Positions 1 through 64,000 of a DNA stretch of 64,000 bases are shown in pieces. Where the stretch lies: positions 1,850,808 through 1,914,807 of the forward strand of contig NZ_JARRAG010000001.1 in NCBI RefSeq assembly GCF_029589435.1, read 5' to 3'. Numbering within the stretch: the stretch's first letter is position 1; each line of letters opens with the position of its first letter. The notes under the pieces were generated by a model. That model had not been told where the DNA came from, searched no databases, and saw only the letters and a list, made by a program, of their open reading frames with translations. The position numbers and the translations under genes were made by a program. The stretch is from Paludisphaera mucosa. GTDB taxonomy: Bacteria > Planctomycetota > Planctomycetia > Isosphaerales > Isosphaeraceae.

Positions 1-31
1 GAGCATCTCGGCCTTACGAGACCGCTCGGAG

Positions 32-724
32 CTACGGACGACGAGCAAGGCTCTCGACGCCCCGGTTGGCGGCCTCGAAGAGGCGGCGGCGAAGCAGGCC
101 TCCCGCGGCGATCAGTGCGGACGCGCCGCAGAGGACCAGGCTCGAGGGCTCGGGCACTGCGCTGACGGAGACCTTGTCGATCCCCAGGGCGCTGTCAAAG
201 AACGAGTCGTTGTCCACCGCGTTCGCGACACCGAATTCCAGCGTGTAAGATCCGCCCGACGCGATCAGGAAAGAGACCGACACCCACCCCGTCGTGCCCT
301 GAGGTCCGACGGTCGCTTCATCCGCGCTGAAGAGGGTGGCGACCAGGTTCTGCGACCCGTCGTAGAGTCGGGCGTACCCGTAGTCGTTGTTCGCGTCGTC
401 CCCGGTGTCGAAGAAGACGTCGAACGAAAGCGTTTCGCCGGCGCTCGCCTGGAAGGTCTGCGACAGGGTCGTCGCCACGTCCACTCCGAGGCCCGTCCTG
501 AGATAGCCCAGGTAGTCGAGGTCGGTCGGGAAGAAGGTCCCGCCCGTGCCCAGCGAAGAGACCGAGAACTCCGCGGTCGCCAGCGAGGGATCGTTGGCCG
601 ACCATCCCGCGAGATCCCCCGTCTCGAAGGAACCGTTGATGACCCCAGCATCGACGCGAGACGCGGTCGAGGCCGTCAGCCCGAGCGCGACGATCAGCAA
701 GACTGGATAGGAACCGAATCTCAT
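32..724 (-). CDS. PEP-CTERM sorting domain protein
   Basis: Secreted protein of 230 residues, probably delivered to the outer surface by the exosortase pathway. Residues 1-26 form a signal peptide ending near VDAG. The body opens with NGSFETGDLAGW, the usual start of jelly-roll or DUF642-like domains in this class. The C-terminus has the sorting signal: VPEPSS, a hydrophobic stretch (LVLCGASALIAAGG) and a basic tail beginning LLRRRL. A GAGGG-type ribosome site lies about 8 bases before the ATG. No exosortase gene is visible in the window. The ligand or role of the globular part is unknown. Confidence 0.85.
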   Translation of the reverse strand: MRFGSYPVLLIVALGLTASTASRVDAGVINGSFETGDLAGWSANDPSLATAEFSVSSLGTGGTFFPTDLDYLGYLRTGLGVDVATTLSQTFQASAGETLSFDVFFDTGDDANNDYGYARLYDGSQNLVATLFSADEATVGPQGTTGWVSVSFLIASGGSYTLEFGVANAVDNDSFFDSALGIDKVSVSAVPEPSSLVLCGASALIAAGGLLRRRLFEAANRGVESLARRP

Positions 725-1330
725 CGTTAAGCACCCTCGTCACATCGACTCGGCCTTGAGTCCATGATGCCCATCCCACACGGATGAGTCGGAGATCGAA
801 TAGGGGGCCGATTATTCAGTGGGTTTGAGCGAGATGCAAGAAAATAATTAATTAGGGTCCTTTTCGACTAGTCTGAAAAATTTAGTAGTTTATCCGTGCT
901 ATTCTCATGATCAGATTCGACGTGCACGGATCGACCCCAAACCGGTCGGCCCGATCTCGAACCCTCGCACCTCGCGCCTGACTCGTCCGGCCCGGTGCAG
1001 GCCGTCCGACGCGCTCAACCGATTGGGCCGTCGTCGACTCACGATCCGTGGGATCGGACGGACGAATCCTCTTCCTCGATCCCGACCTGAGCCGCCCGCA
1101 GGCCGGCAGGCCGTCCCCGGCGGACGACGGCATGGACCCCGGGTCCGACGTCGATTCGCCATTCATGCGGCGACGGTGCGGGCGGAGGCTCCTCTGGATA
1201 GGAGTATCCAGGTAAGCTGTGGGAGTTGCTCGCGACGAACGCTCCTGGGACCGCGGACGCCTCCACCTTCCGTCGAGCCGTCGGGTCTCCTCGGATCGGC
1301 GTCGAACGGTCTGTTGCTACGAGGTGACGA
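725..1330. other. intergenic region with an AT-rich core
   Basis: Divergent spacer between the PEP-CTERM gene and the DUF1549 gene. Bases about 780-905 are much richer in A and T than the surroundings (TAATTAATTA and AAATTTAGTAG runs) and probably hold promoters for one or both genes. I see no convincing coding frame, RNA gene or repeat. No sigma-54-type GG/GC box could be placed confidently. Confidence 0.5.
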
Positions 1331-4300
1331 ATGCGATTCGAGGTCCGCACCCCGGCCGGTCCTGGACGAGTCGGACCCGTCGTTCGAACTGCCGCCGGGA
1401 TCGCCCCGCTGCTCGTCGCTCTCTCGACGACGTTTCCCGTGAAAGCCGCCGACGAGTTCGAACGCGAGGTTTTCCCGATCCTTCAAAAGCATTGCCTCGC
1501 GTGCCACGGGCCCGAGAAGCGGCGCGCCGGGCTGAGGGTCGACGTCAAGAAGGTCGTGTTCGAGGCGACGGACGCCCGCGGCGCGGCGATCATCCCGGGG
1601 CGGAGCGGTGACAGCCCGATCTACCGCCTGGCGGCCGGCCTCGACGACGACGCGGTCATGCCGCCGAACGACGAAGGCAAGCCCACCCTCACCGAGCCGG
1701 AGCTGAGCGTGCTCCGCGCGTGGATCGACGCCGGGGCTCGATGGCCGGACGGCGTCGGTGGGACCGTCGAGGATCCCGGCCGGCACTGGGCTTTCCATCC
1801 GCTGCACCGTCCAGACCCACCACGAATCGAGGCGGCCGACGTCCGCAACCCGGTCGACGCATTCCTGGAGGCGCGCCTTCGCGAGAAAGGCGTTGCGCTC
1901 GCGGGGCCGGCGGACCGAAGGGCCTGGATCCGCCGGCTCTCATTCGACCTGCTCGGCCTGCCCCCGACGGTCGAGGAGGTCGACGCTTACCTGGCCGACG
2001 CCGCTCCCGACGCCGACGAACGATTGGTCGACCGGATGCTCGCCTCGCCGCGTTACGGCGAGCGTTTCGCGAGGCTCTGGCTCGACGTCGTCCATTTCGG
2101 CGAGAGCCATGGGTTCGGGATGGACCGTCCCCGCAACAACGCCTGGCCCTATCGCGACTACGTCATCAACGCCTTCAACGCCGACACGCCGTACGCCCGG
2201 TTCGTCCAGGAGCAGATCGCCGCCGACGCGCTCTTCCCCGACGAGCCCGCGAAGACGCCCGCACTGGGATTCGCCGCTGCGGGGCCCTTCAACCAAAGCG
2301 CCCTCGTCGAGCAGACCGACGGCACGGAATGCAAGAAGATCGCCCTGAACCTCGATCGCGACGACATGGCCGCCAGCGTGGCCTCGACCTTCCTGAGCCT
2401 GACCGTCCAGTGCGCCCGCTGCCACGACCACAAGTTCGACCCGATCCCGCAGACCGACTACTACCGCCTGCAAGCGGTCTTCGCCGGCGTCGGCCGCGCC
2501 GAACGCGAATACGACGCCGACCCGGAAATCGCCGCACGCCGAAAGGCGCTCGTCGCCCTGAAGGCGGTCGTCGCGAGCGGATCGGTCGTCCCGGCCGAAT
2601 CCGAGGAGGAGCGGCGACGATTGGACGAGTCGCGAGGAGCCTGGGAAGTCCGCTCGCTCTCGGGGCTCGGCAGTTGGATCACGCTCTGGCCTTCCGAAGC
2701 GAAGGCCGAGAGCGGCGCTCCGCTCGCGGTTCTGGAAGACGGTTCGATCCTGGCGAAAGGGCCGATCCCTGCGGTCGACGCGTATACGCTTACGACCGCT
2801 CCACCCGCCGGGACCAAATCGCTGCGTCTCGAAGTGCTGACCGACGATTCGCTTCCGGCCCATGGCCCCGGCCGTGCCGAGAACGGCAACCTGACCCTCA
2901 CGGAATGGAAAGCCCTCGCCGTCGCCCCGGACGGCTCGACGAAGCCCGTCGCCTTGAAGGGCCCGGCCGCCGACTTCCAGCAAGTGGACCAGAACGTCGC
3001 GCGAGCTTTCGACGGCAACGATGCGACGGGTTGGGCCGTCCATCCGGAGGTCGGCAAACCGCACTTCGCGGTCGTCGACCTCGCCGAGGACTGGGCCCCG
3101 GCGCCCGGGACGTCGTTGCGGATCGTGATGGAGCAGAAGCTCGGTCGTCAGCACGTCATCGGGCGATTCCGACTGTCAGCTTCAAGCCTGGCCCGTCCCG
3201 CAGCGGACTTCGTCTTCCCCGCTGACGTCGCCTCGGCCCTAACGACCCCCATCGGCTCTCGCACGGCCGATCAGGAGGCGACGCTCACGCGCCATCATCG
3301 CCGGGTCGACGTCGATCGGAGGCTCGGCGAGCTGCCTGCAACGAATCGAGTGTTCGCGATCGCGAGTTCCTTCCCGGCGTATCGCAACTACAAGCCGCCG
3401 GGAGAGCCCTATCCCATCCGCGTGTTGAAGCGAGGCGACGTCGGCCAGCCCGGCGACGCCGTTTCGCCCGGAGCCCTCGGCTGCATCGCGGCGGTCCCGT
3501 CGGTCTTCAACCTCGAAGCGCCAGGCGATGAGAAGGCGCGTCGCGCCGCGCTGGCCCGCTGGATCACCGATCCGGCCAACCCGCTGACCTGGCGGAGCAT
3601 GGCCAACCGCGTCTGGCAGTGGCACTTCGGCGTCGGCCTGGTCGACACGCCCAACGATTTCGGCAAGAACGGCAGCGTCCCCAGTCATCCCGAGTTGCTC
3701 GACTGGCTGGCCGCCACGCTTCGCGACGACGGCTCGCTCAAGAACCTGCATCGCCTGATCGTGACGTCCGCCGCGTATCGCCGTTCCAGCGGCGGGAGGG
3801 CCTGGCCCGAGGACTCGGACAATCGACTCCTCTCGCGGATGAACCGGCGTCGCCTGGACGCCGAGCAGGTCCGCGACGGCCTGCTGGCCGTGTCCGGGCG
3901 GCTCGATTTCAAGATGGGGGGGCCGTCGGCGAAGCAATTCGTGTACAGCGATCCCAACGTCGAGGTCTCGCCGCGGATCGACTACGTCGGCTTCGACCCC
4001 GACGCGCCCGAGTCGCTGCGGCGCGGCGTCTACCGGTTCCTCTTCCGCAACGTCTCCGACCCTTTGCTCGAGGCGTTCGACGCCGCCGACCCCTCCCTGC
4101 CGACACCCCGACGGAACTCGACGATCACGCCCCAGCAGTCGCTCTCGCTCTGGAACGGTCGCTTCGCCCTGAGGCAGTGCGAACACCTGGCCGCCCGCCT
4201 GGAGCGCGAGGCCCCCGATCTCGAAGCCCGGGTCGAGCTGGCCTGCCGCCTCGCCTGGGGACGCCCTCCGGAGGCCGGCGAACTCGCCTTGCTCCGGGGG

Positions 4301-4375
4301 CACGCCGAGCGTCACGGCCTGGCAAACGCCTGCCGACTCGTACTCAACGCCAACGACTTCCTGTTCGTCCACTGA
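1331..4375 (+). CDS. PSCyt1/DUF1549/DUF1553 planctomycete cytochrome protein
   Basis: Large exported protein of 1014 residues. A signal peptide ends near residue 40 and is followed by a heme-binding CxxCH (CLACH, residues 55-59) in a planctomycete cytochrome domain. A DUF1549 region follows (PVDAFLEARL, RLSFDLLGLPP, LWLDVVHFGES, then CARCHDHKFDPI, a second CxxCH-like motif). A middle insert resembles a carbohydrate-binding or discoidin-like domain. The C-terminal DUF1553 domain starts around residue 720 (NPLTWRSMANRVWQWHFG) and ends SLSLWNGRFA. The start has a GAGGTGA ribosome site. The next gene, 39 bases downstream, is the DUF1501 partner almost always paired with this family. The family is linked to extracellular polysaccharide degradation and electron transfer in planctomycetes; the substrate is unknown. 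Confidence 0.93.
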   Translation: MRFEVRTPAGPGRVGPVVRTAAGIAPLLVALSTTFPVKAADEFEREVFPILQKHCLACHGPEKRRAGLRVDVKKVVFEATDARGAAIIPGRSGDSPIYRLAAGLDDDAVMPPNDEGKPTLTEPELSVLRAWIDAGARWPDGVGGTVEDPGRHWAFHPLHRPDPPRIEAADVRNPVDAFLEARLREKGVALAGPADRRAWIRRLSFDLLGLPPTVEEVDAYLADAAPDADERLVDRMLASPRYGERFARLWLDVVHFGESHGFGMDRPRNNAWPYRDYVINAFNADTPYARFVQEQIAADALFPDEPAKTPALGFAAAGPFNQSALVEQTDGTECKKIALNLDRDDMAASVASTFLSLTVQCARCHDHKFDPIPQTDYYRLQAVFAGVGRAEREYDADPEIAARRKALVALKAVVASGSVVPAESEEERRRLDESRGAWEVRSLSGLGSWITLWPSEAKAESGAPLAVLEDGSILAKGPIPAVDAYTLTTAPPAGTKSLRLEVLTDDSLPAHGPGRAENGNLTLTEWKALAVAPDGSTKPVALKGPAADFQQVDQNVARAFDGNDATGWAVHPEVGKPHFAVVDLAEDWAPAPGTSLRIVMEQKLGRQHVIGRFRLSASSLARPAADFVFPADVASALTTPIGSRTADQEATLTRHHRRVDVDRRLGELPATNRVFAIASSFPAYRNYKPPGEPYPIRVLKRGDVGQPGDAVSPGALGCIAAVPSVFNLEAPGDEKARRAALARWITDPANPLTWRSMANRVWQWHFGVGLVDTPNDFGKNGSVPSHPELLDWLAATLRDDGSLKNLHRLIVTSAAYRRSSGGRAWPEDSDNRLLSRMNRRRLDAEQVRDGLLAVSGRLDFKMGGPSAKQFVYSDPNVEVSPRIDYVGFDPDAPESLRRGVYRFLFRNVSDPLLEAFDAADPSLPTPRRNSTITPQQSLSLWNGRFALRQCEHLAARLEREAPDLEARVELACRLAWGRPPEAGELALLRGHAERHGLANACRLVLNANDFLFVH

Positions 4376-4414
4376 CACCGACCCGGCCTCCCAGGCGGAT
4401 TCCAAAGGCTGAAC

Positions 4415-5860
4415 ATGAATCGATCCGCGAACGAACCGGAAACGGGACGCCACCGTCAGTCGCCGATCGGGCTGGACCGTCGGGAGTTCCTGTCGCGCTC
4501 GGCCGGGGGCTTCGGCGCGCTCGCACTCAACTGGCTGGCCCAGCGGGAGAGCGCCGCCGGGACGCATCACCGCCCCAGGGCGACGCGGGTGATCCAGCTC
4601 TTCATGCTGGGCGGAGCCAGCCAGTGCGACACCTTCGACTACAAGCCCGAGCTGATCCGTCGCCACGGCGAGTCGGTGCCGTTCACCGTCACGGGCGGGA
4701 CGGTGACCACGGCGGGGCCGGTCCTCAAGAGCCCCTGGAAGTGGGCCCGCCACGGCGAGACGGGCCGATGGGTCACCAACGCCCTCCCTCATCTCGCCGG
4801 CTGCGTCGACGACATGGCGTTCCTCTACTCGATGCACGCCCCGACCAGCGAGCACAGTGCTGCGCAGACGATGCAGGGGAGCGGGTTCGTCATCCCCGGC
4901 TTCCCCAGCGTCGGCTCGTGGGTCAGCTACGCCCTCGGGAGCGAGAGCGACGACCTTCCCGCCTTCGTCGCCCTGCCCGACCCGGTGGGGCTGCCCTGGA
5001 CGGGGAAGGCCGCGTGGACGAACGGGTTCCTGCCCGCCGTCCACCAGGGCGTCATGCTCAACCCGTCGGCCGTCGACCCGGTCCCCGACCTCTTCGCGTC
5101 CAAGAGCGCCCGCTACGTCACGGCCGAGAGCGAGCGTGAAGGCCTCGGCGAGCTTGCCGCCCTGAACCGGCTCCAGGCCGCGGCCGCGCCCGGCGATTCC
5201 CGACTCGAGGCGCGGATCGCCGGCTACGAGCTGGCCGCACGGATGCAGCTCGCCGTTCCTGACGTGCTGGAGGTTCAGGCCGAGTCTCGCGCCACGCATG
5301 CCCTGTACGGGCTCGACGACCCGCTGACCGAACCGTTCGGTCGCAACTGCCTGATCGCCCGCCGGATGGTCGAGCGCGGGGTGCGTTTCGTGCAGGTCTG
5401 GTGCGGGTCGGGCATCAACGGCGGCGCCCAGAACTGGGACAACCACGGCGACGTCACGCCCGGCTCCGATTTCGAACGCATGTGCGTCCGGTCCGACCGG
5501 CCGATCGCCGGCCTGCTCAAGGACCTGAAGGCGCGCGGGCTGCTCGACGAGACCGTCGTCCTCTGGACCACCGAGTTCGGCCGCACGCCGTACAGCCAGG
5601 GGGGCAAGGGCCGGGATCACAACGGCAACACGTTCGTCTCTTGGATGGCCGGCGGCGGCGTCAAACCGGGCGCCTCGTTCGGGGCGAGCGACGAGTTCTC
5701 ATTCCATGCCGCGGTCGATCCGATCATGTGCTACGACCAGCACGCCACGCTGCTCCACCTCCTCGGCATCGACCACCGCCAGCTCACCGTGCGACACAAC
5801 GGCGCCGATCGCCGCCTGACCGACGTGCATGGCAAGGTGCTGCACGAGATCATCGCCTAG
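4415..5860 (+). CDS. DUF1501 domain protein, Tat-exported
   Basis: A 481-residue protein of the DUF1501 family, which has a sulfatase/alkaline-phosphatase-like fold. A twin-arginine signal (LDRREFLSRSAGGFGALALNWL) sits near residues 24-45. Family landmarks are FMLGGASQCDTFDYKPEL, GNxxVSWMAGGGVKPG and a C-terminal LLHLLGIDHRQLT. TEFGRTPYSQGGKGRDHN carries the conserved Glu, Arg and His cluster. The gene lies 39 bases after the DUF1549/DUF1553 gene and is read the same way, so the two are probably co-transcribed. DUF1501 proteins accompany cytochrome partners of this type throughout the phylum; no enzymatic activity is established. Confidence 0.93.
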   Translation: MNRSANEPETGRHRQSPIGLDRREFLSRSAGGFGALALNWLAQRESAAGTHHRPRATRVIQLFMLGGASQCDTFDYKPELIRRHGESVPFTVTGGTVTTAGPVLKSPWKWARHGETGRWVTNALPHLAGCVDDMAFLYSMHAPTSEHSAAQTMQGSGFVIPGFPSVGSWVSYALGSESDDLPAFVALPDPVGLPWTGKAAWTNGFLPAVHQGVMLNPSAVDPVPDLFASKSARYVTAESEREGLGELAALNRLQAAAAPGDSRLEARIAGYELAARMQLAVPDVLEVQAESRATHALYGLDDPLTEPFGRNCLIARRMVERGVRFVQVWCGSGINGGAQNWDNHGDVTPGSDFERMCVRSDRPIAGLLKDLKARGLLDETVVLWTTEFGRTPYSQGGKGRDHNGNTFVSWMAGGGVKPGASFGASDEFSFHAAVDPIMCYDQHATLLHLLGIDHRQLTVRHNGADRRLTDVHGKVLHEIIA

Positions 5861-5876
5861 AACCGCTCGTGCGGCC

Positions 5877-5891
5877 CGGGCTGTCAGCCCG
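5877..5891. terminator. small hairpin between convergent genes
   Basis: CGGGCT / AGCCCG pair around a 3-base GTC loop in the 23-base gap between the DUF1501 gene and the oppositely read MscS gene, touching the latter's stop codon. There is no T-run on either side. It is suggestive only because of its position. Confidence 0.3.
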
Positions 5892-7347
5892 CGATCGTGG
5901 CCTTGCGGGCGAGCTGCGCCGAACGGCGCCGAACCTCCATCAAGCCGCCCAGCTCGCGGGCGAGTCGCGGCGTCTGGTCGAGAAGGGCGTTGAGGTGGTC
6001 CGTGTCGAGCACGAGCACGACGAGGTCGTCCGTCGCCGTGACCGTCACCTCGCTGACGTTCGTGCTCAGGATCGCCTGCTCCCCGAAATACTCGCCGCGC
6101 CCGATCCGAGCGATCTCCACGTCGGAGTCTTGCCGATCCCGGATCGTCAGCACGGCCTCGCCTTCGAGGATCAGGTGGAGGCCCGCCAGGCTCTCGCCTT
6201 CGGCGACGACGCGCTCGCCCCGGGCGTAAGTGCGGACGCGAGAACGAGGACCCTGGCGATCGTCGCCGACGTCCTCCTTCAGGGCGAACTGGGGGAAGTC
6301 GCGCAGCAGCCCCTCGGGGCGGACGCCGCGGCGGCGGTCCAGGTCGGCCTTGTCGAGAGAGATCTCCGTCTGCGTGGGGAAAGGGATCGTGAGGCCGTGC
6401 CGCTCGGCGGTATACCAGATGCGGGTCATGAACTCGTCGCGGACCCCGCCGAGAGCCTCTTGATTCGTCACGGTGAAGATCGCGCGATAGTTGATCGCGA
6501 AGTCTCCGTAACCGATCGTGCGGACGAGCGGGCCGGGGTCGAGCAGGACGCCGGGCGTCTCGCGCAGCGTCTCGACCAGGACCTGCTTGACCTTGTTCGG
6601 GGGGTCGTCGTACGAGAATCCGAGTTCGACGACCTCGGTGCGCATCCGCGTGGGCCGCGAGAGGTTGCTGAAAGACCCCTTGTAGAGCGCCGAGTTGGGC
6701 ACGATTCGAAGTTCGCGGGTCCCTGTCTCGATGTGCACCGAACGCCAGTTGATCTCGACGACCTTGCCGGTGACGCCGTCGACGGCGATCCAGTCGCCCA
6801 ACGACAGGGGACGCTCGAACAGGAGGACGAGGCCCGCGAACAGATTCCCCATCGGCTCCTGGAGCGCCAGGCCGATGACGATCGACCCGACGCCGAGCGC
6901 CGTGGCGAGGCGGGCCAGGTCGAAGCCCCAGACGGTCGAGAGGACGATCGCCCCGCCGATGAGCACGAGGATCGACCGGACCAGGTCGATGAACAGCTTG
7001 GGGACCCGCGACCGCCACGTTCCGGACGCCGCCGAGGCGAAGATCACGTCGTTCACGAACGAGAGTCCGGCGTGGATCGCGAAGATCCCCAGCACGGTCT
7101 CCACGATCCGCAGCGTCCACGAATCGGGGGCGAATTCCAGCACGCGCGAGAGCAGTCTCTCGACGGCCACGACGGGGAGTATCAGGTCGCGGACGATCCG
7201 GAGGGTCGAGGCGAGGGGGCGGCGGCGACGGTGCAGGCGATGGATCAACTCGCTGAGCACCACGACGGCGATCGGGAAGCCGATCACGAGCGCCAGCCCC
7301 CAGAGCATCGGGGGCGAAGCCTGCAGCGCCTGGAATTCCTCGCTCAT
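5884..7347 (-). CDS. MscS-family channel with C-terminal cyclic-nucleotide-binding-like domain
   Basis: Inner-membrane protein of 487 residues. Several hydrophobic helices occupy the first 170 residues. The MscS pore and beta domain follow (LGVGSIVIGLALQEPMGNLFAGL, then DWIAVDGVTGKVVEINWRSV and the NSALYKG element). A cyclic-nucleotide-binding fold covers roughly residues 355-470. This is the bCNG-type architecture. The phosphate-binding cassette keeps F421-G-E423 but has VSEVTVTA where the Arg that contacts the cyclic phosphate normally sits, so classical cAMP/cGMP binding is doubtful. The gene begins 37 bases after the cyclase-fold gene on the same strand, which suggests an operon. A GAGGA site precedes the ATG. 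Confidence 0.9.
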   Translation of the reverse strand: MSEEFQALQASPPMLWGLALVIGFPIAVVVLSELIHRLHRRRRPLASTLRIVRDLILPVVAVERLLSRVLEFAPDSWTLRIVETVLGIFAIHAGLSFVNDVIFASAASGTWRSRVPKLFIDLVRSILVLIGGAIVLSTVWGFDLARLATALGVGSIVIGLALQEPMGNLFAGLVLLFERPLSLGDWIAVDGVTGKVVEINWRSVHIETGTRELRIVPNSALYKGSFSNLSRPTRMRTEVVELGFSYDDPPNKVKQVLVETLRETPGVLLDPGPLVRTIGYGDFAINYRAIFTVTNQEALGGVRDEFMTRIWYTAERHGLTIPFPTQTEISLDKADLDRRRGVRPEGLLRDFPQFALKEDVGDDRQGPRSRVRTYARGERVVAEGESLAGLHLILEGEAVLTIRDRQDSDVEIARIGRGEYFGEQAILSTNVSEVTVTATDDLVVLVLDTDHLNALLDQTPRLARELGGLMEVRRRSAQLARKATIAG

Positions 7348-7384
7348 GCGAGAGTCCTCGACGGGTGTGATAGGGGCGCGGCGG

Positions 7385-9652
7385 CTAGAATTTCACCCTC
7401 CAGACGGGAAGCATGCCCTTGGCCGAGAGTTCGAGCTCGCCGAGCGGCTCGAATTCCTGGAGGTCTCCCAGGCGGTCCCGGACGTCGCGCGTGACCTGGA
7501 TGGAGTTGGCGTCGCCCTTGGCGATCAGGCCCTGGGCGATGACGACGGTGTCGCCCCACAGGTCGTAGATGAACTTGTTCATGCCGACCACACCGCCGAC
7601 GACCGGTCCCGAGTTGACCGCGATGCTCAGGGTCAGGCCGGGGAGGCGGTCCTTGTTGAACCGGCGCACGATCCGGAGCATGTCCTTCGCGAACTCGACG
7701 ACCCGGTTCGTGTGATCCGGCCGCTGCACGGAAAGTCCGCAGACGGCCATGTACGACTCGCCGACGGTTTTGACCTTCTCGACGCCGTGCTTCTCCGCCG
7801 CCTCGTCGAACGCGATGACCAGCTCGTTGAGGAGTCCCAGGGTCTCGTCGGCGGGTTTGCCGTCGAGGGTCTCCGAGAGCCCGTGCATGCGGGCGAAGAG
7901 GACGGTCACGTCGGCGAAGTTTTCGGAGAACTGCTTCTCGCCCTCCTTCCGGCGCTTGACGGCGGAGGAGGGGAGGATGTTGAGGAGCAGCTCCTCGTTC
8001 TCGCGGACCTTCTGGTCGATCAGCTCGTTCTTGGCCTTGAGGTTGCTGGTCATGCGGTTGAACGCCTCGGCCAGCTCGTGGAACTCGTCGCGGCTGCGGA
8101 CCTTCACCTTCACGTCGACCTGCCCCTCGCTCACGCGCCGGGCGCCCCGGGTGAGCTGACGGAGCGGACGCGTGAAGATCCGCGAGAACATCAACGCCAG
8201 CAGGGACACTACGAGGACGATCGCCACGGCCGTCGTGATCAGCCAACGCTGGAACCGTCGGACGGGTTCCAGGGCTTCGTCCATGTCCATCTTGGCGACG
8301 ACGGCCCAGCGGTTCTTCTCGCCGCCGATGAGCCCAGGCAGCTCGATCGGCGTGAAGCTGGCGAGCGTCGGCACGCCGCGGTAGTCGCGCTGGCTCACCG
8401 TGCCGGTGATCCCCGACGTCCCCAGGCGAGCGGCCTCGGATTCGACGCGCAGGCTCAGCACCGACGTCCCCGAGCGCCGGATCATGGCGATCCCCTGTTC
8501 GGTCGTCCCGGCGTCGCGAAGCTTGTCGAGGAACCGCTCCAGGCCGGCCTCGCGTCGCTTGGCGACCTCGGCCACGGGTAGAGGCTTGCCGTCGGGGCCG
8601 GAGGTCTCGACCGCCTGGATCTCCCAGATTTCGCGAGATCGCGACCTCATATAATGATCCGCGCCCACGAGGTAGGCCTCGCCGGTGCTCCCGAGGCCTT
8701 CCCTCCGCCAGCCCTCGTCGCCGGTCAGGATCCGGCTGAACTGGTCGATGGGGAACTTCAGCACGAGGACGCCGATCATCTTGTTGTCGTCGAAGATCGG
8801 GCTGCCGATGAAGGAAGTCGGCAAGTTGCCGTTGGGCCGATAGCGCTGGAAGTCGACGAGCCGGAAGTCGTCGCGGTCCATGCCCTTCTGGATCGCCCGG
8901 AACAGCTCGCCCAGGTTGGAGTTGGCATAGGGGCCGGTGAGCAAGTTGGTGGCGAACTCCACCGACTTCTGCTCGCTGTAGACGACCTCGCCCGACTTCG
9001 AGTCGATCAGCACCACGTCGTCGAATCCGAGATTCTCGCGAATGAGGCGGAAGTAGGGATGGAACCGCTTGTGCGCGGCATCGTAGGGGCTGCCGTCTCC
9101 CGAAGAGTCGAGCTTATGCTTCAGGCGGTAAGGCGACGGGTTCCGGGCGAGATACTGATACTGCAGGTAACGAGAGGCCACGATCCGGGGCACGTAATTC
9201 TCGAGGACCGGATCGGCGTCGAGGCTGGACTTCAGGAGCGGCAGGAAATCGTCGCGATAGAACGCCGTGAGCTTGTCGTCCCATTCCGGCGGGATGGGTG
9301 AGTCGTTCAGATCGTCGAACCCCGCGATGTAGGACTTCATCGCCGTCACGAAGGTCTCGTCGGCCGAGAGCGAGATCACCTGGCCGCGGATCTGCTGCAA
9401 GCGGTCGACGACCAGCGTCGTCTTGATCCGGCAGACGCCCGCGAGCTGATTGCGGACGGCGCCGATCACCGCCTCCCGGCCGCTGAAGTAGCCGATCCCC
9501 GCGACGACGAACATCGACGCGATGCTGACTCCCAGGAGGATGAGCAGGAGCTTGGACTGGATCGAGAGGCGATGGAAGGGGGTCGTCAAGGTCGCGTCGT
9601 CCTTGGAGTTGCGGCCGTCCGCCCCGCGAGCGACATCGTCGTCGCCCGCCAT
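7385..9652 (-). CDS. Cache-HAMP-class III cyclase-fold sensor, probably catalytically inactive
   Basis: Membrane sensor of about 755 residues. TM1 is near residues 30-55, a long periplasmic dCache-like domain extends to about residue 465, TM2 follows (WLITTAVAIVLVVSLLALMF), then HAMP (PLRQLTRGARRVSEG) and a class III nucleotide cyclase fold from about 575. Compared with Rv1625c-type cyclases, the first metal Asp is Arg588 (FARMHG for FADIVG) and the second metal Asp is Glu632 (VGESYM). The transition-state Asn is Val704 and Arg is Gly708 (GDTVVIAQG). The adenine-selecting Lys and Asp are kept. Catalysis is therefore unlikely, while nucleotide binding may remain. A GTG start at 9673 is an alternative; neither has a strong ribosome site. 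The MscS channel gene follows directly. Confidence 0.85.
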   Translation of the reverse strand: MAGDDDVARGADGRNSKDDATLTTPFHRLSIQSKLLLILLGVSIASMFVVAGIGYFSGREAVIGAVRNQLAGVCRIKTTLVVDRLQQIRGQVISLSADETFVTAMKSYIAGFDDLNDSPIPPEWDDKLTAFYRDDFLPLLKSSLDADPVLENYVPRIVASRYLQYQYLARNPSPYRLKHKLDSSGDGSPYDAAHKRFHPYFRLIRENLGFDDVVLIDSKSGEVVYSEQKSVEFATNLLTGPYANSNLGELFRAIQKGMDRDDFRLVDFQRYRPNGNLPTSFIGSPIFDDNKMIGVLVLKFPIDQFSRILTGDEGWRREGLGSTGEAYLVGADHYMRSRSREIWEIQAVETSGPDGKPLPVAEVAKRREAGLERFLDKLRDAGTTEQGIAMIRRSGTSVLSLRVESEAARLGTSGITGTVSQRDYRGVPTLASFTPIELPGLIGGEKNRWAVVAKMDMDEALEPVRRFQRWLITTAVAIVLVVSLLALMFSRIFTRPLRQLTRGARRVSEGQVDVKVKVRSRDEFHELAEAFNRMTSNLKAKNELIDQKVRENEELLLNILPSSAVKRRKEGEKQFSENFADVTVLFARMHGLSETLDGKPADETLGLLNELVIAFDEAAEKHGVEKVKTVGESYMAVCGLSVQRPDHTNRVVEFAKDMLRIVRRFNKDRLPGLTLSIAVNSGPVVGGVVGMNKFIYDLWGDTVVIAQGLIAKGDANSIQVTRDVRDRLGDLQEFEPLGELELSAKGMLPVWRVKF

Positions 9653-9939
9653 GCATGGAGGGTTTCGGGTCACACCAGAGTAGCCGCTCGGGGCGTCCCG
9701 TCAATCGGTGGCCTCTCGAGCGCACTCGAATCGGAATCGAGGCCTGGCCCGGCGCGGATCGTCGGCGAGATTCGATCCAACTCCTTTCTGGTCTTCGTGC
9801 GGGCGTCCCGAACGGGTTTTTGATCGGGTTTTGCCGTTTGTACCGGATTCTCAAGGCCGTTGCGGCCGATATCGAGAAGCGCGGTCCGCGAGCGGACGGC
9901 CGTGCTCCGGGTGGCTTCAGGTTTTGCGACGAGGGTGGA

Positions 9940-11559
9940 GTGAGGCGACCGACATTCGACCTCCGTTCGGCCGGCCTGCGAGGCCTGCTGCTCGCCGCTT
10001 GCTCGCTCTGGGCGGTAAGCGTCTGCGGCCAGGACTCGGGAAGTCCGTCGTCGGGGAAGCTGTTCGAAAGGCCCATGCTCGGCCCGATGCCCGGCTCGCC
10101 CGAGCCGGGCCTGCCGACGTCGCCGGGGGCGCTCGCGCCCAACCCGTTCTCGCTCGATCCCGGGATCATCGGCGGTCGACGGCGCGGCCTGGGGAGGGTC
10201 GATCGTCCGGGGGCCCGGGGGTTCTCGCGATCCAACGTCCAGGGGCCGGCGACGCTCCCCGAGCCGTTGCCGGGCGTTGAGCAACCGGAGGCGGGCGAAG
10301 GTCCCCCGGCCGGCGACGTGAGCGAACTGGTGGACGACGAGGGTCCCGCCGACGGCTTGACGCTCGATGCGGCCATCGAGCGGCTGAAGTCGTCGAACCT
10401 CGACGTCCTGGCGATCCGCTACGAGCTGCCCCAGGCCCAGGCCGAAATCCTCACCGCCGGCCTCCGCAACAATCCGCTGGTCTACGTCGACAGCCAGTTC
10501 ATCCCCTACGACTCTTACAGCTCCCGCCGCCCCGGCGGGCCCACACAGTACGACGTGAACATCACTTATCCTATAGACGTATCACACAAACGCAAGGCGC
10601 GGGTGGCGGTCGCCTGTGCGGCGAAGAAGGTCCTGGAGGCGCAGTTCCAGGACATCGCCCGTCGCCAGATCGGCAACGTCTATCGCGCCTTCGTCGACCT
10701 CCAGTCGGCGCGCATCGGCCTGCTCGCGCTGGAGTCGCTGGTCGGCCGCCAGGAGGTGATCCTGGACAAGGTGCGAAAGGGTGAGGGTCCCAAGAAGCCG
10801 ACCCTCCTGGAGTACGACCGGCTGGTCCTCGAACTGGCCAAGACCCGAGCCGGGCTGTCCGACGCCCGCGACGCCCTGGCCGACGCCCAGGAGGCCCTCG
10901 CCCTGCTGCTCGCGTGGCCCGAGGACGACGTCGCGAAGCTCCAGCCCCGCGGCCGGCTCCGCACGCCGCATCCGATGCCGCCGCCGCTCGAAGAGGCGAT
11001 CCGCGAAGCCAAGGCCGCCCGGCCCGACCTGGCCGCCGCCCGGCTGGGAATCCGCCGCGCCGACTCGGAAGTCCGCCTCGCCCGGGCCAATCGGGTCGAC
11101 GACGTCTACTTCTTCTACGACCCGTTCAGCTATCAAGACAATCGCCCGTTCCAGGCGCTCAATGCCCGATCGTGGGGGCTCGGCGTCACCTTTCCCGTGC
11201 CGATCTTCAACCGCAACCAGGGGAACATCGCCAAGGCGAGGGTCAACCTGACCCAGACCCAGGCCGAGGCCTCCGCCCTGGAACGACGCGTCGCCGCCGA
11301 GGTCCGTCAGGCCTACCGCGAGTTCGTCTCCGCACAACAGACGCTCGCCCTGGTGGAGCGCTCGGTCGTCGACCAGGCCCGCGACGCCCGCGAGCGCGCG
11401 ATCGCCGGATTCACGTCCGGCGAACTGGAGGTCGGCGACTACCTGGACCAGCTCGAAGACGACGCCGACTCCGCCCGCCTCTACCGCGACGCCGTGCTGC
11501 GGTACCGCCGCAGCATGCTCGACCTCAACACCGCCGTCGGGTCGAGGATCATGCCCTGA
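9940..11559 (+). CDS. TolC-family outer membrane efflux protein
   Basis: Outer-membrane channel protein of about 539 residues. I chose the GTG at 9940 because a GAGGG site lies 5 bases upstream and the following residues form a signal peptide (RGLLLAACSLWAVSVCGQ); the frame stays open to 9655 but that part does not look coding. A Pro/Gly-rich linker runs to about residue 130. Two outer-membrane-efflux repeats follow, with SNLDVLAIRYELPQAQAEI, NPLVYVDSQF, the turn FPVPIFNRNQGNIAKA and a C-terminal helix ending SMLDLNTAVGSRI. No inner-membrane pump or adaptor gene adjoins it, so it is an orphan channel subunit here. It is divergent from the cyclase-fold gene. Confidence 0.88.
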   Translation: MRRPTFDLRSAGLRGLLLAACSLWAVSVCGQDSGSPSSGKLFERPMLGPMPGSPEPGLPTSPGALAPNPFSLDPGIIGGRRRGLGRVDRPGARGFSRSNVQGPATLPEPLPGVEQPEAGEGPPAGDVSELVDDEGPADGLTLDAAIERLKSSNLDVLAIRYELPQAQAEILTAGLRNNPLVYVDSQFIPYDSYSSRRPGGPTQYDVNITYPIDVSHKRKARVAVACAAKKVLEAQFQDIARRQIGNVYRAFVDLQSARIGLLALESLVGRQEVILDKVRKGEGPKKPTLLEYDRLVLELAKTRAGLSDARDALADAQEALALLLAWPEDDVAKLQPRGRLRTPHPMPPPLEEAIREAKAARPDLAAARLGIRRADSEVRLARANRVDDVYFFYDPFSYQDNRPFQALNARSWGLGVTFPVPIFNRNQGNIAKARVNLTQTQAEASALERRVAAEVRQAYREFVSAQQTLALVERSVVDQARDARERAIAGFTSGELEVGDYLDQLEDDADSARLYRDAVLRYRRSMLDLNTAVGSRIMP

Positions 11560-11761
11560 TGGTCCCGATGAGCATCGCGACGCTCGGGGCGACCCTCGGT
11601 CGGACGAGCCGTGTCGTGTGGTGAGTTGAGCGCGACACGCCCGAGCGTTAGGCTGGATCGTATCGACCGGAACGGCATCGGCTCACATTTCTTCTCGCTC
11701 GTCGCGGCCGGAGGACGATCGATCGGGCCGCTCGCGGCCTCGATTCTGGGAGGAGCTTCGA

Positions 11762-12844
11762 ATGAAGAGAAGGACATTCCTCGGGGTTTCGGCGGCCGTG
11801 TCGTTGGGCGGGGCCGCCCCCGCACCCCTCCGGCTCGGGATGGTCGGGCTGGTGCATGGACACGCCGGCGGGTTCCTTTCCCGCTACCGCGATTCCCGAG
11901 AGGTCGAGCTGGTCGGCGTCGCCGAGCCCGATCAGGCCGTCGCGGCGCGCTACATCCAGGGGCTACGACTCGATCCGACGCGTGTTCATTCCTCCATAGA
12001 AGTGATGTTCGACCGCGCCAAGCCGGAGGCCGTCGTCGCCTTCACCGACACCGCGGACCACGTCGCGGTGGTGGCGGCCTGCGCCCGCCGCAAGATCCCG
12101 GTGATGATGGAGAAGCCCCTCGCGGTCGGCGTCGAGCAGGCCCGCGCCATCGAGAAGGCTGCGGCCGAATCCGGCATCCCCGTCCTGGTGAACTACGAGA
12201 CCACCTGGTACCCGTCCAACCATGCCGCGTACGCCCTGGCCAAGACCGCGAAGGCCCTGGGCGAGATCCGCAAGGTTGTGATCCACGACGGCCATCGAGG
12301 GCCCAAGGAGATCGGCGTCCAGCCCGAGTTCCTCGCCTGGCTGACCGACCCCGAGCGCAACGGCGCGGGGGCCTTGTTCGATTTCGGCTGCTACGGTGCG
12401 AACCTGATGACCTGGCTCATGGACGAAGCGCGCCCCGTCGCCGTGACCGCCGTGACCCAGCGTTTCAAGCCCGACGTCTATCCACACGTGGACGACGAGG
12501 CGACCATCGTCCTGGAGTACCCAGAGGCCCAGGCGATCGTCCAGGCGTCTTGGAACTGGCCCTTCGACCGTAAAGACATGGAGATCTACGGCCGGACGGG
12601 CCAGGTGCTGACGGTCGCCCAGAACCGCGTGAAAGTCCGCCTGGAAGGGAACGCGGAAGAAATCGGCCAGGCTTCCCCTCTGCCGCCGCCGCAGGATGAC
12701 TTCCTGCGCTACTTCGCCGCCGTCGTCCGCGGGGAGGTCAAGCCGTCGGGACCTTCCTCGCTGGGGAACAACCTGATCGTCGTGGAAATCCTCGACGCCG
12801 CCCGGCGTTCCGCCGCGACGGGCCGGACCATGAGACTAACATGA
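11762..12844 (+). CDS. Gfo/Idh/MocA-family oxidoreductase
   Basis: NAD(P)-dependent sugar or inositol-type dehydrogenase family member of 360 residues. A short Tat-like leader (KRRTFLGVSAAVSLGGAAPAP) suggests export, common for planctomycete members. The Rossmann start is LRLGMVGLVHGHAGGF, where the usual third Gly is His. The catalytic EKP motif appears as MMEKPLAV near residue 115. The C-terminal alpha/beta domain includes FDFGCYGANLMTWLM and WNWPFDRKDMEIYG. A GGGAGGAG site lies 6 bases before the ATG. The substrate cannot be read from the sequence; no obvious pathway neighbours. Confidence 0.88.
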   Translation: MKRRTFLGVSAAVSLGGAAPAPLRLGMVGLVHGHAGGFLSRYRDSREVELVGVAEPDQAVAARYIQGLRLDPTRVHSSIEVMFDRAKPEAVVAFTDTADHVAVVAACARRKIPVMMEKPLAVGVEQARAIEKAAAESGIPVLVNYETTWYPSNHAAYALAKTAKALGEIRKVVIHDGHRGPKEIGVQPEFLAWLTDPERNGAGALFDFGCYGANLMTWLMDEARPVAVTAVTQRFKPDVYPHVDDEATIVLEYPEAQAIVQASWNWPFDRKDMEIYGRTGQVLTVAQNRVKVRLEGNAEEIGQASPLPPPQDDFLRYFAAVVRGEVKPSGPSSLGNNLIVVEILDAARRSAATGRTMRLT

Positions 12845-12936
12845 AAGCTCTCGCGAACGGCCTCGCCGATCGCGATTGAAGCAACCTCGCGACCTCCCTG
12901 GCCACGGGGCTGTTCAACATGCGTCCCGAACAAGGC

Positions 12937-13194
12937 TCATCCGCAGGCGACGACGAGGCCATGGTCTTCGGGATTCGCAGCGTCTTCGGCGGTTTCCGGG
13001 AAGAGCGGCAGGAATTCCTTCTCGGCCGCGACACGGCCTCGCGGCACGGCGGAGGCGCGGCCTTCCAGGACGTCGAGTTTCCGTCGGAGCCGTGCGCTGA
13101 CGCCCGCATGCGCGGCCTGGCTTTGCAATGCGTGATAGAGCTTGGGACCGAATTCCGGCCCGTATCTCTTGACGTAGATTTCCAGACGTCTCAT
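12937..13194 (-). CDS. small hypothetical protein
   Basis: 85-residue protein of unknown function. GGAAAGGA lies 8 bases before the ATG, a good ribosome site. The N-terminal part is basic and helical (RRLEIYVKRYGPEFGPKLYHALQ) and the C-terminus is acidic (FPETAEDAANPEDHG). No family was recognised. The base composition suits a gene, but the frame is short and longer frames overlap it. It is convergent with the oxidoreductase gene. Confidence 0.5.
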   Translation of the reverse strand: MRRLEIYVKRYGPEFGPKLYHALQSQAAHAGVSARLRRKLDVLEGRASAVPRGRVAAEKEFLPLFPETAEDAANPEDHGLVVACG

Positions 13195-14460
13195 GGGGTC
13201 GATCCTTTCCGAAAACCGGCCTCTTCGGCCGTCGATCTCGACCGGTCGTATCCTTATCTAAATACGTCCTGCGGCTGGAGTTGGTTCGCATTTTGGAACG
13301 CGTTCCAGGACACTGATCGGGGACATTCGCCCCTTCTCCCGGACATAGTCGAGATGGCTCGGCCGAGTCTCGCGGTCTCGACTGGGACTTAAATTCGCCG
13401 TAACGAAAGCGATCCTCGATCGCCCCCAGGAGACGGACATAACCCTCTCTTAAGTCGTCGGCCTCGACCCTGACGGGGAATGCTCGCTTTTGTCGGTCTG
13501 GCCATCTTCCGATGGAGGGCTTTGGTCCGTTCCCGGGCCATCCGTCTCGCATCACGCTGACCGTCGTGGCGTCGGACGCATCCCTGTTCTGGGCGGGAAA
13601 CCGAGCCCCGGCGATCGCGAGGACCGCCGTAATCGCTGGATCCTCGCGTCGTTCGGGCGATCGGCGTTCTCCCGATATTCTTCCCGGCCTGCACCGAACG
13701 GCGGGACTTCGGGACCATCGACGGCGACGCAGCCTGCTGGATCGGCGTCGCCCTCTTCAACCGGGGCTGTGAATTGCGGCCATGGCCCGTCTTCGTGGTC
13801 GGACGTCTATTCAGCCCGGCCATACGCTGGTGACGACGGGGAATTACTCCGTGATCCGCAACCGAGTTATCTCGGTCTTCTGGTCAGCTCGTTGGGATTG
13901 AGCTCGCCTTCCGGTCCGTCGTGGATTGCTGCACGCGGACCTCACGATCTCCCCGTTGATCGCACATATCCGCTCGGAGGATGCCTTGTTGAGCGGCTAA
14001 TCCGGACCCGAACACAAAAGTCATCGTTCCCATAAATGGCGGCCGATCCACAGGCGCTACTGAACCGAAGGCGGTCCGGCGGCGAGTTCGACATGGCCGA
14101 TCCAGGGTACCGGCCTTTGCCGACCATGCCCTGATGCTTGACGACTCGACATCGACTAGAATCGAGCCCCTGGGATGATCGACCAGGACTTCCGATGGAA
14201 GCGCTCCCACGTCGGGCCATCAGCCGCAACGTCTTTCTCTACGAAGCTCGCGTCATGACTTACCTTGGTGCGCGATGAGAACGGCGTCGTCGACCTCCTG
14301 ACTTGATCGTTGTCCTGGATCGAAACCGGTCGACCCTGGGAAACCGTCGTCAGCCAGGGGATGATCTTGAGGGTGGGAGCGCGCCGGTCGGCAACCGTCC
14401 GATCGGCGAGGCTAAGGAGGTTCGACTCAGGCTTCGATCCTCGGTCCCGTCGGGGCCAAG
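13195..14460. other. 1.27-kb gene-poor region, possibly decayed
   Basis: No reading frame in this stretch has a plausible start, ribosome site and protein-like composition together. Several short frames have protein-like pieces that switch frame or hit stops, for example minus-strand residues PVRVEADDLREGYVRLLGAIEDR near 13400-13470 and plus-strand MIDQDFRWKRSHV near 14176. Third-position GC looks lower than in neighbouring genes. This would fit a decayed gene or mobile element, but no transposase motif or terminal repeat was identified. Its right end must carry the expression signals of the kinase fusion gene. Confidence 0.45.
13294..13307. promoter_or_regulatory. 14-bp palindrome, possible operator
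   Basis: TGGAACGCGTTCCA is a perfect palindrome about 100 bases upstream of the small minus-strand gene that starts at 13194. It resembles a dimeric repressor site in size, but there is no cognate regulator nearby. Confidence 0.25.
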
Positions 14461-17400
14461 TTGGTGGGAAAGGACGGCCGGCTCTTGGCATCGGAAAGCA
14501 TTCCGGACGACGACCAGAGCAAGCGTCTGGACGCCGCGCTGGCCGAATACCTCGAAGCTCTCGCCGCCGGCCGCCCCTTTGATCGCGAGGGCTGGCTCGC
14601 GGCCCATCCCGACCTTGCCTCGACGCTCGCCTTGTACCTGAGGAACGTCCAGCAGGCGGGCCCGCTGGCGCCCTCGCTCTACGTGGAACCCGTGTCGGAC
14701 TCGCCGCCGGATCATAGCGGCCTGCCGACGATCCGCGACCCCGAGGGCGACGCGGGGCCGACGGACGCGAATTCCGTAGATCCCGTCCTTCCCACGATCG
14801 CCCATCCAATGGTCGAACCACCCCCGGCCAGGCCTGACGCGGCCGCGAACGGGGTGACCTTCGGCCGATACCGATCGATCCGGATCCTCGGGAGCGGCGG
14901 CTGCGGGGAGGTCCACCTGGCGAGCGACTCCGAGCTCGATCGGCTCGTCGCGGTCAAAATCCCGCGTCGCGGGCGGGTCTCCTCGACCGAGGACTACGAA
15001 CGGTTCATGGCCGAGGCCCGGACCCTTGCGAAGCTCGACCATCCCAACATCGTGCCCGTGCACGACGTCGGCCGGATGGAAGATGGTCGCTGCTACATCG
15101 TCTCGCGCTACGTCGAGGGGAACGACCTCGCGGTCCGCCTGGAGACGGGGCGGCTGTCGATCGTCGAGTCGGCGCGGCTGATCGCGGCCATCTGCGACGC
15201 CGCACACCACGCCCACATCAACGACCTGGTCCATCGGGACATCAAGCCTTCGAACATCCTCCTCGATCGCACAGGCCGGCCGTTCCTGGCCGACTTCGGC
15301 CTGGCCCTGAGCGACGACGACTTCGGCCGGGGCGTCGGCTGGGCCGGTACGCCTGCGTACATGAGCCCCGAGCAGGCGCGAGGCGAAGGCCACCGCGTCG
15401 ACGGCCGGTCCGACGTCTTCAGCCTGGGGGTGGTGTTCTACCAGCTCCTCGTCGGCCGCCTGCCGTTCCGAGGCGCGACCTATGAGCTGGTCATGGACGC
15501 GATCGCCACGACCGAACCGCGTCCGCCGCGACAGGTCGACGACGCCATCCCGAAGGAACTCGAGCGGGTCTGCCTCAAGGCCATGTCCAAGCGGGCCTCG
15601 GAGCGATATACGACCGCCCGCGACATGGCCGAAGACATCCGCTATTACCTGTTGGGCGAGGGCCGCAGCGAGCGATCGACCATCAGTCCGGCGGGGCCGC
15701 CGATCGAGGCGGTCCGCCCTCACGAGATCCGGTCGGGGCGCGTCGAGCGAGGACGCGTCGATTCGCGACGGATCACGCCGTTCGCCCCCAAAGGGTTGCG
15801 CTCCTTCGACGAACACGACGCCGAGTTCTTCGTCGAGTTGCTCCCCGGCCCCAAGGACCGCGACGGCCTCCCCGAGAGCCTGCGATTCTGGCTGAACCGG
15901 ATCGAGGCGACCGACGCCGACCGGACGTTCCGCGTCGGCATGATCTACGGCTCCTCGGGCTGCGGCAAATCCTCGTTCGTCAAGGCCGGCCTCTTGCCGC
16001 GGCTGGGCGGCCACGTCCAGCCGATCTACATCGAGGCCGCCCTCGGGAACACCGAATCGCGGTTGCTCCGGGCGATCCGGAAGGCCTGCCCCGCGCTCGA
16101 AACGCAGCAGGGGCTCGTCGAAGCCATGGCGAGCCTTCGACGCGACCGGCCGCTCGGTCCGGGACGGAAGCTGCTCATCGTCCTGGACCAATTCGAGCAG
16201 TGGCTGCTCACGTATCGGGGCGACGAATCGTCGGAACTGTATTCCTCGCTCCGCCAGTGCGACGGCGAGACCATCCAGGCCGTCCTCCTGGTTCGAGCCG
16301 ATTTCTGGGTCACGGCCTCGCGCTTCATGAGGCAGCTCGACCTGGAGCTCATGTCGGACCGCAACATGGCGGCGATCGACCTCTTCGACCGGAGTCACGC
16401 GAAACGAGTCCTCGAGGCGTTCGGCCGCGGCTACGGCGCCCTCCCCGAACGGGCCGAGGAGCTCTCCAGGGATCACGCGCACTTCCTCGACGAGGCGATC
16501 GACGAGCTGGCGCGCGACGACAAGATCATCCCCGTCCGCCTGGCGATCTTCGCCGAGATGATCAAGTCGAAGCCCTGGACGCACGCCACGCTCAGGCAGG
16601 TCGGCGGGGCGGACGGCCTGGGCGCGACGTTCCTCGAGGAGGTCTTCTTCTCGACGCACGCCGACCCGCGGCACGCCCTGCATCGCGAGGCGGCCCAGTC
16701 GGTGCTCAAGGCCCTCCTCCCCACCAACCTCGCCGACATCAAGGGAGCCCTCCGGTCGGAGTCGGAACTTCGCGCGGCGTCGGGCTATGAGACCCAGCCT
16801 CGGGCCTTTGAAGAGCTCATCCAGATCCTCGCGGTCGAACTCCGGCTGATCTCGACGACCGACCCCGAGGGGACCTCGTCGACCGACGCGCCGACGTCGA
16901 CCGACGCGTCGACCGAGAAGCCGCAGGAGCCGGCCTACCAGCTGACCCACGATTACCTGAGCAAGTCGATCCGAGAATGGATGGACCGGAAGAGCCGGGC
17001 GACCTGGAAGGGGCGTTCCGCGTTGCTCTTGGCCGACCGGGCCTCCCTCTGGGACCGTCGCCGCGGGCGTCGTCAGCTGCCGTCCTTGCCGGAATACTTC
17101 TACCTGAAGGCCGGCACCCGTTCCCGGGATCGCTCCGCGCCCGAGGCCGCCTATCTCCTGGCCGCCGGCCGCCATCACGCCGTGAGGCTCGCCATGGCGG
17201 CGGCCGTGCTGGTCGCGATGGCAACGGCGGCCTGGGACGTCCACGGGCGGATCCAGGCCCGTGGCCATCTCAACCTGTTGCTGAAGTCTTCGGCCCCCGA
17301 ATCCCTCGCGGTCATCGACGAAATGGCGCCGCTCCGCCGCTGGATCGAACCGATGCTGCGCGAGGAGTCCCATCGCCTCAGCTCGCGAGGGCAAATCCCG

Positions 17401-19191
17401 CCGATCGGCCTGAGCCTCGCCCTCCTCCCCGACGACCCCCGGCAGGCGGACGTGCTCCGCGGCCGCTTGCTCCAGGCGGGCCCGGACGAGTTGCGGGTCA
17501 TTCGCTCGGCGCTGGCCCAGGATCGCGAGAAGCTGGGCGCGGCCGACTGGGCTCGGCTCTGCGAGGAGCTCTGGAAAGACCTTACAGGCCCCACCCTCTC
17601 CCGCGAGGGGCGATTGCGCGCCGCCTGCGGACTCGCCGAATTCGCCCCCGACGACCCTCGCTGGGATCGCGTCGCCCTCGAGGTGGTCGAGTGCCTGGTG
17701 ACCCGGAACCCGAGCCTCGCGAGCGGCTGGATCGAGCTGCTCGGCCCCGTCGCTCGGGTGTTGGGCCCCAAACTCAAGGAAGGCTACCAGGGGACCCGAT
17801 GGACGGAGGACCGCCGCGAGGTGGCCGCCTTGGCCCTGGCTCAATATCTGACAGAGGACGTCCCGACCCTGGTGGACCTGACCGTGGAGGCGTCGCCGAC
17901 GGAGGTCTTCGCGTTCATCCGGGCGCTTCGCGGGCGTCCCGACGTCGCCGGCCGCCTGGATGCCGCGTTTCAGACTCGAATGCAGGCCGAGAAGTCGACT
18001 GAGGCGCGTCCCGATCCCGTCGCGCGCCAAGGGGCGGCGATCGCGACCGCATTGCTCGGCCTCGGGCGGCCCGACGTGGCCCTGTCCGCCCTGAAAGTCG
18101 GGGCCGATCCGACCATGCGCAGCTACCTCATCATCGGATTGAGCCGCTCCAGGATCTCGCCCGGCGCCTTGATCGAACTCCTGCGTCGTCGAGACCTCGA
18201 CCCATCCGTCCTCCAGGGCCTTATCCTGGCCCTGGCCAGGTACGACCTGGAGGATTATCGGGCCGAGGAGCCCGAGAAGATGGAGCAGTTGCTCGCATCG
18301 ATCTTTCGCGAGCATCCCGACCCCGGCGTTCATTCGGCGTCGGGCTGGCTCCTGGCCCGTTTCAAGCCCGACGCGGCCCCTGGGCCGCCGGACGCCGGCC
18401 CTGTGGCCGGCCGCGACTGGTACGTCGATGGATCGGGCCTGACCTACGCGGTCTTCCGAGGGCCCATCGATTTCAGCTTCGACCCGAAGCTCCTGATGAT
18501 TCGAGAGAAGACGGCCCCCCGCGTGAAGCCGGACCGCCCTTTCGCCCTCGCGACGACGGAAGTGACGCGGAGGCAATACCGGAAGGTCATGGGCCAGGGT
18601 CCCGAAGCCTGGCGTGAGGACGGCTCGGGAGACCTGCCGGCCAACTTCCTCACCTACTTCGAAGCCGCGAAATTCTGCAGGAAGCTCAGCGAGCTCGAGA
18701 ACGTCAAGGAAGAGGAGATGTGTTACCCTCCCGTCGATCAGATCGGCGAGGGCATGCAGCTCCCGGCCGACATGCTGAAGCGAACCGGCTACCGCCTGCC
18801 CACGGAGGCGGAATCGATGGCCGGATGCTTCGGACGTTCTCGAACCTACTACTACTTCGGGTGCGACCCGGAGCTGACCTCGTTGTTCGCCCGGCACCTC
18901 TCGAACGGAGACGGACGTCCCGGTCCCGTCGCGCGGCTCATCCCCAATGACTTGGGCCTCTTCGACACCCTCGGCAACGTCTACGAATGGTGCGAGGCCT
19001 GCCCCGCCGAGGCCGCCATGGCGGCCGACCAGGCGGGCGGCCCCCTCAACGGCGAGCAGACGTGGATCCTTCGCGGCGGGGGTTTTCAGACTGATCGAGC
19101 GCTCCTCAGCAGTATTTCCTATCGCAATCGAAATATCCCGAACAAGATCGATCCGACGATCGGTTTCCGGGTGGCGAGGACTTGCCGATGA
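14461..19191 (+). CDS. Ser/Thr kinase - nSTAND NTPase - TM - FGE-fold fusion protein
   Basis: Giant signalling protein of about 1576 residues. Kinase at about 134-395: glycine loop GSGGCGEV, VAVK Lys, HRDIKPSN near 258, ADFG and MSPEQA. STAND-type NTPase: Walker A GSSGCGKSS near 497, Walker B LLIVLDQFEQ with Asp near 576, and the family's closing LTHDYLSKSIREW near 825. One TM helix (about 908-926) is followed by a helical, HEAT-like region and then a C-terminal FGE/SUMF1 fold from about 1318, ending GFRVARTCR. That fold lacks the Cys pair of true formylglycine enzymes, so it is more likely a binding module, probably outside the membrane. The start is uncertain: TTG 14461, GTG 14464 and TTG 14485 are all possible; the last has AAGGA upstream. 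Kinase substrate and trigger are unknown. Confidence 0.88.
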   Translation: MVGKDGRLLASESIPDDDQSKRLDAALAEYLEALAAGRPFDREGWLAAHPDLASTLALYLRNVQQAGPLAPSLYVEPVSDSPPDHSGLPTIRDPEGDAGPTDANSVDPVLPTIAHPMVEPPPARPDAAANGVTFGRYRSIRILGSGGCGEVHLASDSELDRLVAVKIPRRGRVSSTEDYERFMAEARTLAKLDHPNIVPVHDVGRMEDGRCYIVSRYVEGNDLAVRLETGRLSIVESARLIAAICDAAHHAHINDLVHRDIKPSNILLDRTGRPFLADFGLALSDDDFGRGVGWAGTPAYMSPEQARGEGHRVDGRSDVFSLGVVFYQLLVGRLPFRGATYELVMDAIATTEPRPPRQVDDAIPKELERVCLKAMSKRASERYTTARDMAEDIRYYLLGEGRSERSTISPAGPPIEAVRPHEIRSGRVERGRVDSRRITPFAPKGLRSFDEHDAEFFVELLPGPKDRDGLPESLRFWLNRIEATDADRTFRVGMIYGSSGCGKSSFVKAGLLPRLGGHVQPIYIEAALGNTESRLLRAIRKACPALETQQGLVEAMASLRRDRPLGPGRKLLIVLDQFEQWLLTYRGDESSELYSSLRQCDGETIQAVLLVRADFWVTASRFMRQLDLELMSDRNMAAIDLFDRSHAKRVLEAFGRGYGALPERAEELSRDHAHFLDEAIDELARDDKIIPVRLAIFAEMIKSKPWTHATLRQVGGADGLGATFLEEVFFSTHADPRHALHREAAQSVLKALLPTNLADIKGALRSESELRAASGYETQPRAFEELIQILAVELRLISTTDPEGTSSTDAPTSTDASTEKPQEPAYQLTHDYLSKSIREWMDRKSRATWKGRSALLLADRASLWDRRRGRRQLPSLPEYFYLKAGTRSRDRSAPEAAYLLAAGRHHAVRLAMAAAVLVAMATAAWDVHGRIQARGHLNLLLKSSAPESLAVIDEMAPLRRWIEPMLREESHRLSSRGQIPPIGLSLALLPDDPRQADVLRGRLLQAGPDELRVIRSALAQDREKLGAADWARLCEELWKDLTGPTLSREGRLRAACGLAEFAPDDPRWDRVALEVVECLVTRNPSLASGWIELLGPVARVLGPKLKEGYQGTRWTEDRREVAALALAQYLTEDVPTLVDLTVEASPTEVFAFIRALRGRPDVAGRLDAAFQTRMQAEKSTEARPDPVARQGAAIATALLGLGRPDVALSALKVGADPTMRSYLIIGLSRSRISPGALIELLRRRDLDPSVLQGLILALARYDLEDYRAEEPEKMEQLLASIFREHPDPGVHSASGWLLARFKPDAAPGPPDAGPVAGRDWYVDGSGLTYAVFRGPIDFSFDPKLLMIREKTAPRVKPDRPFALATTEVTRRQYRKVMGQGPEAWREDGSGDLPANFLTYFEAAKFCRKLSELENVKEEEMCYPPVDQIGEGMQLPADMLKRTGYRLPTEAESMAGCFGRSRTYYYFGCDPELTSLFARHLSNGDGRPGPVARLIPNDLGLFDTLGNVYEWCEACPAEAAMAADQAGGPLNGEQTWILRGGGFQTDRALLSSISYRNRNIPNKIDPTIGFRVARTCR

Positions 19192-19231
19192 TGAAAAGTC
19201 GTCGTTAAAGTATCCAAAGTTGTCAGACGTC

Positions 19232-19283
19232 TCGCGGTCCCAGGCGAGGCCCTTCTCTCAGCGCGTTTTTTGCGGGCCGCGAG
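19232..19283 (+). promoter_or_regulatory. structured leader or attenuator-like inverted repeat
   Basis: CTCGCGGTCCC (19232-19242) can pair with GGGCCGCGAG (19274-19283) with one bulged T. The long loop contains a TTTTTT run. It sits between the kinase fusion stop and the 73-residue gene start at 19337, so it could end the upstream transcript or shape the leader of the small gene. Confidence 0.3.
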
Positions 19284-19336
19284 GCCGATCCGTGTACGGC
19301 AGGGTCGTTCTCACCCGTATCCGAGGATGGACTTCC

Positions 19337-19558
19337 ATGCAAAACCTCCCGATCGACCCCTTCATCAATGCGATCACCAAGCACCCGACCCACGGCAAGG
19401 CGCAGGAGACCTCGCCTCGCTCCTCCGTCCAGGAGTGGACGGGGCAGGCCTGGGTGATCGTCGACGTCCTGGACGGCCCCGGCAAGCTCGACCCCGCGCC
19501 GCTCGACGCGTCCAGCTTCCCCGGCCAGTACCTGGGCCAGCGGATCGTCACGGCCTGA
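19337..19558 (+). CDS. 73-residue orphan protein upstream of glycosyltransferases
   Basis: Small protein of unknown function. An AGGA site lies 9 bases before the ATG. The N-terminus is MQNLPIDPFINAITKHPTH; the C-terminal half has SVQEWTGQAWVIVDVLDGPG and ends in a Ser/Pro/Gln stretch (SSFPGQYLGQRIVTA). There is no Cys, no signal peptide and no membrane helix. It lies 108 bases before the first of two related glycosyltransferase genes on the same strand. Size, Ser/Thr content and position would fit a modified-peptide precursor or an accessory protein, but this is inference from context only. Confidence 0.6.
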   Translation: MQNLPIDPFINAITKHPTHGKAQETSPRSSVQEWTGQAWVIVDVLDGPGKLDPAPLDASSFPGQYLGQRIVTA

Positions 19559-19655
19559 CGGGCGTCGCGAGCCGACGACGGGGCCCGCGGCGTCGATCCG
19601 GGCCGCAGCCTCGCGCCGGGCTCGACGCGTCGAGGATCGCGCCGAAGGCCTCGAT

Positions 19656-19942
19656 GGAGCGTGTGAATGCGAGCGGTGGAGACGTGCCCGCACCACGACG
19701 CAATCGCGGAGGGCGGCCCGGCCTGCCGACTGGTGGCCGAGATCCTCGGTGCCGAAGCGGCGATGGCGGGCCCGGTGGGGGCCGACGCCTGCCGTGCCTG
19801 CTGCGCCGGGCCGACGCCCGACGCCCGCCGGCCGGGGCCGGTCGTGGCCTCGCTGGTCGCCCGCGCCGCTGACGCCGCCCTGCGGGCAGGGGGCGTCCCC
19901 GGCTGCGACCTCGCCCGCGCCGCCGAGGTCAAGCGCTGGGCC
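19656..19942 (+). repeat. direct repeat copy 1 (Cys-rich domain coding)
   Basis: Imperfect direct repeat of the segment at 21377-21660. It begins at the ribosome site, covers the start codon and codes for the first ~90 residues of this glycosyltransferase. Long parts are identical between the copies, including about 60 bases around the GPTPDARRPGPVVASLVAR codons. This copy is 3 bases longer. Confidence 0.85.
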
Positions 19943-21367
19943 GGCGACCAGCTCCTGCGTTTCTTCGCCCCGACGTCACTGGTCGCCCCGCCCCGATCGG
20001 ACGCTTCCATGCGCGGGCGACCGTCCGTCGCCATCGTCATCCCGTGCCACGATTACGGCCGATTCCTCGGCGAGGCGATCGAGAGCGTCCTGGCCCAGAC
20101 GGTCCGACCCGACGAGATCCTGATTCTCGACGACGACAGCTGCGACGACACGCGCGAGGTGGCCGCCCGCTATCAATCGCTGGGGGTCGCCTATCGCCGA
20201 GTCGCGTTCCGGAGCGTCTATCGGACGCGACGGGCCGGCCTCGCGGCGACTCGATCGGAGGTCCTCTGCTTCCTGGACGCCGACGACCTCCTGCCCGACG
20301 ACTTCCTGGAGAAGGGCCTGCCCCTCTTCGATCGTCCCGAAATCGGCATGGTGTACCCGGATCAGGAGTTGTTCGGCGAGGAATCGGGCCGGAAGGGGTT
20401 CCCGGCGTTCGATCGCGGCCTTCTGGAGACGCGCAACTACATTACGGCCACGTCCCTCGTCCGTCGCCGCGCCCTGGAGATCGCCGACGCCTTCCGCGAG
20501 CCCGACGTGAAAGACGCGCTCGAGGATTGGTTGGTCTGGCGAAGGGTCGCCGACGCCGGCTGGAGCGGGGTCAAACATCCCTCGGCATTGCGCTATCGGC
20601 GGCATCCGTCCGACCAGCCCTCCCTCTCCGCGGCGAGCCGCCGGCGGACCTATTTCGACGACGCCGCCTTGCAGCACGCCGACGTCACGATCGTCACCCC
20701 GCTGGCGGGGCGCGTCGGGTTCTGGCCCGATTATCGCGACTGGCTGGCCACCCAGACATGGCCGCGGGAGCGTTGCCAGATCTTCCTGGTCGATTCCTCG
20801 GGAGACGCCCGATTCGGCCGCGAGGTCCGCGGGTTCCTCGCCGACTGCGACTATCCCGCGACGCGGTACCTGGCCCTCGACTGGGCCGAGCCCGGCCTGG
20901 CGGACAGGCCTCGGGAACACGCCGCGGACGCCGTGAACTTGATCTGCGCCCGAATCTATAACCGGATCGCGCGGGAGGTGACGACCCCGTTCATCTTGAT
21001 CGTCGAGGACGATATTCTCCCCCCGCCCGGCGTCGTCGAGAAGCTCCTTCGATCGATGGACGAGCGGACGGCGGCGGTCGCCGCCCCTTACCGTTCGCGG
21101 TTCCACGAGGGCTACGTCGCCTGGGACGACGAGGTTCGCCACTACCAGGGCGGCGAGGGGGTCCACCCCATCGCCGGCTGCGGGTTCGGCTGCCTGCTCC
21201 TCCGCCGGACCGTCCTGACCGGCGACACCTTCCAGTTCGGATTCAGCGAGAGCCGCTGGTTCGACCACGCCTTCTGCCGACGACTCCGACGCTCCGGCTG
21301 GACGATCAAGATCGACTGGTCGCAAGAGTGCGAACACAGGCATACGTCGCAGATCGAATCTTCCTGA
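19667..21367 (+). CDS. tandem GT-A glycosyltransferase with N-terminal Cys-rich domain
   Basis: A 566-residue protein with three parts. Residues 1-90 form a Cys-rich domain (TCPHHD, ACRLVAE, ACRACC, PGCD), possibly metal-binding. About 108-330 is a GT2 domain (VAIVIPCHDYGRFLGEAIESV, ILDDDS, LDADD as the DxD nucleotide-sugar site). About 345-555 is a second GT-A-like domain (VTIVTPLAGR, LIVEDDILPPPG, AGCGFGCLLLRR). The ATG has GGAG 7 bases upstream, the same spacing as in the next gene. Two catalytic domains suggest transfer of two sugars or an alternating polymer. Acceptor unknown; cytoplasmic, with no signal peptide or TM. Confidence 0.85.
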   Translation: MRAVETCPHHDAIAEGGPACRLVAEILGAEAAMAGPVGADACRACCAGPTPDARRPGPVVASLVARAADAALRAGGVPGCDLARAAEVKRWAGDQLLRFFAPTSLVAPPRSDASMRGRPSVAIVIPCHDYGRFLGEAIESVLAQTVRPDEILILDDDSCDDTREVAARYQSLGVAYRRVAFRSVYRTRRAGLAATRSEVLCFLDADDLLPDDFLEKGLPLFDRPEIGMVYPDQELFGEESGRKGFPAFDRGLLETRNYITATSLVRRRALEIADAFREPDVKDALEDWLVWRRVADAGWSGVKHPSALRYRRHPSDQPSLSAASRRRTYFDDAALQHADVTIVTPLAGRVGFWPDYRDWLATQTWPRERCQIFLVDSSGDARFGREVRGFLADCDYPATRYLALDWAEPGLADRPREHAADAVNLICARIYNRIAREVTTPFILIVEDDILPPPGVVEKLLRSMDERTAAVAAPYRSRFHEGYVAWDDEVRHYQGGEGVHPIAGCGFGCLLLRRTVLTGDTFQFGFSESRWFDHAFCRRLRRSGWTIKIDWSQECEHRHTSQIESS

Positions 21368-21376
21368 GCCCGTCCG

Positions 21377-21660
21377 GGAGCGTGTGCATGCGATCGGTGG
21401 AGACGTGCCCTCACCACGACGACGACGCGGAGGGCGGCCCGGCCTGCCGCCTGGTGGCCGAGGTCCTCGGCGCCGGCGCGGCCGCGGCGGGCCCGGTGGG
21501 GCCGACGCCTGCCGTGCCTGCTGCCGGGCCGACGCCCGACGCCCGCCGGCCGGGGCCGGTCGTGGCCTCGCTGGTCGCCCGCGCCGCCGAGGTCGTCCAT
21601 CGCGCCGGCGGACTCCCCGGCTGCGACGCCGCCAAGGCCGCCGAGGTCAAGCGGTGGGCC
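21377..21660 (+). repeat. direct repeat copy 2 (Cys-rich domain, internally frame-shifted)
   Basis: Second copy of the repeat at 19656-19942. One G is missing from the G-run near 21500 and two bases are missing near 21523. The two losses add to 3, so the reading frame is restored, but the codons between them encode PTPAVPAAG instead of ADACRACCAG. Confidence 0.85.
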
Positions 21661-22626
21661 CTCAAGTATCTCGTCGCGGCCGGCCCTGACGTCGATCGGG
21701 CCTACCGACCGCCGAGGCTCACGCAGGCCTGTCACTTCCTGGGCGAGAAGCTCGGACCGCCCTCCGAGCGCGGACGAACCCCGCCGGCGGGCGACGCGAT
21801 CCGATCGTGCCGACACCCTTCCCACCGAACGACGACGATCGACGGCTGCATGCTCTGCCGCGACTGGACCGACCGCCCCCGGCCGGCTCCGCGACCGCTC
21901 GACGTGCTCCTGAAGACGCCGGACAGGCAAGGGCCGCTGGTCCGCCAGTGGGCCGTCGGCGTGACGACTTCCCCTCGGGGTGCTCAGACGCTCGACTGGA
22001 CCCTCGACAGCCTGGCCCGGGCCGGATGGGATGACGTGCGGGTCTTTGAAGATCTGCCGACGACGATCGCCCCGCGCCACGCGGGTCGGCCGACGACCAC
22101 GCGGATCCCGACGGTCGGCGCCTGGCCGAGCTACTATCTCGGCCTGGCGGAGCTGATCATGCGGCATCCCGAGGCGGACGCCTATTTCATGCTCCAGGAC
22201 GACGTGCTGCTGTACGACCGCCAGGACCTCCGCGAATACCTGGAGACGATGCTGTGGCCGTCCGATCCCCCCGGCCTGATCTCGCTGTATTGCTCCTCGG
22301 TCTACACCCGCCCCGGCGCGGCCTGGCATGAGCTGGAGGAGGCCTGGGTCTGGGGAGCCCTCGCGTTCATCTTCCCGCGTGACCTGGCCCGCAGGTTCGT
22401 CGCCGACCCCTGGGTTTTGGCCCACCGCTGGTCCGCCTCAGGTCATGGTCTGGTCGCCATCGACGTCCTGATCGGGGCGTGGGCCGATCGACACAGGTTC
22501 CCGGTGCATTTCCCTTGCCCGAGCCTCGCCCAGCACATCGGAGCCGTGAGCACGCTCTGGGGCTCGCACACCCTCGACGAGCGCCGCATGGCCGACCGCT
22601 TCCTCGGCGACCTCGAGCCCGGATGA
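21388..22626 (+). CDS. glycosyltransferase with variant Cys-rich domain
   Basis: A 412-residue protein starting 20 bases after the preceding glycosyltransferase stop, with an identical GGGAG-to-ATG layout. Residues 1-90 duplicate the upstream Cys-rich domain, but the CxxCC element is replaced through compensating indels. A second Cys cluster near 145-175 (SCRHPSHRTTTIDGCMLCRDW) looks like a small zinc site. The rest is a GT-A-like domain: WAVGVTTSPRGAQTLDWTLDSL, IPTVGAWPSYYLGL, FMLQDDVLLYDR (QDD as the metal/nucleotide-sugar site), VWGALAFIFPRDLA and LAQHIGAVSTLWG. It is probably co-transcribed with the tandem glycosyltransferase. Acceptor unknown. Confidence 0.82.
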   Translation: MRSVETCPHHDDDAEGGPACRLVAEVLGAGAAAAGPVGPTPAVPAAGPTPDARRPGPVVASLVARAAEVVHRAGGLPGCDAAKAAEVKRWALKYLVAAGPDVDRAYRPPRLTQACHFLGEKLGPPSERGRTPPAGDAIRSCRHPSHRTTTIDGCMLCRDWTDRPRPAPRPLDVLLKTPDRQGPLVRQWAVGVTTSPRGAQTLDWTLDSLARAGWDDVRVFEDLPTTIAPRHAGRPTTTRIPTVGAWPSYYLGLAELIMRHPEADAYFMLQDDVLLYDRQDLREYLETMLWPSDPPGLISLYCSSVYTRPGAAWHELEEAWVWGALAFIFPRDLARRFVADPWVLAHRWSASGHGLVAIDVLIGAWADRHRFPVHFPCPSLAQHIGAVSTLWGSHTLDERRMADRFLGDLEPG

Positions 22627-22647
22627 GCGCCCGGAAGGCGAGATCGA

Positions 22648-24060
22648 TCACGCGGTCGCAGGGGCAAACGCCGCCTCGTCGTTTGCGACCAACGGCCGAC
22701 TCGGATGGATGAAGATCCAGCAGACGGCGGCCACGACGAAGGCCAGGACGTAGGTGCCGAAGGCGGCGTCGTATCCGGAAAGCGCGGCGATCCGCTTGTC
22801 GACGGCGTCGAGGGCCTCCGGCGCGACGTGCCGTGCGACGGCCTGCGCGGCGATCGAGCCGCCGACGATCGTGCCGGTGAGCCAGCCGGCCAGGGCGTTG
22901 CCCAGGGTCCCCACCGTGTTCATGCAGGCGGCCGTCAGCGCGGCGTGCTCGCGGCCCAGATCCTGGCAGGTCGCCCAGGACGCCCCCAGCGTCACGTCGA
23001 CCATAAACGCCGCCAGCGAGATCAGGATGCAGAACGCGTGGACGTCCTGGCTCCGGATGGCCGCCCACCAGCAGATCGCGCCGAGCGTGAAGGCCGAGAA
23101 CCCCAGGACCTGCCGTGCGCGGCGGCGGTCGCCGATCAGGCGTGTCAGGCCGTGGATCGCCGGCCCGCCGAGGAAGCAGCCGACGGCCCCCACCCAGAGC
23201 GGGGCCCCCTTGTAGATCGCGCCGATCCGGTCCTCCGCGCCGATCCCGAAGCGTTCCTCGACATAGGTCGGCAGGTAGCTGATGTTGAACGCCCAGGCGT
23301 AGTTCACCGACAGGTACATGATGCACAGCGCCCAGAGCGTCCGATTCGTGATCAGCGCCATCCACGGTATGGCGGCGTGCGAACGCGGCCGAGAAGGCTC
23401 GGCGTCGTCCAGGCGGCCCGAAGGCCGGTCGCGGAACCCGAGCCTGAAGGCGACGGCCCAGACGACGCCGACGGCCCCGAAGATCAGGAACGCGCCGCGC
23501 CAGGTGATCCACGGGGGAGACGACGCGGTCCCGCCGACGAGGACCGCCCAGAGCAGTGGGGTCAGCCCGCCGGCCAGCCGCCCGGACATGAAGACCAGGC
23601 CTTGCGCGGTCTCCCAATTCCGGGCCGGCAGACGTTCGTGAAGCGCCCGCGTGATATTGGGATAGGCCCCGGCCTCGCCGGCTCCGAAGAGGAAGCGCAG
23701 GAGGATCAGCGAGCCCAATCCCCCGGTGACGACCCCGCCGATCGGCAAGCCGATCAGGCCGGTCAGTGCGGTGCAGGCCGACCACCAGAGGACGATCCTC
23801 GTGAGCATGACCTTCGCGCCGAGTCGATCACCCATCGCGCCGGCGGGGATCTCGAAGGCCGCGTACGCGATCGCGAAGGCCGTGATCGCCCATTTGAGCT
23901 GCGACGCGTCGGCCAGGCCGAGCTCGCCGGCGATCGGGTTGAGGGCCATGCTGAAGCACGCCCGATCGAGATACGTGATCATCGACAGGGTGCAGACGAA
24001 CGCCAGGAGCCCGACGTGGCTTCGGGCCTCCGGCGGCGTCTCGGCGGAGGCCGGATCCAT
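22648..24060 (-). CDS. MFS transporter, ACS (anion:cation symporter) type
   Basis: Inner-membrane transporter of 470 residues with about 12 hydrophobic helices. The TM1 signature is LSMITYLDRACFSMALNPIAGELGL, typical of the hexuronate/galactonate/glucarate symporter family. GDRLGAK after TM2 is the MFS loop motif. Its ATG overlaps the stop of the upstream dehydratase gene by one base (TGATG), so the two are translationally coupled. The pairing points to uptake of a sugar acid that the coupled enzyme dehydrates. Confidence 0.9.
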   Translation of the reverse strand: MDPASAETPPEARSHVGLLAFVCTLSMITYLDRACFSMALNPIAGELGLADASQLKWAITAFAIAYAAFEIPAGAMGDRLGAKVMLTRIVLWWSACTALTGLIGLPIGGVVTGGLGSLILLRFLFGAGEAGAYPNITRALHERLPARNWETAQGLVFMSGRLAGGLTPLLWAVLVGGTASSPPWITWRGAFLIFGAVGVVWAVAFRLGFRDRPSGRLDDAEPSRPRSHAAIPWMALITNRTLWALCIMYLSVNYAWAFNISYLPTYVEERFGIGAEDRIGAIYKGAPLWVGAVGCFLGGPAIHGLTRLIGDRRRARQVLGFSAFTLGAICWWAAIRSQDVHAFCILISLAAFMVDVTLGASWATCQDLGREHAALTAACMNTVGTLGNALAGWLTGTIVGGSIAAQAVARHVAPEALDAVDKRIAALSGYDAAFGTYVLAFVVAAVCWIFIHPSRPLVANDEAAFAPATA

Positions 24061-25181
24061 CACTTCGACTCGCTGACGAGCGTCGACCGGACGAAATCTT
24101 CGTCGATCGTCACGCCCAGGCCAGGCCGGTCGGGGACGGTGATCCAACCGTCGACGGCCTGGATCTTCTCGTGGGTCAGCTCGTGGCGAAGCGGCGAGTC
24201 CTCGACGCAATCCTCGAACAGGAAGGCGTCGCGGCAGGTCGAGAGCCAGTGCAGGCTGGCGGCCACCGTCACGGGGCTGGTGTAGCAGTGGTTGCAGAGC
24301 CGAGCCCCGATCTCTTCGACGCGCTGGCGGATGTAGGCCGAGTCGGTGAAGCCGTTGCGCGACAGGTCGACCTGGTAGACGTCGAGGCATCGGCCGTCGA
24401 TGTAGGGGCGGAACGACTGCCGGCCGCACTCTTCCTCGCCCGAGGCGATGGGGACGGGCGAACGGTCCCGGAGCCAGCGATAGCCCTCGTAGTCGTCGGG
24501 ATGGAGCGGCTCTTCGAGCCAGCCGATGCGCTGCTGCTCGAAGGCCTTGGCGCGGTCGAGCGCGGTGCGGGCGTCCCAGACGCAGCCGGCGTCGACGAGC
24601 AGCTCGGCCTCGTCGCCCAGCCCCTTGCGCGCGCCGGCGACCAGGTCGCGGTCGACGGCCTCGCTCTGGCCCATCGGCTCCCAGCCGAACTTCACGGCCG
24701 TGTAGCCCGCGTCGATCCAGCGCCGGCCGATGTCGGCCGTCTGGCGGCCGTCGCGGCCGAAGAGGATCGAGGCGTAGGCTCGGAAGCGGTCGTGGCGCTT
24801 GCCGCCGAGGAGCCGGTGGATCGGCTCGCCGAACTTCTTCCCCTTCAGGTCCCACAACGCCATGTCGATCGCCGCCATGGCCGTGATGGTCGTGGAGCGC
24901 CGGCCGCAGTACATGGTGCGGCGGTACATCGTCTGCCAGAGGCGGTCGATCTCCAGCGGGTTCTCGCCCACCAGCAGCCCGCGCAGGCCGCAGGCGACGT
25001 TGTGGCTGAACGGGGCGTCGATCACGGCCTTGACCATCTCGGGCGACGAGTCGGCCTCGCCGACCCCTTCCAACCCCTCGTCGGTCCGCACCCGCACCAG
25101 GACGGAGTCCTGGCTGCTGGCCGTCTTGGCCTCGACGTTCTTGATGCGGAGGATCTGGCAGACGATCTCGGTGATCTTCAT
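24060..25181 (-). CDS. enolase-superfamily (mandelate racemase/dehydratase-like) enzyme
   Basis: A 373-residue protein with the enolase-superfamily capping domain and (beta/alpha) barrel. Metal ligands are readable as Asp in LLVDAGCVWD, Glu in WLEEPLHPDD and Glu in ASGEEECG. A His in LCNHCYTSP is a candidate catalytic base. After the second barrel strand the motif is VKFGW, so the second Lys of the usual KxK pair is Gly; the mechanism may rely on the His side only. It overlaps the MFS gene and follows an AstE/AspA-like hydrolase gene by 39 bases. Likely an acid-sugar dehydratase or racemase; substrate not determinable. Confidence 0.88.
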   Translation of the reverse strand: MKITEIVCQILRIKNVEAKTASSQDSVLVRVRTDEGLEGVGEADSSPEMVKAVIDAPFSHNVACGLRGLLVGENPLEIDRLWQTMYRRTMYCGRRSTTITAMAAIDMALWDLKGKKFGEPIHRLLGGKRHDRFRAYASILFGRDGRQTADIGRRWIDAGYTAVKFGWEPMGQSEAVDRDLVAGARKGLGDEAELLVDAGCVWDARTALDRAKAFEQQRIGWLEEPLHPDDYEGYRWLRDRSPVPIASGEEECGRQSFRPYIDGRCLDVYQVDLSRNGFTDSAYIRQRVEEIGARLCNHCYTSPVTVAASLHWLSTCRDAFLFEDCVEDSPLRHELTHEKIQAVDGWITVPDRPGLGVTIDEDFVRSTLVSESK

Positions 25182-25220
25182 GTCTTGTTCCGTTCGGGGC
25201 GGGTTCCGGGGTGAGGTCTT

Positions 25221-26249
25221 TCAGGATGCGACGCGGGCCACCACGACGATGTGCTGGCCTCGCAGGATCATCGCGGCCCACGCCTGGGCGAGCACGACGC
25301 CTTCGACGCCGGCGACCGCCGGCCAGGGCTCCATGTCGATGTGGTCGAAGTCGTGGAGCAGGCCGACCGGTTGCCCGCGTCGCACGGCGGTCCCGCATTC
25401 CACCAGCGGCTCATAGTGGCCGTCGAAAGGCGCGACGGTGAAGCACTCGCGGTCGACCATCTCCACGATGCGCTGCGTCCCGCCCCGATGGTGGTCGATC
25501 GGCTCGATCTCGCCGCGGAGCTGCCCCTGATGGATCGCCGCGGCGAGCACGCCCTGCTTGGCGTAGCGGACCCCGTCCACGTTCACCGCGCGACCCCAGC
25601 CCAGCTCGGTGCCGACGGTGATCTTGCCGAGCCGCTCGGCCTCGCTCGGCAAGAGGCCCGGAGTGAGGTTCTGGTAGACCATGAGGCAAGGCGTGCCGAA
25701 CCAGCGCGCGGTCTCCTCGATCTCGCGGGCGAGCGCGGGGTCGTCGACTCGATGATAGTTCGCACAGAGGGCGAAGCGGGCGACGTCGCCCCCCGCATGC
25801 AGGTCGATCACGGTATGCACCCGGGGCCAGATCCAGGCCCGGACGAACGCCGCGATTCGGTGCGTGATCCCCGCCAGGGCCGGCGTCGTCCCGGCCCCCT
25901 CGACGAACGCCCGGTTCAGGTTCACGCCGTCGTCCGGCCGGCTCTCGCGCGTGCCCGCCCGGAAGGCCGAGGGGTTGAGCACCGGGACGAAGATGATCCG
26001 CCCGATCACGTCCTCGGTGCGAATGGTCCGCATCAGGTGCTTCAACGCGACCGGACCTTCGTATTCATTGCCATGGTTGGACCCGAATGCGACCAGCCCG
26101 CGGCCGGCGACGGCCTCGGGACCGACCCAGACGGTCAGCGGGACCAGGTGGTCGCCCCAGATGCTGTCGTGCTCCAGGGCGACCCAGTAGTCGCGGCGGC
26201 CGGGAGAGTCGAGGTCCAGCTTGTCGGGACGGGCGACGACGCGTGTCAT
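25221..26249 (-). CDS. succinylglutamate desuccinylase/aspartoacylase-family zinc hydrolase
   Basis: M14-like zinc carboxypeptidase-fold enzyme of 342 residues. Zinc ligands are His and Glu in SNHGNEYEG (near residue 60) and His in DLHAGG; the general base is Glu in VGTELGWG. The C-terminal beta domain (GHYEPLVECGTAVRRGQPVGLLHDFDH) resembles the biotinyl-like end of the AstE/AspA family. It is the first gene of a three-gene minus-strand set with the dehydratase and MFS genes. It probably removes an acyl group or cleaves an amide from a compound fed into that pathway. Confidence 0.85.
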   Translation of the reverse strand: MTRVVARPDKLDLDSPGRRDYWVALEHDSIWGDHLVPLTVWVGPEAVAGRGLVAFGSNHGNEYEGPVALKHLMRTIRTEDVIGRIIFVPVLNPSAFRAGTRESRPDDGVNLNRAFVEGAGTTPALAGITHRIAAFVRAWIWPRVHTVIDLHAGGDVARFALCANYHRVDDPALAREIEETARWFGTPCLMVYQNLTPGLLPSEAERLGKITVGTELGWGRAVNVDGVRYAKQGVLAAAIHQGQLRGEIEPIDHHRGGTQRIVEMVDRECFTVAPFDGHYEPLVECGTAVRRGQPVGLLHDFDHIDMEPWPAVAGVEGVVLAQAWAAMILRGQHIVVVARVAS

Positions 26250-26399
26250 GGTCTGCGAACGTCCTCATCGGAGGCAGGGGAGATCGGCCGGGACCGGCGC
26301 GCGACCGGCTGCGGATCGTCGAGCATACTCGGCCGCGTCGGCCGGGTCAGGAGGGAAGCGGCGGAAGGGACGGTTCCCGAAGCGGGTTCGGCGCGCGCA

Positions 26400-26436
26400 G
26401 GACCGCCGCCGTCGATCGCTTCGACGGCGGCGGTCC
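26400..26436 (-). terminator. perfect 16-bp hairpin downstream of treZ
   Basis: Bases 26400-26415 pair exactly with 26421-26436 around a 5-base loop. It lies about 40 bases beyond the treZ stop in the transcribed direction. No T-run follows. The same size and loop are seen at 31200-31236. Confidence 0.6.
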
Positions 26437-26474
26437 GGCTGGTCGTCAGGAAGAGCCGGCGCGATCTCAGTTCG

Positions 26475-28454
26475 TCAGGGATTCTCGATCGGCACGGGCT
26501 TGAGGACCAGGGAGGCTCGCCCCGGGATCCGCCAGTGCGTGTCGCTCTCGAACGGAGGGGCGCCGCAGCCGCCGTAGCGTGGATGTTCGCTGTACCAGAC
26601 GATCTTCCATCGCATCCCGCGGGGAGACGCGACGAGGGGTTCCGACGTGGGGTTCGGGAACAGGTCCCGCCCCAGATTGACGACCACCAGCCGGCAGTCG
26701 GGCCCGCCTTGAGGGTCGAAGTATCGGAGCACGAACGCTTCGGGACCGATGACGGCCCCGTGCAGGAGGTCCCCGCGCTGCTGACGGAAAATCGGATCCA
26801 CGCGCCGAAGGGTCAGCAGGTCGCGATGGAAGTCCAGAAGTTCGACGTTCCGGGACCGTTCGCTCAGGTCGAGCTTCGAGGCGAGGAAAGTCGCCTCCTC
26901 GCCGGGATTCGGCAGGAAATCGGCGAGGTCCGGGTGCGCGATGCTGCGGAATTGCGTGAGGAACTCGTTGCGGCCCTTGTGAACCGCCGCGGCCAGGTCG
27001 TCGACGTGGTCGGCGAAGTAGAGGAAGGGGGCGGCGGCCCCGTATTCCTGGCCCTGGAAGAACATCGGCGTGCCCGGCGAAAGCAGCCAGAGGGCCGCCA
27101 TCGCCTTGTACTGGGCAGGGCTCGTCAGGGTCCGCAGGCGATCACCGCGCGCCGAGTTCGACACCTGGTCGTGGTTCTCGAGGTAGGTGATGAACGCCGA
27201 CGAAGGGAGGCCGAACGTCAGGCTGCCCCGGGGCTTCTTCAGCCAGGCGAAGTACTGGCCCTGGAACAGGAAGCCCCATTTCACCGCCGAGATCAGCTCC
27301 TGCGGCGTGCCCAGGAAGTCGGAATAGTAGGCCTCGGAACGACCCGTCAGCGCGACCACGGCGCTGTGGTGGAAGTCGTCGTTCCACTGGGCGTCGAGGC
27401 CGTAGCCTCCTTCGTCCGGGGTCCGGATGCGGACCGTCTCCTGCGAGTCGTCCTCGGCCATCAGGATGATCGACCGACGCCCGGCTTTACGCCTCGCGTG
27501 CTCGGAGATGGCCGCCAGGACGTGCCGCGGCGACTCGTCGATCATGGCCTGGGTCGCGTCGAGGCGGAGGCCGTCGAGATGGAACTCCTCGATCCAGTAC
27601 CCCGCGTTTTCGACGAAGAACTCCCGGACCGGCGCGCTGTTCTCGCCGTCGAAATTGAGCGAATCCCCCCACTCGGTCTTGTCCCGGGCCGTGTGGTAAT
27701 AGTCGTCCGAGAACGAGCGATGATAGGCGCCGTCGGGCCCCAGGTGGTTGTAGACCACGTCGAGGACCACGCCCAGGCCGACCGCGTGGGCCGCGTCGAC
27801 GAAGCGCCGGAAGTCGTCGGGCGAGCCGTAGCAATGATAAGGCGCGAACAGATCGACGCCGTCGTATCCCCAGCCGAATTGCCCGGGGAATTCGGCGACG
27901 GGCATCACCTCGACGCAGGTCACGCCCAGGTCCTTCAGGAAGTCCAGTTCGCGCGCGGCCGCCACCCAGGTCCCTTCGGGCGTGAACGTCCCGATGTGCA
28001 GCTCGTACAGGACCTGGCCATGCATCTTGAGCCCGGGCCATTTCGCGTCGCCCCAGGTGAACGAGCGCGGGTCGACGATCTGCGAGGGGCCGTGGGGCCC
28101 TTCGGGCTGGAAGCGCGAGGCGGGGTCGGGATAGGACCCCTCGTCGTCGAGCCGATAACGATAGAGCATGCCGGCGCGGGCTTTCGGCGCCAGCCCGGAG
28201 AAGTATCCGTCGGGCTCGGCGTTCAGCTCGACGGTCAAATCGTTCCCGTCCGGCCCCCAAGCGGGCCCTTGCTGGAGGACGACGGATACGCGGGACCGCT
28301 TCGGCGCCCACACCCGGAACGACACGCCGCCGCCGGGCATGACCTCCGCCCCGATCGGCATCCTTCGATCTGACCGGTCGGCATGCCCGTTCGCGAGTTC
28401 TTCAGGAACGAGCCCGGAGGAGTCGTTCGTCTCGCGCGCCGCCTGTTGATCCAT
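26475..28454 (-). CDS. treZ: malto-oligosyltrehalose trehalohydrolase
   Basis: GH13 enzyme of 659 residues that releases trehalose from maltooligosyl-trehalose. An N-terminal CBM48-like domain has GAEVMPGGGVSFRVWAPKRSRVSV. The catalytic barrel shows LDVVYNHLGPDG, LRLDATQAM (nucleophile Asp), ILMAEDDSQ (acid/base Glu) and LENHDQVSNSARGDR, the last typical of TreZ. A C-terminal beta domain ends VLKPVPIENP. The ATG at 28454 has AGGAG about 9 bases upstream; the longer open frame beyond it looks non-coding. The partner treY is not in the window, so the pathway is completed elsewhere or from other glucan sources. Confidence 0.92.
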   Translation of the reverse strand: MDQQAARETNDSSGLVPEELANGHADRSDRRMPIGAEVMPGGGVSFRVWAPKRSRVSVVLQQGPAWGPDGNDLTVELNAEPDGYFSGLAPKARAGMLYRYRLDDEGSYPDPASRFQPEGPHGPSQIVDPRSFTWGDAKWPGLKMHGQVLYELHIGTFTPEGTWVAAARELDFLKDLGVTCVEVMPVAEFPGQFGWGYDGVDLFAPYHCYGSPDDFRRFVDAAHAVGLGVVLDVVYNHLGPDGAYHRSFSDDYYHTARDKTEWGDSLNFDGENSAPVREFFVENAGYWIEEFHLDGLRLDATQAMIDESPRHVLAAISEHARRKAGRRSIILMAEDDSQETVRIRTPDEGGYGLDAQWNDDFHHSAVVALTGRSEAYYSDFLGTPQELISAVKWGFLFQGQYFAWLKKPRGSLTFGLPSSAFITYLENHDQVSNSARGDRLRTLTSPAQYKAMAALWLLSPGTPMFFQGQEYGAAAPFLYFADHVDDLAAAVHKGRNEFLTQFRSIAHPDLADFLPNPGEEATFLASKLDLSERSRNVELLDFHRDLLTLRRVDPIFRQQRGDLLHGAVIGPEAFVLRYFDPQGGPDCRLVVVNLGRDLFPNPTSEPLVASPRGMRWKIVWYSEHPRYGGCGAPPFESDTHWRIPGRASLVLKPVPIENP

Positions 28455-29135
28455 CTCGAATCGACTCCTGCATACTGGAATGATGTGCCGTAAGCCCGAG
28501 ACCCAGGATCTCCGCGACGATCGAGGTCGTCCCGTTGCAGGTCGCCACATCCGCCTTTCCCGTGCAGGGAGCAGCGGCTCGTTCGATCGCGTGCCGCAGG
28601 GGGATATCGAGGACTCTTCTCCTGACGGAGCTCGACGTCGCCTCCCGGGCGGATCCCTGACGCGTGGATGAAGGTCGGTAAAGGGACGGTTCGCGTATGC
28701 GATCTTCCTGACGTAGAGGTCGACAGATGTAGCGAAATTCATGCCGCCGCCCCTCGGGACGCGATCCCTTCACCTCCACCTTTCGCGGAGGGGAACCGGC
28801 TCCGACCCGGCCGAGTTCATCTTCACGACTCGGGGAGTCCTCGCCCGACTGCAAGCACTTGGGGTCTTCCGTCCCACGGGTCACTCATCCACCCGACTGC
28901 GATGCGGGAATCGAAGAACCGAAAGCCCATATGTCGAATCATCCAGGAATGGACTTCTTGGGCGCACGACATGCTTGTCTCCAGAGAGTCCTTCACGATG
29001 CCGCCCGGCGGCGCACCTCGAGCGCCGCCGCCTTCCGCGTCCATCCTGGCAACCATCATCAGCACCGGCACGGTCGCCATCAGAATACCGCCCCACCACA
29101 GGCGCGAACGACCTGGTCGGTTCGTCGGAGACATC
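28455..29135. other. divergent intergenic region
   Basis: 681 bases between treZ and the oppositely read Gly-Thr repeat gene. It should hold both promoters. No convincing gene is seen. A minus-strand frame from 29137 with one hydrophobic segment overlaps the start of the repeat gene and was rejected. Confidence 0.5.
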
Positions 29136-31151
29136 ATGAGTACCTCACCGAAGAAGACCCGGCACGCTTTTCGCCCGACCCTGGAAGGCGTTCCGCTCGA
29201 AGCCCGCGTCGTCCTGAGCGGCGCATCGGCCCCGTCCGCAATGGCGTTCATCTCGGCCCTTCGTACGGGCCAGGTCGGCGGCCTCGCCGGCCAGACCACC
29301 ACCGGCGACATCACGAGCCGGCAATTGCTGACCACCTATCGCCAGCAAATGCAGGCGACTCAGGCGGCCTTCCGGCAGTACGTCGACAGCCAGGTGGCCA
29401 CCCTCTATTCCCAGGAGAACCTCGGCGCGGACGGGCGTCCGACGAAGCAGGCGTTGGCCGATTTCAGCACGACCGTTTCCGGCGCGCTCAATGCCACGAC
29501 GCTCGGGATCTCGGCCCAGACCGCGCTCCTGCCCGGATCGGGCCGACGCCTCCTCACGAACGTCCAGGACTCCCTGCTGGGATCTCGGTCCGGGAGCCTC
29601 GCTAGTAAGATCGGGACCCTGGTCAATTCCGGTCGCGGCTCGGCCTCGCAACGCACGTTCCAGACGCTGCTGGATCGGCAGATCAACTCGGCCTTCGCCA
29701 CCACGACCGCCCAGATCACGAGTTACGTCCGCACGGCGCCGCTGAACCGGCTGGCGGTCGACCCCGCGACGGGCCAGCGCGTTTCTCTCTCGCAGTACGT
29801 CGGCGGCCAGGCGGCGCAGCAGATCAATAACACGTTCGGGACCCTGGCCAACAGCGTCGGCGCCAACGCCCGGTCCGCCCTCTTCGATTCCACGGGCGCA
29901 TACAACGCTCAGGCCGCGACCGCCTTCCAGCAGCAGTACGCCAACGCCCTGGGGACGGCGGCTTACCAGACCAACAACCTCCTCGCGGTCTTACCCAATT
30001 CTTCCTCCCTCCGATCGCAGTTGCAATCCAGCTTCTTCGGCGGCGGCACCGGGACGGGCGTGGGGACCGGCGTCGGTACAGGTACCGGGACTGGCGTCGG
30101 CACGGGTACCGGTACTGGTACTGGAACCGGCGTCGGGACCGGGACGGGTGCCGGAACCGGGGCGGGCCTGACGAATACGAACCTGTTCAACGCGCTGTCG
30201 GGCTCCCTGCCGACCGGCACGAGCCCGGGCGGGACCACGACGCCGTTCGACGCGGCGGCGTTGAATACCGCCTTCCAGACCAACTTCACGACGGCCTTTC
30301 AGAACCTCACGACGCCCATCAACGGCTTCCTCGGAGTCGCGTCGACCGGCGCCACGGGGGGCGGCAGCCAGTTGCCGGCCGGCTTCTTCCAGAACGGGGC
30401 CACGTTCCCGGGCCTCTTCGGCAGCCAGTTCTCGGGCAGCACGTTCAACAACGGCTTCAACAACGGCTTCGCCACGACCGGCACGGGCTTTCCTGGGTTC
30501 GGAACCGCACCGAGCGGGTTCAACACAAATTTTGGGACCGGCTTCAACGGTCTCATCGGGAATCTGAATCAGCAGGCCGGCATCACGCTGCCCACGATCG
30601 GCGCCGGAACCGGCGTCGGTACAGGCATCGGCACCGGGACGGGCACGGTCGGGGCGGGTACCGGGACGATCGGGACCGGAACCGGAGTCGGCACGATCGG
30701 GACTGGCACAAGTACAGGGACGGGTTCCGGCGTAGGCACGATCGGCACGGGGACGGGGACCGTCGGGACCGGGACGGGAACGGTGGGGACCGGCACGGGC
30801 TCGATCGATACGGGTGCCGGCACGATCCCCGTCGGCACAGGCTCGATCGACACGGGCGCCGGCACGATCCCCGTCGGCACGGGAACGGTCGGCGCCGGAA
30901 CCGGGACGATCGGGACCGGGACGGACACCACGGGCACCGGGACCATCGGAGGGGTCGGCAGCGGGACCGTCGTCACGCCCGGCACGGGCACGGGTTCCGA
31001 CGGCCTCGGAAGTATCAACACGGGTGGCGCCGGCACCGGCTCGATCGGCACGGGCTCGACGACGGTGGGCGGCGTCGGCACCGATCCCACGGGTACGGGC
31101 ATGGGAGGACTTGGGACCGGCCTCGGCCTCGGCGGTTCGGGGCTCGTGTAA
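29136..31151 (+). CDS. secreted Gly-Thr repeat protein with planctomycete N-terminal sorting motif
   Basis: A 671-residue protein. The N-terminus is basic and carries LEGVPLEARVVLSG, the LEPR-xLL-like motif found at the start of many planctomycete extracellular proteins. Residues about 50-300 are Gln/Ala/Thr-rich and helical. From about 305 on, two blocks are built of Gly-Thr dipeptides (GTGTGVGTGTG type), separated by an Asn/Phe/Gly-rich segment (FNNGFNNGFATTGTGF). The start has GGAG 5 bases upstream. Low complexity, lack of Cys and the N-terminal motif suggest a structural surface or matrix protein. It has no enzymatic motif. Confidence 0.8.
   Translation: MSTSPKKTRHAFRPTLEGVPLEARVVLSGASAPSAMAFISALRTGQVGGLAGQTTTGDITSRQLLTTYRQQMQATQAAFRQYVDSQVATLYSQENLGADGRPTKQALADFSTTVSGALNATTLGISAQTALLPGSGRRLLTNVQDSLLGSRSGSLASKIGTLVNSGRGSASQRTFQTLLDRQINSAFATTTAQITSYVRTAPLNRLAVDPATGQRVSLSQYVGGQAAQQINNTFGTLANSVGANARSALFDSTGAYNAQAATAFQQQYANALGTAAYQTNNLLAVLPNSSSLRSQLQSSFFGGGTGTGVGTGVGTGTGTGVGTGTGTGTGTGVGTGTGAGTGAGLTNTNLFNALSGSLPTGTSPGGTTTPFDAAALNTAFQTNFTTAFQNLTTPINGFLGVASTGATGGGSQLPAGFFQNGATFPGLFGSQFSGSTFNNGFNNGFATTGTGFPGFGTAPSGFNTNFGTGFNGLIGNLNQQAGITLPTIGAGTGVGTGIGTGTGTVGAGTGTIGTGTGVGTIGTGTSTGTGSGVGTIGTGTGTVGTGTGTVGTGTGSIDTGAGTIPVGTGSIDTGAGTIPVGTGTVGAGTGTIGTGTDTTGTGTIGGVGSGTVVTPGTGTGSDGLGSINTGGAGTGSIGTGSTTVGGVGTDPTGTGMGGLGTGLGLGGSGLV
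30798..30881 (+). repeat. tandem 42-bp repeat x2 in the Gly-Thr protein gene
   Basis: Two adjacent 42-base units code for GSIDTGAGTIPVGT twice, differing at only a few positions. It is the most recent-looking duplication within the broader Gly-Thr coding tract at about 30600-31150. Confidence 0.85.
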
Positions 31152-31199
31152 GGCCAGCGTCGCGCCGGGTCGGCGTCGACGCCATAATTATGATCGATC

Positions 31200-31236
31200 G
31201 ACGAGGCCCGCGCGGGATAGCCGCGCGGGCCTCGTC
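31200..31236. terminator. perfect 16-bp hairpin between convergent genes
   Basis: Bases 31200-31215 pair exactly with 31221-31236 around a 5-base loop, in the 134-base gap between the Gly-Thr protein gene and the DUF1552 gene, which converge here. Flanks are AT-rich on the left (CATAATTATGATC). It probably serves both transcripts. Confidence 0.7.
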
Positions 31237-31285
31237 TCATTCCGGTTGCTTGGCCTGACGCGAGGGGAGACCTGCGACGGGTGGC

Positions 31286-32647
31286 TCAGAAATCGGCCAG
31301 GCGCTCCTCGGCGTCGCCGAATCGGTCGAGGCGAACGCCCATCCGATCCATGATGCCGAGATACAGGCTGCAGAGTTTGCGGCGGTCGTCGCCGTGGTCG
31401 CCGTAGGCGAGGACCCGGCCGGTCCGGAGCGTGCCGCCCAGGCCGCCGGCGAGGAGAACGGGGACCTTCGAGGCGTCGTGCTTGGTGCCCGACCACAGGC
31501 TGTTGGTGAACAGCAGGCAGGTGTTGTCGAGCACCGTCCCCTCGCCCTCGGGCATGGCGTCGAGCCGGGAGGCGAGGTAGGCGAACTGGCTCACGTAGAA
31601 CCGCGTCACGCGCTCGTAGGCCTCCGACTTGTCGTCGTGCGAGGCCCCGTGATGCGCGGTGCTGACGTTCAGGAAGGGGTAGAAGAGGCCCGAGATGTCG
31701 CGGCAGAGCAGGAGGGTCGCGACGCGGGTCTTGTCGGTCTGGAACCCGAGCGCGACGAGGTCGCACATCAGCCGCATGTGATCGCGGACGTCCTCGGGAA
31801 GGCCGTTCTCGGGCCGGGGCATCGTCAGCGGCGCCCGTCCATGATCGGAGGCGCGGGCGTCGCCGGCCTCCTTCTCTTTCCGCATCGGCGTCACCCGGCG
31901 CTCGACCTCGCGGACGCTCGTCAGGTATTCGTCGAGCTTCGCGCGGTCGCCGGCCCCGACACGTCGGCTCAGCCCCGCGGCCTCTTCGCGGACCCGGTCC
32001 AGGATGCTCTGGTTGCGTCGGCTGCCGCGGTTCTCGAACAGGGCGTCGAACGCCAGCGACGGGTAGACCTCCATCGGCACCGGCGACGTGGCGCTCTGCC
32101 AGGAGATGTGCGAGCTGTAGGCCATCGAGAAGTTCGTCTCGTGGTAGCCCGTGATCGGCTGCTCGCAGCCCAGGACCATGCTGGGCTGGACCGTCTCGTC
32201 GCCCAGGTGCGAGGCGAGCAGCTGGTCGACGCTGACGCCGCCCTTCAGTTCGGCCCCTTTCTGAAGCGCCACCCCCGAGAGGATGTTGCCGGTCTGGCCG
32301 GGATGGATGCCGACGCCCAGCGCATGCTTGTTGAAGAGGCCGTCGACCACGTTGATCTTCGACCGCAGCGGCGTCAGCGGCTCGAGGCAGCGGCCCAGTT
32401 CCATGGAGGTGCCCGCCCCCTTGGCCCACCACTGGTCCGGGTTGACGCCGCAGCCCATGAAGAGGGCCGCGAAACGTTTGGGCACCGCGGCGACGGCTTC
32501 GCCGGAGGCCGAGGCCGCGCCCCAGGCGGGGAGCGACTCCAGCCAGGGCAGGGCCATCGTCACCCCGGTCCCGCGCAGGAAGGCTCGTCGGCTCGGCCGC
32601 GGACTGTCCTGCTCTCGATCTTGCGCCGAATGGGCCGCGTCAGACAT
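31286..32647 (-). CDS. DUF1552 domain protein, Tat-exported
   Basis: Protein of 453 residues from the ATG at 32647, which has CGGAG 8 bases upstream; a GTG at 32656 that overlaps the upstream stop is an alternative. A twin-arginine leader (SRRAFLRGTGVTMALPWLESL) is followed by the DUF1552 body: FMGCGVNPDQWW, LGRCLEPLTPLRSKINVVDGL, GVGIHPGQTGNILSG, ENGLPEDVRDHMRLMCDLVALGFQTDKTRV and a C-terminal LCSLYLGIMDRMGVRLDRFGD. It is the standard partner of the DUF1592-type cytochrome gene that lies immediately upstream. Function unestablished; predicted exported. Confidence 0.92.
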   Translation of the reverse strand: MSDAAHSAQDREQDSPRPSRRAFLRGTGVTMALPWLESLPAWGAASASGEAVAAVPKRFAALFMGCGVNPDQWWAKGAGTSMELGRCLEPLTPLRSKINVVDGLFNKHALGVGIHPGQTGNILSGVALQKGAELKGGVSVDQLLASHLGDETVQPSMVLGCEQPITGYHETNFSMAYSSHISWQSATSPVPMEVYPSLAFDALFENRGSRRNQSILDRVREEAAGLSRRVGAGDRAKLDEYLTSVREVERRVTPMRKEKEAGDARASDHGRAPLTMPRPENGLPEDVRDHMRLMCDLVALGFQTDKTRVATLLLCRDISGLFYPFLNVSTAHHGASHDDKSEAYERVTRFYVSQFAYLASRLDAMPEGEGTVLDNTCLLFTNSLWSGTKHDASKVPVLLAGGLGGTLRTGRVLAYGDHGDDRRKLCSLYLGIMDRMGVRLDRFGDAEERLADF

Positions 32648-32652
32648 CACGA

Positions 32653-35625
32653 TCACTCCGATGGGCCGATTTCGATCCGCTTGTTTCGGAACTGGGGGCT
32701 CTGGACGATCGTCTCGATCAGGACGCTGAACCGCCCGCCCTGGGCATCGAGGGCCTTGCGCATCGTCTCCACCGTCGCGTCGTCCGAGGGGATCAGGCTG
32801 CGGCCGAGCGCGTAGGCGAGCAGCTTGCGGCCGAGGTTCTCGACGAATTCATCGCTCCGTCTCGTCTCCAGGTAGTCGCGCAGGCCTTCGACTCCGAGCC
32901 CCTCGCCGCCCCCGGGGAAGGCCGCGTGGGTGTCGACGGGACGGCCGCCGAGGTCGAGCGTTCTCGCCTCGCCGACAGGCCCGTAGCCCTCGAACGCCAG
33001 GCCGATGGCGTCGAACCGCTCGTGGCAGCCGGCGCAGGCCTTGTCGGCGCGGTGGCGGGCGAGGGCCTCGCGCAAGGTCTGGTCGCCGAGCTTGGCCTCG
33101 TCGTCCGGCAGGTCGGGGACGTTCGCAGGCGGCGCGGGGATGTTCTCGCCCAGCAGTCGGCGGACGACCCAGTAGCCGCGCTTGACGGGGCTCGTCCGCA
33201 GGCCGGGCGAGTTCTTGGTGAGGAAGACCGACATCGCCAGCAGCCCGCCGCGACCGTACCGGGTCGCGTCGTCCACCCGGGCCCAGCCATCTGGGCCGGC
33301 GGCGGGCGCGGGCATGCCGTAGTGGCGTGCGAGGGCCGGATTGACGAAGGTGTGCTTGCCGTCGACGAACTGGGCGACCGGGGCGTCGTTGCGGACGACG
33401 TCCAGGAAGAAGCGGATCGGCTCCTCGAACATCGACCTCCGCAGCTCGTCGTCGAAGGCGGGGAATCGCCCGCGGTCGACGCTGTTGTGCTCCTCGAACC
33501 GCCGGAAATCCAGCCAGTTGCCGCCGAACTCGGTCGCCAGGCCGCGGACGCGGTCGTCTTGCAGCATGCGCCGGGCCTGCGCGGCCAGCACCTCGGGATG
33601 ATGCAGCTCGCCCGCCGAGGCGCACGACAGCAATTCCTGGTCGGGCATGCTCGCCCAGAGGAAGTAGCTGAGGCGGCTGGCCAGGTCGTGGTCGGATAGC
33701 GGACGGACGTCGCCTTCTCCTCCGGGCAGGTCGACGCGGTAGCAGAAGTGGGGCGACATGAGGATGCTCACCAGGACGTCGCGAACGGCGTCTTCATGGT
33801 TGAGACAGTCCTCCGCGCGGAGGGTCCTGTAGAAGTCGGCGACGCCGCGGCGCTCCTTCATGGACAGCGGTCGGCGGTAGGCCTTCTCGGCCAACGCCTG
33901 GAGCGCCTCGACGTGGCGGGGCTCGGCTTCGAGGCGATCCTGATCGACGCGACGGACGGCCTCGGCGATGATCCGGAACTGGTCCTCGATGGCGCGGATC
34001 GCCTCGTCGCCCGCCCCGACGCGCCGGGCCTTCGCCAGGTAGACCTCGGCCAGGCGGCCCAGCTTGGGCGGAGAGGCGGCGTCCTTGTCCTCGGCGCGGA
34101 CGAAGTCGAACGCGGGCTCGCCGCGCATGAAGCCGGTCTCCGCGCGTTCGTACCAGAGGTAGCTGAGGTACTGGCGGATCGGGGCGGCCGTGATGAAGTC
34201 GAACTCGCGCCAGAGCCGGTCGAGCTGCTCGCGCCCGGCCGCGTCCAGCATCAGCTCATATAAGGGCCCGTCGTCGCGGAAGTAGCCGGTCATGCTGTGG
34301 AACCCGGCGCTCAGCAGGCGGCCGGTGTTGCCCTTATCCTGGCCGTTCATGTAGATGCGCGCCCGCTCCGACACGAAGAAGGCGTCGGGGAAGGTCCGGC
34401 AGAACCGCTCGAACGTCGCCTCGTAGCGGGTTAGTTCCTGCGGATCCACGGGGGCCGCGAGGGCGCGAGCCGTCGCGCCTTCCAGGTGCAATCCTTCGGT
34501 CTCGATCTTCGTGGCGCCGCCCGCATAACGCATGCGGTTGGCGGCGAGCCGGCGGTTCTTCCACAAGACGAAAGGCTGCGTGCCCTCATTGATCCCCCGC
34601 GCGGTGAGGTTCTTGACCTCGGGGACGAGCTGGCGACGGAGCCCGACGACGAGGTCGCGCATCCGCTCGCAGCCCGGCTTCGCGGCGTCCGGCCCCTGGG
34701 CGGCGTCGGGCAGTTCGCGCCACATCGCCTGAAGCGCGGCGATGGGGCCGACTTCCTCATCTGGCTCATCGAGCAGGGACGAAATCGTCGCCAGGTATTT
34801 TCGGCTCAGCCCGGCGTCGGCGGCGAAGTCGTCCAGCGTGCGATCCGGCTTTCCCAGTGCCGAGCGGTGATGGAACCGCCAGGCCGCCAGGAAGTAGGCG
34901 GCGTAGTCGGTCTGCTGGCGCTGGTAGAAGTCGATGATCTGCTTGACGCTGTACTTGTCGCGATCGGTGTCGGCCAGCATCGGATGGGGGGCGAAGGCCA
35001 GGCCGTCCGGCTTGAGCACGAGATGGTCGGCGATCCGGCGGGCCGCTTCGAGGTACTTCCTCACGAGCGCGGGCGACATCGCCAGCGATTCGGCCGAGTT
35101 GTCGAAGCCCGCCGCGTTGGCCGGGTCCACGGGGAACTCCCGCGTCGGCCGCAGGTCGACGCCCGTGAGGTCGCGAATCGTGTTGTCGTACTCCGCGTTG
35201 CTCAGCCGCCGCGGCGGGACTCTCCCGGGATCGCCCGCGTTACGGTCGGCCTCGATCTTGCGGACGGACCCGATCCAGGCGACGACCGCGGCGCTAGACT
35301 CGCTTGTGGGTCGATGCGTCTCGCGAGCGGGCGGCATCGTCCCGGCCTGGAGCTGCTCCGCCACCAACTCCCAGCGTGGGAGGTCTTTCGCCACCGACTC
35401 CAGCGTGGTGAAGCCGCTCAGGTCCAGGTCGCCCTTAGGCTTCTCCTGGCCGTGGCACTTCAGGCAGTAGTCCGCGAGGAAGGGCCGGATCGTTTCGCGG
35501 AACTGGACCTCAGCTTGCTCCGACGGGGACGTTGCAACTCCCCGACCGTCGTCGGCCACCATGCCGAAAGCGACGACTCCCAGCATCAGGCCGACCAGCA
35601 TCGCCAGGGGCGGAGTTCTTCGCAT
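32653..35625 (-). CDS. DUF1592/1588/1587/1585/1595 planctomycete cytochrome protein
   Basis: Exported protein of about 990 residues. A signal peptide (PPLAMLVGLMLGVVAFGMVA) precedes the first heme motif CLKCHG at 54-58 in a planctomycete cytochrome domain. DUF1587 follows (RRLSNAEYDNTIRDLTGVDL), then DUF1595 (LAEKAYRRPLSMKERRGVADFY), DUF1592 (DLASRLSYFLWASMPD), DUF1588 (RGGLLAMSVFLTKNSPG), a second heme motif CAGCH near 864, and DUF1585 (GRKLLAYALGRSLIPSD). The ATG at 35625 has GGGGGAAG upstream. It is transcribed with the DUF1552 gene, five bases apart. This is a second, unrelated-domain version of the cytochrome/partner pairs seen at 1.3-5.9 kb. Confidence 0.92.
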   Translation of the reverse strand: MRRTPPLAMLVGLMLGVVAFGMVADDGRGVATSPSEQAEVQFRETIRPFLADYCLKCHGQEKPKGDLDLSGFTTLESVAKDLPRWELVAEQLQAGTMPPARETHRPTSESSAAVVAWIGSVRKIEADRNAGDPGRVPPRRLSNAEYDNTIRDLTGVDLRPTREFPVDPANAAGFDNSAESLAMSPALVRKYLEAARRIADHLVLKPDGLAFAPHPMLADTDRDKYSVKQIIDFYQRQQTDYAAYFLAAWRFHHRSALGKPDRTLDDFAADAGLSRKYLATISSLLDEPDEEVGPIAALQAMWRELPDAAQGPDAAKPGCERMRDLVVGLRRQLVPEVKNLTARGINEGTQPFVLWKNRRLAANRMRYAGGATKIETEGLHLEGATARALAAPVDPQELTRYEATFERFCRTFPDAFFVSERARIYMNGQDKGNTGRLLSAGFHSMTGYFRDDGPLYELMLDAAGREQLDRLWREFDFITAAPIRQYLSYLWYERAETGFMRGEPAFDFVRAEDKDAASPPKLGRLAEVYLAKARRVGAGDEAIRAIEDQFRIIAEAVRRVDQDRLEAEPRHVEALQALAEKAYRRPLSMKERRGVADFYRTLRAEDCLNHEDAVRDVLVSILMSPHFCYRVDLPGGEGDVRPLSDHDLASRLSYFLWASMPDQELLSCASAGELHHPEVLAAQARRMLQDDRVRGLATEFGGNWLDFRRFEEHNSVDRGRFPAFDDELRRSMFEEPIRFFLDVVRNDAPVAQFVDGKHTFVNPALARHYGMPAPAAGPDGWARVDDATRYGRGGLLAMSVFLTKNSPGLRTSPVKRGYWVVRRLLGENIPAPPANVPDLPDDEAKLGDQTLREALARHRADKACAGCHERFDAIGLAFEGYGPVGEARTLDLGGRPVDTHAAFPGGGEGLGVEGLRDYLETRRSDEFVENLGRKLLAYALGRSLIPSDDATVETMRKALDAQGGRFSVLIETIVQSPQFRNKRIEIGPSE

Positions 35626-35752
35626 CGGCCGTAGCTTCCCCCCGATCATCATTGGTTCAACATAAATTAAGCTACCCAGAGCGGCCGAAATCGCCAAGCG
35701 AAATCGGGCCGCCGAGGGAGGGCCGCTCAGGGGGAGGTCGCGGCCGGCCGCT

Positions 35753-36925
35753 TTATTTGGCACCCGCGTCCTTGACGCAGCGGAAGCCCAGGTGCGACAT
35801 CCCGGAGTCGGTAGCGGTGCCGCGGCGGGCGCTGGGGCGGTAGTTGGAGCAGTAGTTCGAACTGCAGAGGAACGAGCCCCCGCGCGTGACGCGCTTGGGC
35901 TGGAAGGGTTCGTCGGGGTCGTAGCTCTTCTCGGGGCCCTTGGGATTGACCGTCAGGTCGACTTCGCCGTCGAGCCGGTAGGTGTCGGGCCGGTACCAGT
36001 CGGAGCACCATTCCCAGACGTTGCCGATGGTGTCGTAGAGCCCATAGGGGTTAGGCGGGAAAGACTTCACGGGCGAGATCCGGGGATAGCCGTCCTGGTC
36101 CTCGACGACCTCGGGGAAGCGGCCCTGCCAGGTGTTGGCGAGGCGTTTGCCCTCGGGGGCGAAGACGTCGCCCCAGCCGAATTTCCGGCCGTCGACGCCG
36201 CCGCGAGAGGCGCGTTCCCACTCGGCCTCGGTCGGCAGCCGCTTGCCGGCCCATTTCGCGTAAGCGTCGGCGTCGTCGAACGAGACGTGGACGACCGGCG
36301 ACTCGTCCTTGCCCTCGATCGAGCTGCCCGGCCCCTCGGGGTGCTTCCAGTCGGCGCCGAGGACCCAGCGCCACCAGTTGCTGATGTCGTCCAGCCCGCC
36401 CGGGGGGAGGGCCCCGGCGGGAGGCGTGAAGACGAGCGATCCGGCGCCGAGCTGGTCGTCGGGCGGTTTGGGCGTGCCCGCCGGCAACTGGGTCTTCATG
36501 ACCTCCCAGTCGACGGGCCGCTCGGCGGTCGTCTTGTAGCCCGTGGCCTCGACGAACTTGCGGAACTGGGCGTTGGTCACCTCGGTCGCGTCGATCCAGA
36601 AGCTGCCGACCTCGACGCGGTGCGCGGGCCGCTCCGAGTCGTGGGCGTCCGGGTCGTTGGTCCCCATCGTGAACTCGCCCCCGGGGATCCAGGCCATCCC
36701 CTCGGGCGCCGGGGCCGCCGGCTTCGGGGCCTCGGACTCGGCGACGGCCTTCGGCTTCTCGGCGGGCGCCGGCGCGGGCGCGGAGGGCTGACTCGTCGCG
36801 ACGGCCGGGGTCGTCGCCGCGGGGGGAGTGGCCGCCGGCTCACCGCAACCGCAGACGACCGCGGCCCACGCCAGGGCGATGGAGAGAGTCGAATGCGGCC
36901 GCGTCTTCCTGAGTGAATTGATCAT
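35753..36925 (-). CDS. formylglycine-generating enzyme, lipoprotein-like
   Basis: SUMF1/FGE-family protein of 390 residues. The N-terminus looks like a lipoprotein signal (LSIALAWAAVVCGCG) followed by an Ala/Pro-rich linker to about residue 80. The FGE fold then begins GMAWIPGGEFTMGTNDPDAHD. Near the end, GGSFLCSSNYCSNYR places Cys354 and Cys359 exactly five apart, as the active-site pair of aerobic FGE. The enzyme converts a sulfatase Cys to formylglycine. The ATG overlaps the upstream M2 peptidase stop by four bases (ATGA), so translation is coupled. No sulfatase gene is in the window. If exported as predicted, its action outside the cytoplasm would be unusual. Confidence 0.88.
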   Translation of the reverse strand: MINSLRKTRPHSTLSIALAWAAVVCGCGEPAATPPAATTPAVATSQPSAPAPAPAEKPKAVAESEAPKPAAPAPEGMAWIPGGEFTMGTNDPDAHDSERPAHRVEVGSFWIDATEVTNAQFRKFVEATGYKTTAERPVDWEVMKTQLPAGTPKPPDDQLGAGSLVFTPPAGALPPGGLDDISNWWRWVLGADWKHPEGPGSSIEGKDESPVVHVSFDDADAYAKWAGKRLPTEAEWERASRGGVDGRKFGWGDVFAPEGKRLANTWQGRFPEVVEDQDGYPRISPVKSFPPNPYGLYDTIGNVWEWCSDWYRPDTYRLDGEVDLTVNPKGPEKSYDPDEPFQPKRVTRGGSFLCSSNYCSNYRPSARRGTATDSGMSHLGFRCVKDAGAK

Positions 36926-38817
36926 GATTTCTCGGGCGTTTCGGGCCAGCCGGGGGTCCGTCCCTTGTTCTCGGCTTCGAGCCATTCCATCAACGGTTCA
37001 AAGTACGCCACGAGGGGCCGGGCGGTCAAACCCTCGCCGGTGGCCTCGCGGAGGACCGCGTTCCAGTCGCGGGTCGCGCCCAGGCGGAGGATGCTCCGCA
37101 GGAAGTCGCCGACCCTGGCGTTCCCGTAGTAATTGCACTCGCGGGGATCCTGCTTGAGGATCTCGCGGGCGATGTGGTCGTGGAGCTGGAACTTGAGGAC
37201 GGTCCCGATCGCGTAATCATAGTATTGCGCGGGGTCGTCGTTGATGTGCGTCTTGGTGGCGGCGTCGCAGAGGGTCTCGGGACGCGCCTCGGGAGGGGCG
37301 ATCCCCTGGTATTTCCCGACGCGGGCCCACCAGCCGGCGTTGAGGGCGTCGTCGGCGATCGCGCCGGCGTAGAAGTCGCGTTCGAAGCGGGTCATGACGC
37401 CGGCCGACCAGGGCAGGAAGACGATCGACGAGCCTTCGAGGGCCGAGCTGAGCAGGAAGGTGTTCGCCGGGGCCTTCTCGGCCTCGGGGGCGAGCAGGCC
37501 GACCTGCTTCAGGTAGGGGCGCTGGCCCGCCGCCAGGCCGATCAGGTCGCCGACGCCTTCGTGGAAGGCCCGGTTGGCCCCCGCGCGCAGGAGGTGAGGG
37601 ACCTCCGGAGTCGAGTAGCTCAGGAAGTAGTAGATGTGGCCCAGCTCGTGGTGCGCGGTGTCGAACCACTGGTTGTCGGGCTCGATCGACATCAGGCTGC
37701 GGACGTCGCGGTCCAGGTCGATGTGCCAGGCGCTGGCGTGGCTGTTCTTCTTGCGGCCCGTGGCGGGGTCGGCGGGGTAGAGGTCGGACCGGGTCCAGAA
37801 GCTGGGCGGCAGCGTGGCGAAGCCCAACGAGGTGTAGAACTTCTCCGCCTGCTCGGCGATGAACTCGCGGGGCTTGCCCTTGAAGGGGGCGTCCATGTCG
37901 ACCCCTTCGACGAAGCCCGGCCAGTTCTGCCCCCAGCGGTTCGACAGCCAGTGCGCGGGGATCGCCCCGGCGGGGGCGTCGACGCCATAGCGCCTCGCCA
38001 ACTGGTGCTTGGCCCAGGTGTGGAGCTGCACGTAGAGCGGCTTGACGTCGGCGACGATCTGGTCGCAGAGGCCCAGCATCGCGTCGACGGTCATCCCGTA
38101 GTCGGCGACCTGGAGCGCGAAGAAGTCGGAGAAGCCGAGGCCCCGGGCGACCTTGTTGCGGACGTCCCGCAGCTTCAACAGGCCCTCGCGGAGGGGAGCG
38201 CCGATCTCCTTCGACGCCTTCCAGTAGGCCTTGCGCTCCTCCAGGTCTTTCGAGGTCAGCAGCACCTGATCGATGCGGTTGGCGGAGGGATTCTCGACCG
38301 AGCCGTCGGACTTCTTCAGGCTGAAGACGAAGCCGTCCTGGGTCGCCGACTGCTTGGCCTCGGCCTCGACGCGGGCCTTGACGACCTCGGGGAGCGTGCC
38401 CGGGGCCTCGGCCGCACGCAGGCGGACCTTCTCGAGCTGGCGGAGCTGCAGGTCCGAAAGCCCGTCCTTCTCCTGGAGGAAGCGGGCGACCTTGGCGATG
38501 ACATCGGTCGCGCCGACGACCTCGTTGACGGCCTGGTTCGCCGCCATCTGGGCCGCGGTGTGGGCCTCGGAGACGTCGGTCGAGGCCGCCCACGCCGCCT
38601 GGCCCGCGCGGGTCTCCAGGGGGATCCACTTCTCGACGTAGTCTTTGAGGAAGGCGTCGACCTCGGCGCTCAGGCCCGGGGCGGCCTGGATCGCGGTCGC
38701 CTCGACCCGTCCGGCGATCGACCCGAGGGCGGTCGCGGCGGCCGCGGCCTTCAGGAAATCGCGGCGATCCACGCATCCGTCGCCCATGACCCACTTCGCC
38801 TGCGTCTCGTCTCGCAT
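36922..38817 (-). CDS. peptidase M2 (angiotensin-converting-enzyme family), Tat-exported
   Basis: Zinc dipeptidyl carboxypeptidase family protein of about 631 residues. A twin-arginine leader (VDRRDFLKAAAAATALGSIAG) is present at residues 16-40. The zinc motif HELGH starts at residue 390 in DTAHHELGHIYYF, with a downstream Glu in NRAFHEGVGDLIGLA as third ligand. QYYDYAIGTVLKFQLHDHIA and YGNARVGDFLRSILRLGATRDW match the family's C-terminal half. A GTG at 38820 just before the chosen ATG is possible. It is co-translated with the FGE gene downstream and divergent from the heme/HEAT/DUF1080 gene. Confidence 0.9.
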   Translation of the reverse strand: MRDETQAKWVMGDGCVDRRDFLKAAAAATALGSIAGRVEATAIQAAPGLSAEVDAFLKDYVEKWIPLETRAGQAAWAASTDVSEAHTAAQMAANQAVNEVVGATDVIAKVARFLQEKDGLSDLQLRQLEKVRLRAAEAPGTLPEVVKARVEAEAKQSATQDGFVFSLKKSDGSVENPSANRIDQVLLTSKDLEERKAYWKASKEIGAPLREGLLKLRDVRNKVARGLGFSDFFALQVADYGMTVDAMLGLCDQIVADVKPLYVQLHTWAKHQLARRYGVDAPAGAIPAHWLSNRWGQNWPGFVEGVDMDAPFKGKPREFIAEQAEKFYTSLGFATLPPSFWTRSDLYPADPATGRKKNSHASAWHIDLDRDVRSLMSIEPDNQWFDTAHHELGHIYYFLSYSTPEVPHLLRAGANRAFHEGVGDLIGLAAGQRPYLKQVGLLAPEAEKAPANTFLLSSALEGSSIVFLPWSAGVMTRFERDFYAGAIADDALNAGWWARVGKYQGIAPPEARPETLCDAATKTHINDDPAQYYDYAIGTVLKFQLHDHIAREILKQDPRECNYYGNARVGDFLRSILRLGATRDWNAVLREATGEGLTARPLVAYFEPLMEWLEAENKGRTPGWPETPEKS

Positions 38818-39045
38818 CACGGTCCCCCGCTGCTCTCCAGACCCGATCGTGGCCCCAGCTCCCGAAGAGGATAACGCATTTCCCGGCCGGCGTCGCGGCC
38901 CTCGGCCGGCGGCGAAACGGCGGACAGGCCCTTGCGTCCCCCGCGGCCCTCGACGATCTTTGTAAATGACGAATCCCCCCGGGCGAGGAGTCGCGGAATC
39001 GGGTCGATCCGCGCCTCGCGCCCTGCCGACGAGGCGAGCCGTTCC

Positions 39046-42000
39046 ATGTCACCCCGAAACATCACCGCGTGGCTCGCCCTGGGCTTCGGCCTCCTGCTGG
39101 CGTCTGGCCGGGCGCATGCCGAGGAAGGCTACCGGCCGACCGATACGACGGGCCGGCCGCTCAACCTCGATTTCGAGACGGGCGACCTCCGCGACTGGAC
39201 CGCCCAGGGGGACGCCTTCAAGGGCCAGCCCATCGAAGGCGACGTCGTCGCCGCCCGCCGGAGCGACATGAAGAGCGGCCACGCCGGCCGCTTCTGGGTC
39301 GGGTCGTACGAGCGCGACGGCGACAAGCCCCGCGGCACGCTGACCTCGGCGACCTTCAAACTTACGAAGCCGTTCGCACGCTTCCTGATCGGCGCGGGGC
39401 CTCGCGACACGACGCGGCTGGAGGTCGTCGCGGCCGAAGATCAGAAGGTCCTCTATCGCGCGGCGGGCGACGGCGTGGAGGACCTCAAGCCGGTCGTGGC
39501 CGACCTCACGGCGCACGTCGGCAAGAACGTCTTCCTGAGGCTCATCGACGACGACGTCGCGGGCTGGGGTCACATCAACTTCGACGACTTCACCCTGTGG
39601 GACGCCAAGCCCCCGGGCGAGGTGCGGCAGGGCCTGCCGTCGGCCGACGCGTTCGTCCATTCGGGCCTCTCGCCCGAGGAAGCGGCCAGGGCCATGACGC
39701 TCCAGCCGGGCTTCAAGTCCACGCTCTACGCCGGCGAGCCCGACGTCGTCCAGCCGATCGCGTTCACGATCGACGACCGCGGCCGGCTCTGGGTCGTCGA
39801 GTCGTACACATACCCGATCCGCCTTCCGGAAGGGCAGGGGAAAGACCGGATCCTGATCTTCGAGGATAAGGACGGCGACGGCAAGTTCGACTCGCGCAAG
39901 GTCTTCTGCGAGAAGCTCAACCTGGCCAGCGGGATCGAGGTCGGCTTCGGCGGCGTCTGGGTCGGTGCGGCGCCCCATTTCCTGTTCATCGCCGACAAGA
40001 ACGGCGACGACGTCCCCGACGCGGAGCCCGTCGTCCTGCTCGACGGCTGGGGTTATCAGGACACGCACGAGACCCTCAATTCGTTCAACTGGGGCCCCGA
40101 CGGCTGGCTCTACGGCTGCCACGGCGTCTTCACCCACTCGCGCGTGGGCAAGCCGGGCACGCCCGACTCCGACCGCGCCCCGATCAACGGCGGCATCTGG
40201 CGCTACCACCCGACGAAGCATGAGTTCGAGGTCTTCGCCAACGGCACGAGCAACCCCTGGGGCGTCGACTTCGACGCCAACGGCCGGGCCTTCCTGACCT
40301 CGTGCGTGATCCCGCACCTCTATCAGGTGATCCAGGGCGCCCGCTTCGAGCGGCAGGCGGGGAGCGACTTCAACCCGTACTCGTACGAGCTCATCAAGAC
40401 GATCGCCGACCATCGCCACTACCTGGGCGCCAACCCGCACGGCGGCAACGGCCGCTCCGACCTCGCCGGCGGCGGCCACGCCCACGCCGGGGCACTGATC
40501 TACCAGGGCGACGCCTGGCCCAAGGAGTACGCCGGCTCGATCCTGATGAACAACATCCACGGCGCACGGCTGAACCGCGACCTGTTGATGCCTGCCGGCT
40601 CGGGCTTCGTCGGCCGCCACGGGCCCGACTTCCTGCTGGCCAACGACCGCTGGTCGCAGATCATCAGCCTCAAGTCCGGGCCGGACGGCCAGATGTACAT
40701 GATCGACTGGTACGACGAGAACCAGTGCCACATGACCGACCCCACGGCCCACGACCGCACCAACGGCCGGATCTTCCGCGTCAGCTACGGCGATCGCAAG
40801 GGTCCGTCGCGCGCCATCGACCCGGTCGCGGTCACCAACGACGAGTTGGTGACGATGCTGGCCCATCCCAACGACTGGCACGTCCGCCACGCCCGCCGTC
40901 TGCTCCAGGAGCGAGCCGGCGCGATGACCGAGCCTGCGAAATCGGAGCTGGCCGCGACGCTCCGAACCAAAGCCTTCGGTCCGGGCGAGTTCAAGACCCG
41001 GCTCAACGCCCTCTGGTCGCTCGCCACCGTCGGCGGGCTCGACGAGGCCACGACCCTGAGAGCGCTGAGCGACGCCGAGCCCGACTTCCGCGGCTGGGCC
41101 GTGCAGCTCGCGACCGAGGAGCGCGCCCCTTCGCCCAAGATGCTCGAAGCCTTCGCCAAGCTGGGCCGGGTCGACACGTCGCCCGTCGTTCGGCTCTACC
41201 TGGCCGCGGCGCTCCAGCGGCTCCCGGTCGCCGCCCGTCGGCCGATCCTCGAGGGCCTCGTCCGGCACGGCGAGGACGCGAACGACCACAACCTGCCGTG
41301 CATGGTCTGGTACGGGATGGAGCCCGCCGCGGCCGAGTCGCCGGAATGGGCCCTCGGCCTGGCGCTCGCGGCCAAGCTGCCGGGCGTCCTGTCGAACTCC
41401 GTCCGCCGCGTCGCGGCGCTCGGGACGCCCGAGGCGTTCGGTCCGATCGTCGCCGCGCTCGACCAGGCCGCGACCGACCCCGTCCGGCTCGAAATCCTGC
41501 GGGCCGTCAACCAGTCGCTCCAGGGCCGTCGCCTGGTCGACATGCCCGCGTCCTGGCCGGCCGCATACGCGAAGCTCGCCGCCAGCGCCGATCCCAACGT
41601 GCGGTCCCAGGCCACGACGCTCGCCGTCACCTTCGGCGACCCGAAGGCCCTGGCCGCCTTCCGGGACAATCTGGCCGACCCCTCGCAGGCCCTTCGCGCC
41701 CGCCAGGACGCACTCGCCGCGCTGCTCAAGGCCCGCGACCCCGGCCTCGCGCCCGTGCTCCGGGGCCTGCTCGCCGAGCCCGGCCTCCGCGCGGCGGCGC
41801 TGCGAGGGCTGGCCGCCTACGATGATCCCGACAGCGCGCCGGTCGTCCTGAAGCTCTATCCGACCCTCGCCCCCGAGGAGCGTCGCGACGCCCTCAACAT
41901 GCTGGCCGCGCGGGTCGGGTCTTCGAAGGCGCTGCTGGGGGCCGTCGAGGCCCAGCAGGTCGCGTCCAAGGATCTCTCGGCCGACATCGTCCGCCAGATG

Positions 42001-43113
42001 CGAAACCACAAGGACGCCGCGATCGACGGCCTCATCGGCAAGGTCTGGGGCGCGGCACGCGAGACGACGGCGGACAAGTCGAAGTTGATCGAGAAGTATC
42101 GCAACATCATGAAGGCCGGATACGCCCGCAAGCCCGACCTCGAGCTGGGCCGGGCCGTCTTCGCCCGCACCTGCCAGCAGTGCCACACCCTGTTCGGCGC
42201 CGGGGCGGCGATCGGGCCCGACCTGACGGGCTCGAATCGCGCGGATCTCGAATACGTCCTCTCCAACGTGCTCGACCCCTCGGCGCTCATCGGCAAGGAC
42301 TACCTCGCCCACGTGATCGCGACCTCCGACGGCCGGGTCCTGACGGGCCTGATCAAGTCCGAGGATAAAGATGCGTTGACCTTGCAGACGGCCAACGAGC
42401 TGCTCGTGATCCCGAAGGAGGACGTCGAGGAGCGGCGGCCGAGCGAGCTGTCGATGATGCCGGACGACCTCTGGACGCCCCTGAACGACTTCGAGGTCCG
42501 CTCGCTGGCGGCCTACCTCGCCAGCCCCTCGCAGACGCCGATGCTGGCGACGACCGAGAACGTCGCGGGCTTCTTCAACGGCAAGGACCTGGCCGGCTGG
42601 GTCGGCGAGCCCGGGCTCTGGTCGGTGGAGCAGGGGGAGATCGTCGGCAAGACGCCGGGCCTCGCCCACAACACGTTCCTGAAGAGCGAGCTGAGCGTGC
42701 AGGATTTCCGGCTGACCTTCCAGGTCAAGCTCGTGAGGAACGAGGGCAACAGCGGCGTCCAGTTCCGCAGCGAGGCGCTGCCCGACGGCGAGATGAAAGG
42801 GCCTCAGGCCGACATCGGCCCCGACTGGTGGGGCAAGCTCTACGAGGAGAACGGCCGGGGCCTGCTCTGGCCGCAGTCGGCCGAGGCGAACGTCCGCTCG
42901 GGCGAGTGGAACGCCTACGAGATCGTCGCCGTCGGCGGCTCGATCAGGACCTGGATCAACGGCAAGCCGGCCGTCGTGCTGGACGACCCCAAGATCTCCC
43001 GTCGCGGCATCTTCGGCCTCCAGCTCCACTCCGGCGGGGCGACCGAGGTCCACTACAAGGAGCTGAAGCTGGAACTCAACCCGACCCTCGAACCGAAGAC
43101 GGCGGCCCGATGA
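39046..43113 (+). CDS. PVC-type heme-binding/HEAT/DUF1080 fusion protein
   Basis: Exported giant of 1355 residues. The signal peptide ends AHAEEG near residue 26. Residues about 40-200 form a jelly-roll-like domain. A membrane-bound-dehydrogenase-type beta-propeller (about 215-600) begins MTLQPGFKSTLYAGEPDVVQPIAFTIDDRG in pieces and includes NGGIWRYHPTKHEFEVFANG and the His-rich GGGHAHAGALIY. HEAT-like repeats cover about 620-1000. A cytochrome c domain has CQQCH at 1043-1047 and GPDLTGSNR. A C-terminal DUF1080 (3-keto-disaccharide hydrolase-like) domain runs from 1175. The chain suggests sugar oxidation, electron transfer and 3-keto-sugar cleavage on one protein. The next gene overlaps its stop by 4 bases. 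Confidence 0.92.
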   Translation: MSPRNITAWLALGFGLLLASGRAHAEEGYRPTDTTGRPLNLDFETGDLRDWTAQGDAFKGQPIEGDVVAARRSDMKSGHAGRFWVGSYERDGDKPRGTLTSATFKLTKPFARFLIGAGPRDTTRLEVVAAEDQKVLYRAAGDGVEDLKPVVADLTAHVGKNVFLRLIDDDVAGWGHINFDDFTLWDAKPPGEVRQGLPSADAFVHSGLSPEEAARAMTLQPGFKSTLYAGEPDVVQPIAFTIDDRGRLWVVESYTYPIRLPEGQGKDRILIFEDKDGDGKFDSRKVFCEKLNLASGIEVGFGGVWVGAAPHFLFIADKNGDDVPDAEPVVLLDGWGYQDTHETLNSFNWGPDGWLYGCHGVFTHSRVGKPGTPDSDRAPINGGIWRYHPTKHEFEVFANGTSNPWGVDFDANGRAFLTSCVIPHLYQVIQGARFERQAGSDFNPYSYELIKTIADHRHYLGANPHGGNGRSDLAGGGHAHAGALIYQGDAWPKEYAGSILMNNIHGARLNRDLLMPAGSGFVGRHGPDFLLANDRWSQIISLKSGPDGQMYMIDWYDENQCHMTDPTAHDRTNGRIFRVSYGDRKGPSRAIDPVAVTNDELVTMLAHPNDWHVRHARRLLQERAGAMTEPAKSELAATLRTKAFGPGEFKTRLNALWSLATVGGLDEATTLRALSDAEPDFRGWAVQLATEERAPSPKMLEAFAKLGRVDTSPVVRLYLAAALQRLPVAARRPILEGLVRHGEDANDHNLPCMVWYGMEPAAAESPEWALGLALAAKLPGVLSNSVRRVAALGTPEAFGPIVAALDQAATDPVRLEILRAVNQSLQGRRLVDMPASWPAAYAKLAASADPNVRSQATTLAVTFGDPKALAAFRDNLADPSQALRARQDALAALLKARDPGLAPVLRGLLAEPGLRAAALRGLAAYDDPDSAPVVLKLYPTLAPEERRDALNMLAARVGSSKALLGAVEAQQVASKDLSADIVRQMRNHKDAAIDGLIGKVWGAARETTADKSKLIEKYRNIMKAGYARKPDLELGRAVFARTCQQCHTLFGAGAAIGPDLTGSNRADLEYVLSNVLDPSALIGKDYLAHVIATSDGRVLTGLIKSEDKDALTLQTANELLVIPKEDVEERRPSELSMMPDDLWTPLNDFEVRSLAAYLASPSQTPMLATTENVAGFFNGKDLAGWVGEPGLWSVEQGEIVGKTPGLAHNTFLKSELSVQDFRLTFQVKLVRNEGNSGVQFRSEALPDGEMKGPQADIGPDWWGKLYEENGRGLLWPQSAEANVRSGEWNAYEIVAVGGSIRTWINGKPAVVLDDPKISRRGIFGLQLHSGGATEVHYKELKLELNPTLEPKTAAR

Positions 43114-43496
43114 GCCAGACCGAATACATCCCCGGCGTCTGCAACATCGGGGGGGCCGAGGTCCGACTGCGCAAGCTCGTCGGCTGGGCGGGGCTCATCG
43201 GCGCGATCGCACTCTGGGGATGCTTCGCCTGGGCGAAGGTCGCGCCGCCGATCCGGCTGTGGGTCGGCGGCCCGGCGTTCATGTCGGCACTGGGGTTCCT
43301 TCAGGCCCGTCGGAATTTCTGCGTCAACTACGGGCTCGGCGGCGTCTCGGGCTTCGGGACGAGGGCCGGCGAGACCGAGCTGGTCGAGGACGTCGAGGCT
43401 CGCGAGCAGGATCGCCGGACGTCGTGGCGGATCATCGCGACCTCGGCCCTGGTCGCTGCCGCCGCGGCGGTCGCGGCCTGGCTCGTGCCGACCTGA
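43110..43496 (+). CDS. small two-TM membrane protein coupled to the heme/DUF1080 gene
   Basis: A 128-residue protein whose ATG overlaps the preceding stop (ATGA). The N-terminus (MSQTEYIPGVCNIGGAEVRLRK) is cytoplasmic-looking. A hydrophobic hairpin spans about residues 25-65 and a final helix is at 110-127 (IIATSALVAAAAAVAAWLV). Two Cys stand out, in GVCNIGG and RNFCVNYG. No named family was recognised; the tight coupling suggests it serves the upstream exported protein. Confidence 0.78.
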   Translation: MSQTEYIPGVCNIGGAEVRLRKLVGWAGLIGAIALWGCFAWAKVAPPIRLWVGGPAFMSALGFLQARRNFCVNYGLGGVSGFGTRAGETELVEDVEAREQDRRTSWRIIATSALVAAAAAVAAWLVPT

Positions 43497-43499
43497 CCC

Positions 43500-44402
43500 A
43501 TGGGCCGACTGCGGACCCTGATCGGCCCCGCGCCGTTGGTACTCGACGGCGGCTGGGCCACCGAATTTCAGGCGCGCGGACTCGGCCTTTACGAGTCGCC
43601 GGACGCCTGGAACCTGACCCGGCCCGATGACGTCCTGGCCGTTGCACGCTCCTACGTCGAGGCCGGCGCCCAGGCGATCCTGACCAACACGTTCCAGGCC
43701 AACCCGATCTCCCTCGATCGCGTCGGGCGATCCGCCGAGGCTCGAAGGATCAATGAGGAGGGCGCGAGGATCTCTCGCGCCGCGGCGGGCGGCGGGGCCC
43801 TCGTCTTCGGCTCCCTCGGGCCGACGGGAGCCCTGTCGAGCCCCGGCAGCGAGCGTCGCGTGGCCGACGCGTTCGCGATACAGGCCCAGGGGTTGGTCGC
43901 AGGCGGCGTGGACGCCCTGGTGCTGGAGACGTTCGACGTCGCAGAGGCCCGTGTGGCCGCTCGCGCCGCACTTGGGACGGGCATCCCCGTAGTCGCGTCG
44001 TTCTACTTCGCCGAGACGCCCGACGGGCCGCGGACTGCCTCCGGATTCAGCCCGGAAGAGGCCGTTCGAGCGATGATCGAGGAAGGGGTCGACGGCGTCG
44101 GGGCCAACTGCGGGGCGGGAATCGGCGGGTTCCTCGACGTGTGCCGGAGGATGAGCGCGGCCTGCTCGCTGCCGATCTGGATCAAGCCCAACGCGGGGTT
44201 GCCGGTCCTCGAAGCCGGCCGGGCGGTCTATGCCGAGACGCCGGAGGCGTTCGCTGCGAATCTGCCGGCCCTGGTCGAGGCCGGCGCGACCTGCGTCGGC
44301 GGCTGCTGCGGCACGACCCCCGCGTTCGTCGCGGCGCTGCGACGGGAGGCGGAGACGCTGGGTCAGTCGCGCGCCTTCCAGCGCGACGGGTCCCAGAGAT
44401 AG
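43500..44402 (+). CDS. homocysteine S-methyltransferase family protein
   Basis: A 300-residue barrel enzyme of the BHMT/MmuM/MetH N-terminal family. The start LVLDGGWATEFQARGL matches the family's substrate loop. Zinc-binding Cys residues appear in GVGANCGAGIGG and in the double-Cys GGCCGTTP near residue 278. It moves a methyl group from a donor (S-methylmethionine or a similar compound) to homocysteine in the cytoplasm. It begins 3 bases after the small membrane protein gene, though no functional link is obvious. Its last 40 bases overlap the end of the oppositely read kinase/WD40 gene. Confidence 0.88.
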   Translation: MGRLRTLIGPAPLVLDGGWATEFQARGLGLYESPDAWNLTRPDDVLAVARSYVEAGAQAILTNTFQANPISLDRVGRSAEARRINEEGARISRAAAGGGALVFGSLGPTGALSSPGSERRVADAFAIQAQGLVAGGVDALVLETFDVAEARVAARAALGTGIPVVASFYFAETPDGPRTASGFSPEEAVRAMIEEGVDGVGANCGAGIGGFLDVCRRMSAACSLPIWIKPNAGLPVLEAGRAVYAETPEAFAANLPALVEAGATCVGGCCGTTPAFVAALRREAETLGQSRAFQRDGSQR

Positions 44403-47400
44403 ACCAAGCCGTCGTCGCCGCACGAGGCGAGGAATCGGCCGTCGGGCGCGAAGGCCACGGCCCGGACGCGGCCCTCGTGGGCGAGGAGCGTGGCCTCTTC
44501 CTCGCCCGTGGCCGCGTCCCAGATCCGGACCGAACGATCGCCGCCGGCCGTCGCGATCCGGGCCCCGTCGCGGCTGGCGGCGACGCCCCAGACGCGGCTG
44601 ATGTGCCCTCGCAGGACGGTCGAGCTGCCGTCTTCAAGATCCCACGACCGGGCCGTCCAGTCGTGGCTGACGGAGGCCAGGTGCCGGCCGTCGGGCCCGA
44701 AGGACAGGGCGTTGACCTGCCGGTCATGGCCGCGGAGCAGGCGAGACTTCGTCCAGCCCTCGGCGGAGTGAGTCCAGATGGTGATCGCGCCGTCCTCGTC
44801 GGCGCCGGCGGAGGCGAGCGTGGCGCCGTCGGGGCTGAAGGCCAGGCAGAAGACCTCGTCGGGGACGGACTTCTCCTGGGACGCGCCGGGGGTTTCCAGG
44901 TCCCAGAAACGGATCTTGCGGTCGACGCCGCCGGTGGCCAGCGTCCGCCCGTCGGGCCCATAGACCAGGGCGATGCAGCGGCCCTCGTGCGAGCCCAGCA
45001 GGCGCGACTCCGGCGCGGCCGCCTCGGGGCCGGACGTCAGGTCCCAAAGCCGGACGGTGCCGGCGCGGCAGGCGGAGGCCAGGCGCCGCCCGTCGGGGCT
45101 GTAGGCCAGGCCGGTGACCTTCTTGGTGTGCGCGCGGAGGACCTTGGAGACGGCGTGCGACGGCTCGTCCCAGAGCCGGATCACGCCGTCGGAGCCCGCC
45201 GAGGCGATCTGGAGGCCGTCGCGCCGCACGGCGACGGCCCCGATCGAACCGCCGCCGCCCTCAAGCTTCCGGGGCTCCACGTTCGCGGCCCGCTCCCAGG
45301 GCCGGGCGTTCCAGAGCACGACCGAGCCGTCGCCCCCGGCCGACGCCAGGGTCAGGCCGTCGTCGCTGAACGCGAGCGCCTCGACCGAATCCTTGTGGCC
45401 CCGCCGGGCCAGCATCTTCTCCCAGGTGGCGACCTCGGTGAAGATCACCGTGCCGTCGGAGGCGGCGGTGACGAGCCTGCGCTCATCGGGGCTGAAGACG
45501 AGCGCGTTGACGGCGTCGAAGTGGAATTTCAGCTCCTGAGGCGCGGTCGGCGCGTCGACGTCCCAGATCGCCACGGTCCCATCCGCACCCCCGACCGCGA
45601 TCTTCCGACCGCTGGGAGAGATCGCCAGGGCCAGCGAGGTCTCCTCGGGCCGGGTCATCCCCTGGAAGTGGACGGCGCTGCGAGATTCCAGGGACCAGGC
45701 CCGAGGCGGCTGGGCCTCGCCGACGCTGAACAGATGCGATCCCTGGGCGTCGAAGGCCAGGCCCAGGATCGCCGGGCCGTCCTGGACGAGGACGCTCAGG
45801 GGAGCGTCGGTCCCGCCGGTCGCGTCCCAGATCAGGATCCGACCGTCGTCCCCTCCGGTCGCCAGCCGCAGGCCGTCGCGCGAGACCGCCAGGGCGTCGA
45901 CGCCGCCGCGGTGGCCTTTGAGGACCCTCGGCAGGCCCCACGCGTCGCCCGAACGGGTCCAGACGCGGGCGCAGCCGTCGGTGCAGGTGGCGATGATCCG
46001 CTCGGCCCCGCCGGGGGGACGCGACCAGGCGAGGTCGTAGACCGTCGCCTCCGCGGGGAGGCCGGGCAGCTCCTGCGGCTTGGCGGACATCATCCCGTTC
46101 CAGATCCACGGCGGCCCGCGCCGGCCGGCCGCGACCAGGTCGTCGCCGCCCGGCCGGAAGGCCACGCCGTAGAGCGTGCCGGGATAGCCCCGGAGGATCG
46201 GCGGCTTGTGGTGTCGGAGCCGGTCCAGGTAACGCCACTCCCAGTCGCGGTACTCGGGCGCGCAACGCCGCAATTCGGCCTCGGCGTCGGACGTCCGGCC
46301 GGCGTCCAGGGCCGACGAGGCGAGCGAGAGGCGGCCGAGGGCGGACTGCCGCTCCAGTTGCTTCAGGGCTCGCTGGACCCGCAAGAGCTGGATGGAGGTC
46401 GACGCCAGGCCGAGCAAGACCGAGGCGACGCAGGCGAGCAGCAGCCCCGCGATGACGGGTCGCTCGACGACCCAGTGGACGGCGTTCTCCAGGAAGCCCG
46501 GCTTCCGGGTCTTGATCGGCACGCCCTTGACGAACCGCGCCAGCTCGTCGGCCAGCTCGGCGGCGGTCTTGAAGCGTCGGGCCGGGTCTTTCTCCAGGCA
46601 TCGGACGCAGATCCGGTCCAGCTCGTCGGGCACCTCGGGGTTCCAGCGCTGGGGGGGCGTGAGGGGTTCGTTGAGCACGCGGAGGACGATCGCCATCGAG
46701 TCGTCCCCGGTGTAGGGGGGGCGGCCGGCGAGCATCTCGTAGAGGGTGGCGCCCAGGCTGTAGACATCGCTGCGAGGGTCGACGCGCGAGGCGTTGCGGA
46801 CCTGCTCCGGGGGGATGTATTGGGGCGTGCCCATCAAGACGTCCTTGGCCGTGAGCGTCAGCGTCATCGTCTGCTCGAACATCTTCGCGAGGCCGAAATC
46901 GGTGAGATACGGCTTCCCGGAGGCGTCGATGATGATGTTGCTGGGCTTGATGTCGCGATGCACGACCCCCTTGGCGTGGGCGTGCTCGACCGCCCGGACG
47001 ATGGGTTCCAGCAGGGCCGCGGCCTCGGCGGGGGGCATCCGGCCGCCCTTGAGCCGCTTCGACAGGCTCTCGCCGTCGATGAGCAGCATGACGTAGTACG
47101 GGAAGCCGTCGTGCAGGCCGGCGTTCAGGACCGGGACGACGTGGTCGTCGCGGATCATCGCCGCGGCCTTCATCTCGAGGTAAAACCGCGCGACCAGTCG
47201 CGTGGGGTCGCTGGTCCGCGTCTCGGCGTCCCAGATCGAGCGGCGGATGATCTTGAGGGCGACGACCTGGTCGAAGGCCGTCATGCGGTGGCGGGCGCGA
47301 TAGACCTCGCCCATGCCCCCCCAGCCGATCAGCTCGAGCACCTCGTACTCGTCGATGATCGTGCCGGCGGCGACGCAGCCCTGATAGCGGATCCGGCTCA

Positions 47401-47734
47401 CCGCCGCCGGATCGTCCGAAGGCTCGACGGGCCGGGCTTGGGGGAGGCCCAGGCTTCCGAAGCTGGCTTCGAGGCCCTCGATCGTCGAGAGCAGGGGGAT
47501 CGTCTCGGGCGTCGAGGGCTGCGCCGTCGCGGGCTCGGCGATGGTGGACTTCATGCCTTCGAGCAGGTCCGCCAACTTGCCCGCGATGGCGTCGGCCTCG
47601 CCGGTCTTCCAGCCGTTCGACTCGGGAGCTTGCGCCCGGATCGTCGGGGGCTCGGTCTCGGCGTCGACCGGCCCCCCCGCGTGGGTGACGAACGAGTCGT
47701 CGGGCTCGTCGGGGACGGCGGACGGACCTTCCAT
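44363..47734 (-). CDS. serine/threonine protein kinase with WD40 repeats
   Basis: Membrane-anchored kinase of 1123 residues. The ATG at 47734 has AGGAG 6 bases upstream. The acidic/Pro-rich N-terminus runs to about 120. The kinase domain has GWGGMGEVY, VALK, HRDIKPSN near 259, TDFGLAK and IPPEQ. A TM helix lies near 430 (PVIAGLLLACVASVLLGLAS). A coiled region follows, then WD40 repeats from about 505 to the end, with recurring GH(K/R)...V.ALAFSPDGR..A(T/S)(G/A)G.DG.(I/V).(I/L)WD units; I count ten or more. The WD40 part is probably a propeller pair for protein binding. Partner proteins are unknown. Confidence 0.92.
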   Translation of the reverse strand: MEGPSAVPDEPDDSFVTHAGGPVDAETEPPTIRAQAPESNGWKTGEADAIAGKLADLLEGMKSTIAEPATAQPSTPETIPLLSTIEGLEASFGSLGLPQARPVEPSDDPAAVSRIRYQGCVAAGTIIDEYEVLELIGWGGMGEVYRARHRMTAFDQVVALKIIRRSIWDAETRTSDPTRLVARFYLEMKAAAMIRDDHVVPVLNAGLHDGFPYYVMLLIDGESLSKRLKGGRMPPAEAAALLEPIVRAVEHAHAKGVVHRDIKPSNIIIDASGKPYLTDFGLAKMFEQTMTLTLTAKDVLMGTPQYIPPEQVRNASRVDPRSDVYSLGATLYEMLAGRPPYTGDDSMAIVLRVLNEPLTPPQRWNPEVPDELDRICVRCLEKDPARRFKTAAELADELARFVKGVPIKTRKPGFLENAVHWVVERPVIAGLLLACVASVLLGLASTSIQLLRVQRALKQLERQSALGRLSLASSALDAGRTSDAEAELRRCAPEYRDWEWRYLDRLRHHKPPILRGYPGTLYGVAFRPGGDDLVAAGRRGPPWIWNGMMSAKPQELPGLPAEATVYDLAWSRPPGGAERIIATCTDGCARVWTRSGDAWGLPRVLKGHRGGVDALAVSRDGLRLATGGDDGRILIWDATGGTDAPLSVLVQDGPAILGLAFDAQGSHLFSVGEAQPPRAWSLESRSAVHFQGMTRPEETSLALAISPSGRKIAVGGADGTVAIWDVDAPTAPQELKFHFDAVNALVFSPDERRLVTAASDGTVIFTEVATWEKMLARRGHKDSVEALAFSDDGLTLASAGGDGSVVLWNARPWERAANVEPRKLEGGGGSIGAVAVRRDGLQIASAGSDGVIRLWDEPSHAVSKVLRAHTKKVTGLAYSPDGRRLASACRAGTVRLWDLTSGPEAAAPESRLLGSHEGRCIALVYGPDGRTLATGGVDRKIRFWDLETPGASQEKSVPDEVFCLAFSPDGATLASAGADEDGAITIWTHSAEGWTKSRLLRGHDRQVNALSFGPDGRHLASVSHDWTARSWDLEDGSSTVLRGHISRVWGVAASRDGARIATAGGDRSVRIWDAATGEEEATLLAHEGRVRAVAFAPDGRFLASCGDDGLVYLWDPSRWKARD

Positions 47735-47915
47735 CAACGGCTCCTGACGACGTCCCGCGCCGCCGCGACGACCTCCTCGACCGGGCCGATCGACGGCGAC
47801 TCGCCGCGGCGACCTCCCATCGATGACGCATCGTCGCACTCAGTCTAGCCGCCGCGGGGGCCGTCCGACAACGAAAAACGGGCGTCGGCGGCCGCAGCGC
47901 GCCGACCCCCTCGGC

Positions 47916-48539
47916 TCACGGGTAGAGCGTGTAGGTGCCGTCCGCGTTTCGCTTGTACGAGGAGATGATTCGATAGGCGATGATCTCCTTGTTGATGGCC
48001 TTCCACCAGTACAGGGCTTCGGGGCCCAGCTCCTTCAACACGACGATGTCGTGATCGCAGCAGGTGCAGGGGAGCTTCAGGAAGCAATCGGGGAAACACT
48101 CGCCGCAACCACCCTCCTTGACAGCGCCGCCGTGGTCGTGCACGTCGTGACCGGCCGCGGGCACGACCCCGCTCTGGGGCGTCGCAGGCGCCTGATGTGC
48201 GGGAGCGGCCTGAGGCGTCGCTCCGACCTGGGGCGTCGCCTGGGGCGGCGTGGGGGGTGGGGGCGTCGGGGGCTTGTAACAAGGGCGGAGGGGGTTGGGG
48301 ATGATCGCAAAAGCCGCGACCCGGACCTGCTGGTAGGTCGTGACCACCGTCGGAACCTGGACGTAACACCAGGTTCCGTTGGATTGCCATTGCCAGGCCC
48401 CGGTCATGGCCTGCGACGTCGTCGGCACCGTTCGGATCACCTCGACGGGGACGATGATGATCCCGTTGGCCGACGTCCGCCCCGTCATCGTCCCCAGCGC
48501 CAGCGTCACGCCGATCGCCAGACCCCAGTTGCCTTTCAT
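47916..48539 (-). CDS. secreted Pro-rich, Cys-rich hypothetical protein
   Basis: A 207-residue protein of unknown function. A signal peptide ends near residue 25 (TSANG). A beta-rich segment follows (TGAWQWQSNGTWCYVQVPTVVTTY), then a Pro/Thr/Ala linker (KPPTPPPPTPP and repeats), and a Cys-dense segment with seven Cys between residues about 145 and 165 (GGCGECFPDCFLKLPCTCCDHD). The end is mixed alpha/beta. GGAG lies 8 bases before the ATG. The Cys set may bind metal or form disulfides outside the cell. Confidence 0.75.
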   Translation of the reverse strand: MKGNWGLAIGVTLALGTMTGRTSANGIIIVPVEVIRTVPTTSQAMTGAWQWQSNGTWCYVQVPTVVTTYQQVRVAAFAIIPNPLRPCYKPPTPPPPTPPQATPQVGATPQAAPAHQAPATPQSGVVPAAGHDVHDHGGAVKEGGCGECFPDCFLKLPCTCCDHDIVVLKELGPEALYWWKAINKEIIAYRIISSYKRNADGTYTLYP

Positions 48540-48639
48540 CTGCCGTATCTCCAGCCAGGTTGGGAAGAACGCGCCCGAATCCTCGGCAGATTAATGGAAT
48601 CCGACTGGAATATCCAGGGTAAATAGGATGAATAGGAAC

Positions 48640-48688
48640 AATATTCAATAGGCTGCTAAAAAATGATCCATAAGCCTAATTTAGGCGT
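48640..48688 (-). terminator. AT-rich terminator-like element after the DinB gene
   Basis: On the minus strand, GCCTA and TAGGC form a 5-bp stem with a 3-base loop just past the DinB stop, followed about 10 bases later by a TTTTTT run. The surrounding 48595-48680 is AT-rich and may also contain the promoter of the secreted Pro/Cys-rich gene. Confidence 0.35.
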
Positions 48689-49189
48689 TCAACCGGGGGG
48701 ACTTGAGCGGAGCCAATGGATGAAGTCGGTCGCGGCCGAGGTCCCGCCCGAGGCGCGGACGAGCATGGCGATCTGGCCGCGGTGGTAGGGCGAATGACCG
48801 GAGAGCTGGGTGAGCAGATCTTCGACCGTATCGCGATGGGGCGTGCCGTCGGTGGTCTTGTAGTCCACGATGCGGTCGAGGTCGTCTTCCTTGAGGGTTG
48901 CGAGATAGGCCAGCGAGCGGCGTTCGGTCTCGGCCCAGTCGGCTCGCACGTCTTCGAGGTTCGCGTTCTCGGGGAAGAGCTTCCCGGTCGGGGCCGGACC
49001 GGACCCCAGGCGGGAAAGCCAGATCCTGCGCGCGAGGACGACATGGCCCATGATGTCGACCGCCCTGCGGAACTCGGCGCCATCTCGGCGGTCGGCGGGT
49101 ACGCCGTCGAGCGAGGCGAAGACCCTGGCGTGGGCGAAACGTTCGAACTCGAACAGGCGACGGAATCGGTCGGCGAGGGAGTGGGGCAT
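48689..49189 (-). CDS. DinB/YfiT-like four-helix-bundle protein
   Basis: A 166-residue DinB-superfamily protein. The N-terminal helix is FRRLFEFERFAHARVFASLDG. Putative metal ligands are His in VDIMGHVVLARRIW and the pair in GHSPYHRGQIAMLVR, the family's best-conserved segment. Members are metal-dependent thiol transferases or of unknown activity. GGAG lies 8 bases upstream of the ATG. It is divergent from the GT39 gene. Confidence 0.88.
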   Translation of the reverse strand: MPHSLADRFRRLFEFERFAHARVFASLDGVPADRRDGAEFRRAVDIMGHVVLARRIWLSRLGSGPAPTGKLFPENANLEDVRADWAETERRSLAYLATLKEDDLDRIVDYKTTDGTPHRDTVEDLLTQLSGHSPYHRGQIAMLVRASGGTSAATDFIHWLRSSPPG

Positions 49190-49347
49190 TCTTCAGACTC
49201 CGGTTGAAGAGTGGGACGGAGGACAGGGTTACTTCGAATCCCGGACAGGCGGCTTCGGGTCCGAGTTCGGGGTGCGGAGCGGGCGAAAACCGTCGTCTCC
49301 GTTGTTATCATGGTGAGTCGCACCACGAAAGAGCCCGAGGATTGCTC

Positions 49348-51765
49348 ATGCCGGACCATCCCACCCCGAACCAGCAGCAACCGATCGCGACCGCGGGGCA
49401 GGGGGGCGAGCCCTCACACCGATGGTCCTGGCCCGCCTCGGTGCTCGTCTTCGCCCTCGCGCTCGCGGCGTTGGCGCCGACGGCGGGCGACTTCGGCGTG
49501 ACCTGGGACGAGCCGGCCTATCGCTACAGCCAGGTGATCTCGGCGCAGTGGTGGCGGCAATGGGCCTCGGTGCGCTCGTGGGGAGACGTCCAGGCGCAGC
49601 TCGACCCCGACGCCTTGCTCTATTACTGGCCTTATGCGCGGTTCGGGATCAACTTCCATCCCCCGCTCGCCGGCCAGGTCAGCCTCGCCGGGCGGGCGGT
49701 GGTCGGCTCGTGGATGAAGGACTACCCTTCGCGACGGATGGGTTCGATCGTCGAGTTCGCGCTCACGATCGCCATCGGCTGCCACTTCCTGTCGCGACGC
49801 TACGGGCCGGCGGCGGGGCTGGTGATGGCCGGCTCACTGCTGTTCATGCCTCGGCTGTACGGCCAGGCGCACCTGCTCGACACCGACATCCCCGGCCTCT
49901 TCCTGTGGGCGGCCACGGCGCTCGCCTTCTGGAACGGCCTGCACGAGCCGAACGCCCGCCGCTGGCGAGTGCTGGTGGGGGTCTTGCTCGGGCTCGCCTT
50001 CCTGGAGAAGACGGCGGCGGTCGCCGTGCTCCTGCCCATCCTCGCCTGGATGACCGTGGCCTGCCTGCCGTCGGCTTTCACCTGGAAGGCGGGTCGCGCC
50101 GCCTGGATCGACGCGGCGTTCACGCTGGGGTTGATGCTCCTGCCGCTGGGTGCGGCCTTCGTCGAGATCCAGATGTTGCAGCGCCGGCTGCCGCCCCCCT
50201 CGCAGGCGGACCTCTATTTCCAGACATTCCCTCGTCCCCAGGTCGCGATGCCGGGGGCGATCCTGGCCGTCCCGCTCGTGGTCTGGTCGCTGCGACGCCT
50301 GCTCGCGCGCCGGCGGCCCGGCAGCCCGATCTGGGGCGTCGAGCGACCGGCGCTCGAGACGCTGGCGGCCATCGCGGCGTTCGCGCCCGTCGTGGGCTGG
50401 CTGGGGAACCCCGCCTGGTGGCGCGAGACCATCGTGCGGATGACCCATTACTACACCCTCACCAACGACCGCCAGGGGGCCTTGCCGGACATCCTGATCC
50501 TCTACGCCGGCCAGATCTACAAGTACAGCCTCCCGTGGCACAACGGCTGGGTGCTGGCCGCGATCACGGTCCCGCCCACGATCCTCGCGGCCGGGCTGGC
50601 GGGGATCGCCTGGGGGCTTCGGCGCGTGCGAACCGACCGGATCCCGGTGTATTTCCTGCTCCACCTGGCGATCCTGCCTTTCCTGAGGATGTTCCACACG
50701 CCGGCCCACGACGGCGTCCGGCTGCTGCTGCCGTCGTTCTTCTTCCTGGCGGCGTTCGCGGGCTGGGGGACCGTCTGGATCGGCCGGGCGGTCGCCCGAC
50801 GCATCCGCTGGGGCGTGGTCATGACCGCGGCGCTCGTCCTGGCGCCGGCGCTGGTCTCGCTCGTCCGGATCCACCCCTACGAGCTGTCGTATTACAACGC
50901 CCTGATCGGAGGACCGTCGGGCGCCTGGCGCCGGGGCTTCGAGATGACCTACTGGTACGACGCCCTCACGCCCAGCGTGCTCGAGGAGCTGGACCGCAAG
51001 TTGCCTCAGGGCGCCGAGCTGGACTTCCTGAACAAGAAGACCGAGTCGTCGATGCAGGTGCTCAACGACCTGCAGGCCCTGGGCCATCTCCGGCCCGACA
51101 TCCTCCTGTTCCGGCGCAGCGGCGAGCACTTCCCGTTCGTCCTGCTGCTGACCCAGGACTCCAAGGCGACGGCGTTCACGAGGCTCCTCTTCGCGATGAA
51201 GCCCTGGTTCGCCTCCGAGCCCCGCCAGCTCGACGGCCTGCGGGTGCTGACGATCGCCGATCCCGTGGCCGTCTCGCGGGCCTGGGCCCTCAGCATGCTC
51301 GTCGACGCGCCCGCCCCCCCGCGTCGCGACCTCCCCGTCGCTCCCGAATGGGTCCACGCCTACGCGCCCATCCTCAGGCGATTCTGGGGCGAGGGGCTCC
51401 AGCTCGACGACCCTCTCACATTCAATTCGGTCGTCTTCGACTGGGCCCGGACCGACCCCGAGGGCCTCAAGGCCGCGGCGCGTCGCATCGCGGAACTGAA
51501 GCCGGAGCCGGAAGACGCGAATGCGACTCGATTGTCTCGCATGCTCATGCCGGATGGCGACGTCACACCCCAGGCGATCAACAAGAGCCTTCTCGGCCAG
51601 CTCGTGGCCGCCCGGCCCGAGGCGCTCGTCGAGGCCGTCGACATCCTCATCGCGCATCCCGACGCCGTGGCGAGCGTGCTCACCCGGTACGGCTACACCG
51701 ACCCCGCGACGGTCGGCGGCTACCTCGACCGCGACCAGGTCGAGGAACGCATCGCCCGGCCGTGA
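49348..51765 (+). CDS. GT39-type membrane glycosyltransferase (ArnT/PMT-like)
   Basis: Polytopic membrane enzyme of 805 residues that would transfer a sugar from a lipid carrier. After a short Gln-rich N-terminus, TM1 leads to GDFGVTWDEPAYRYSQ, the first outer loop with the acidic pair typical of the family. At least eight further hydrophobic helices follow to about residue 515 (for example LVGVLLGLAFLEKTAAVAVLLPIL). The C-terminal 300 residues are soluble, with WYDALTPSVLEELDRKLP. A GAGG site lies 7 bases before the ATG. Sugar and acceptor are unknown. Confidence 0.85.
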   Translation: MPDHPTPNQQQPIATAGQGGEPSHRWSWPASVLVFALALAALAPTAGDFGVTWDEPAYRYSQVISAQWWRQWASVRSWGDVQAQLDPDALLYYWPYARFGINFHPPLAGQVSLAGRAVVGSWMKDYPSRRMGSIVEFALTIAIGCHFLSRRYGPAAGLVMAGSLLFMPRLYGQAHLLDTDIPGLFLWAATALAFWNGLHEPNARRWRVLVGVLLGLAFLEKTAAVAVLLPILAWMTVACLPSAFTWKAGRAAWIDAAFTLGLMLLPLGAAFVEIQMLQRRLPPPSQADLYFQTFPRPQVAMPGAILAVPLVVWSLRRLLARRRPGSPIWGVERPALETLAAIAAFAPVVGWLGNPAWWRETIVRMTHYYTLTNDRQGALPDILILYAGQIYKYSLPWHNGWVLAAITVPPTILAAGLAGIAWGLRRVRTDRIPVYFLLHLAILPFLRMFHTPAHDGVRLLLPSFFFLAAFAGWGTVWIGRAVARRIRWGVVMTAALVLAPALVSLVRIHPYELSYYNALIGGPSGAWRRGFEMTYWYDALTPSVLEELDRKLPQGAELDFLNKKTESSMQVLNDLQALGHLRPDILLFRRSGEHFPFVLLLTQDSKATAFTRLLFAMKPWFASEPRQLDGLRVLTIADPVAVSRAWALSMLVDAPAPPRRDLPVAPEWVHAYAPILRRFWGEGLQLDDPLTFNSVVFDWARTDPEGLKAAARRIAELKPEPEDANATRLSRMLMPDGDVTPQAINKSLLGQLVAARPEALVEAVDILIAHPDAVASVLTRYGYTDPATVGGYLDRDQVEERIARP

Positions 51766-52149
51766 CGACGGTCGAATCCCAGTTCCATCTCGATGAAGCG
51801 TGGTATGGTTCCAGCAGGGGCCTTGCGCGCCGGGCGATCCGCAAGGCCGGCCCTCACGTCGACGGGCCGACCCGGCGACCGAAAAACATCATGTAAATCC
51901 CTCGCGAACCAAGCCAATCGTTTTTTCACCATAAGCCTTGTCCAGAAACATCTTACGGCGATATTCGGTTGGCTTCCATGGCACGGACGAACCCCTTATT
52001 GAAGCCGATCCGCCGCGATCCGCTCGACTCCCGGCCGGGATGGGGAACAATTGCGGCGACCCCGTCGAGTTTCGCACCTTCCTGTACGTAGGATCAGTGC
52101 GTAGAATGGAAAGGCCGAGCGCGGCGCGAGGCGTCCGGGGAGGCGAGTC
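51766..52149. other. intergenic region upstream of mutL
   Basis: 384 bases with no supported gene. Part of it (51895-51975) is less GC-rich, with TTTTTTCACC. It should include the mutL promoter. Short frames on both strands here lack ribosome sites and protein-like composition. Confidence 0.5.
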
Positions 52150-54114
52150 ATGGGCCAGATCCAGAAACTTCCGGCGTCGGTCGTCAACCAGATCGCCGCG
52201 GGCGAGGTCGTGGAGCGGCCGGCCTCGGTGGTGAAGGAGATGATGGAGAACGCGATCGACGCCGGGGCCAGGCGGCTCGAGGTGAGCGTCGAGCGCGGGG
52301 GCAAGGACCTGATCCGGATCGCCGACGACGGCGAGGGGATCGCGGCTGAGGAGATGCTGCTGGCCTTCCAGCCCCACGCCACCAGCAAGCTCCAGACCGC
52401 CGAGGACTTGCACCGGGTGCGGACGCTCGGGTTCCGGGGCGAGGCCCTGGCGGCGATCGCCGAGATCTCCAAGGTCCGCTGCCAGACCCGGCGGGCCGAC
52501 GCGCCCGAAGGGTCGGAGATCCAGATCGAGGCCGGGATCGCCGGGCCGATCAAGAGCTGCGGCTGCCCGGTCGGCACGGTGATGGAGGTCCGAAACCTCT
52601 TCTTCAACACGCCGGTGCGGCGGACCTTCTTGAAGTCCGACTCCACCGAGGCCGGCCACGTCGCCGAGACCTTCGCCCGGATCGCCCTGGCGCATCCCCA
52701 GGTCCACATGACGTTCCGGTCGGCGGGCAAGATCGTCCACGACCTGCCGGCCGTCGCCGGCGTCCGCGAGCGGATCGCCACCTTCTTCGGCCGCGAGCTG
52801 GCCGAGTCCCTCCTCTGGGTCGAGGGGAAGCTCGAACAGGTCGCGCTCTGGGGCTACGTCGGCCACCCCTCGCAGAGCCGGTCGAGCACCAAGGGCCAGT
52901 ACCTCTTCCTGGGCGGTCGGTACGTGCGGGACCGCAGCCTGAGCCACGCGCTCAACGAAGCGTATCGAGGCCTGCTCATGGTCGGCCGCAATCCGGTGGC
53001 CTTCCTGAACCTGGAGATTCCGCCCGAGGAGGTGGACGTAAACGTCCACCCGACCAAAATCGAAGTCCGTTTCCGCGACCCCCAGCGCATCTACAGCCAC
53101 CTGCTCTCGACGCTCCGCCAGACCTTCCTTTCGAGCGACCTCCACAGCCGCCTCCAGGCCGTCCCGGGCGCCAGGCCGGCCGAGGCGTCGAGCCCGGCGA
53201 ACGGCTCCGACGACGAGACGACCGATTGGGCTGCCCCGGCCCGACTGTCGCCCACGCCCGCCCGCGCCGAATCGTCGTACGGTTTGGAATCGCCCCCCGC
53301 CAGCCGGCAAGCGATCGCCTCCTGGTTCGAACCCTCGCGAGGGCCGGCCGCGGAATTCCCCAAGATCCCCGACTCGGTGGGGCAGGTCCAGCCGCCCGAT
53401 TGGTCGCGGTCGCTCCCCGGCCGGTTCGAGTTCGGGCAGGGTGCGAGCTTCGACGAGTTCGCGTCGCCGGCCCCGGAGCAGACACCCGGCCCGCCGCCCG
53501 AGATACCGCCGATCGAGCGCCGCCGTCAGCCCGAGCCGGACCTCCACGCCAAGGCGATCCAGGTCCACGACAGCTACCTGATCGCCGAGACGAACGAGGG
53601 GATGATGGTGATCGACCAGCACGCCCTGCACGAGCGGATCCTCTACGAAGAACTGCGGAGGCGCGTCGCCGAGGGCCGGGTCGAGTCGCAGGGCCTGCTC
53701 GTCCCCGAGCCCGTCCACATGGCGCCCGACGAGGCGGCGACGCTGCTGGAGCACGCCGACCTGCTCGCCACGCTGGGGCTGGAGGTCGAGGGCTTCGGCG
53801 GCGACACGGTGCTCGTCCGGAGCACGCCCGTCATGCTCTCGCAGCTCCAGCCCGAGCGGCTGGTCCGCGACCTGGCGGAGCACCTCGCGACCCGCCCGCT
53901 CCCCCCGACCCGCGACGGCCTGGTCGCCGAGCTGCTCCACATGGTCTCGTGCAAGGCGGCCGTGAAGGCCGGCCAGAAGCTGACCGCCGACGAGATCGAC
54001 GCCCTGCTCGCGCGTCGCGAGCTGGCCGCCGACGCCCACCACTGCCCCCACGGCAGGCCGACCGCCCTGATCTTCACCAAGAGCGAGCTGGAGAAGCAGT
54101 TCGGCCGGATCTGA
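52150..54114 (+). CDS. mutL: DNA mismatch repair protein MutL
   Basis: A 654-residue protein. The N-terminal GHKL ATPase has VNQIAAGEVVERPASVVKEM in its first helix, DDGEGI, PHATSKL and TLGFRGEAL. A transducer domain follows, then a variable Pro-rich linker at about 335-465. The C-terminal dimerisation domain carries DQHALHERILYE from residue 489, the metal-binding endonuclease motif DQHA(x2)E(x4)E, plus SCKAAVKAG and CPHGRP. It is therefore a nicking-type MutL, as in bacteria lacking MutH. mutS is not in the window. Confidence 0.97.
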   Translation: MGQIQKLPASVVNQIAAGEVVERPASVVKEMMENAIDAGARRLEVSVERGGKDLIRIADDGEGIAAEEMLLAFQPHATSKLQTAEDLHRVRTLGFRGEALAAIAEISKVRCQTRRADAPEGSEIQIEAGIAGPIKSCGCPVGTVMEVRNLFFNTPVRRTFLKSDSTEAGHVAETFARIALAHPQVHMTFRSAGKIVHDLPAVAGVRERIATFFGRELAESLLWVEGKLEQVALWGYVGHPSQSRSSTKGQYLFLGGRYVRDRSLSHALNEAYRGLLMVGRNPVAFLNLEIPPEEVDVNVHPTKIEVRFRDPQRIYSHLLSTLRQTFLSSDLHSRLQAVPGARPAEASSPANGSDDETTDWAAPARLSPTPARAESSYGLESPPASRQAIASWFEPSRGPAAEFPKIPDSVGQVQPPDWSRSLPGRFEFGQGASFDEFASPAPEQTPGPPPEIPPIERRRQPEPDLHAKAIQVHDSYLIAETNEGMMVIDQHALHERILYEELRRRVAEGRVESQGLLVPEPVHMAPDEAATLLEHADLLATLGLEVEGFGGDTVLVRSTPVMLSQLQPERLVRDLAEHLATRPLPPTRDGLVAELLHMVSCKAAVKAGQKLTADEIDALLARRELAADAHHCPHGRPTALIFTKSELEKQFGRI

Positions 54115-54134
54115 TGAGCCCTCGCGGGCCGGGG

Positions 54135-54866
54135 TCATTTCTCGGGATATCCTCCGGTGACCAACTGTCCGCCGTTCGTCGGCAGCCAGACCGTGCAGGT
54201 GTTCCGCCAGCCGATCGAGATCTGGTAGCTCTTGGCCTTGTTCCAGGAGATGGCGGTGGCGACGGCCGACTTGATCTTGTCGGTGATGTAGCGGTTGTTG
54301 GGATCGATGACGTCGTTCCAGACGTAGGTCAGCTCGAAGTCGACGCGAATCCCCCCGCCCGGCGGCAGCGACTTCGGAGGCATGAAGGGATGCCCGCTCC
54401 GGGCGATCTGCGGCCCCTGGTATCGCGAGACCTCGCCGAACCCGACGATCAGAAAGTCGCCGGCGTCCTTGTTGGTGCCGTGGAGGTATTGATAGCCGAT
54501 GATCCCCTCGCCGTTCTCGACCTCGGCGTGGAATCGCCTCGCCGTGGCCGAGCGGCCCATCTTGGCGCGCCTGGCGAGATCCCTCGCCGCCTCGAGGACC
54601 TGCGTCCAGACGACGCCCCTGAGCATGTCGCTCCTGGTCATGTACGAGGTCCAGGAGGGATCGTCCCGCACGTCGACCTTCCGGCCGCCGCCCCGCAGAT
54701 ATTGCGCGAGGATCATGCGGCCGGCCCAGTCCGAATCGAGGTATTCGAGCGACTCCGGTTCCAGCCGCTCGCGGCGAGCGTCGCCCGTGTGTCGATTCCG
54801 CTGATCCTTGTCGCGATGCTCTTCCTCTTCCTGCTCCGTGAAGGGTTTGCCTCGCTCTTCCGACAT
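54135..54866 (-). CDS. hypothetical protein, unknown family
   Basis: A 243-residue soluble protein. The first 40 residues are highly charged (EEEEHRDKDQRNRHTGDARRERLEPE). The rest looks like a globular domain: DSDWAGRMILAQYLRGGGRKVDV, GIIGYQYLHGTNKDAGDFLIVG, GGGIRVDFELTYVWNDVIDPNNRYITDK and SYQISIGWRNTCTVWLP. GAGGAG lies 8 bases before the ATG. It converges with mutL, 20 bases apart. I do not recognise a family; there is no signal peptide or TM. Confidence 0.75.
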   Translation of the reverse strand: MSEERGKPFTEQEEEEHRDKDQRNRHTGDARRERLEPESLEYLDSDWAGRMILAQYLRGGGRKVDVRDDPSWTSYMTRSDMLRGVVWTQVLEAARDLARRAKMGRSATARRFHAEVENGEGIIGYQYLHGTNKDAGDFLIVGFGEVSRYQGPQIARSGHPFMPPKSLPPGGGIRVDFELTYVWNDVIDPNNRYITDKIKSAVATAISWNKAKSYQISIGWRNTCTVWLPTNGGQLVTGGYPEK

Positions 54867-55273
54867 CGGCGGGTCTCCTCGGTGAAGACGGAACGGCTCC
54901 TCCCTCCGTCGCGACTGCAGACGTATCTCGGGCCCGAATTCTCAATGCGCGGTCCGGGGGCGAAAGATGTCAGCCGGCCCCGAATTTCGTCGAATTCGAC
55001 CGGCCGGCCACGACGGGGCGGCGAGATCGAACGCCGGCGCACGCTCGGGGAAAGCCAGGCATCCCTCTCGCACGTCGCCCGGACGAGACGCGGGCCGCAC
55101 CCGATTTCGGGATCGCGAGGGGGCTCGTCGGCGTTCCCGCGAAGCCGTCGGGCTTCCTCTATCGTCGACCCGGCCGGCTCGCGTAGAATCGCCTGCCGGG
55201 GAGTGCCGAGGCGCGCCGTAAGGGTCGGACGGGCAAGCGGAACGGTCCTCCCGGAGCGGGGAGTCTTCCGGCG
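54867..55273. other. divergent intergenic region
   Basis: 407 bases between the unknown 243-residue gene and aroDE, which point away from each other. No supported coding frame, RNA gene or repeat is seen; both promoters should lie here. Confidence 0.5.
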
Positions 55274-56782
55274 ATGGCATTGATCTGTGCGACGATCGGG
55301 CGGGGCCGCCATTCCTCGCTCCTCGAAGAGTGGCAGGCCGCGGCCAAGGCGGGGGCCGAGCTGGTCGAGCTGCGCATCGACTGCCTCCGGCGCGAGCCCG
55401 ACCTCAAGCGGCTGCTCAAGAACCGCTTCACGCCGTTCATCTTCACCGTCCGCCGCGGCGTCGACGGCGGCATGTGGCGCGGCGACGAGGAGAAGCGACG
55501 GCAGATCCTCCGCGAGGCCATCGCCCTCGGGGTCGATTACGTCGACCTGGAAAATGACGTCGCCGGCGAGATCCGCCGCTTCGGCAAGACCAAGCGGATC
55601 GTCAGCTACCACAACCTGAAGAAGACGCCCGAGGACATGGGCGAGGTCATCGCCGCCTGCGCCGAGCGCGACCCGGACGTCGTCAAGGTGGCCGTGGCCG
55701 CCTCATCGGTCGCGGACGCCTCGCGGGTGCTCCAGGCCTCGGTCGGCGCCAAGCATCCGACGGTCGCCATCGCCATGGGCGAGATCGGCCAGTTCACCCG
55801 GATCCTCAACGCCAAGTTCGGGGCCCCATTCACCTTCGCCGGCTTCAACCCCGAGCGCGTCTTCGCCGCGGGCATGCCCTTCCTCTCGGAGCTGAAGAAG
55901 GACTATCTCTACGAGAAGATCGACGCCGACACCGAGGTCTACGGCGTGATCGGCGACCCGATCGGCCACAGCCTCAGCCCGGCCATCCACAACGCCGCGT
56001 TCCGGGAACTCGGCCTGAACAAGGTGCTCGTCCCGTTCCTGGTCCCCAAGGGGGGCCTCGAAGGCTTCTTCCGCAGCCTCGAATGGGTCGGGGTCAAGGG
56101 CTGCAGCGTCACGATCCCGCACAAGGAAGACGTGATCCCCCTGCTCAAGAGCAAGGAGAACTCCGTCGAGCGGACGGGCTCATGCAACACGGTGGCCATC
56201 GCCGACGACGGCACGAAGACCGGCTACAACACCGACTACCGGGCGGCGATGGACTCGCTCGAATCGGTCCTGGGCCGAAGCGACGACCCCGAGTCGCCGA
56301 GCCCGTTGATCGACAAGCAGGTGCTGATCCTCGGCGCCGGCGGCGTGGCTCGCTCGATCGCCTTCGGCGTGACGCGTCGGGGCGCCAGCGTCACCTTGAC
56401 GAACCGCCACGACGAACGCGCGGCGCTGCTCGCCGAGGAGGTCGGCTGCCGATCGGCGAACTGGGGCCTGCGGGCGACGATGCTGGCCGACGTGATCGTC
56501 AACTGCACGCCCGTCGGGATGCACCCCAACGTCGACGACACCCCGCTGCCGCCCTCGGCGTTCCAGCGGCCGAGCATCGTCGTCTTCGACACGATCTACC
56601 ATCCCGAGAACACGATGATGCTCAAGCTGGCGCGCGAGCGAGGCTGCACCACCCTGACGGGCGTGGACATGTTCCTGCGTCAGGCGGCGTTGCAGTTCAA
56701 GATCTACGCCGGGCGGGAAGCGCCGATCGACGTGATGCGGGCGGCCCTCAAACGCAAGCTGGGACCCCTGAAGGACGAATGA
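55274..56782 (+). CDS. aroDE: bifunctional 3-dehydroquinate dehydratase / shikimate dehydrogenase
   Basis: A 502-residue fusion carrying out steps three and four of the shikimate pathway. The type I dehydroquinase half (about 1-215) has VELRIDCLRREPD, IVSYHNL and DVVKVAV with the Schiff-base Lys. The AroE half (about 220-502) has YGVIGDPIGHSLSPAIHNAAF, VTIPHKEDV, the nucleotide-binding LGAGGVARSIAFG and NCTPVGMHPN. The same domain order is known in plants and some bacteria including planctomycetes and chlamydiae. Its stop overlaps the shikimate kinase start by 4 bases, giving three consecutive pathway steps in two coupled genes. Confidence 0.95.
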   Translation: MALICATIGRGRHSSLLEEWQAAAKAGAELVELRIDCLRREPDLKRLLKNRFTPFIFTVRRGVDGGMWRGDEEKRRQILREAIALGVDYVDLENDVAGEIRRFGKTKRIVSYHNLKKTPEDMGEVIAACAERDPDVVKVAVAASSVADASRVLQASVGAKHPTVAIAMGEIGQFTRILNAKFGAPFTFAGFNPERVFAAGMPFLSELKKDYLYEKIDADTEVYGVIGDPIGHSLSPAIHNAAFRELGLNKVLVPFLVPKGGLEGFFRSLEWVGVKGCSVTIPHKEDVIPLLKSKENSVERTGSCNTVAIADDGTKTGYNTDYRAAMDSLESVLGRSDDPESPSPLIDKQVLILGAGGVARSIAFGVTRRGASVTLTNRHDERAALLAEEVGCRSANWGLRATMLADVIVNCTPVGMHPNVDDTPLPPSAFQRPSIVVFDTIYHPENTMMLKLARERGCTTLTGVDMFLRQAALQFKIYAGREAPIDVMRAALKRKLGPLKDE

Positions 56783-57372
56783 GCCGCGAACCGATGGGCG
56801 AGACGAACGGCGGGGGCCTGGTGCTGGTGGGCTATCGGGGCACGGGGAAGTCGACGGTCGGCCGGCTTTTGGCCGGGCGGTCGGGGCGGCCGTTCGTCGA
56901 CGTCGACGACGTGATCGTCGCCCGCGCGGGGCGGACGATCCGGGCGATTTTCGAGGACTCGGGCGAGCCCGCCTTCCGCGAGCTGGAGGAGTCCGTCGTG
57001 CGGGACCTGGTCGCCACGCACCCGGGGGCCGTCCTGGGGACCGGCGGCGGGACGATCCTCCGCGAGGCCAACCGCCGCGCCCTGACCACGTTCGGCCTGG
57101 TCGCCTGGCTGCGGGCCGACGCCGACGAGTTGGCCCGCCGCCTGGAAGCCGACTCCGCCACTCGCGAGACCCGTCCGTCGCTGACCTCCAAGGGGGCGCT
57201 CGAAGAAATCGCCGAGGTCCTGGCCGTGCGGACGCCCTTCTACCAGGAGATCGCCCAAGTCGTCGTCGACACCCAGGAACGCGGCCCGGCCGAGGTGGCC
57301 GACCTGATCCTGCGACACTGGTCGCCTTCGACCGTCGCCCGCCCCGCTGGGGAGCCCCACGCGTGTTCGTGA
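56779..57372 (+). CDS. aroK: shikimate kinase
   Basis: A 197-residue P-loop kinase phosphorylating shikimate. P-loop GYRGTGKST near residue 20, the shikimate-binding DVDDVI, GTGGGTILR and the lid RETRPSL. The ATG overlaps the aroDE stop (ATGA). A second ATG 15 bases later is possible. The C-terminal ten residues overlap the next gene, so the run aroDE-aroK-prepilin peptidase is probably one transcript. Confidence 0.94.
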   Translation: MSREPMGETNGGGLVLVGYRGTGKSTVGRLLAGRSGRPFVDVDDVIVARAGRTIRAIFEDSGEPAFRELEESVVRDLVATHPGAVLGTGGGTILREANRRALTTFGLVAWLRADADELARRLEADSATRETRPSLTSKGALEEIAEVLAVRTPFYQEIAQVVVDTQERGPAEVADLILRHWSPSTVARPAGEPHACS

Positions 57373-58313
57373 GCTGGCCGCTGCTGGCGTTCCTGGGCTT
57401 CGGCGTCTTCTGCGTGGGGACCGTCGTCGGCAGCTTCCTGAACGTCTGCATCTACCGCATCCCCTGGCAGAAGAGCGTGATCTGGCCGGCCTCGCACTGC
57501 CCGCGCTGCTACGGGGCGATCTCGACCAGCGATAACGTGCCGATCGTCGGCTGGCTCGCCCTCCGCGGCGAGTGCCGGATGTGCGGCCTGCCGATCTCGG
57601 CCCGCTACCCGCTGATCGAGGCCCTGGTCGGCCTGCTGTTCCTGGCGCTCTACGTCGTCGACGTCCTTTTGGCGACGCGGGAAGGTTTCGGCCAGATCCC
57701 GGTCTCGTCGCTGGCGGTGCTCGCCTATCACGCCCTGCTCGTCGCCCTCCTCGTCGCGGCGACGTTCATCGACTACGACCTGCTCATCATCCCCGACGAG
57801 GTCACGGTCACGGGCATGGTGCTCGGCATCGCCCTCGGCGCGGCCTTCCCGTGGATCCGACCCGAGCCGGCCGCCGCCGCGACCCATCTTGGAGGGCTGG
57901 GGGTGGGGATCCTCGGGCTGCTCGCGGGCGCGGGGCTGACGGCCGGGGTCCGGTCCAGCTTCTCGTTCCTGCTCCGTCGCGAGGCGATGGGGTTCGGCGA
58001 CGTGACCCTCATGGCGATGATCGGCGCGTTCCTGGGGTGGCAGGCGGCCGTCCTGACCTTCTTCCTCTTCCCGTTCTTCGGCCTGGCCCACGCGCTCTGG
58101 AAATTGACGCTTTACGTCGGCAAGCGGCTGGCCGGGGCCGAATCTTCGAGCGCCGATCGCGAAATACCTGCGGGGCCGTACCTCAGCATGGCCGCCGCGT
58201 TCCTGCTGTTCTCCTGGCGGTGGCTCTGGCCACTCTGGGCGAAGAACCTGTTCGAGATGCTCCACGCCATCTTCTGGTGGATGCTCGGCGTCAACGTCGG
58301 GCCCCTGAACTAG
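57363..58313 (+). CDS. prepilin peptidase (A24 family)
   Basis: Polytopic aspartic protease of 316 residues that processes and may N-methylate type IV pilin-like precursors. The N-terminal domain has GSFLNVCIYRIPW and two Cys pairs, CPRC and CRMC, typical of the longer PilD-type enzymes. Catalytic Asp residues are in FIDYDLLIIPDE and GFGDVTLMAMIG. There are about eight membrane helices. The GTG start has GGAG 8 bases upstream and overlaps aroK by 10 bases; a GTG at 57369 is an alternative. No pilin genes are in the window. Confidence 0.92.
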   Translation: MFVSWPLLAFLGFGVFCVGTVVGSFLNVCIYRIPWQKSVIWPASHCPRCYGAISTSDNVPIVGWLALRGECRMCGLPISARYPLIEALVGLLFLALYVVDVLLATREGFGQIPVSSLAVLAYHALLVALLVAATFIDYDLLIIPDEVTVTGMVLGIALGAAFPWIRPEPAAAATHLGGLGVGILGLLAGAGLTAGVRSSFSFLLRREAMGFGDVTLMAMIGAFLGWQAAVLTFFLFPFFGLAHALWKLTLYVGKRLAGAESSSADREIPAGPYLSMAAAFLLFSWRWLWPLWAKNLFEMLHAIFWWMLGVNVGPLN

Positions 58314-58417
58314 GTTCCTGATGGCGGGTCGGCGGGATTCCGGGGGGGACGCTGGGCCCGATTCCGGCTAGAATCCGGACGGGTCGACGCGAGGCCGAAA
58401 CCGGGGAGGGCTAGGCG

Positions 58418-58789
58418 ATGGCGTACCAGTACAAACGTCGGCGGCCGTCGATCATCCGCAACTTCTGGGTCTACCGCAGGCTGATCGGGACGGCCGTCCT
58501 GCTGGGCCTGATGCTCTGGTTCATCTGGGCGAACGACGGGGCCGTGACCGTCGCCTTCCCGTTCCGGCTGGGGACCTATCAGAGCACGGTCGGCGTGATC
58601 ATCCTCCTGAGCGCCCTGTTCGGGTCGCTGCTCACCGTACTGGGCATGACCGTCTTCTTCGCCCTGCGGAAGATGCGGGGTCAGCACGGCCCTCCCGAAA
58701 CGGCCGAGACGCGCGATCTTGACGAGGATCGGCCCCCGCCCGACTACGCCTCGAAAACCGAGGACGGGATTCGCAATTCCCTGTGGTGA
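58418..58789 (+). CDS. small LapA-like membrane protein
   Basis: A 123-residue inner-membrane protein. The basic N-terminus (YQYKRRRPSIIRN) precedes two TM helices (LIGTAVLLGLMLWFIWAN and VIILLSALFGSLLTVLGMTVFFAL), with VTVAFPFRLGTYQSTVG between them as in LapA-domain proteins. The C-terminal tail is charged and disordered. A GGAGGG site precedes the ATG. A role in lipopolysaccharide assembly is known for some family members, but not shown here. Confidence 0.75.
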   Translation: MAYQYKRRRPSIIRNFWVYRRLIGTAVLLGLMLWFIWANDGAVTVAFPFRLGTYQSTVGVIILLSALFGSLLTVLGMTVFFALRKMRGQHGPPETAETRDLDEDRPPPDYASKTEDGIRNSLW

Positions 58790-58846
58790 AACGGCCGAAG
58801 ATAGGACTAGCTCCTTTCTCGTCCCTCAAGTCCCCGGAAGGGCGTC

Positions 58847-59500
58847 GTGGATCTCGTGACGACTGACATCCACTCACGGACGATCTCGATCGGCGGCCGG
58901 AAGCCGACTCCTCGCCGCGGTTTCGCGCTCGTCGGCCTGATCCTGGCCGCCGGAACGTTGACCGGCTGCTCCGGCCGGGGCACGTACATCACGGGCGGGC
59001 CTTCCAGCGGCCAGCTCAAGGCCAGCGTCAGCCACCTGGAGTTCGAGAACGACCAGCTCAAGACGCAGGTCGCCCGCTTGAAAGAGGAAAACCGCGCGTT
59101 CGAGGATCGGCTGGTCCAGGAACAGCTCCACAACGGCGAGATCACCGCGAAGCTCGACAACGTCCGCAACGTGTTGCGGGACCAGGGTTACAGCGGCGAC
59201 GCCGACGTCGACCTCGACGCCCCCCTGGGCCGGGCCAGGACGCTGCCGGCCGGTCGGACCACGCCTCCCAAGCGGCGAGCCCCCGCCGCGCAGATCTCCA
59301 AGGCGAGCGATTCCGAGGAGATCCCCCCCATCCGCATCGACGACAACCACCGCGATACGCGTTCCTCGACCTCGTCGGGCCGCTCGCGCTCGTCGAAGGC
59401 GACCACCGACCCCGACGACGCCGTCGGCATGCGCGAGGACGACCTCCGCTGGACGCCCATCGCCCGCGGCGGAGACGCCCCGGCGACGCCCAAGCGCTGA
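58847..59500 (+). CDS. coiled-coil lipoprotein
   Basis: A 217-residue hypothetical lipoprotein. After a 20-residue basic lead, a hydrophobic segment ends in the lipobox LTGC near residue 40. Residues about 55-105 form a coiled coil (LEFENDQLKTQVARLKEENR). The C-terminal half is Ser/Asp/Arg-rich and probably disordered. A GTG start with GGAAGGG upstream was used; a GTG nine bases later is possible. It may tether the outer membrane to another envelope layer. Confidence 0.78.
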   Translation: MDLVTTDIHSRTISIGGRKPTPRRGFALVGLILAAGTLTGCSGRGTYITGGPSSGQLKASVSHLEFENDQLKTQVARLKEENRAFEDRLVQEQLHNGEITAKLDNVRNVLRDQGYSGDADVDLDAPLGRARTLPAGRTTPPKRRAPAAQISKASDSEEIPPIRIDDNHRDTRSSTSSGRSRSSKATTDPDDAVGMREDDLRWTPIARGGDAPATPKR

Positions 59501-59596
59501 GGTGGGCCGAACCCGCCCCCGGCGGTTGTCGTCCATCAGGTCGGCCGGGTACCATCGGGGTCCGAGCGACGTCCGATTCGACAACCGAGGCGCGGC

Positions 59597-60202
59597 ATGA
59601 TCGTCATCATCGACTATGGGATGGGCAATTTGCGGAGCGTGCAGAAGGCCTTCGAGGCCGTCGGCCATCCCGCCGAGATCTCCGCCGATCCCGATCGAAT
59701 CCGCGACGCCTCGCACGTCGTCCTGCCCGGCGTCGGCGCCTTCGCCGACGCCATGTCGGAGCTGCGCCGGACGGGGATGGATCAGGCCTTCACCGATGCC
59801 GTCCGTTCCGGCAAGCCCTGCCTGGGCGTCTGCCTGGGCCTGCAGCTGCTGTTCACGACGAGCTATGAGGACGGCGAGTACGCCGGCCTGGACCTGATCC
59901 CCGGGCGCGTGATCCGGTTCGCCCCCCGGCCGGGCCTCAAGGTCCCGCACATGGGCTGGAACACCCTGGCGATCCGCCGGCCGATCCCGTTGCTGGAAGG
60001 TGTGGGGGCCGAGCCCTCGGTCTACTTCGTCCACTCCTATCACGCCGCGCCCGACGACCCCGCCGACGTCGCCGCCGTCTCCGACTACCCGGAGCCTTTC
60101 CCCGCCGTCGTCAACCGCGCCAACCTCACCGCCTGCCAGTTCCATCCCGAGAAGAGCCAGCAGACCGGTCTGGCCATGTACGCCAACTTCGCCCGGCAGT
60201 AG
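59597..60202 (+). CDS. hisH: imidazole glycerol phosphate synthase, glutaminase subunit
   Basis: A 201-residue class I glutamine amidotransferase supplying ammonia to HisF in histidine synthesis. Start IIDYGMGNLRSV; nucleophile Cys in CLGVCLGLQLLF; oxyanion region LPGVGAF; catalytic His and Glu in CQFHPEKSQQTG near the end. The hisF partner is not in the window. hisA lies 1.6 kb downstream, separated by the S53 protease gene. Confidence 0.96.
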   Translation: MIVIIDYGMGNLRSVQKAFEAVGHPAEISADPDRIRDASHVVLPGVGAFADAMSELRRTGMDQAFTDAVRSGKPCLGVCLGLQLLFTTSYEDGEYAGLDLIPGRVIRFAPRPGLKVPHMGWNTLAIRRPIPLLEGVGAEPSVYFVHSYHAAPDDPADVAAVSDYPEPFPAVVNRANLTACQFHPEKSQQTGLAMYANFARQ

Positions 60203-60206
60203 GCGT

Positions 60207-60232
60207 GCGGGTGGAGAATCGCGGCCACCCGC
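60207..60232 (+). terminator. hairpin immediately after hisH
   Basis: GCGGGTGG (60207-60214) pairs perfectly with CCACCCGC (60225-60232) over a 10-base loop, four bases past the hisH stop. No T-run follows. It would separate hisH transcription from the protease gene. Confidence 0.45.
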
Positions 60233-60383
60233 CGATCCGACAGGATCGTTCCTGCGCCCCCGCCGTTTTTCCGACCGCCTCCCATTCCGCCGGCTAGGTT
60301 TCCTTTCGATGGACCGCGCGTCGCGCGGGCGAGGTCGAGGGATCGACCCGGCAAGGAATGCGCTCTCGTCGGAGGACGGACGG

Positions 60384-61664
60384 ATGGGGAAAAGCCTGCG
60401 CCGGCGGCGTCTGCGTCCTTCAATCGAGATGCTCGACGCCCGTCGCCTCCTGTCGGGGTACGCCCCGGCCCAGATCGGGACGGCTTACGGGCTGTCCTCG
60501 ATCACGCTGACCTCCAGCACCGGGGCCGCGGTGGCCGGCGACGGGTCGGGCCAGACGATCGCCATCGTCGGGGCCTATCACAACCCGACCCTGCTCTCCG
60601 ACCTCAAGGTCTTCAACCAGACTTACGGCCTCCCGGACGCCCACGTCACCGTGGTGAACCTGGGCGACCAGACCACGAACGAGACCTGGGCCTCCGAGTC
60701 GGCGATGGACGTCCAGTGGGCTCACGCGATCGCCCCGGGGGCGACCATCGTGATGATCGAGGCCGCGTCCGACGCGGCCGACGACGTCCTGGCGGCGGTC
60801 GACGCGGCGCGGAATACGCCCGGGGTCGTCGCCGTCTCGATGAGCTTCGGCTTCACCGAGACGGCCGGCCAGCACACCTACGACTCCTATTTCACGACCC
60901 CCGCTGGGCACGCCGGGATCACCTTCTTCTCGGCCAGCGGCGACCACGGCCCGGCGGGAGGCGCGATGTACCCCGCCAGCTCGCCGAACGTGGTGGGCGT
61001 GGGGGGGACCTCTTTGACGCTCGACGACGCCGGCGACGTCCTCTCGGAGGGCGTCTGGGCGCGGAGCGGCAGCGGGCCGGGCCGATTCGCCGCCGCGCCG
61101 AGCTATCAGCGGACCTTCCAGCAGGGGGCCAAGCGGAGCACGCCCGACGTCCTGTTCCTGGGCGACCCGACCACCGGCGTCAGCGTCTTCCACACGACGC
61201 CCGGCGCTTCCCAGGGCACGTGGCGGGTCGTCGCGGGGACGAGCCTGGGGGCCCCGGCCTGGGCCGCCATCATGGCGATCGTGTCGCAAGGCCGGGCCCT
61301 CGAAGGCCGGGCGAGCCTCGACGGCCCCTCCGAGACGCTGCCGATGCTCTACGCGCTGGCCGGGACCGGGTTCCGGAGCGTGACGAACGGGGTCTCGCCG
61401 ACGGCCGCCGGGCTGGGCGTCCCCGACGGGCGGACCCTGATCCCGGCGCTGGTGAACGCGACGACGGCCCACGACGCCTCGGCGACGAAGACGACCGTCG
61501 CGGTGGCGGAGCCGGTCGCGTCGACGAACAAGCCGGCGATCCGCAGGACGCCCGCGTTCCGACGTCGGACCGTCGCGGCCCCCCGCGCGCCCCTCGCCCC
61601 GGTCCGCCAGCCCCGGCTCGTCCGCCAGGCCGCCCCGGTCCGTCGGAAGGCCGTCGGCGCCTGA
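60384..61664 (+). CDS. sedolisin-like S53 serine peptidase with planctomycete N-terminal motif
   Basis: A 426-residue secreted protease. GGAGG lies 8 bases before the ATG. The N-terminus is very basic and has IEMLDARRLLSG, the LEPR-xLL-like export motif. The catalytic set reads as Glu105 and Asp109 (ESAMD), oxyanion Asp in FSASGDHG, and Ser287 in AGTSLGAPAWAA. Glu/Asp spacing of four and the SGD motif are diagnostic for S53. There is no long pro-domain, unlike classical sedolisins. The C-terminal 80 residues are Ala/Pro/Arg-rich and strongly basic. The gene sits between hisH and hisA without functional relation. Confidence 0.88.
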   Translation: MGKSLRRRRLRPSIEMLDARRLLSGYAPAQIGTAYGLSSITLTSSTGAAVAGDGSGQTIAIVGAYHNPTLLSDLKVFNQTYGLPDAHVTVVNLGDQTTNETWASESAMDVQWAHAIAPGATIVMIEAASDAADDVLAAVDAARNTPGVVAVSMSFGFTETAGQHTYDSYFTTPAGHAGITFFSASGDHGPAGGAMYPASSPNVVGVGGTSLTLDDAGDVLSEGVWARSGSGPGRFAAAPSYQRTFQQGAKRSTPDVLFLGDPTTGVSVFHTTPGASQGTWRVVAGTSLGAPAWAAIMAIVSQGRALEGRASLDGPSETLPMLYALAGTGFRSVTNGVSPTAAGLGVPDGRTLIPALVNATTAHDASATKTTVAVAEPVASTNKPAIRRTPAFRRRTVAAPRAPLAPVRQPRLVRQAAPVRRKAVGA

Positions 61665-61666
61665 TC

Positions 61667-61707
61667 GCTCGCGGCCGCGGCGAGCCCATCCCGCAGGACC
61701 GATTTTT
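61667..61707 (+). terminator. hairpin plus T-run after the S53 gene
   Basis: GCTCGC (61667-61672) and GCGAGC (61680-61685) pair over a 7-base loop directly past the stop, with TTTTT 17 bases on. A second GC-rich palindrome (CCCCGCGGCCGCGGGG) follows at about 61708-61723. Confidence 0.4.
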
Positions 61708-61803
61708 CCCCGCGGCCGCGGGGCCGCTCGGTGCTTGCGACGGATCCTGGCGACGGCTAGAGTTGAACTCAGGCAAGACGGTCTTCAGATTCGGTGAAGT
61801 TTC

Positions 61804-62535
61804 ATGCAAGTGATACCGGCCATCGACCTGCGAGGCGGACTCTGCGTCCGCCTGCGGCAGGGGGATTACGACCGCGAAACCGTTTTCGGCGACGATCCCG
61901 CGGCGATGGCCGGGCGGTGGGTTTCGGAAGGCGCGACGCGGATCCACCTCGTCGACCTGGACGGGGCGAAGGCCGGCAAGCCGGTCAACGTCGACGCCGT
62001 CCGGGCCGTCGTCCAATCCGTGCCCGTCCCCTGCCAGCTCGGCGGGGGCGTCCGCGACGAGAAGACGATCGAGACCTGGCTCGAAGCCGGGATCGAGCGG
62101 GTCATCGTCGGGACGCAGGCGCTCCGGGATCCCTCGTGGTTCCGGTCGATGGCGGAGAAGCATCCCGGCCGTCTGGTCCTGGGCCTCGACGCCCGCGACG
62201 GGATGGTGGCCACCGACGGCTGGCTCGAAACGTCGAACGTCTCCGCGGCCGAGCTGGCCGGGCGGTTCGACGACCTGCCGCTGGCGGCGATCATCTACAC
62301 CGACATCGCGCGCGACGGGACTTTGGAAGGCCCCAATCTCGACGCGACGGCCGCGCTGTGCCGCCGCGTGAAGACCTCGGTGATCGCCTCCGGGGGCGTC
62401 GGCGAGCTGGCCGACGTCGATCGCCTGGCGGCCCTCCCGGTGGTCGGCTGCATCGTTGGTCGAGCCCTGTACGAGGGCAAGTTCTCTCTGGCGGACGCCG
62501 TGGAACGCGCGGGACGGGCTTCGGCCCGCCCCTGA
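61804..62535 (+). CDS. hisA: phosphoribosylformimino-5-aminoimidazole carboxamide ribotide isomerase
   Basis: A 243-residue barrel isomerase of histidine synthesis. The catalytic Asp is in VIPAIDLRGG; the second is in IYTDIARDGTLEGPN. Phosphate-binding segments are LGGGVRD and ASGGVGEL. GGTGA precedes the ATG. It acts directly before the HisH/HisF step. Confidence 0.95.
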   Translation: MQVIPAIDLRGGLCVRLRQGDYDRETVFGDDPAAMAGRWVSEGATRIHLVDLDGAKAGKPVNVDAVRAVVQSVPVPCQLGGGVRDEKTIETWLEAGIERVIVGTQALRDPSWFRSMAEKHPGRLVLGLDARDGMVATDGWLETSNVSAAELAGRFDDLPLAAIIYTDIARDGTLEGPNLDATAALCRRVKTSVIASGGVGELADVDRLAALPVVGCIVGRALYEGKFSLADAVERAGRASARP

Positions 62536-62699
62536 GCGAAGGGTCCTTTTTTCGCGCCTCGCTCCAAGGCGTCGGGACATTCTCCGATCGGGACTTCGAC
62601 CCCGTCGCCGAGGCGGCGGGCGGGTCGCCGTACGCTCATGCTCGCACCCGCGCGGACCTCCGCGCGTTTCCACGCACCTCCCTGCTGAGGACACTCGCC

Positions 62700-64000
62700 A
62701 TGACCACGACCTATCACATCGCGGATATCCGGAACGTCGCCCTCGCTGGACATGGGGCGTCGGGGAAGACCAGCCTCGCCGACGCCCTCCTCTTCGCCGC
62801 CGGCGCCACCACGCGCAAGGGCTCGGTGGACGACGGGACGAGCACGCTGGATTTCGACGACGAGGAGAAGCGGCGGCACTTCACCATCGACTGCCACCTC
62901 GGCCACCTCGCCTGGAACGGCCGGCAGGTCCACCTGATCGACTCGCCCGGCTACCCCGACTTCATCGGCAACGCCCTGAGCGCCCTGGCCGCCGTCGAGA
63001 ACGTCGTGCTCGCCGTCTCGGGCCCGGCCGGGATCGAGGTCAACACCCGCCGCCTGTTCAACGAGGCCCGGCGGATGGGCCTGGGCCGGTTCGTCGCCGT
63101 CACCAAGATGGACGCCGACAACGTCGACTACCGCGCCGACCTGGAAGCGATCCGCGAGACCTTCGGCCCGTCGGCCGTCCCCTTCAACGTGCCCGTCGGC
63201 CAGGGCCCCTCGTTCTCGGGCGTGATCGACGTCTTGCAGGCGCACGACGACGATCCGGCCGGCTGCCCGCTGCCCCCTTCCGAGGCCTACCAGATGCTCG
63301 TCGAGCAGATCGTCGAGAGCGACGAGGAGCTGATGAGCCGGTACCTCGAAGGCGAGTCGATCGGCGTCGAGGAGCTGCGCAAGGCGGCGCACGACGCCAT
63401 CGCGGCCGGCAAGCTGGTTCCGGTGCTCTGCGTCTGCACCAAGAAGGACCTGGGCGTCAAGGAGCTGCTCGACCTGGTCACGACGTGCGGCCTGAGCCCC
63501 GAGGACGTCCACCGCTTCGGCACCCGCGGCGACGAGCCCGAGGCCCCCGAGGAGGAAATCCTTCCCGCCGAGGACGGCACGCTCGTCGCCCAGGTCTTCA
63601 AGACGGCCAACGACCAGTTCATGGGCAAGCTCAGCTTCCTCCGCATCCTCACCGGCAAGCTCACCCCCGAGACCAACCTGGTCAACCTCCGCAGCGGCAA
63701 GACCACCAAGGCCGGGCACGTCTACGTCCTGCAGGGCAAGGCGCAGGAGGAGGTCCCGGAGGCCATCGCGGGCGACATCGTGGCCATCGCCAAGTTCGAC
63801 GACCTGCACGTCTCGGACACCGTCAGCAACGTCGGCGGCAACACCACGGTCGCCCGCCTGAAAGCGAGCCCGATCCACTTCCCGGCCCCCATGGTCCCCC
63901 GCGCCGTCGTCCCCAAGGCCCGCGAGGACGAGGCCAAGATCTCCGCCGGTTTGGCCAAGATCGCCGACGAGGACCCGACCTTCACGATCCGCCGCGACGC
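62700..64000 (+). CDS. elongation factor G-2-like GTPase, cut by the window end
   Basis: Translation from the ATG at 62700 is open to the last base, about 433 residues of a protein normally near 690. The G domain has the P-loop LAGHGASGKTS, switch II DSPGYPDF and VTKMD for NKxD. Domain II follows at about 295-385 (AQVFKTANDQFMGKLSFLRILTGKL), then the start of domain III (SAGLAKIADEDPTFTIRRD). DSPGYPDF has Tyr where translational EF-G has the catalytic His (DTPGHVDF). This, with the G-x-x-SGKT loop, matches the EF-G-2 paralogue group rather than the main translocase. Confidence 0.9.
   Translation, partial: MTTTYHIADIRNVALAGHGASGKTSLADALLFAAGATTRKGSVDDGTSTLDFDDEEKRRHFTIDCHLGHLAWNGRQVHLIDSPGYPDFIGNALSALAAVENVVLAVSGPAGIEVNTRRLFNEARRMGLGRFVAVTKMDADNVDYRADLEAIRETFGPSAVPFNVPVGQGPSFSGVIDVLQAHDDDPAGCPLPPSEAYQMLVEQIVESDEELMSRYLEGESIGVEELRKAAHDAIAAGKLVPVLCVCTKKDLGVKELLDLVTTCGLSPEDVHRFGTRGDEPEAPEEEILPAEDGTLVAQVFKTANDQFMGKLSFLRILTGKLTPETNLVNLRSGKTTKAGHVYVLQGKAQEEVPEAIAGDIVAIAKFDDLHVSDTVSNVGGNTTVARLKASPIHFPAPMVPRAVVPKAREDEAKISAGLAKIADEDPTFTIRRD

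Follow-up and report, generated by a model that had tools for sequence, protein, structure and literature searches.

The window, by which we mean the whole 64,000-nucleotide stretch of DNA that was analysed, carries on its minus strand two adjacent genes, one for a predicted receptor and one for a predicted channel. The upstream gene (7385..9652, minus strand) encodes a Cache-HAMP-pseudocyclase of 755 residues, defined by its ORF, by its Pfam domains and by the recurrence of the gene pair at 20 other loci. The frame holds no internal stop, and the protein would have 762 residues if an in-frame GTG at 9673 is the start. A Cache-type region stands between two membrane helices at the N-terminal end of the protein; a HAMP domain comes next, and a helical linker joins it to the class III cyclase fold. 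The extracytoplasmic Cache-type sensor region, at about residues 60-465 (8258..9475, minus strand), lies between two long helices in the structural model and matches dCache_1 with 29.4 bits in the window protein (Pfam cut-off 45) and with 41.7 and 48.8 bits in relatives, all seven members of our first alignment being matched at E ≤ 0.001. The HAMP domain follows at residues 489-539 (8036..8188, minus strand; PF00672, 57.4 bits against a cut-off of 25). The cyclase-fold domain, whose catalytic residues are lost, spans residues 577-750 (7403..7924, minus strand); it is supported by Foldseek matches to class III cyclases and by Guanylate_cyc (PF00211), which scores 125.1 bits in the window protein against a cut-off of 21.9 and matches all seven aligned sensor members. 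No named HMMER or NCBIfam family for this cyclase-fold part of the window protein was among the matches listed, and the predicted structures, which were built on seven sequences, are of poor quality just where the active site used to be. Genes neighbouring the pair in the window carry PSCyt and PSD domains by Pfam.

Directly downstream, on the same strand and across a gap of 37 bp given by the ORF coordinates (7348..7384, minus strand), lies the gene for an MscS-type channel of 487 residues with a C-terminal CNBD (5884..7347, minus strand), identified by PF00924 (73.9 bits), PF00027 (58.2 bits) and Foldseek matches to MscS channels. Both Pfam domains, MscS core and then CNBD, were found in all seven aligned channel members. 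The CNBD itself (residues 372-458; 5974..6234, minus strand) is matched by PF00027 and adopts the CNBD fold in the model, which compares with solved CNBDs at a best Z of 16.9 (rmsd 2.4 over 132 aligned residues). HMMER alignment with the cGMP-dependent kinase, together with the codons, places Ser432-Glu433 (6049..6054, minus strand) where cAMP-binding CNBDs have an Arg and then a small or polar residue. The phosphate-binding Arg of the window channel is replaced by Ser432, Glu433 comes next, and the Gly-Glu motif is kept. This loss of the cyclic-phosphate Arg was missed by the first-pass annotation of the same DNA, which had mentioned MscS and left the CNBD unnamed.

That annotation had described the upstream protein as a cyclase-fold sensor stripped of its catalytic residues, reading Arg588, Glu632, Val704 and Gly708 in place of the two metal-binding Asp residues and the transition-state Asn and Arg, with the adenine-selecting Lys and Asp still present. 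We set the residue positions by HMMER alignment with adenylyl cyclase 9 and checked all six codons, and every one of these assignments was confirmed. Arg588 (7889..7891) occupies the first C1 metal Asp column (LFADIVGF/LFARMHGL) and Glu632 (7757..7759) the second (LGDCYY/VGESYM); Val704 (7541..7543) and Gly708 (7529..7531) stand in the C2 Asn and C2 Arg columns (TVNIASRM/TVVIAQGL); and Lys628 (7769..7771) and Asp697 (7562..7564) retain the identities of the C2 Lys (EKIKTIG/EKVKTVG) and C2 Asp columns (YDIWGD/YDLWGD), all six codons lying on the minus strand. The accessible part of PMC4174876 gives the catalytic residues of Rv1625c, with their roles, as Asp256, Asp300, Lys296, Asp365, Asn372 and Arg376, and the accessible part of PMC13001267 deals with other cyclases.

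The same method, applied to 47 class III domains that do not belong to the family, among them 27 of the same order, gives D,D,N,R in all 47 at the columns where the window gene has R,E,V,G. Because a single procedure returned the canonical residues in every one of these domains, the altered set in the window protein is not a chance of alignment. The controls were a selection of the PF00211 matches, namely the top locus of each genome plus several more; 18 of them built the alignment model, and two fragments and eight duplicate loci were excluded. Lys and Asp both remain at all seven loci of the window's order. Their retention had been taken to predict nucleotide binding, and as proof of binding we set it aside as too weak, about 27% of the domain's columns being invariant in the same seven sequences.

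The sensor-channel pair, in the same fixed order, was found at 21 loci in 20 of the 397 genomes of the class examined. At all 21 loci where both genes are visible the cyclase lies upstream of the channel on the same strand, with intergenic gaps of 12-133 bp at the 18 loci where they could be measured. The window's genome (G000) has a second copy of the pair at G000:C1:570-574 kb, and neither sensor nor channel was found in its five congeners. Across the window's order the channel is present in six of 45 genomes, at seven loci that all have the cyclase directly upstream. The idea that the module is a feature of this one order proved wrong. When the 397 genomes were searched with a channel profile, the search added 14 pairs, in the form of 14 further channels above 470 bits that each have a Cache-HAMP-pseudocyclase directly upstream on the same strand, together with one truncated channel (G543, 401 bits) whose partner position falls off the contig. 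In G746 the sensor is present, with the same residue losses, and it is the channel side that falls off the contig. Among the distant loci compared, no conserved gene is held in common besides the sensor and the channel.

Outside the class, draws of 392 genomes from the phylum gave no pair at the thresholds used; most other sensor-profile matches there were the Cache or Cache-HAMP parts of chemoreceptors and kinases, or lone cyclase domains. These draws held one similar channel outside the class, L171 in G227 (484 bits), which has an intact Arg, no cyclase in 17 kb and a RecG-like upstream neighbour. A direct search of bacterial genomes with the window protein, which was pattern-based and missed true relatives later recovered by profile, returned seven loci with cyclase or GGDEF relatives of other architecture and no pair. 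Searching plasmids with the channel gave no match covering 80%, and the one Rhizobium channel match that we examined adjoins an ABC operon, with no cyclase annotated. As a separate observation, G010 carries seven extra Cache-HAMP-pseudocyclases with no adjoining channel, five in tandem on one contig and two on another (L040:15640-17754, L041 with four ORFs at 2-9280, L042:8152-10263 and L043:7253-9202); the adenine-selecting Lys is lost in all seven, and all seven form one group. At L181:7692-10903 (G382), two MscS-CNBD channel genes stand next to each other, with Arg in both.

The catalytic losses of the window protein recur among its homologues beside MscS genes, at 21 of 21 loci. The first metal position holds Glu at 13 loci, Asp at three, Ser and Ala at two each and Arg at one, and the second holds Glu at three, Gly, Ala or Ser at 18, and Asp at none. 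The transition-state Asn is kept in four of the 21 and the Arg in eight, never in the same row, and several of the Arg-less pseudocyclases have a basic residue one place earlier. At the adenine-selecting positions we read Lys in 14, Arg in six and Gly in one, and Asp in 18 and Glu in three. No copy has both metal Asp residues, and none has the complete catalytic set, in keeping with the first-pass prediction that the domain would not cyclise; on these readings, we strongly infer that cyclase activity has been lost. Other residues have become newly fixed in the pseudocyclases when compared with 15 intact relatives, namely Ser641 (21/21 versus 0/15), Gly686 (21/21 versus 1/15) and Arg650 (21/21 versus 2/15). 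High variability of the first metal column had also been considered as a sign of release and was dropped, the column being at least as variable as 96% of columns over seven rows and more variable than only 54% over 21.

At the receiving end, only one of the 21 module channels, L253, still has the CNBD Arg; the other 20 have lost it, and an acidic residue comes right after this position in 19 of 21. Other MscS-CNBDs, represented by a subset of the lower-scoring channel matches, have the Arg in 36 of 36 and an acid directly after it in 0 of 36. The ribose-contacting Glu of the module CNBDs is Glu in 13, Asp in six and Ser in two. With the cyclic-phosphate Arg of the channel CNBD lost, the output would therefore not be cAMP at the receiving end either, and we infer that cAMP gating of the channel is absent. 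Intact pairs were found as well: a class III cyclase lies no more than 1.6 kb from six of these other MscS-CNBDs (L178, L180, L192, L193, L199 and L259), and in all six the cyclase reads D,D,N,R and the CNBD has its Arg. A cyclase beside an MscS-CNBD is therefore a recurring arrangement, and in the module both ends have changed together.

The 21 module channels form one clade (support 100/99) with L171 as its sister, and the 19 pseudocyclases of the sensor tree, from which two partial sequences were excluded, are set apart by a single branch with support 100/100. The two trees share four groupings, (L040,(L047,L044)), (L249,L254), (L243,(L251,L252)) and L253 with L244, L245 and L246, so the two genes were mostly inherited together; the placement of L048 is unsettled in the cyclase tree. 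Because inheritance was shared, the co-loss on cyclase and channel is to be counted as one event and one observation, not as 21 independent ones, and the losses look like a single event on the stem.

The last 190 residues of the sensor, which make up the cyclase domain, gave dN/dS values of 0.040, 0.071, 0.143, 0.145, 0.155 and 0.162 in six of seven close pairs, the seventh comparison being saturated, and in L044 versus L047 this domain has a pN of 0.162 against a pS of 0.748. The first-pass annotation had proposed that the Cache-HAMP input drives a conformational output instead of cAMP. The part of this proposal that excludes cyclisation stood, and the non-enzymatic output gains indirect support because the cyclase-fold domain appears to stay under purifying selection. 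For the window gene itself, dN/dS against relatives was 0.38-0.63 where computable, with synonymous divergence that is depressed by codon bias or saturated, and we read neither relaxation nor constraint from a ratio in which synonymous change looks depressed. Within the channel, the CNBD evolves faster than the remaining protein in two of three pairs. Two of the 21 sensor genes contain in-frame stops, one in L244 and two in L248. In the comparison of L044 with L047, neighbouring genes are 77-96% identical where compared, but the sensors are 72% and the channels 75% identical, so that the module apparently changes more quickly than the genes around it.

We also considered where cAMP might come from in the window's genome. 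G000 has two PF00211 genes, both of them module members, and in G016 all PF00211 matches are likewise module members; a search of G000 for a class I cyclase gave no match. cAMP may nevertheless exist in the cell, because a CYTH protein at L203:1459-2028 (G000:C2) exceeds the cut-off of the class IV adenylate cyclase model cyaB (95.5 bits against 57.95). This protein is the only candidate cAMP source found in G000. Judged by its residues, the module is without a plausible cAMP source and without a plausible cAMP receptor. The phosphate-site Arg is absent, by eye, from three other CNBD proteins of this genome, L061 (G000:C1, 563 kb), L062 and L063. One of them, encoded about 7 kb away from the second copy of the module, is a fusion of a CNBD with a thioredoxin-reductase-like protein.

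The picture that we favour is of a retained sensor-channel module, apparently past cAMP, rather than of one decayed enzyme. We lean, if narrowly, towards a receptor-channel module made from cAMP-signalling parts in which cAMP is no longer used and the cyclase fold serves as a conformational transducer gating the channel. More tentatively, and doubting it a little more than we believe it, we suggest that a second-messenger cascade has collapsed into two proteins, a dead-cyclase receptor directly gating an MscS-type channel through a CNBD that does not bind cyclic nucleotides. Such a module would have descended from, or been assembled out of, cAMP-signalling parts. Its Cache domain would sense something outside the inner membrane, and the HAMP domain would pass the signal on to a cyclase-fold dimer that, unable to cyclise ATP, would act as the conformational transducer; a bound adenine nucleotide might set its state. 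The transducer would then touch and gate the co-encoded MscS channel, with the CNBD-derived cytoplasmic domain as the docking or gating piece. Direct contact between pseudocyclase and channel, and the effect of that contact on the channel, are our best guess.

The main rival, which we consider unlikely, keeps a chemical link and dispenses with contact: the CNBD would bind some other small molecule, such as a nucleoside or a non-cyclic nucleotide, and the pseudocyclase would sense or present the same ligand. CNBDs that lack the Arg can change ligand, as in the trypanosome PKA, where the accessible part of PMC10959531 describes the Arg giving way to polar residues, an acid filling its space and nucleosides being bound. 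The module offers a parallel in the fixed acid that adjoins the former Arg position in 19 of 21 channels and in the ribose-contacting position, with its 13 Glu, six Asp and two Ser. The trypanosomatid PKA regulatory subunit resembles the module channel in having a CNBD without the phosphate Arg, and is, in the same part of that source, unresponsive to cAMP; it differs in being a kinase subunit with a compensating Glu elsewhere and an identified ligand (PMC10959531, accessible part). Against a change of ligand in the module, its acid sits at a position other than the trypanosome one, the Gly-Glu motif is eroded in eight of 21 channels, and the module contains no ligand-making enzyme.

We regard it as improbable that the sensor remains an enzyme in heteromeric or altered form, sharing a half-site with another cyclase or using Glu in place of Asp, and that some nucleotide product is still made. 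Mammalian adenylyl cyclases divide their catalytic residues between two domains, which gives the heteromeric version a precedent, and G015, G027 and G036 each have another class III protein reading D,D,N,R. The altered version can point to the second G000 copy, which reads E,E,N,S, with Glu at both metal positions and the Asn kept. However, G000 and G016 have no PF00211 match other than their module members, and pairing the two G000 copies either way leaves the site incomplete. In 18 of 21 members Gly, Ala or Ser stands in place of the second metal Asp, and the receiving CNBD is without its Arg. A heterodimer with a second cyclase in G000 and G016 was ruled out on the genes found. The further PF00211 matches of G010 are its array copies.

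Just as doubtful, to our minds, is a channel that responds to tension alone, with the CNBD-like and cyclase-like domains as passive scaffolds, for example for assembly or clustering, and no signalling. MscS channels do gate by tension unaided, but a conserved Cache-HAMP receptor is kept with this channel when no other conserved gene is common to the distant loci compared, which argues for a signal. Decay, in which a once-active cAMP module is being lost and its residues have drifted, is very improbable and already hard to hold for the clade: the patchy spread (present in six of the order's 45 genomes and absent from all five congeners), the in-frame stops in two of 21 sensor genes, the high pairwise dN/dS of the window copy and metal columns of about average variability over 21 rows would fit it, but the low dN/dS in close relatives, the occurrence of 21 loci over several families, the new invariant residues and the fixation of the Arg loss in nearly all channels speak against it.

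Bacterial cyclic-nucleotide-gated (bCNG) channels, credited to work by Caldwell in 2010 and Malcolm in 2012, reportedly consist of an MscS core and a CNBD. The module channel is like them in having the MscS core and the C-terminal CNBD, and unlike them in that the Arg is gone in 20 of 21 copies and the adjoining cyclase lacks the full catalytic set in 21 of 21; relatives from other parts of the phylum retain the Arg, with an intact cyclase within 1.6 kb in six fetched examples. With Rv1625c and the mammalian class III adenylyl cyclases the sensor shares the fold, the Lys/Asp pair of the window copy, the helical linker and the HAMP input, whereas no module copy has both metal Asp residues or the full set. 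The parts are known and the pairing is known; it is the state of both partners that is new. In the open literature, outside which lie subscription papers such as the original bCNG work, we found no description of an Arg-less MscS-CNBD channel partnered by a catalytically dead cyclase.

Among kinases, pseudo-enzymes are a familiar phenomenon. If our preferred reading of a directly coupled receptor and channel is true, the module shows a diffusible-messenger pathway turning into direct coupling, its two partners without chemistry and yet linked, and would amount to a receptor-operated bacterial channel built from cAMP-signalling parts with the messenger gone. It would also provide an opening on the long-standing question of the non-tension cues of MscS-family channels with added cytoplasmic domains. 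For annotation, it serves as a warning that an 'adenylate/guanylate cyclase' adjoining a 'cyclic nucleotide-gated channel' need not mean cAMP.

The module is small, was found in 20 genomes and has an intact Sinorhizobium relative for comparison. This protein, L240 of the Sinorhizobium meliloti megaplasmid pSymA, is the nearest intact sensor relative found and matches the window protein in end-to-end architecture, with 37% identity over 94% of the window protein. It differs in that its catalytic and adenine-selecting residues are intact (D,D,N,R,K,D) and in that no MscS-CNBD was found in the 14 kb fetched around it. With tblastn, proteins of the L240 type were found in 20 records of rhizobial plasmids; in 19 the match spans 80% or more of the query, and the residues were read in one. 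Intact Cache-HAMP-cyclases like L240 on rhizobial megaplasmids offer a ready active control.
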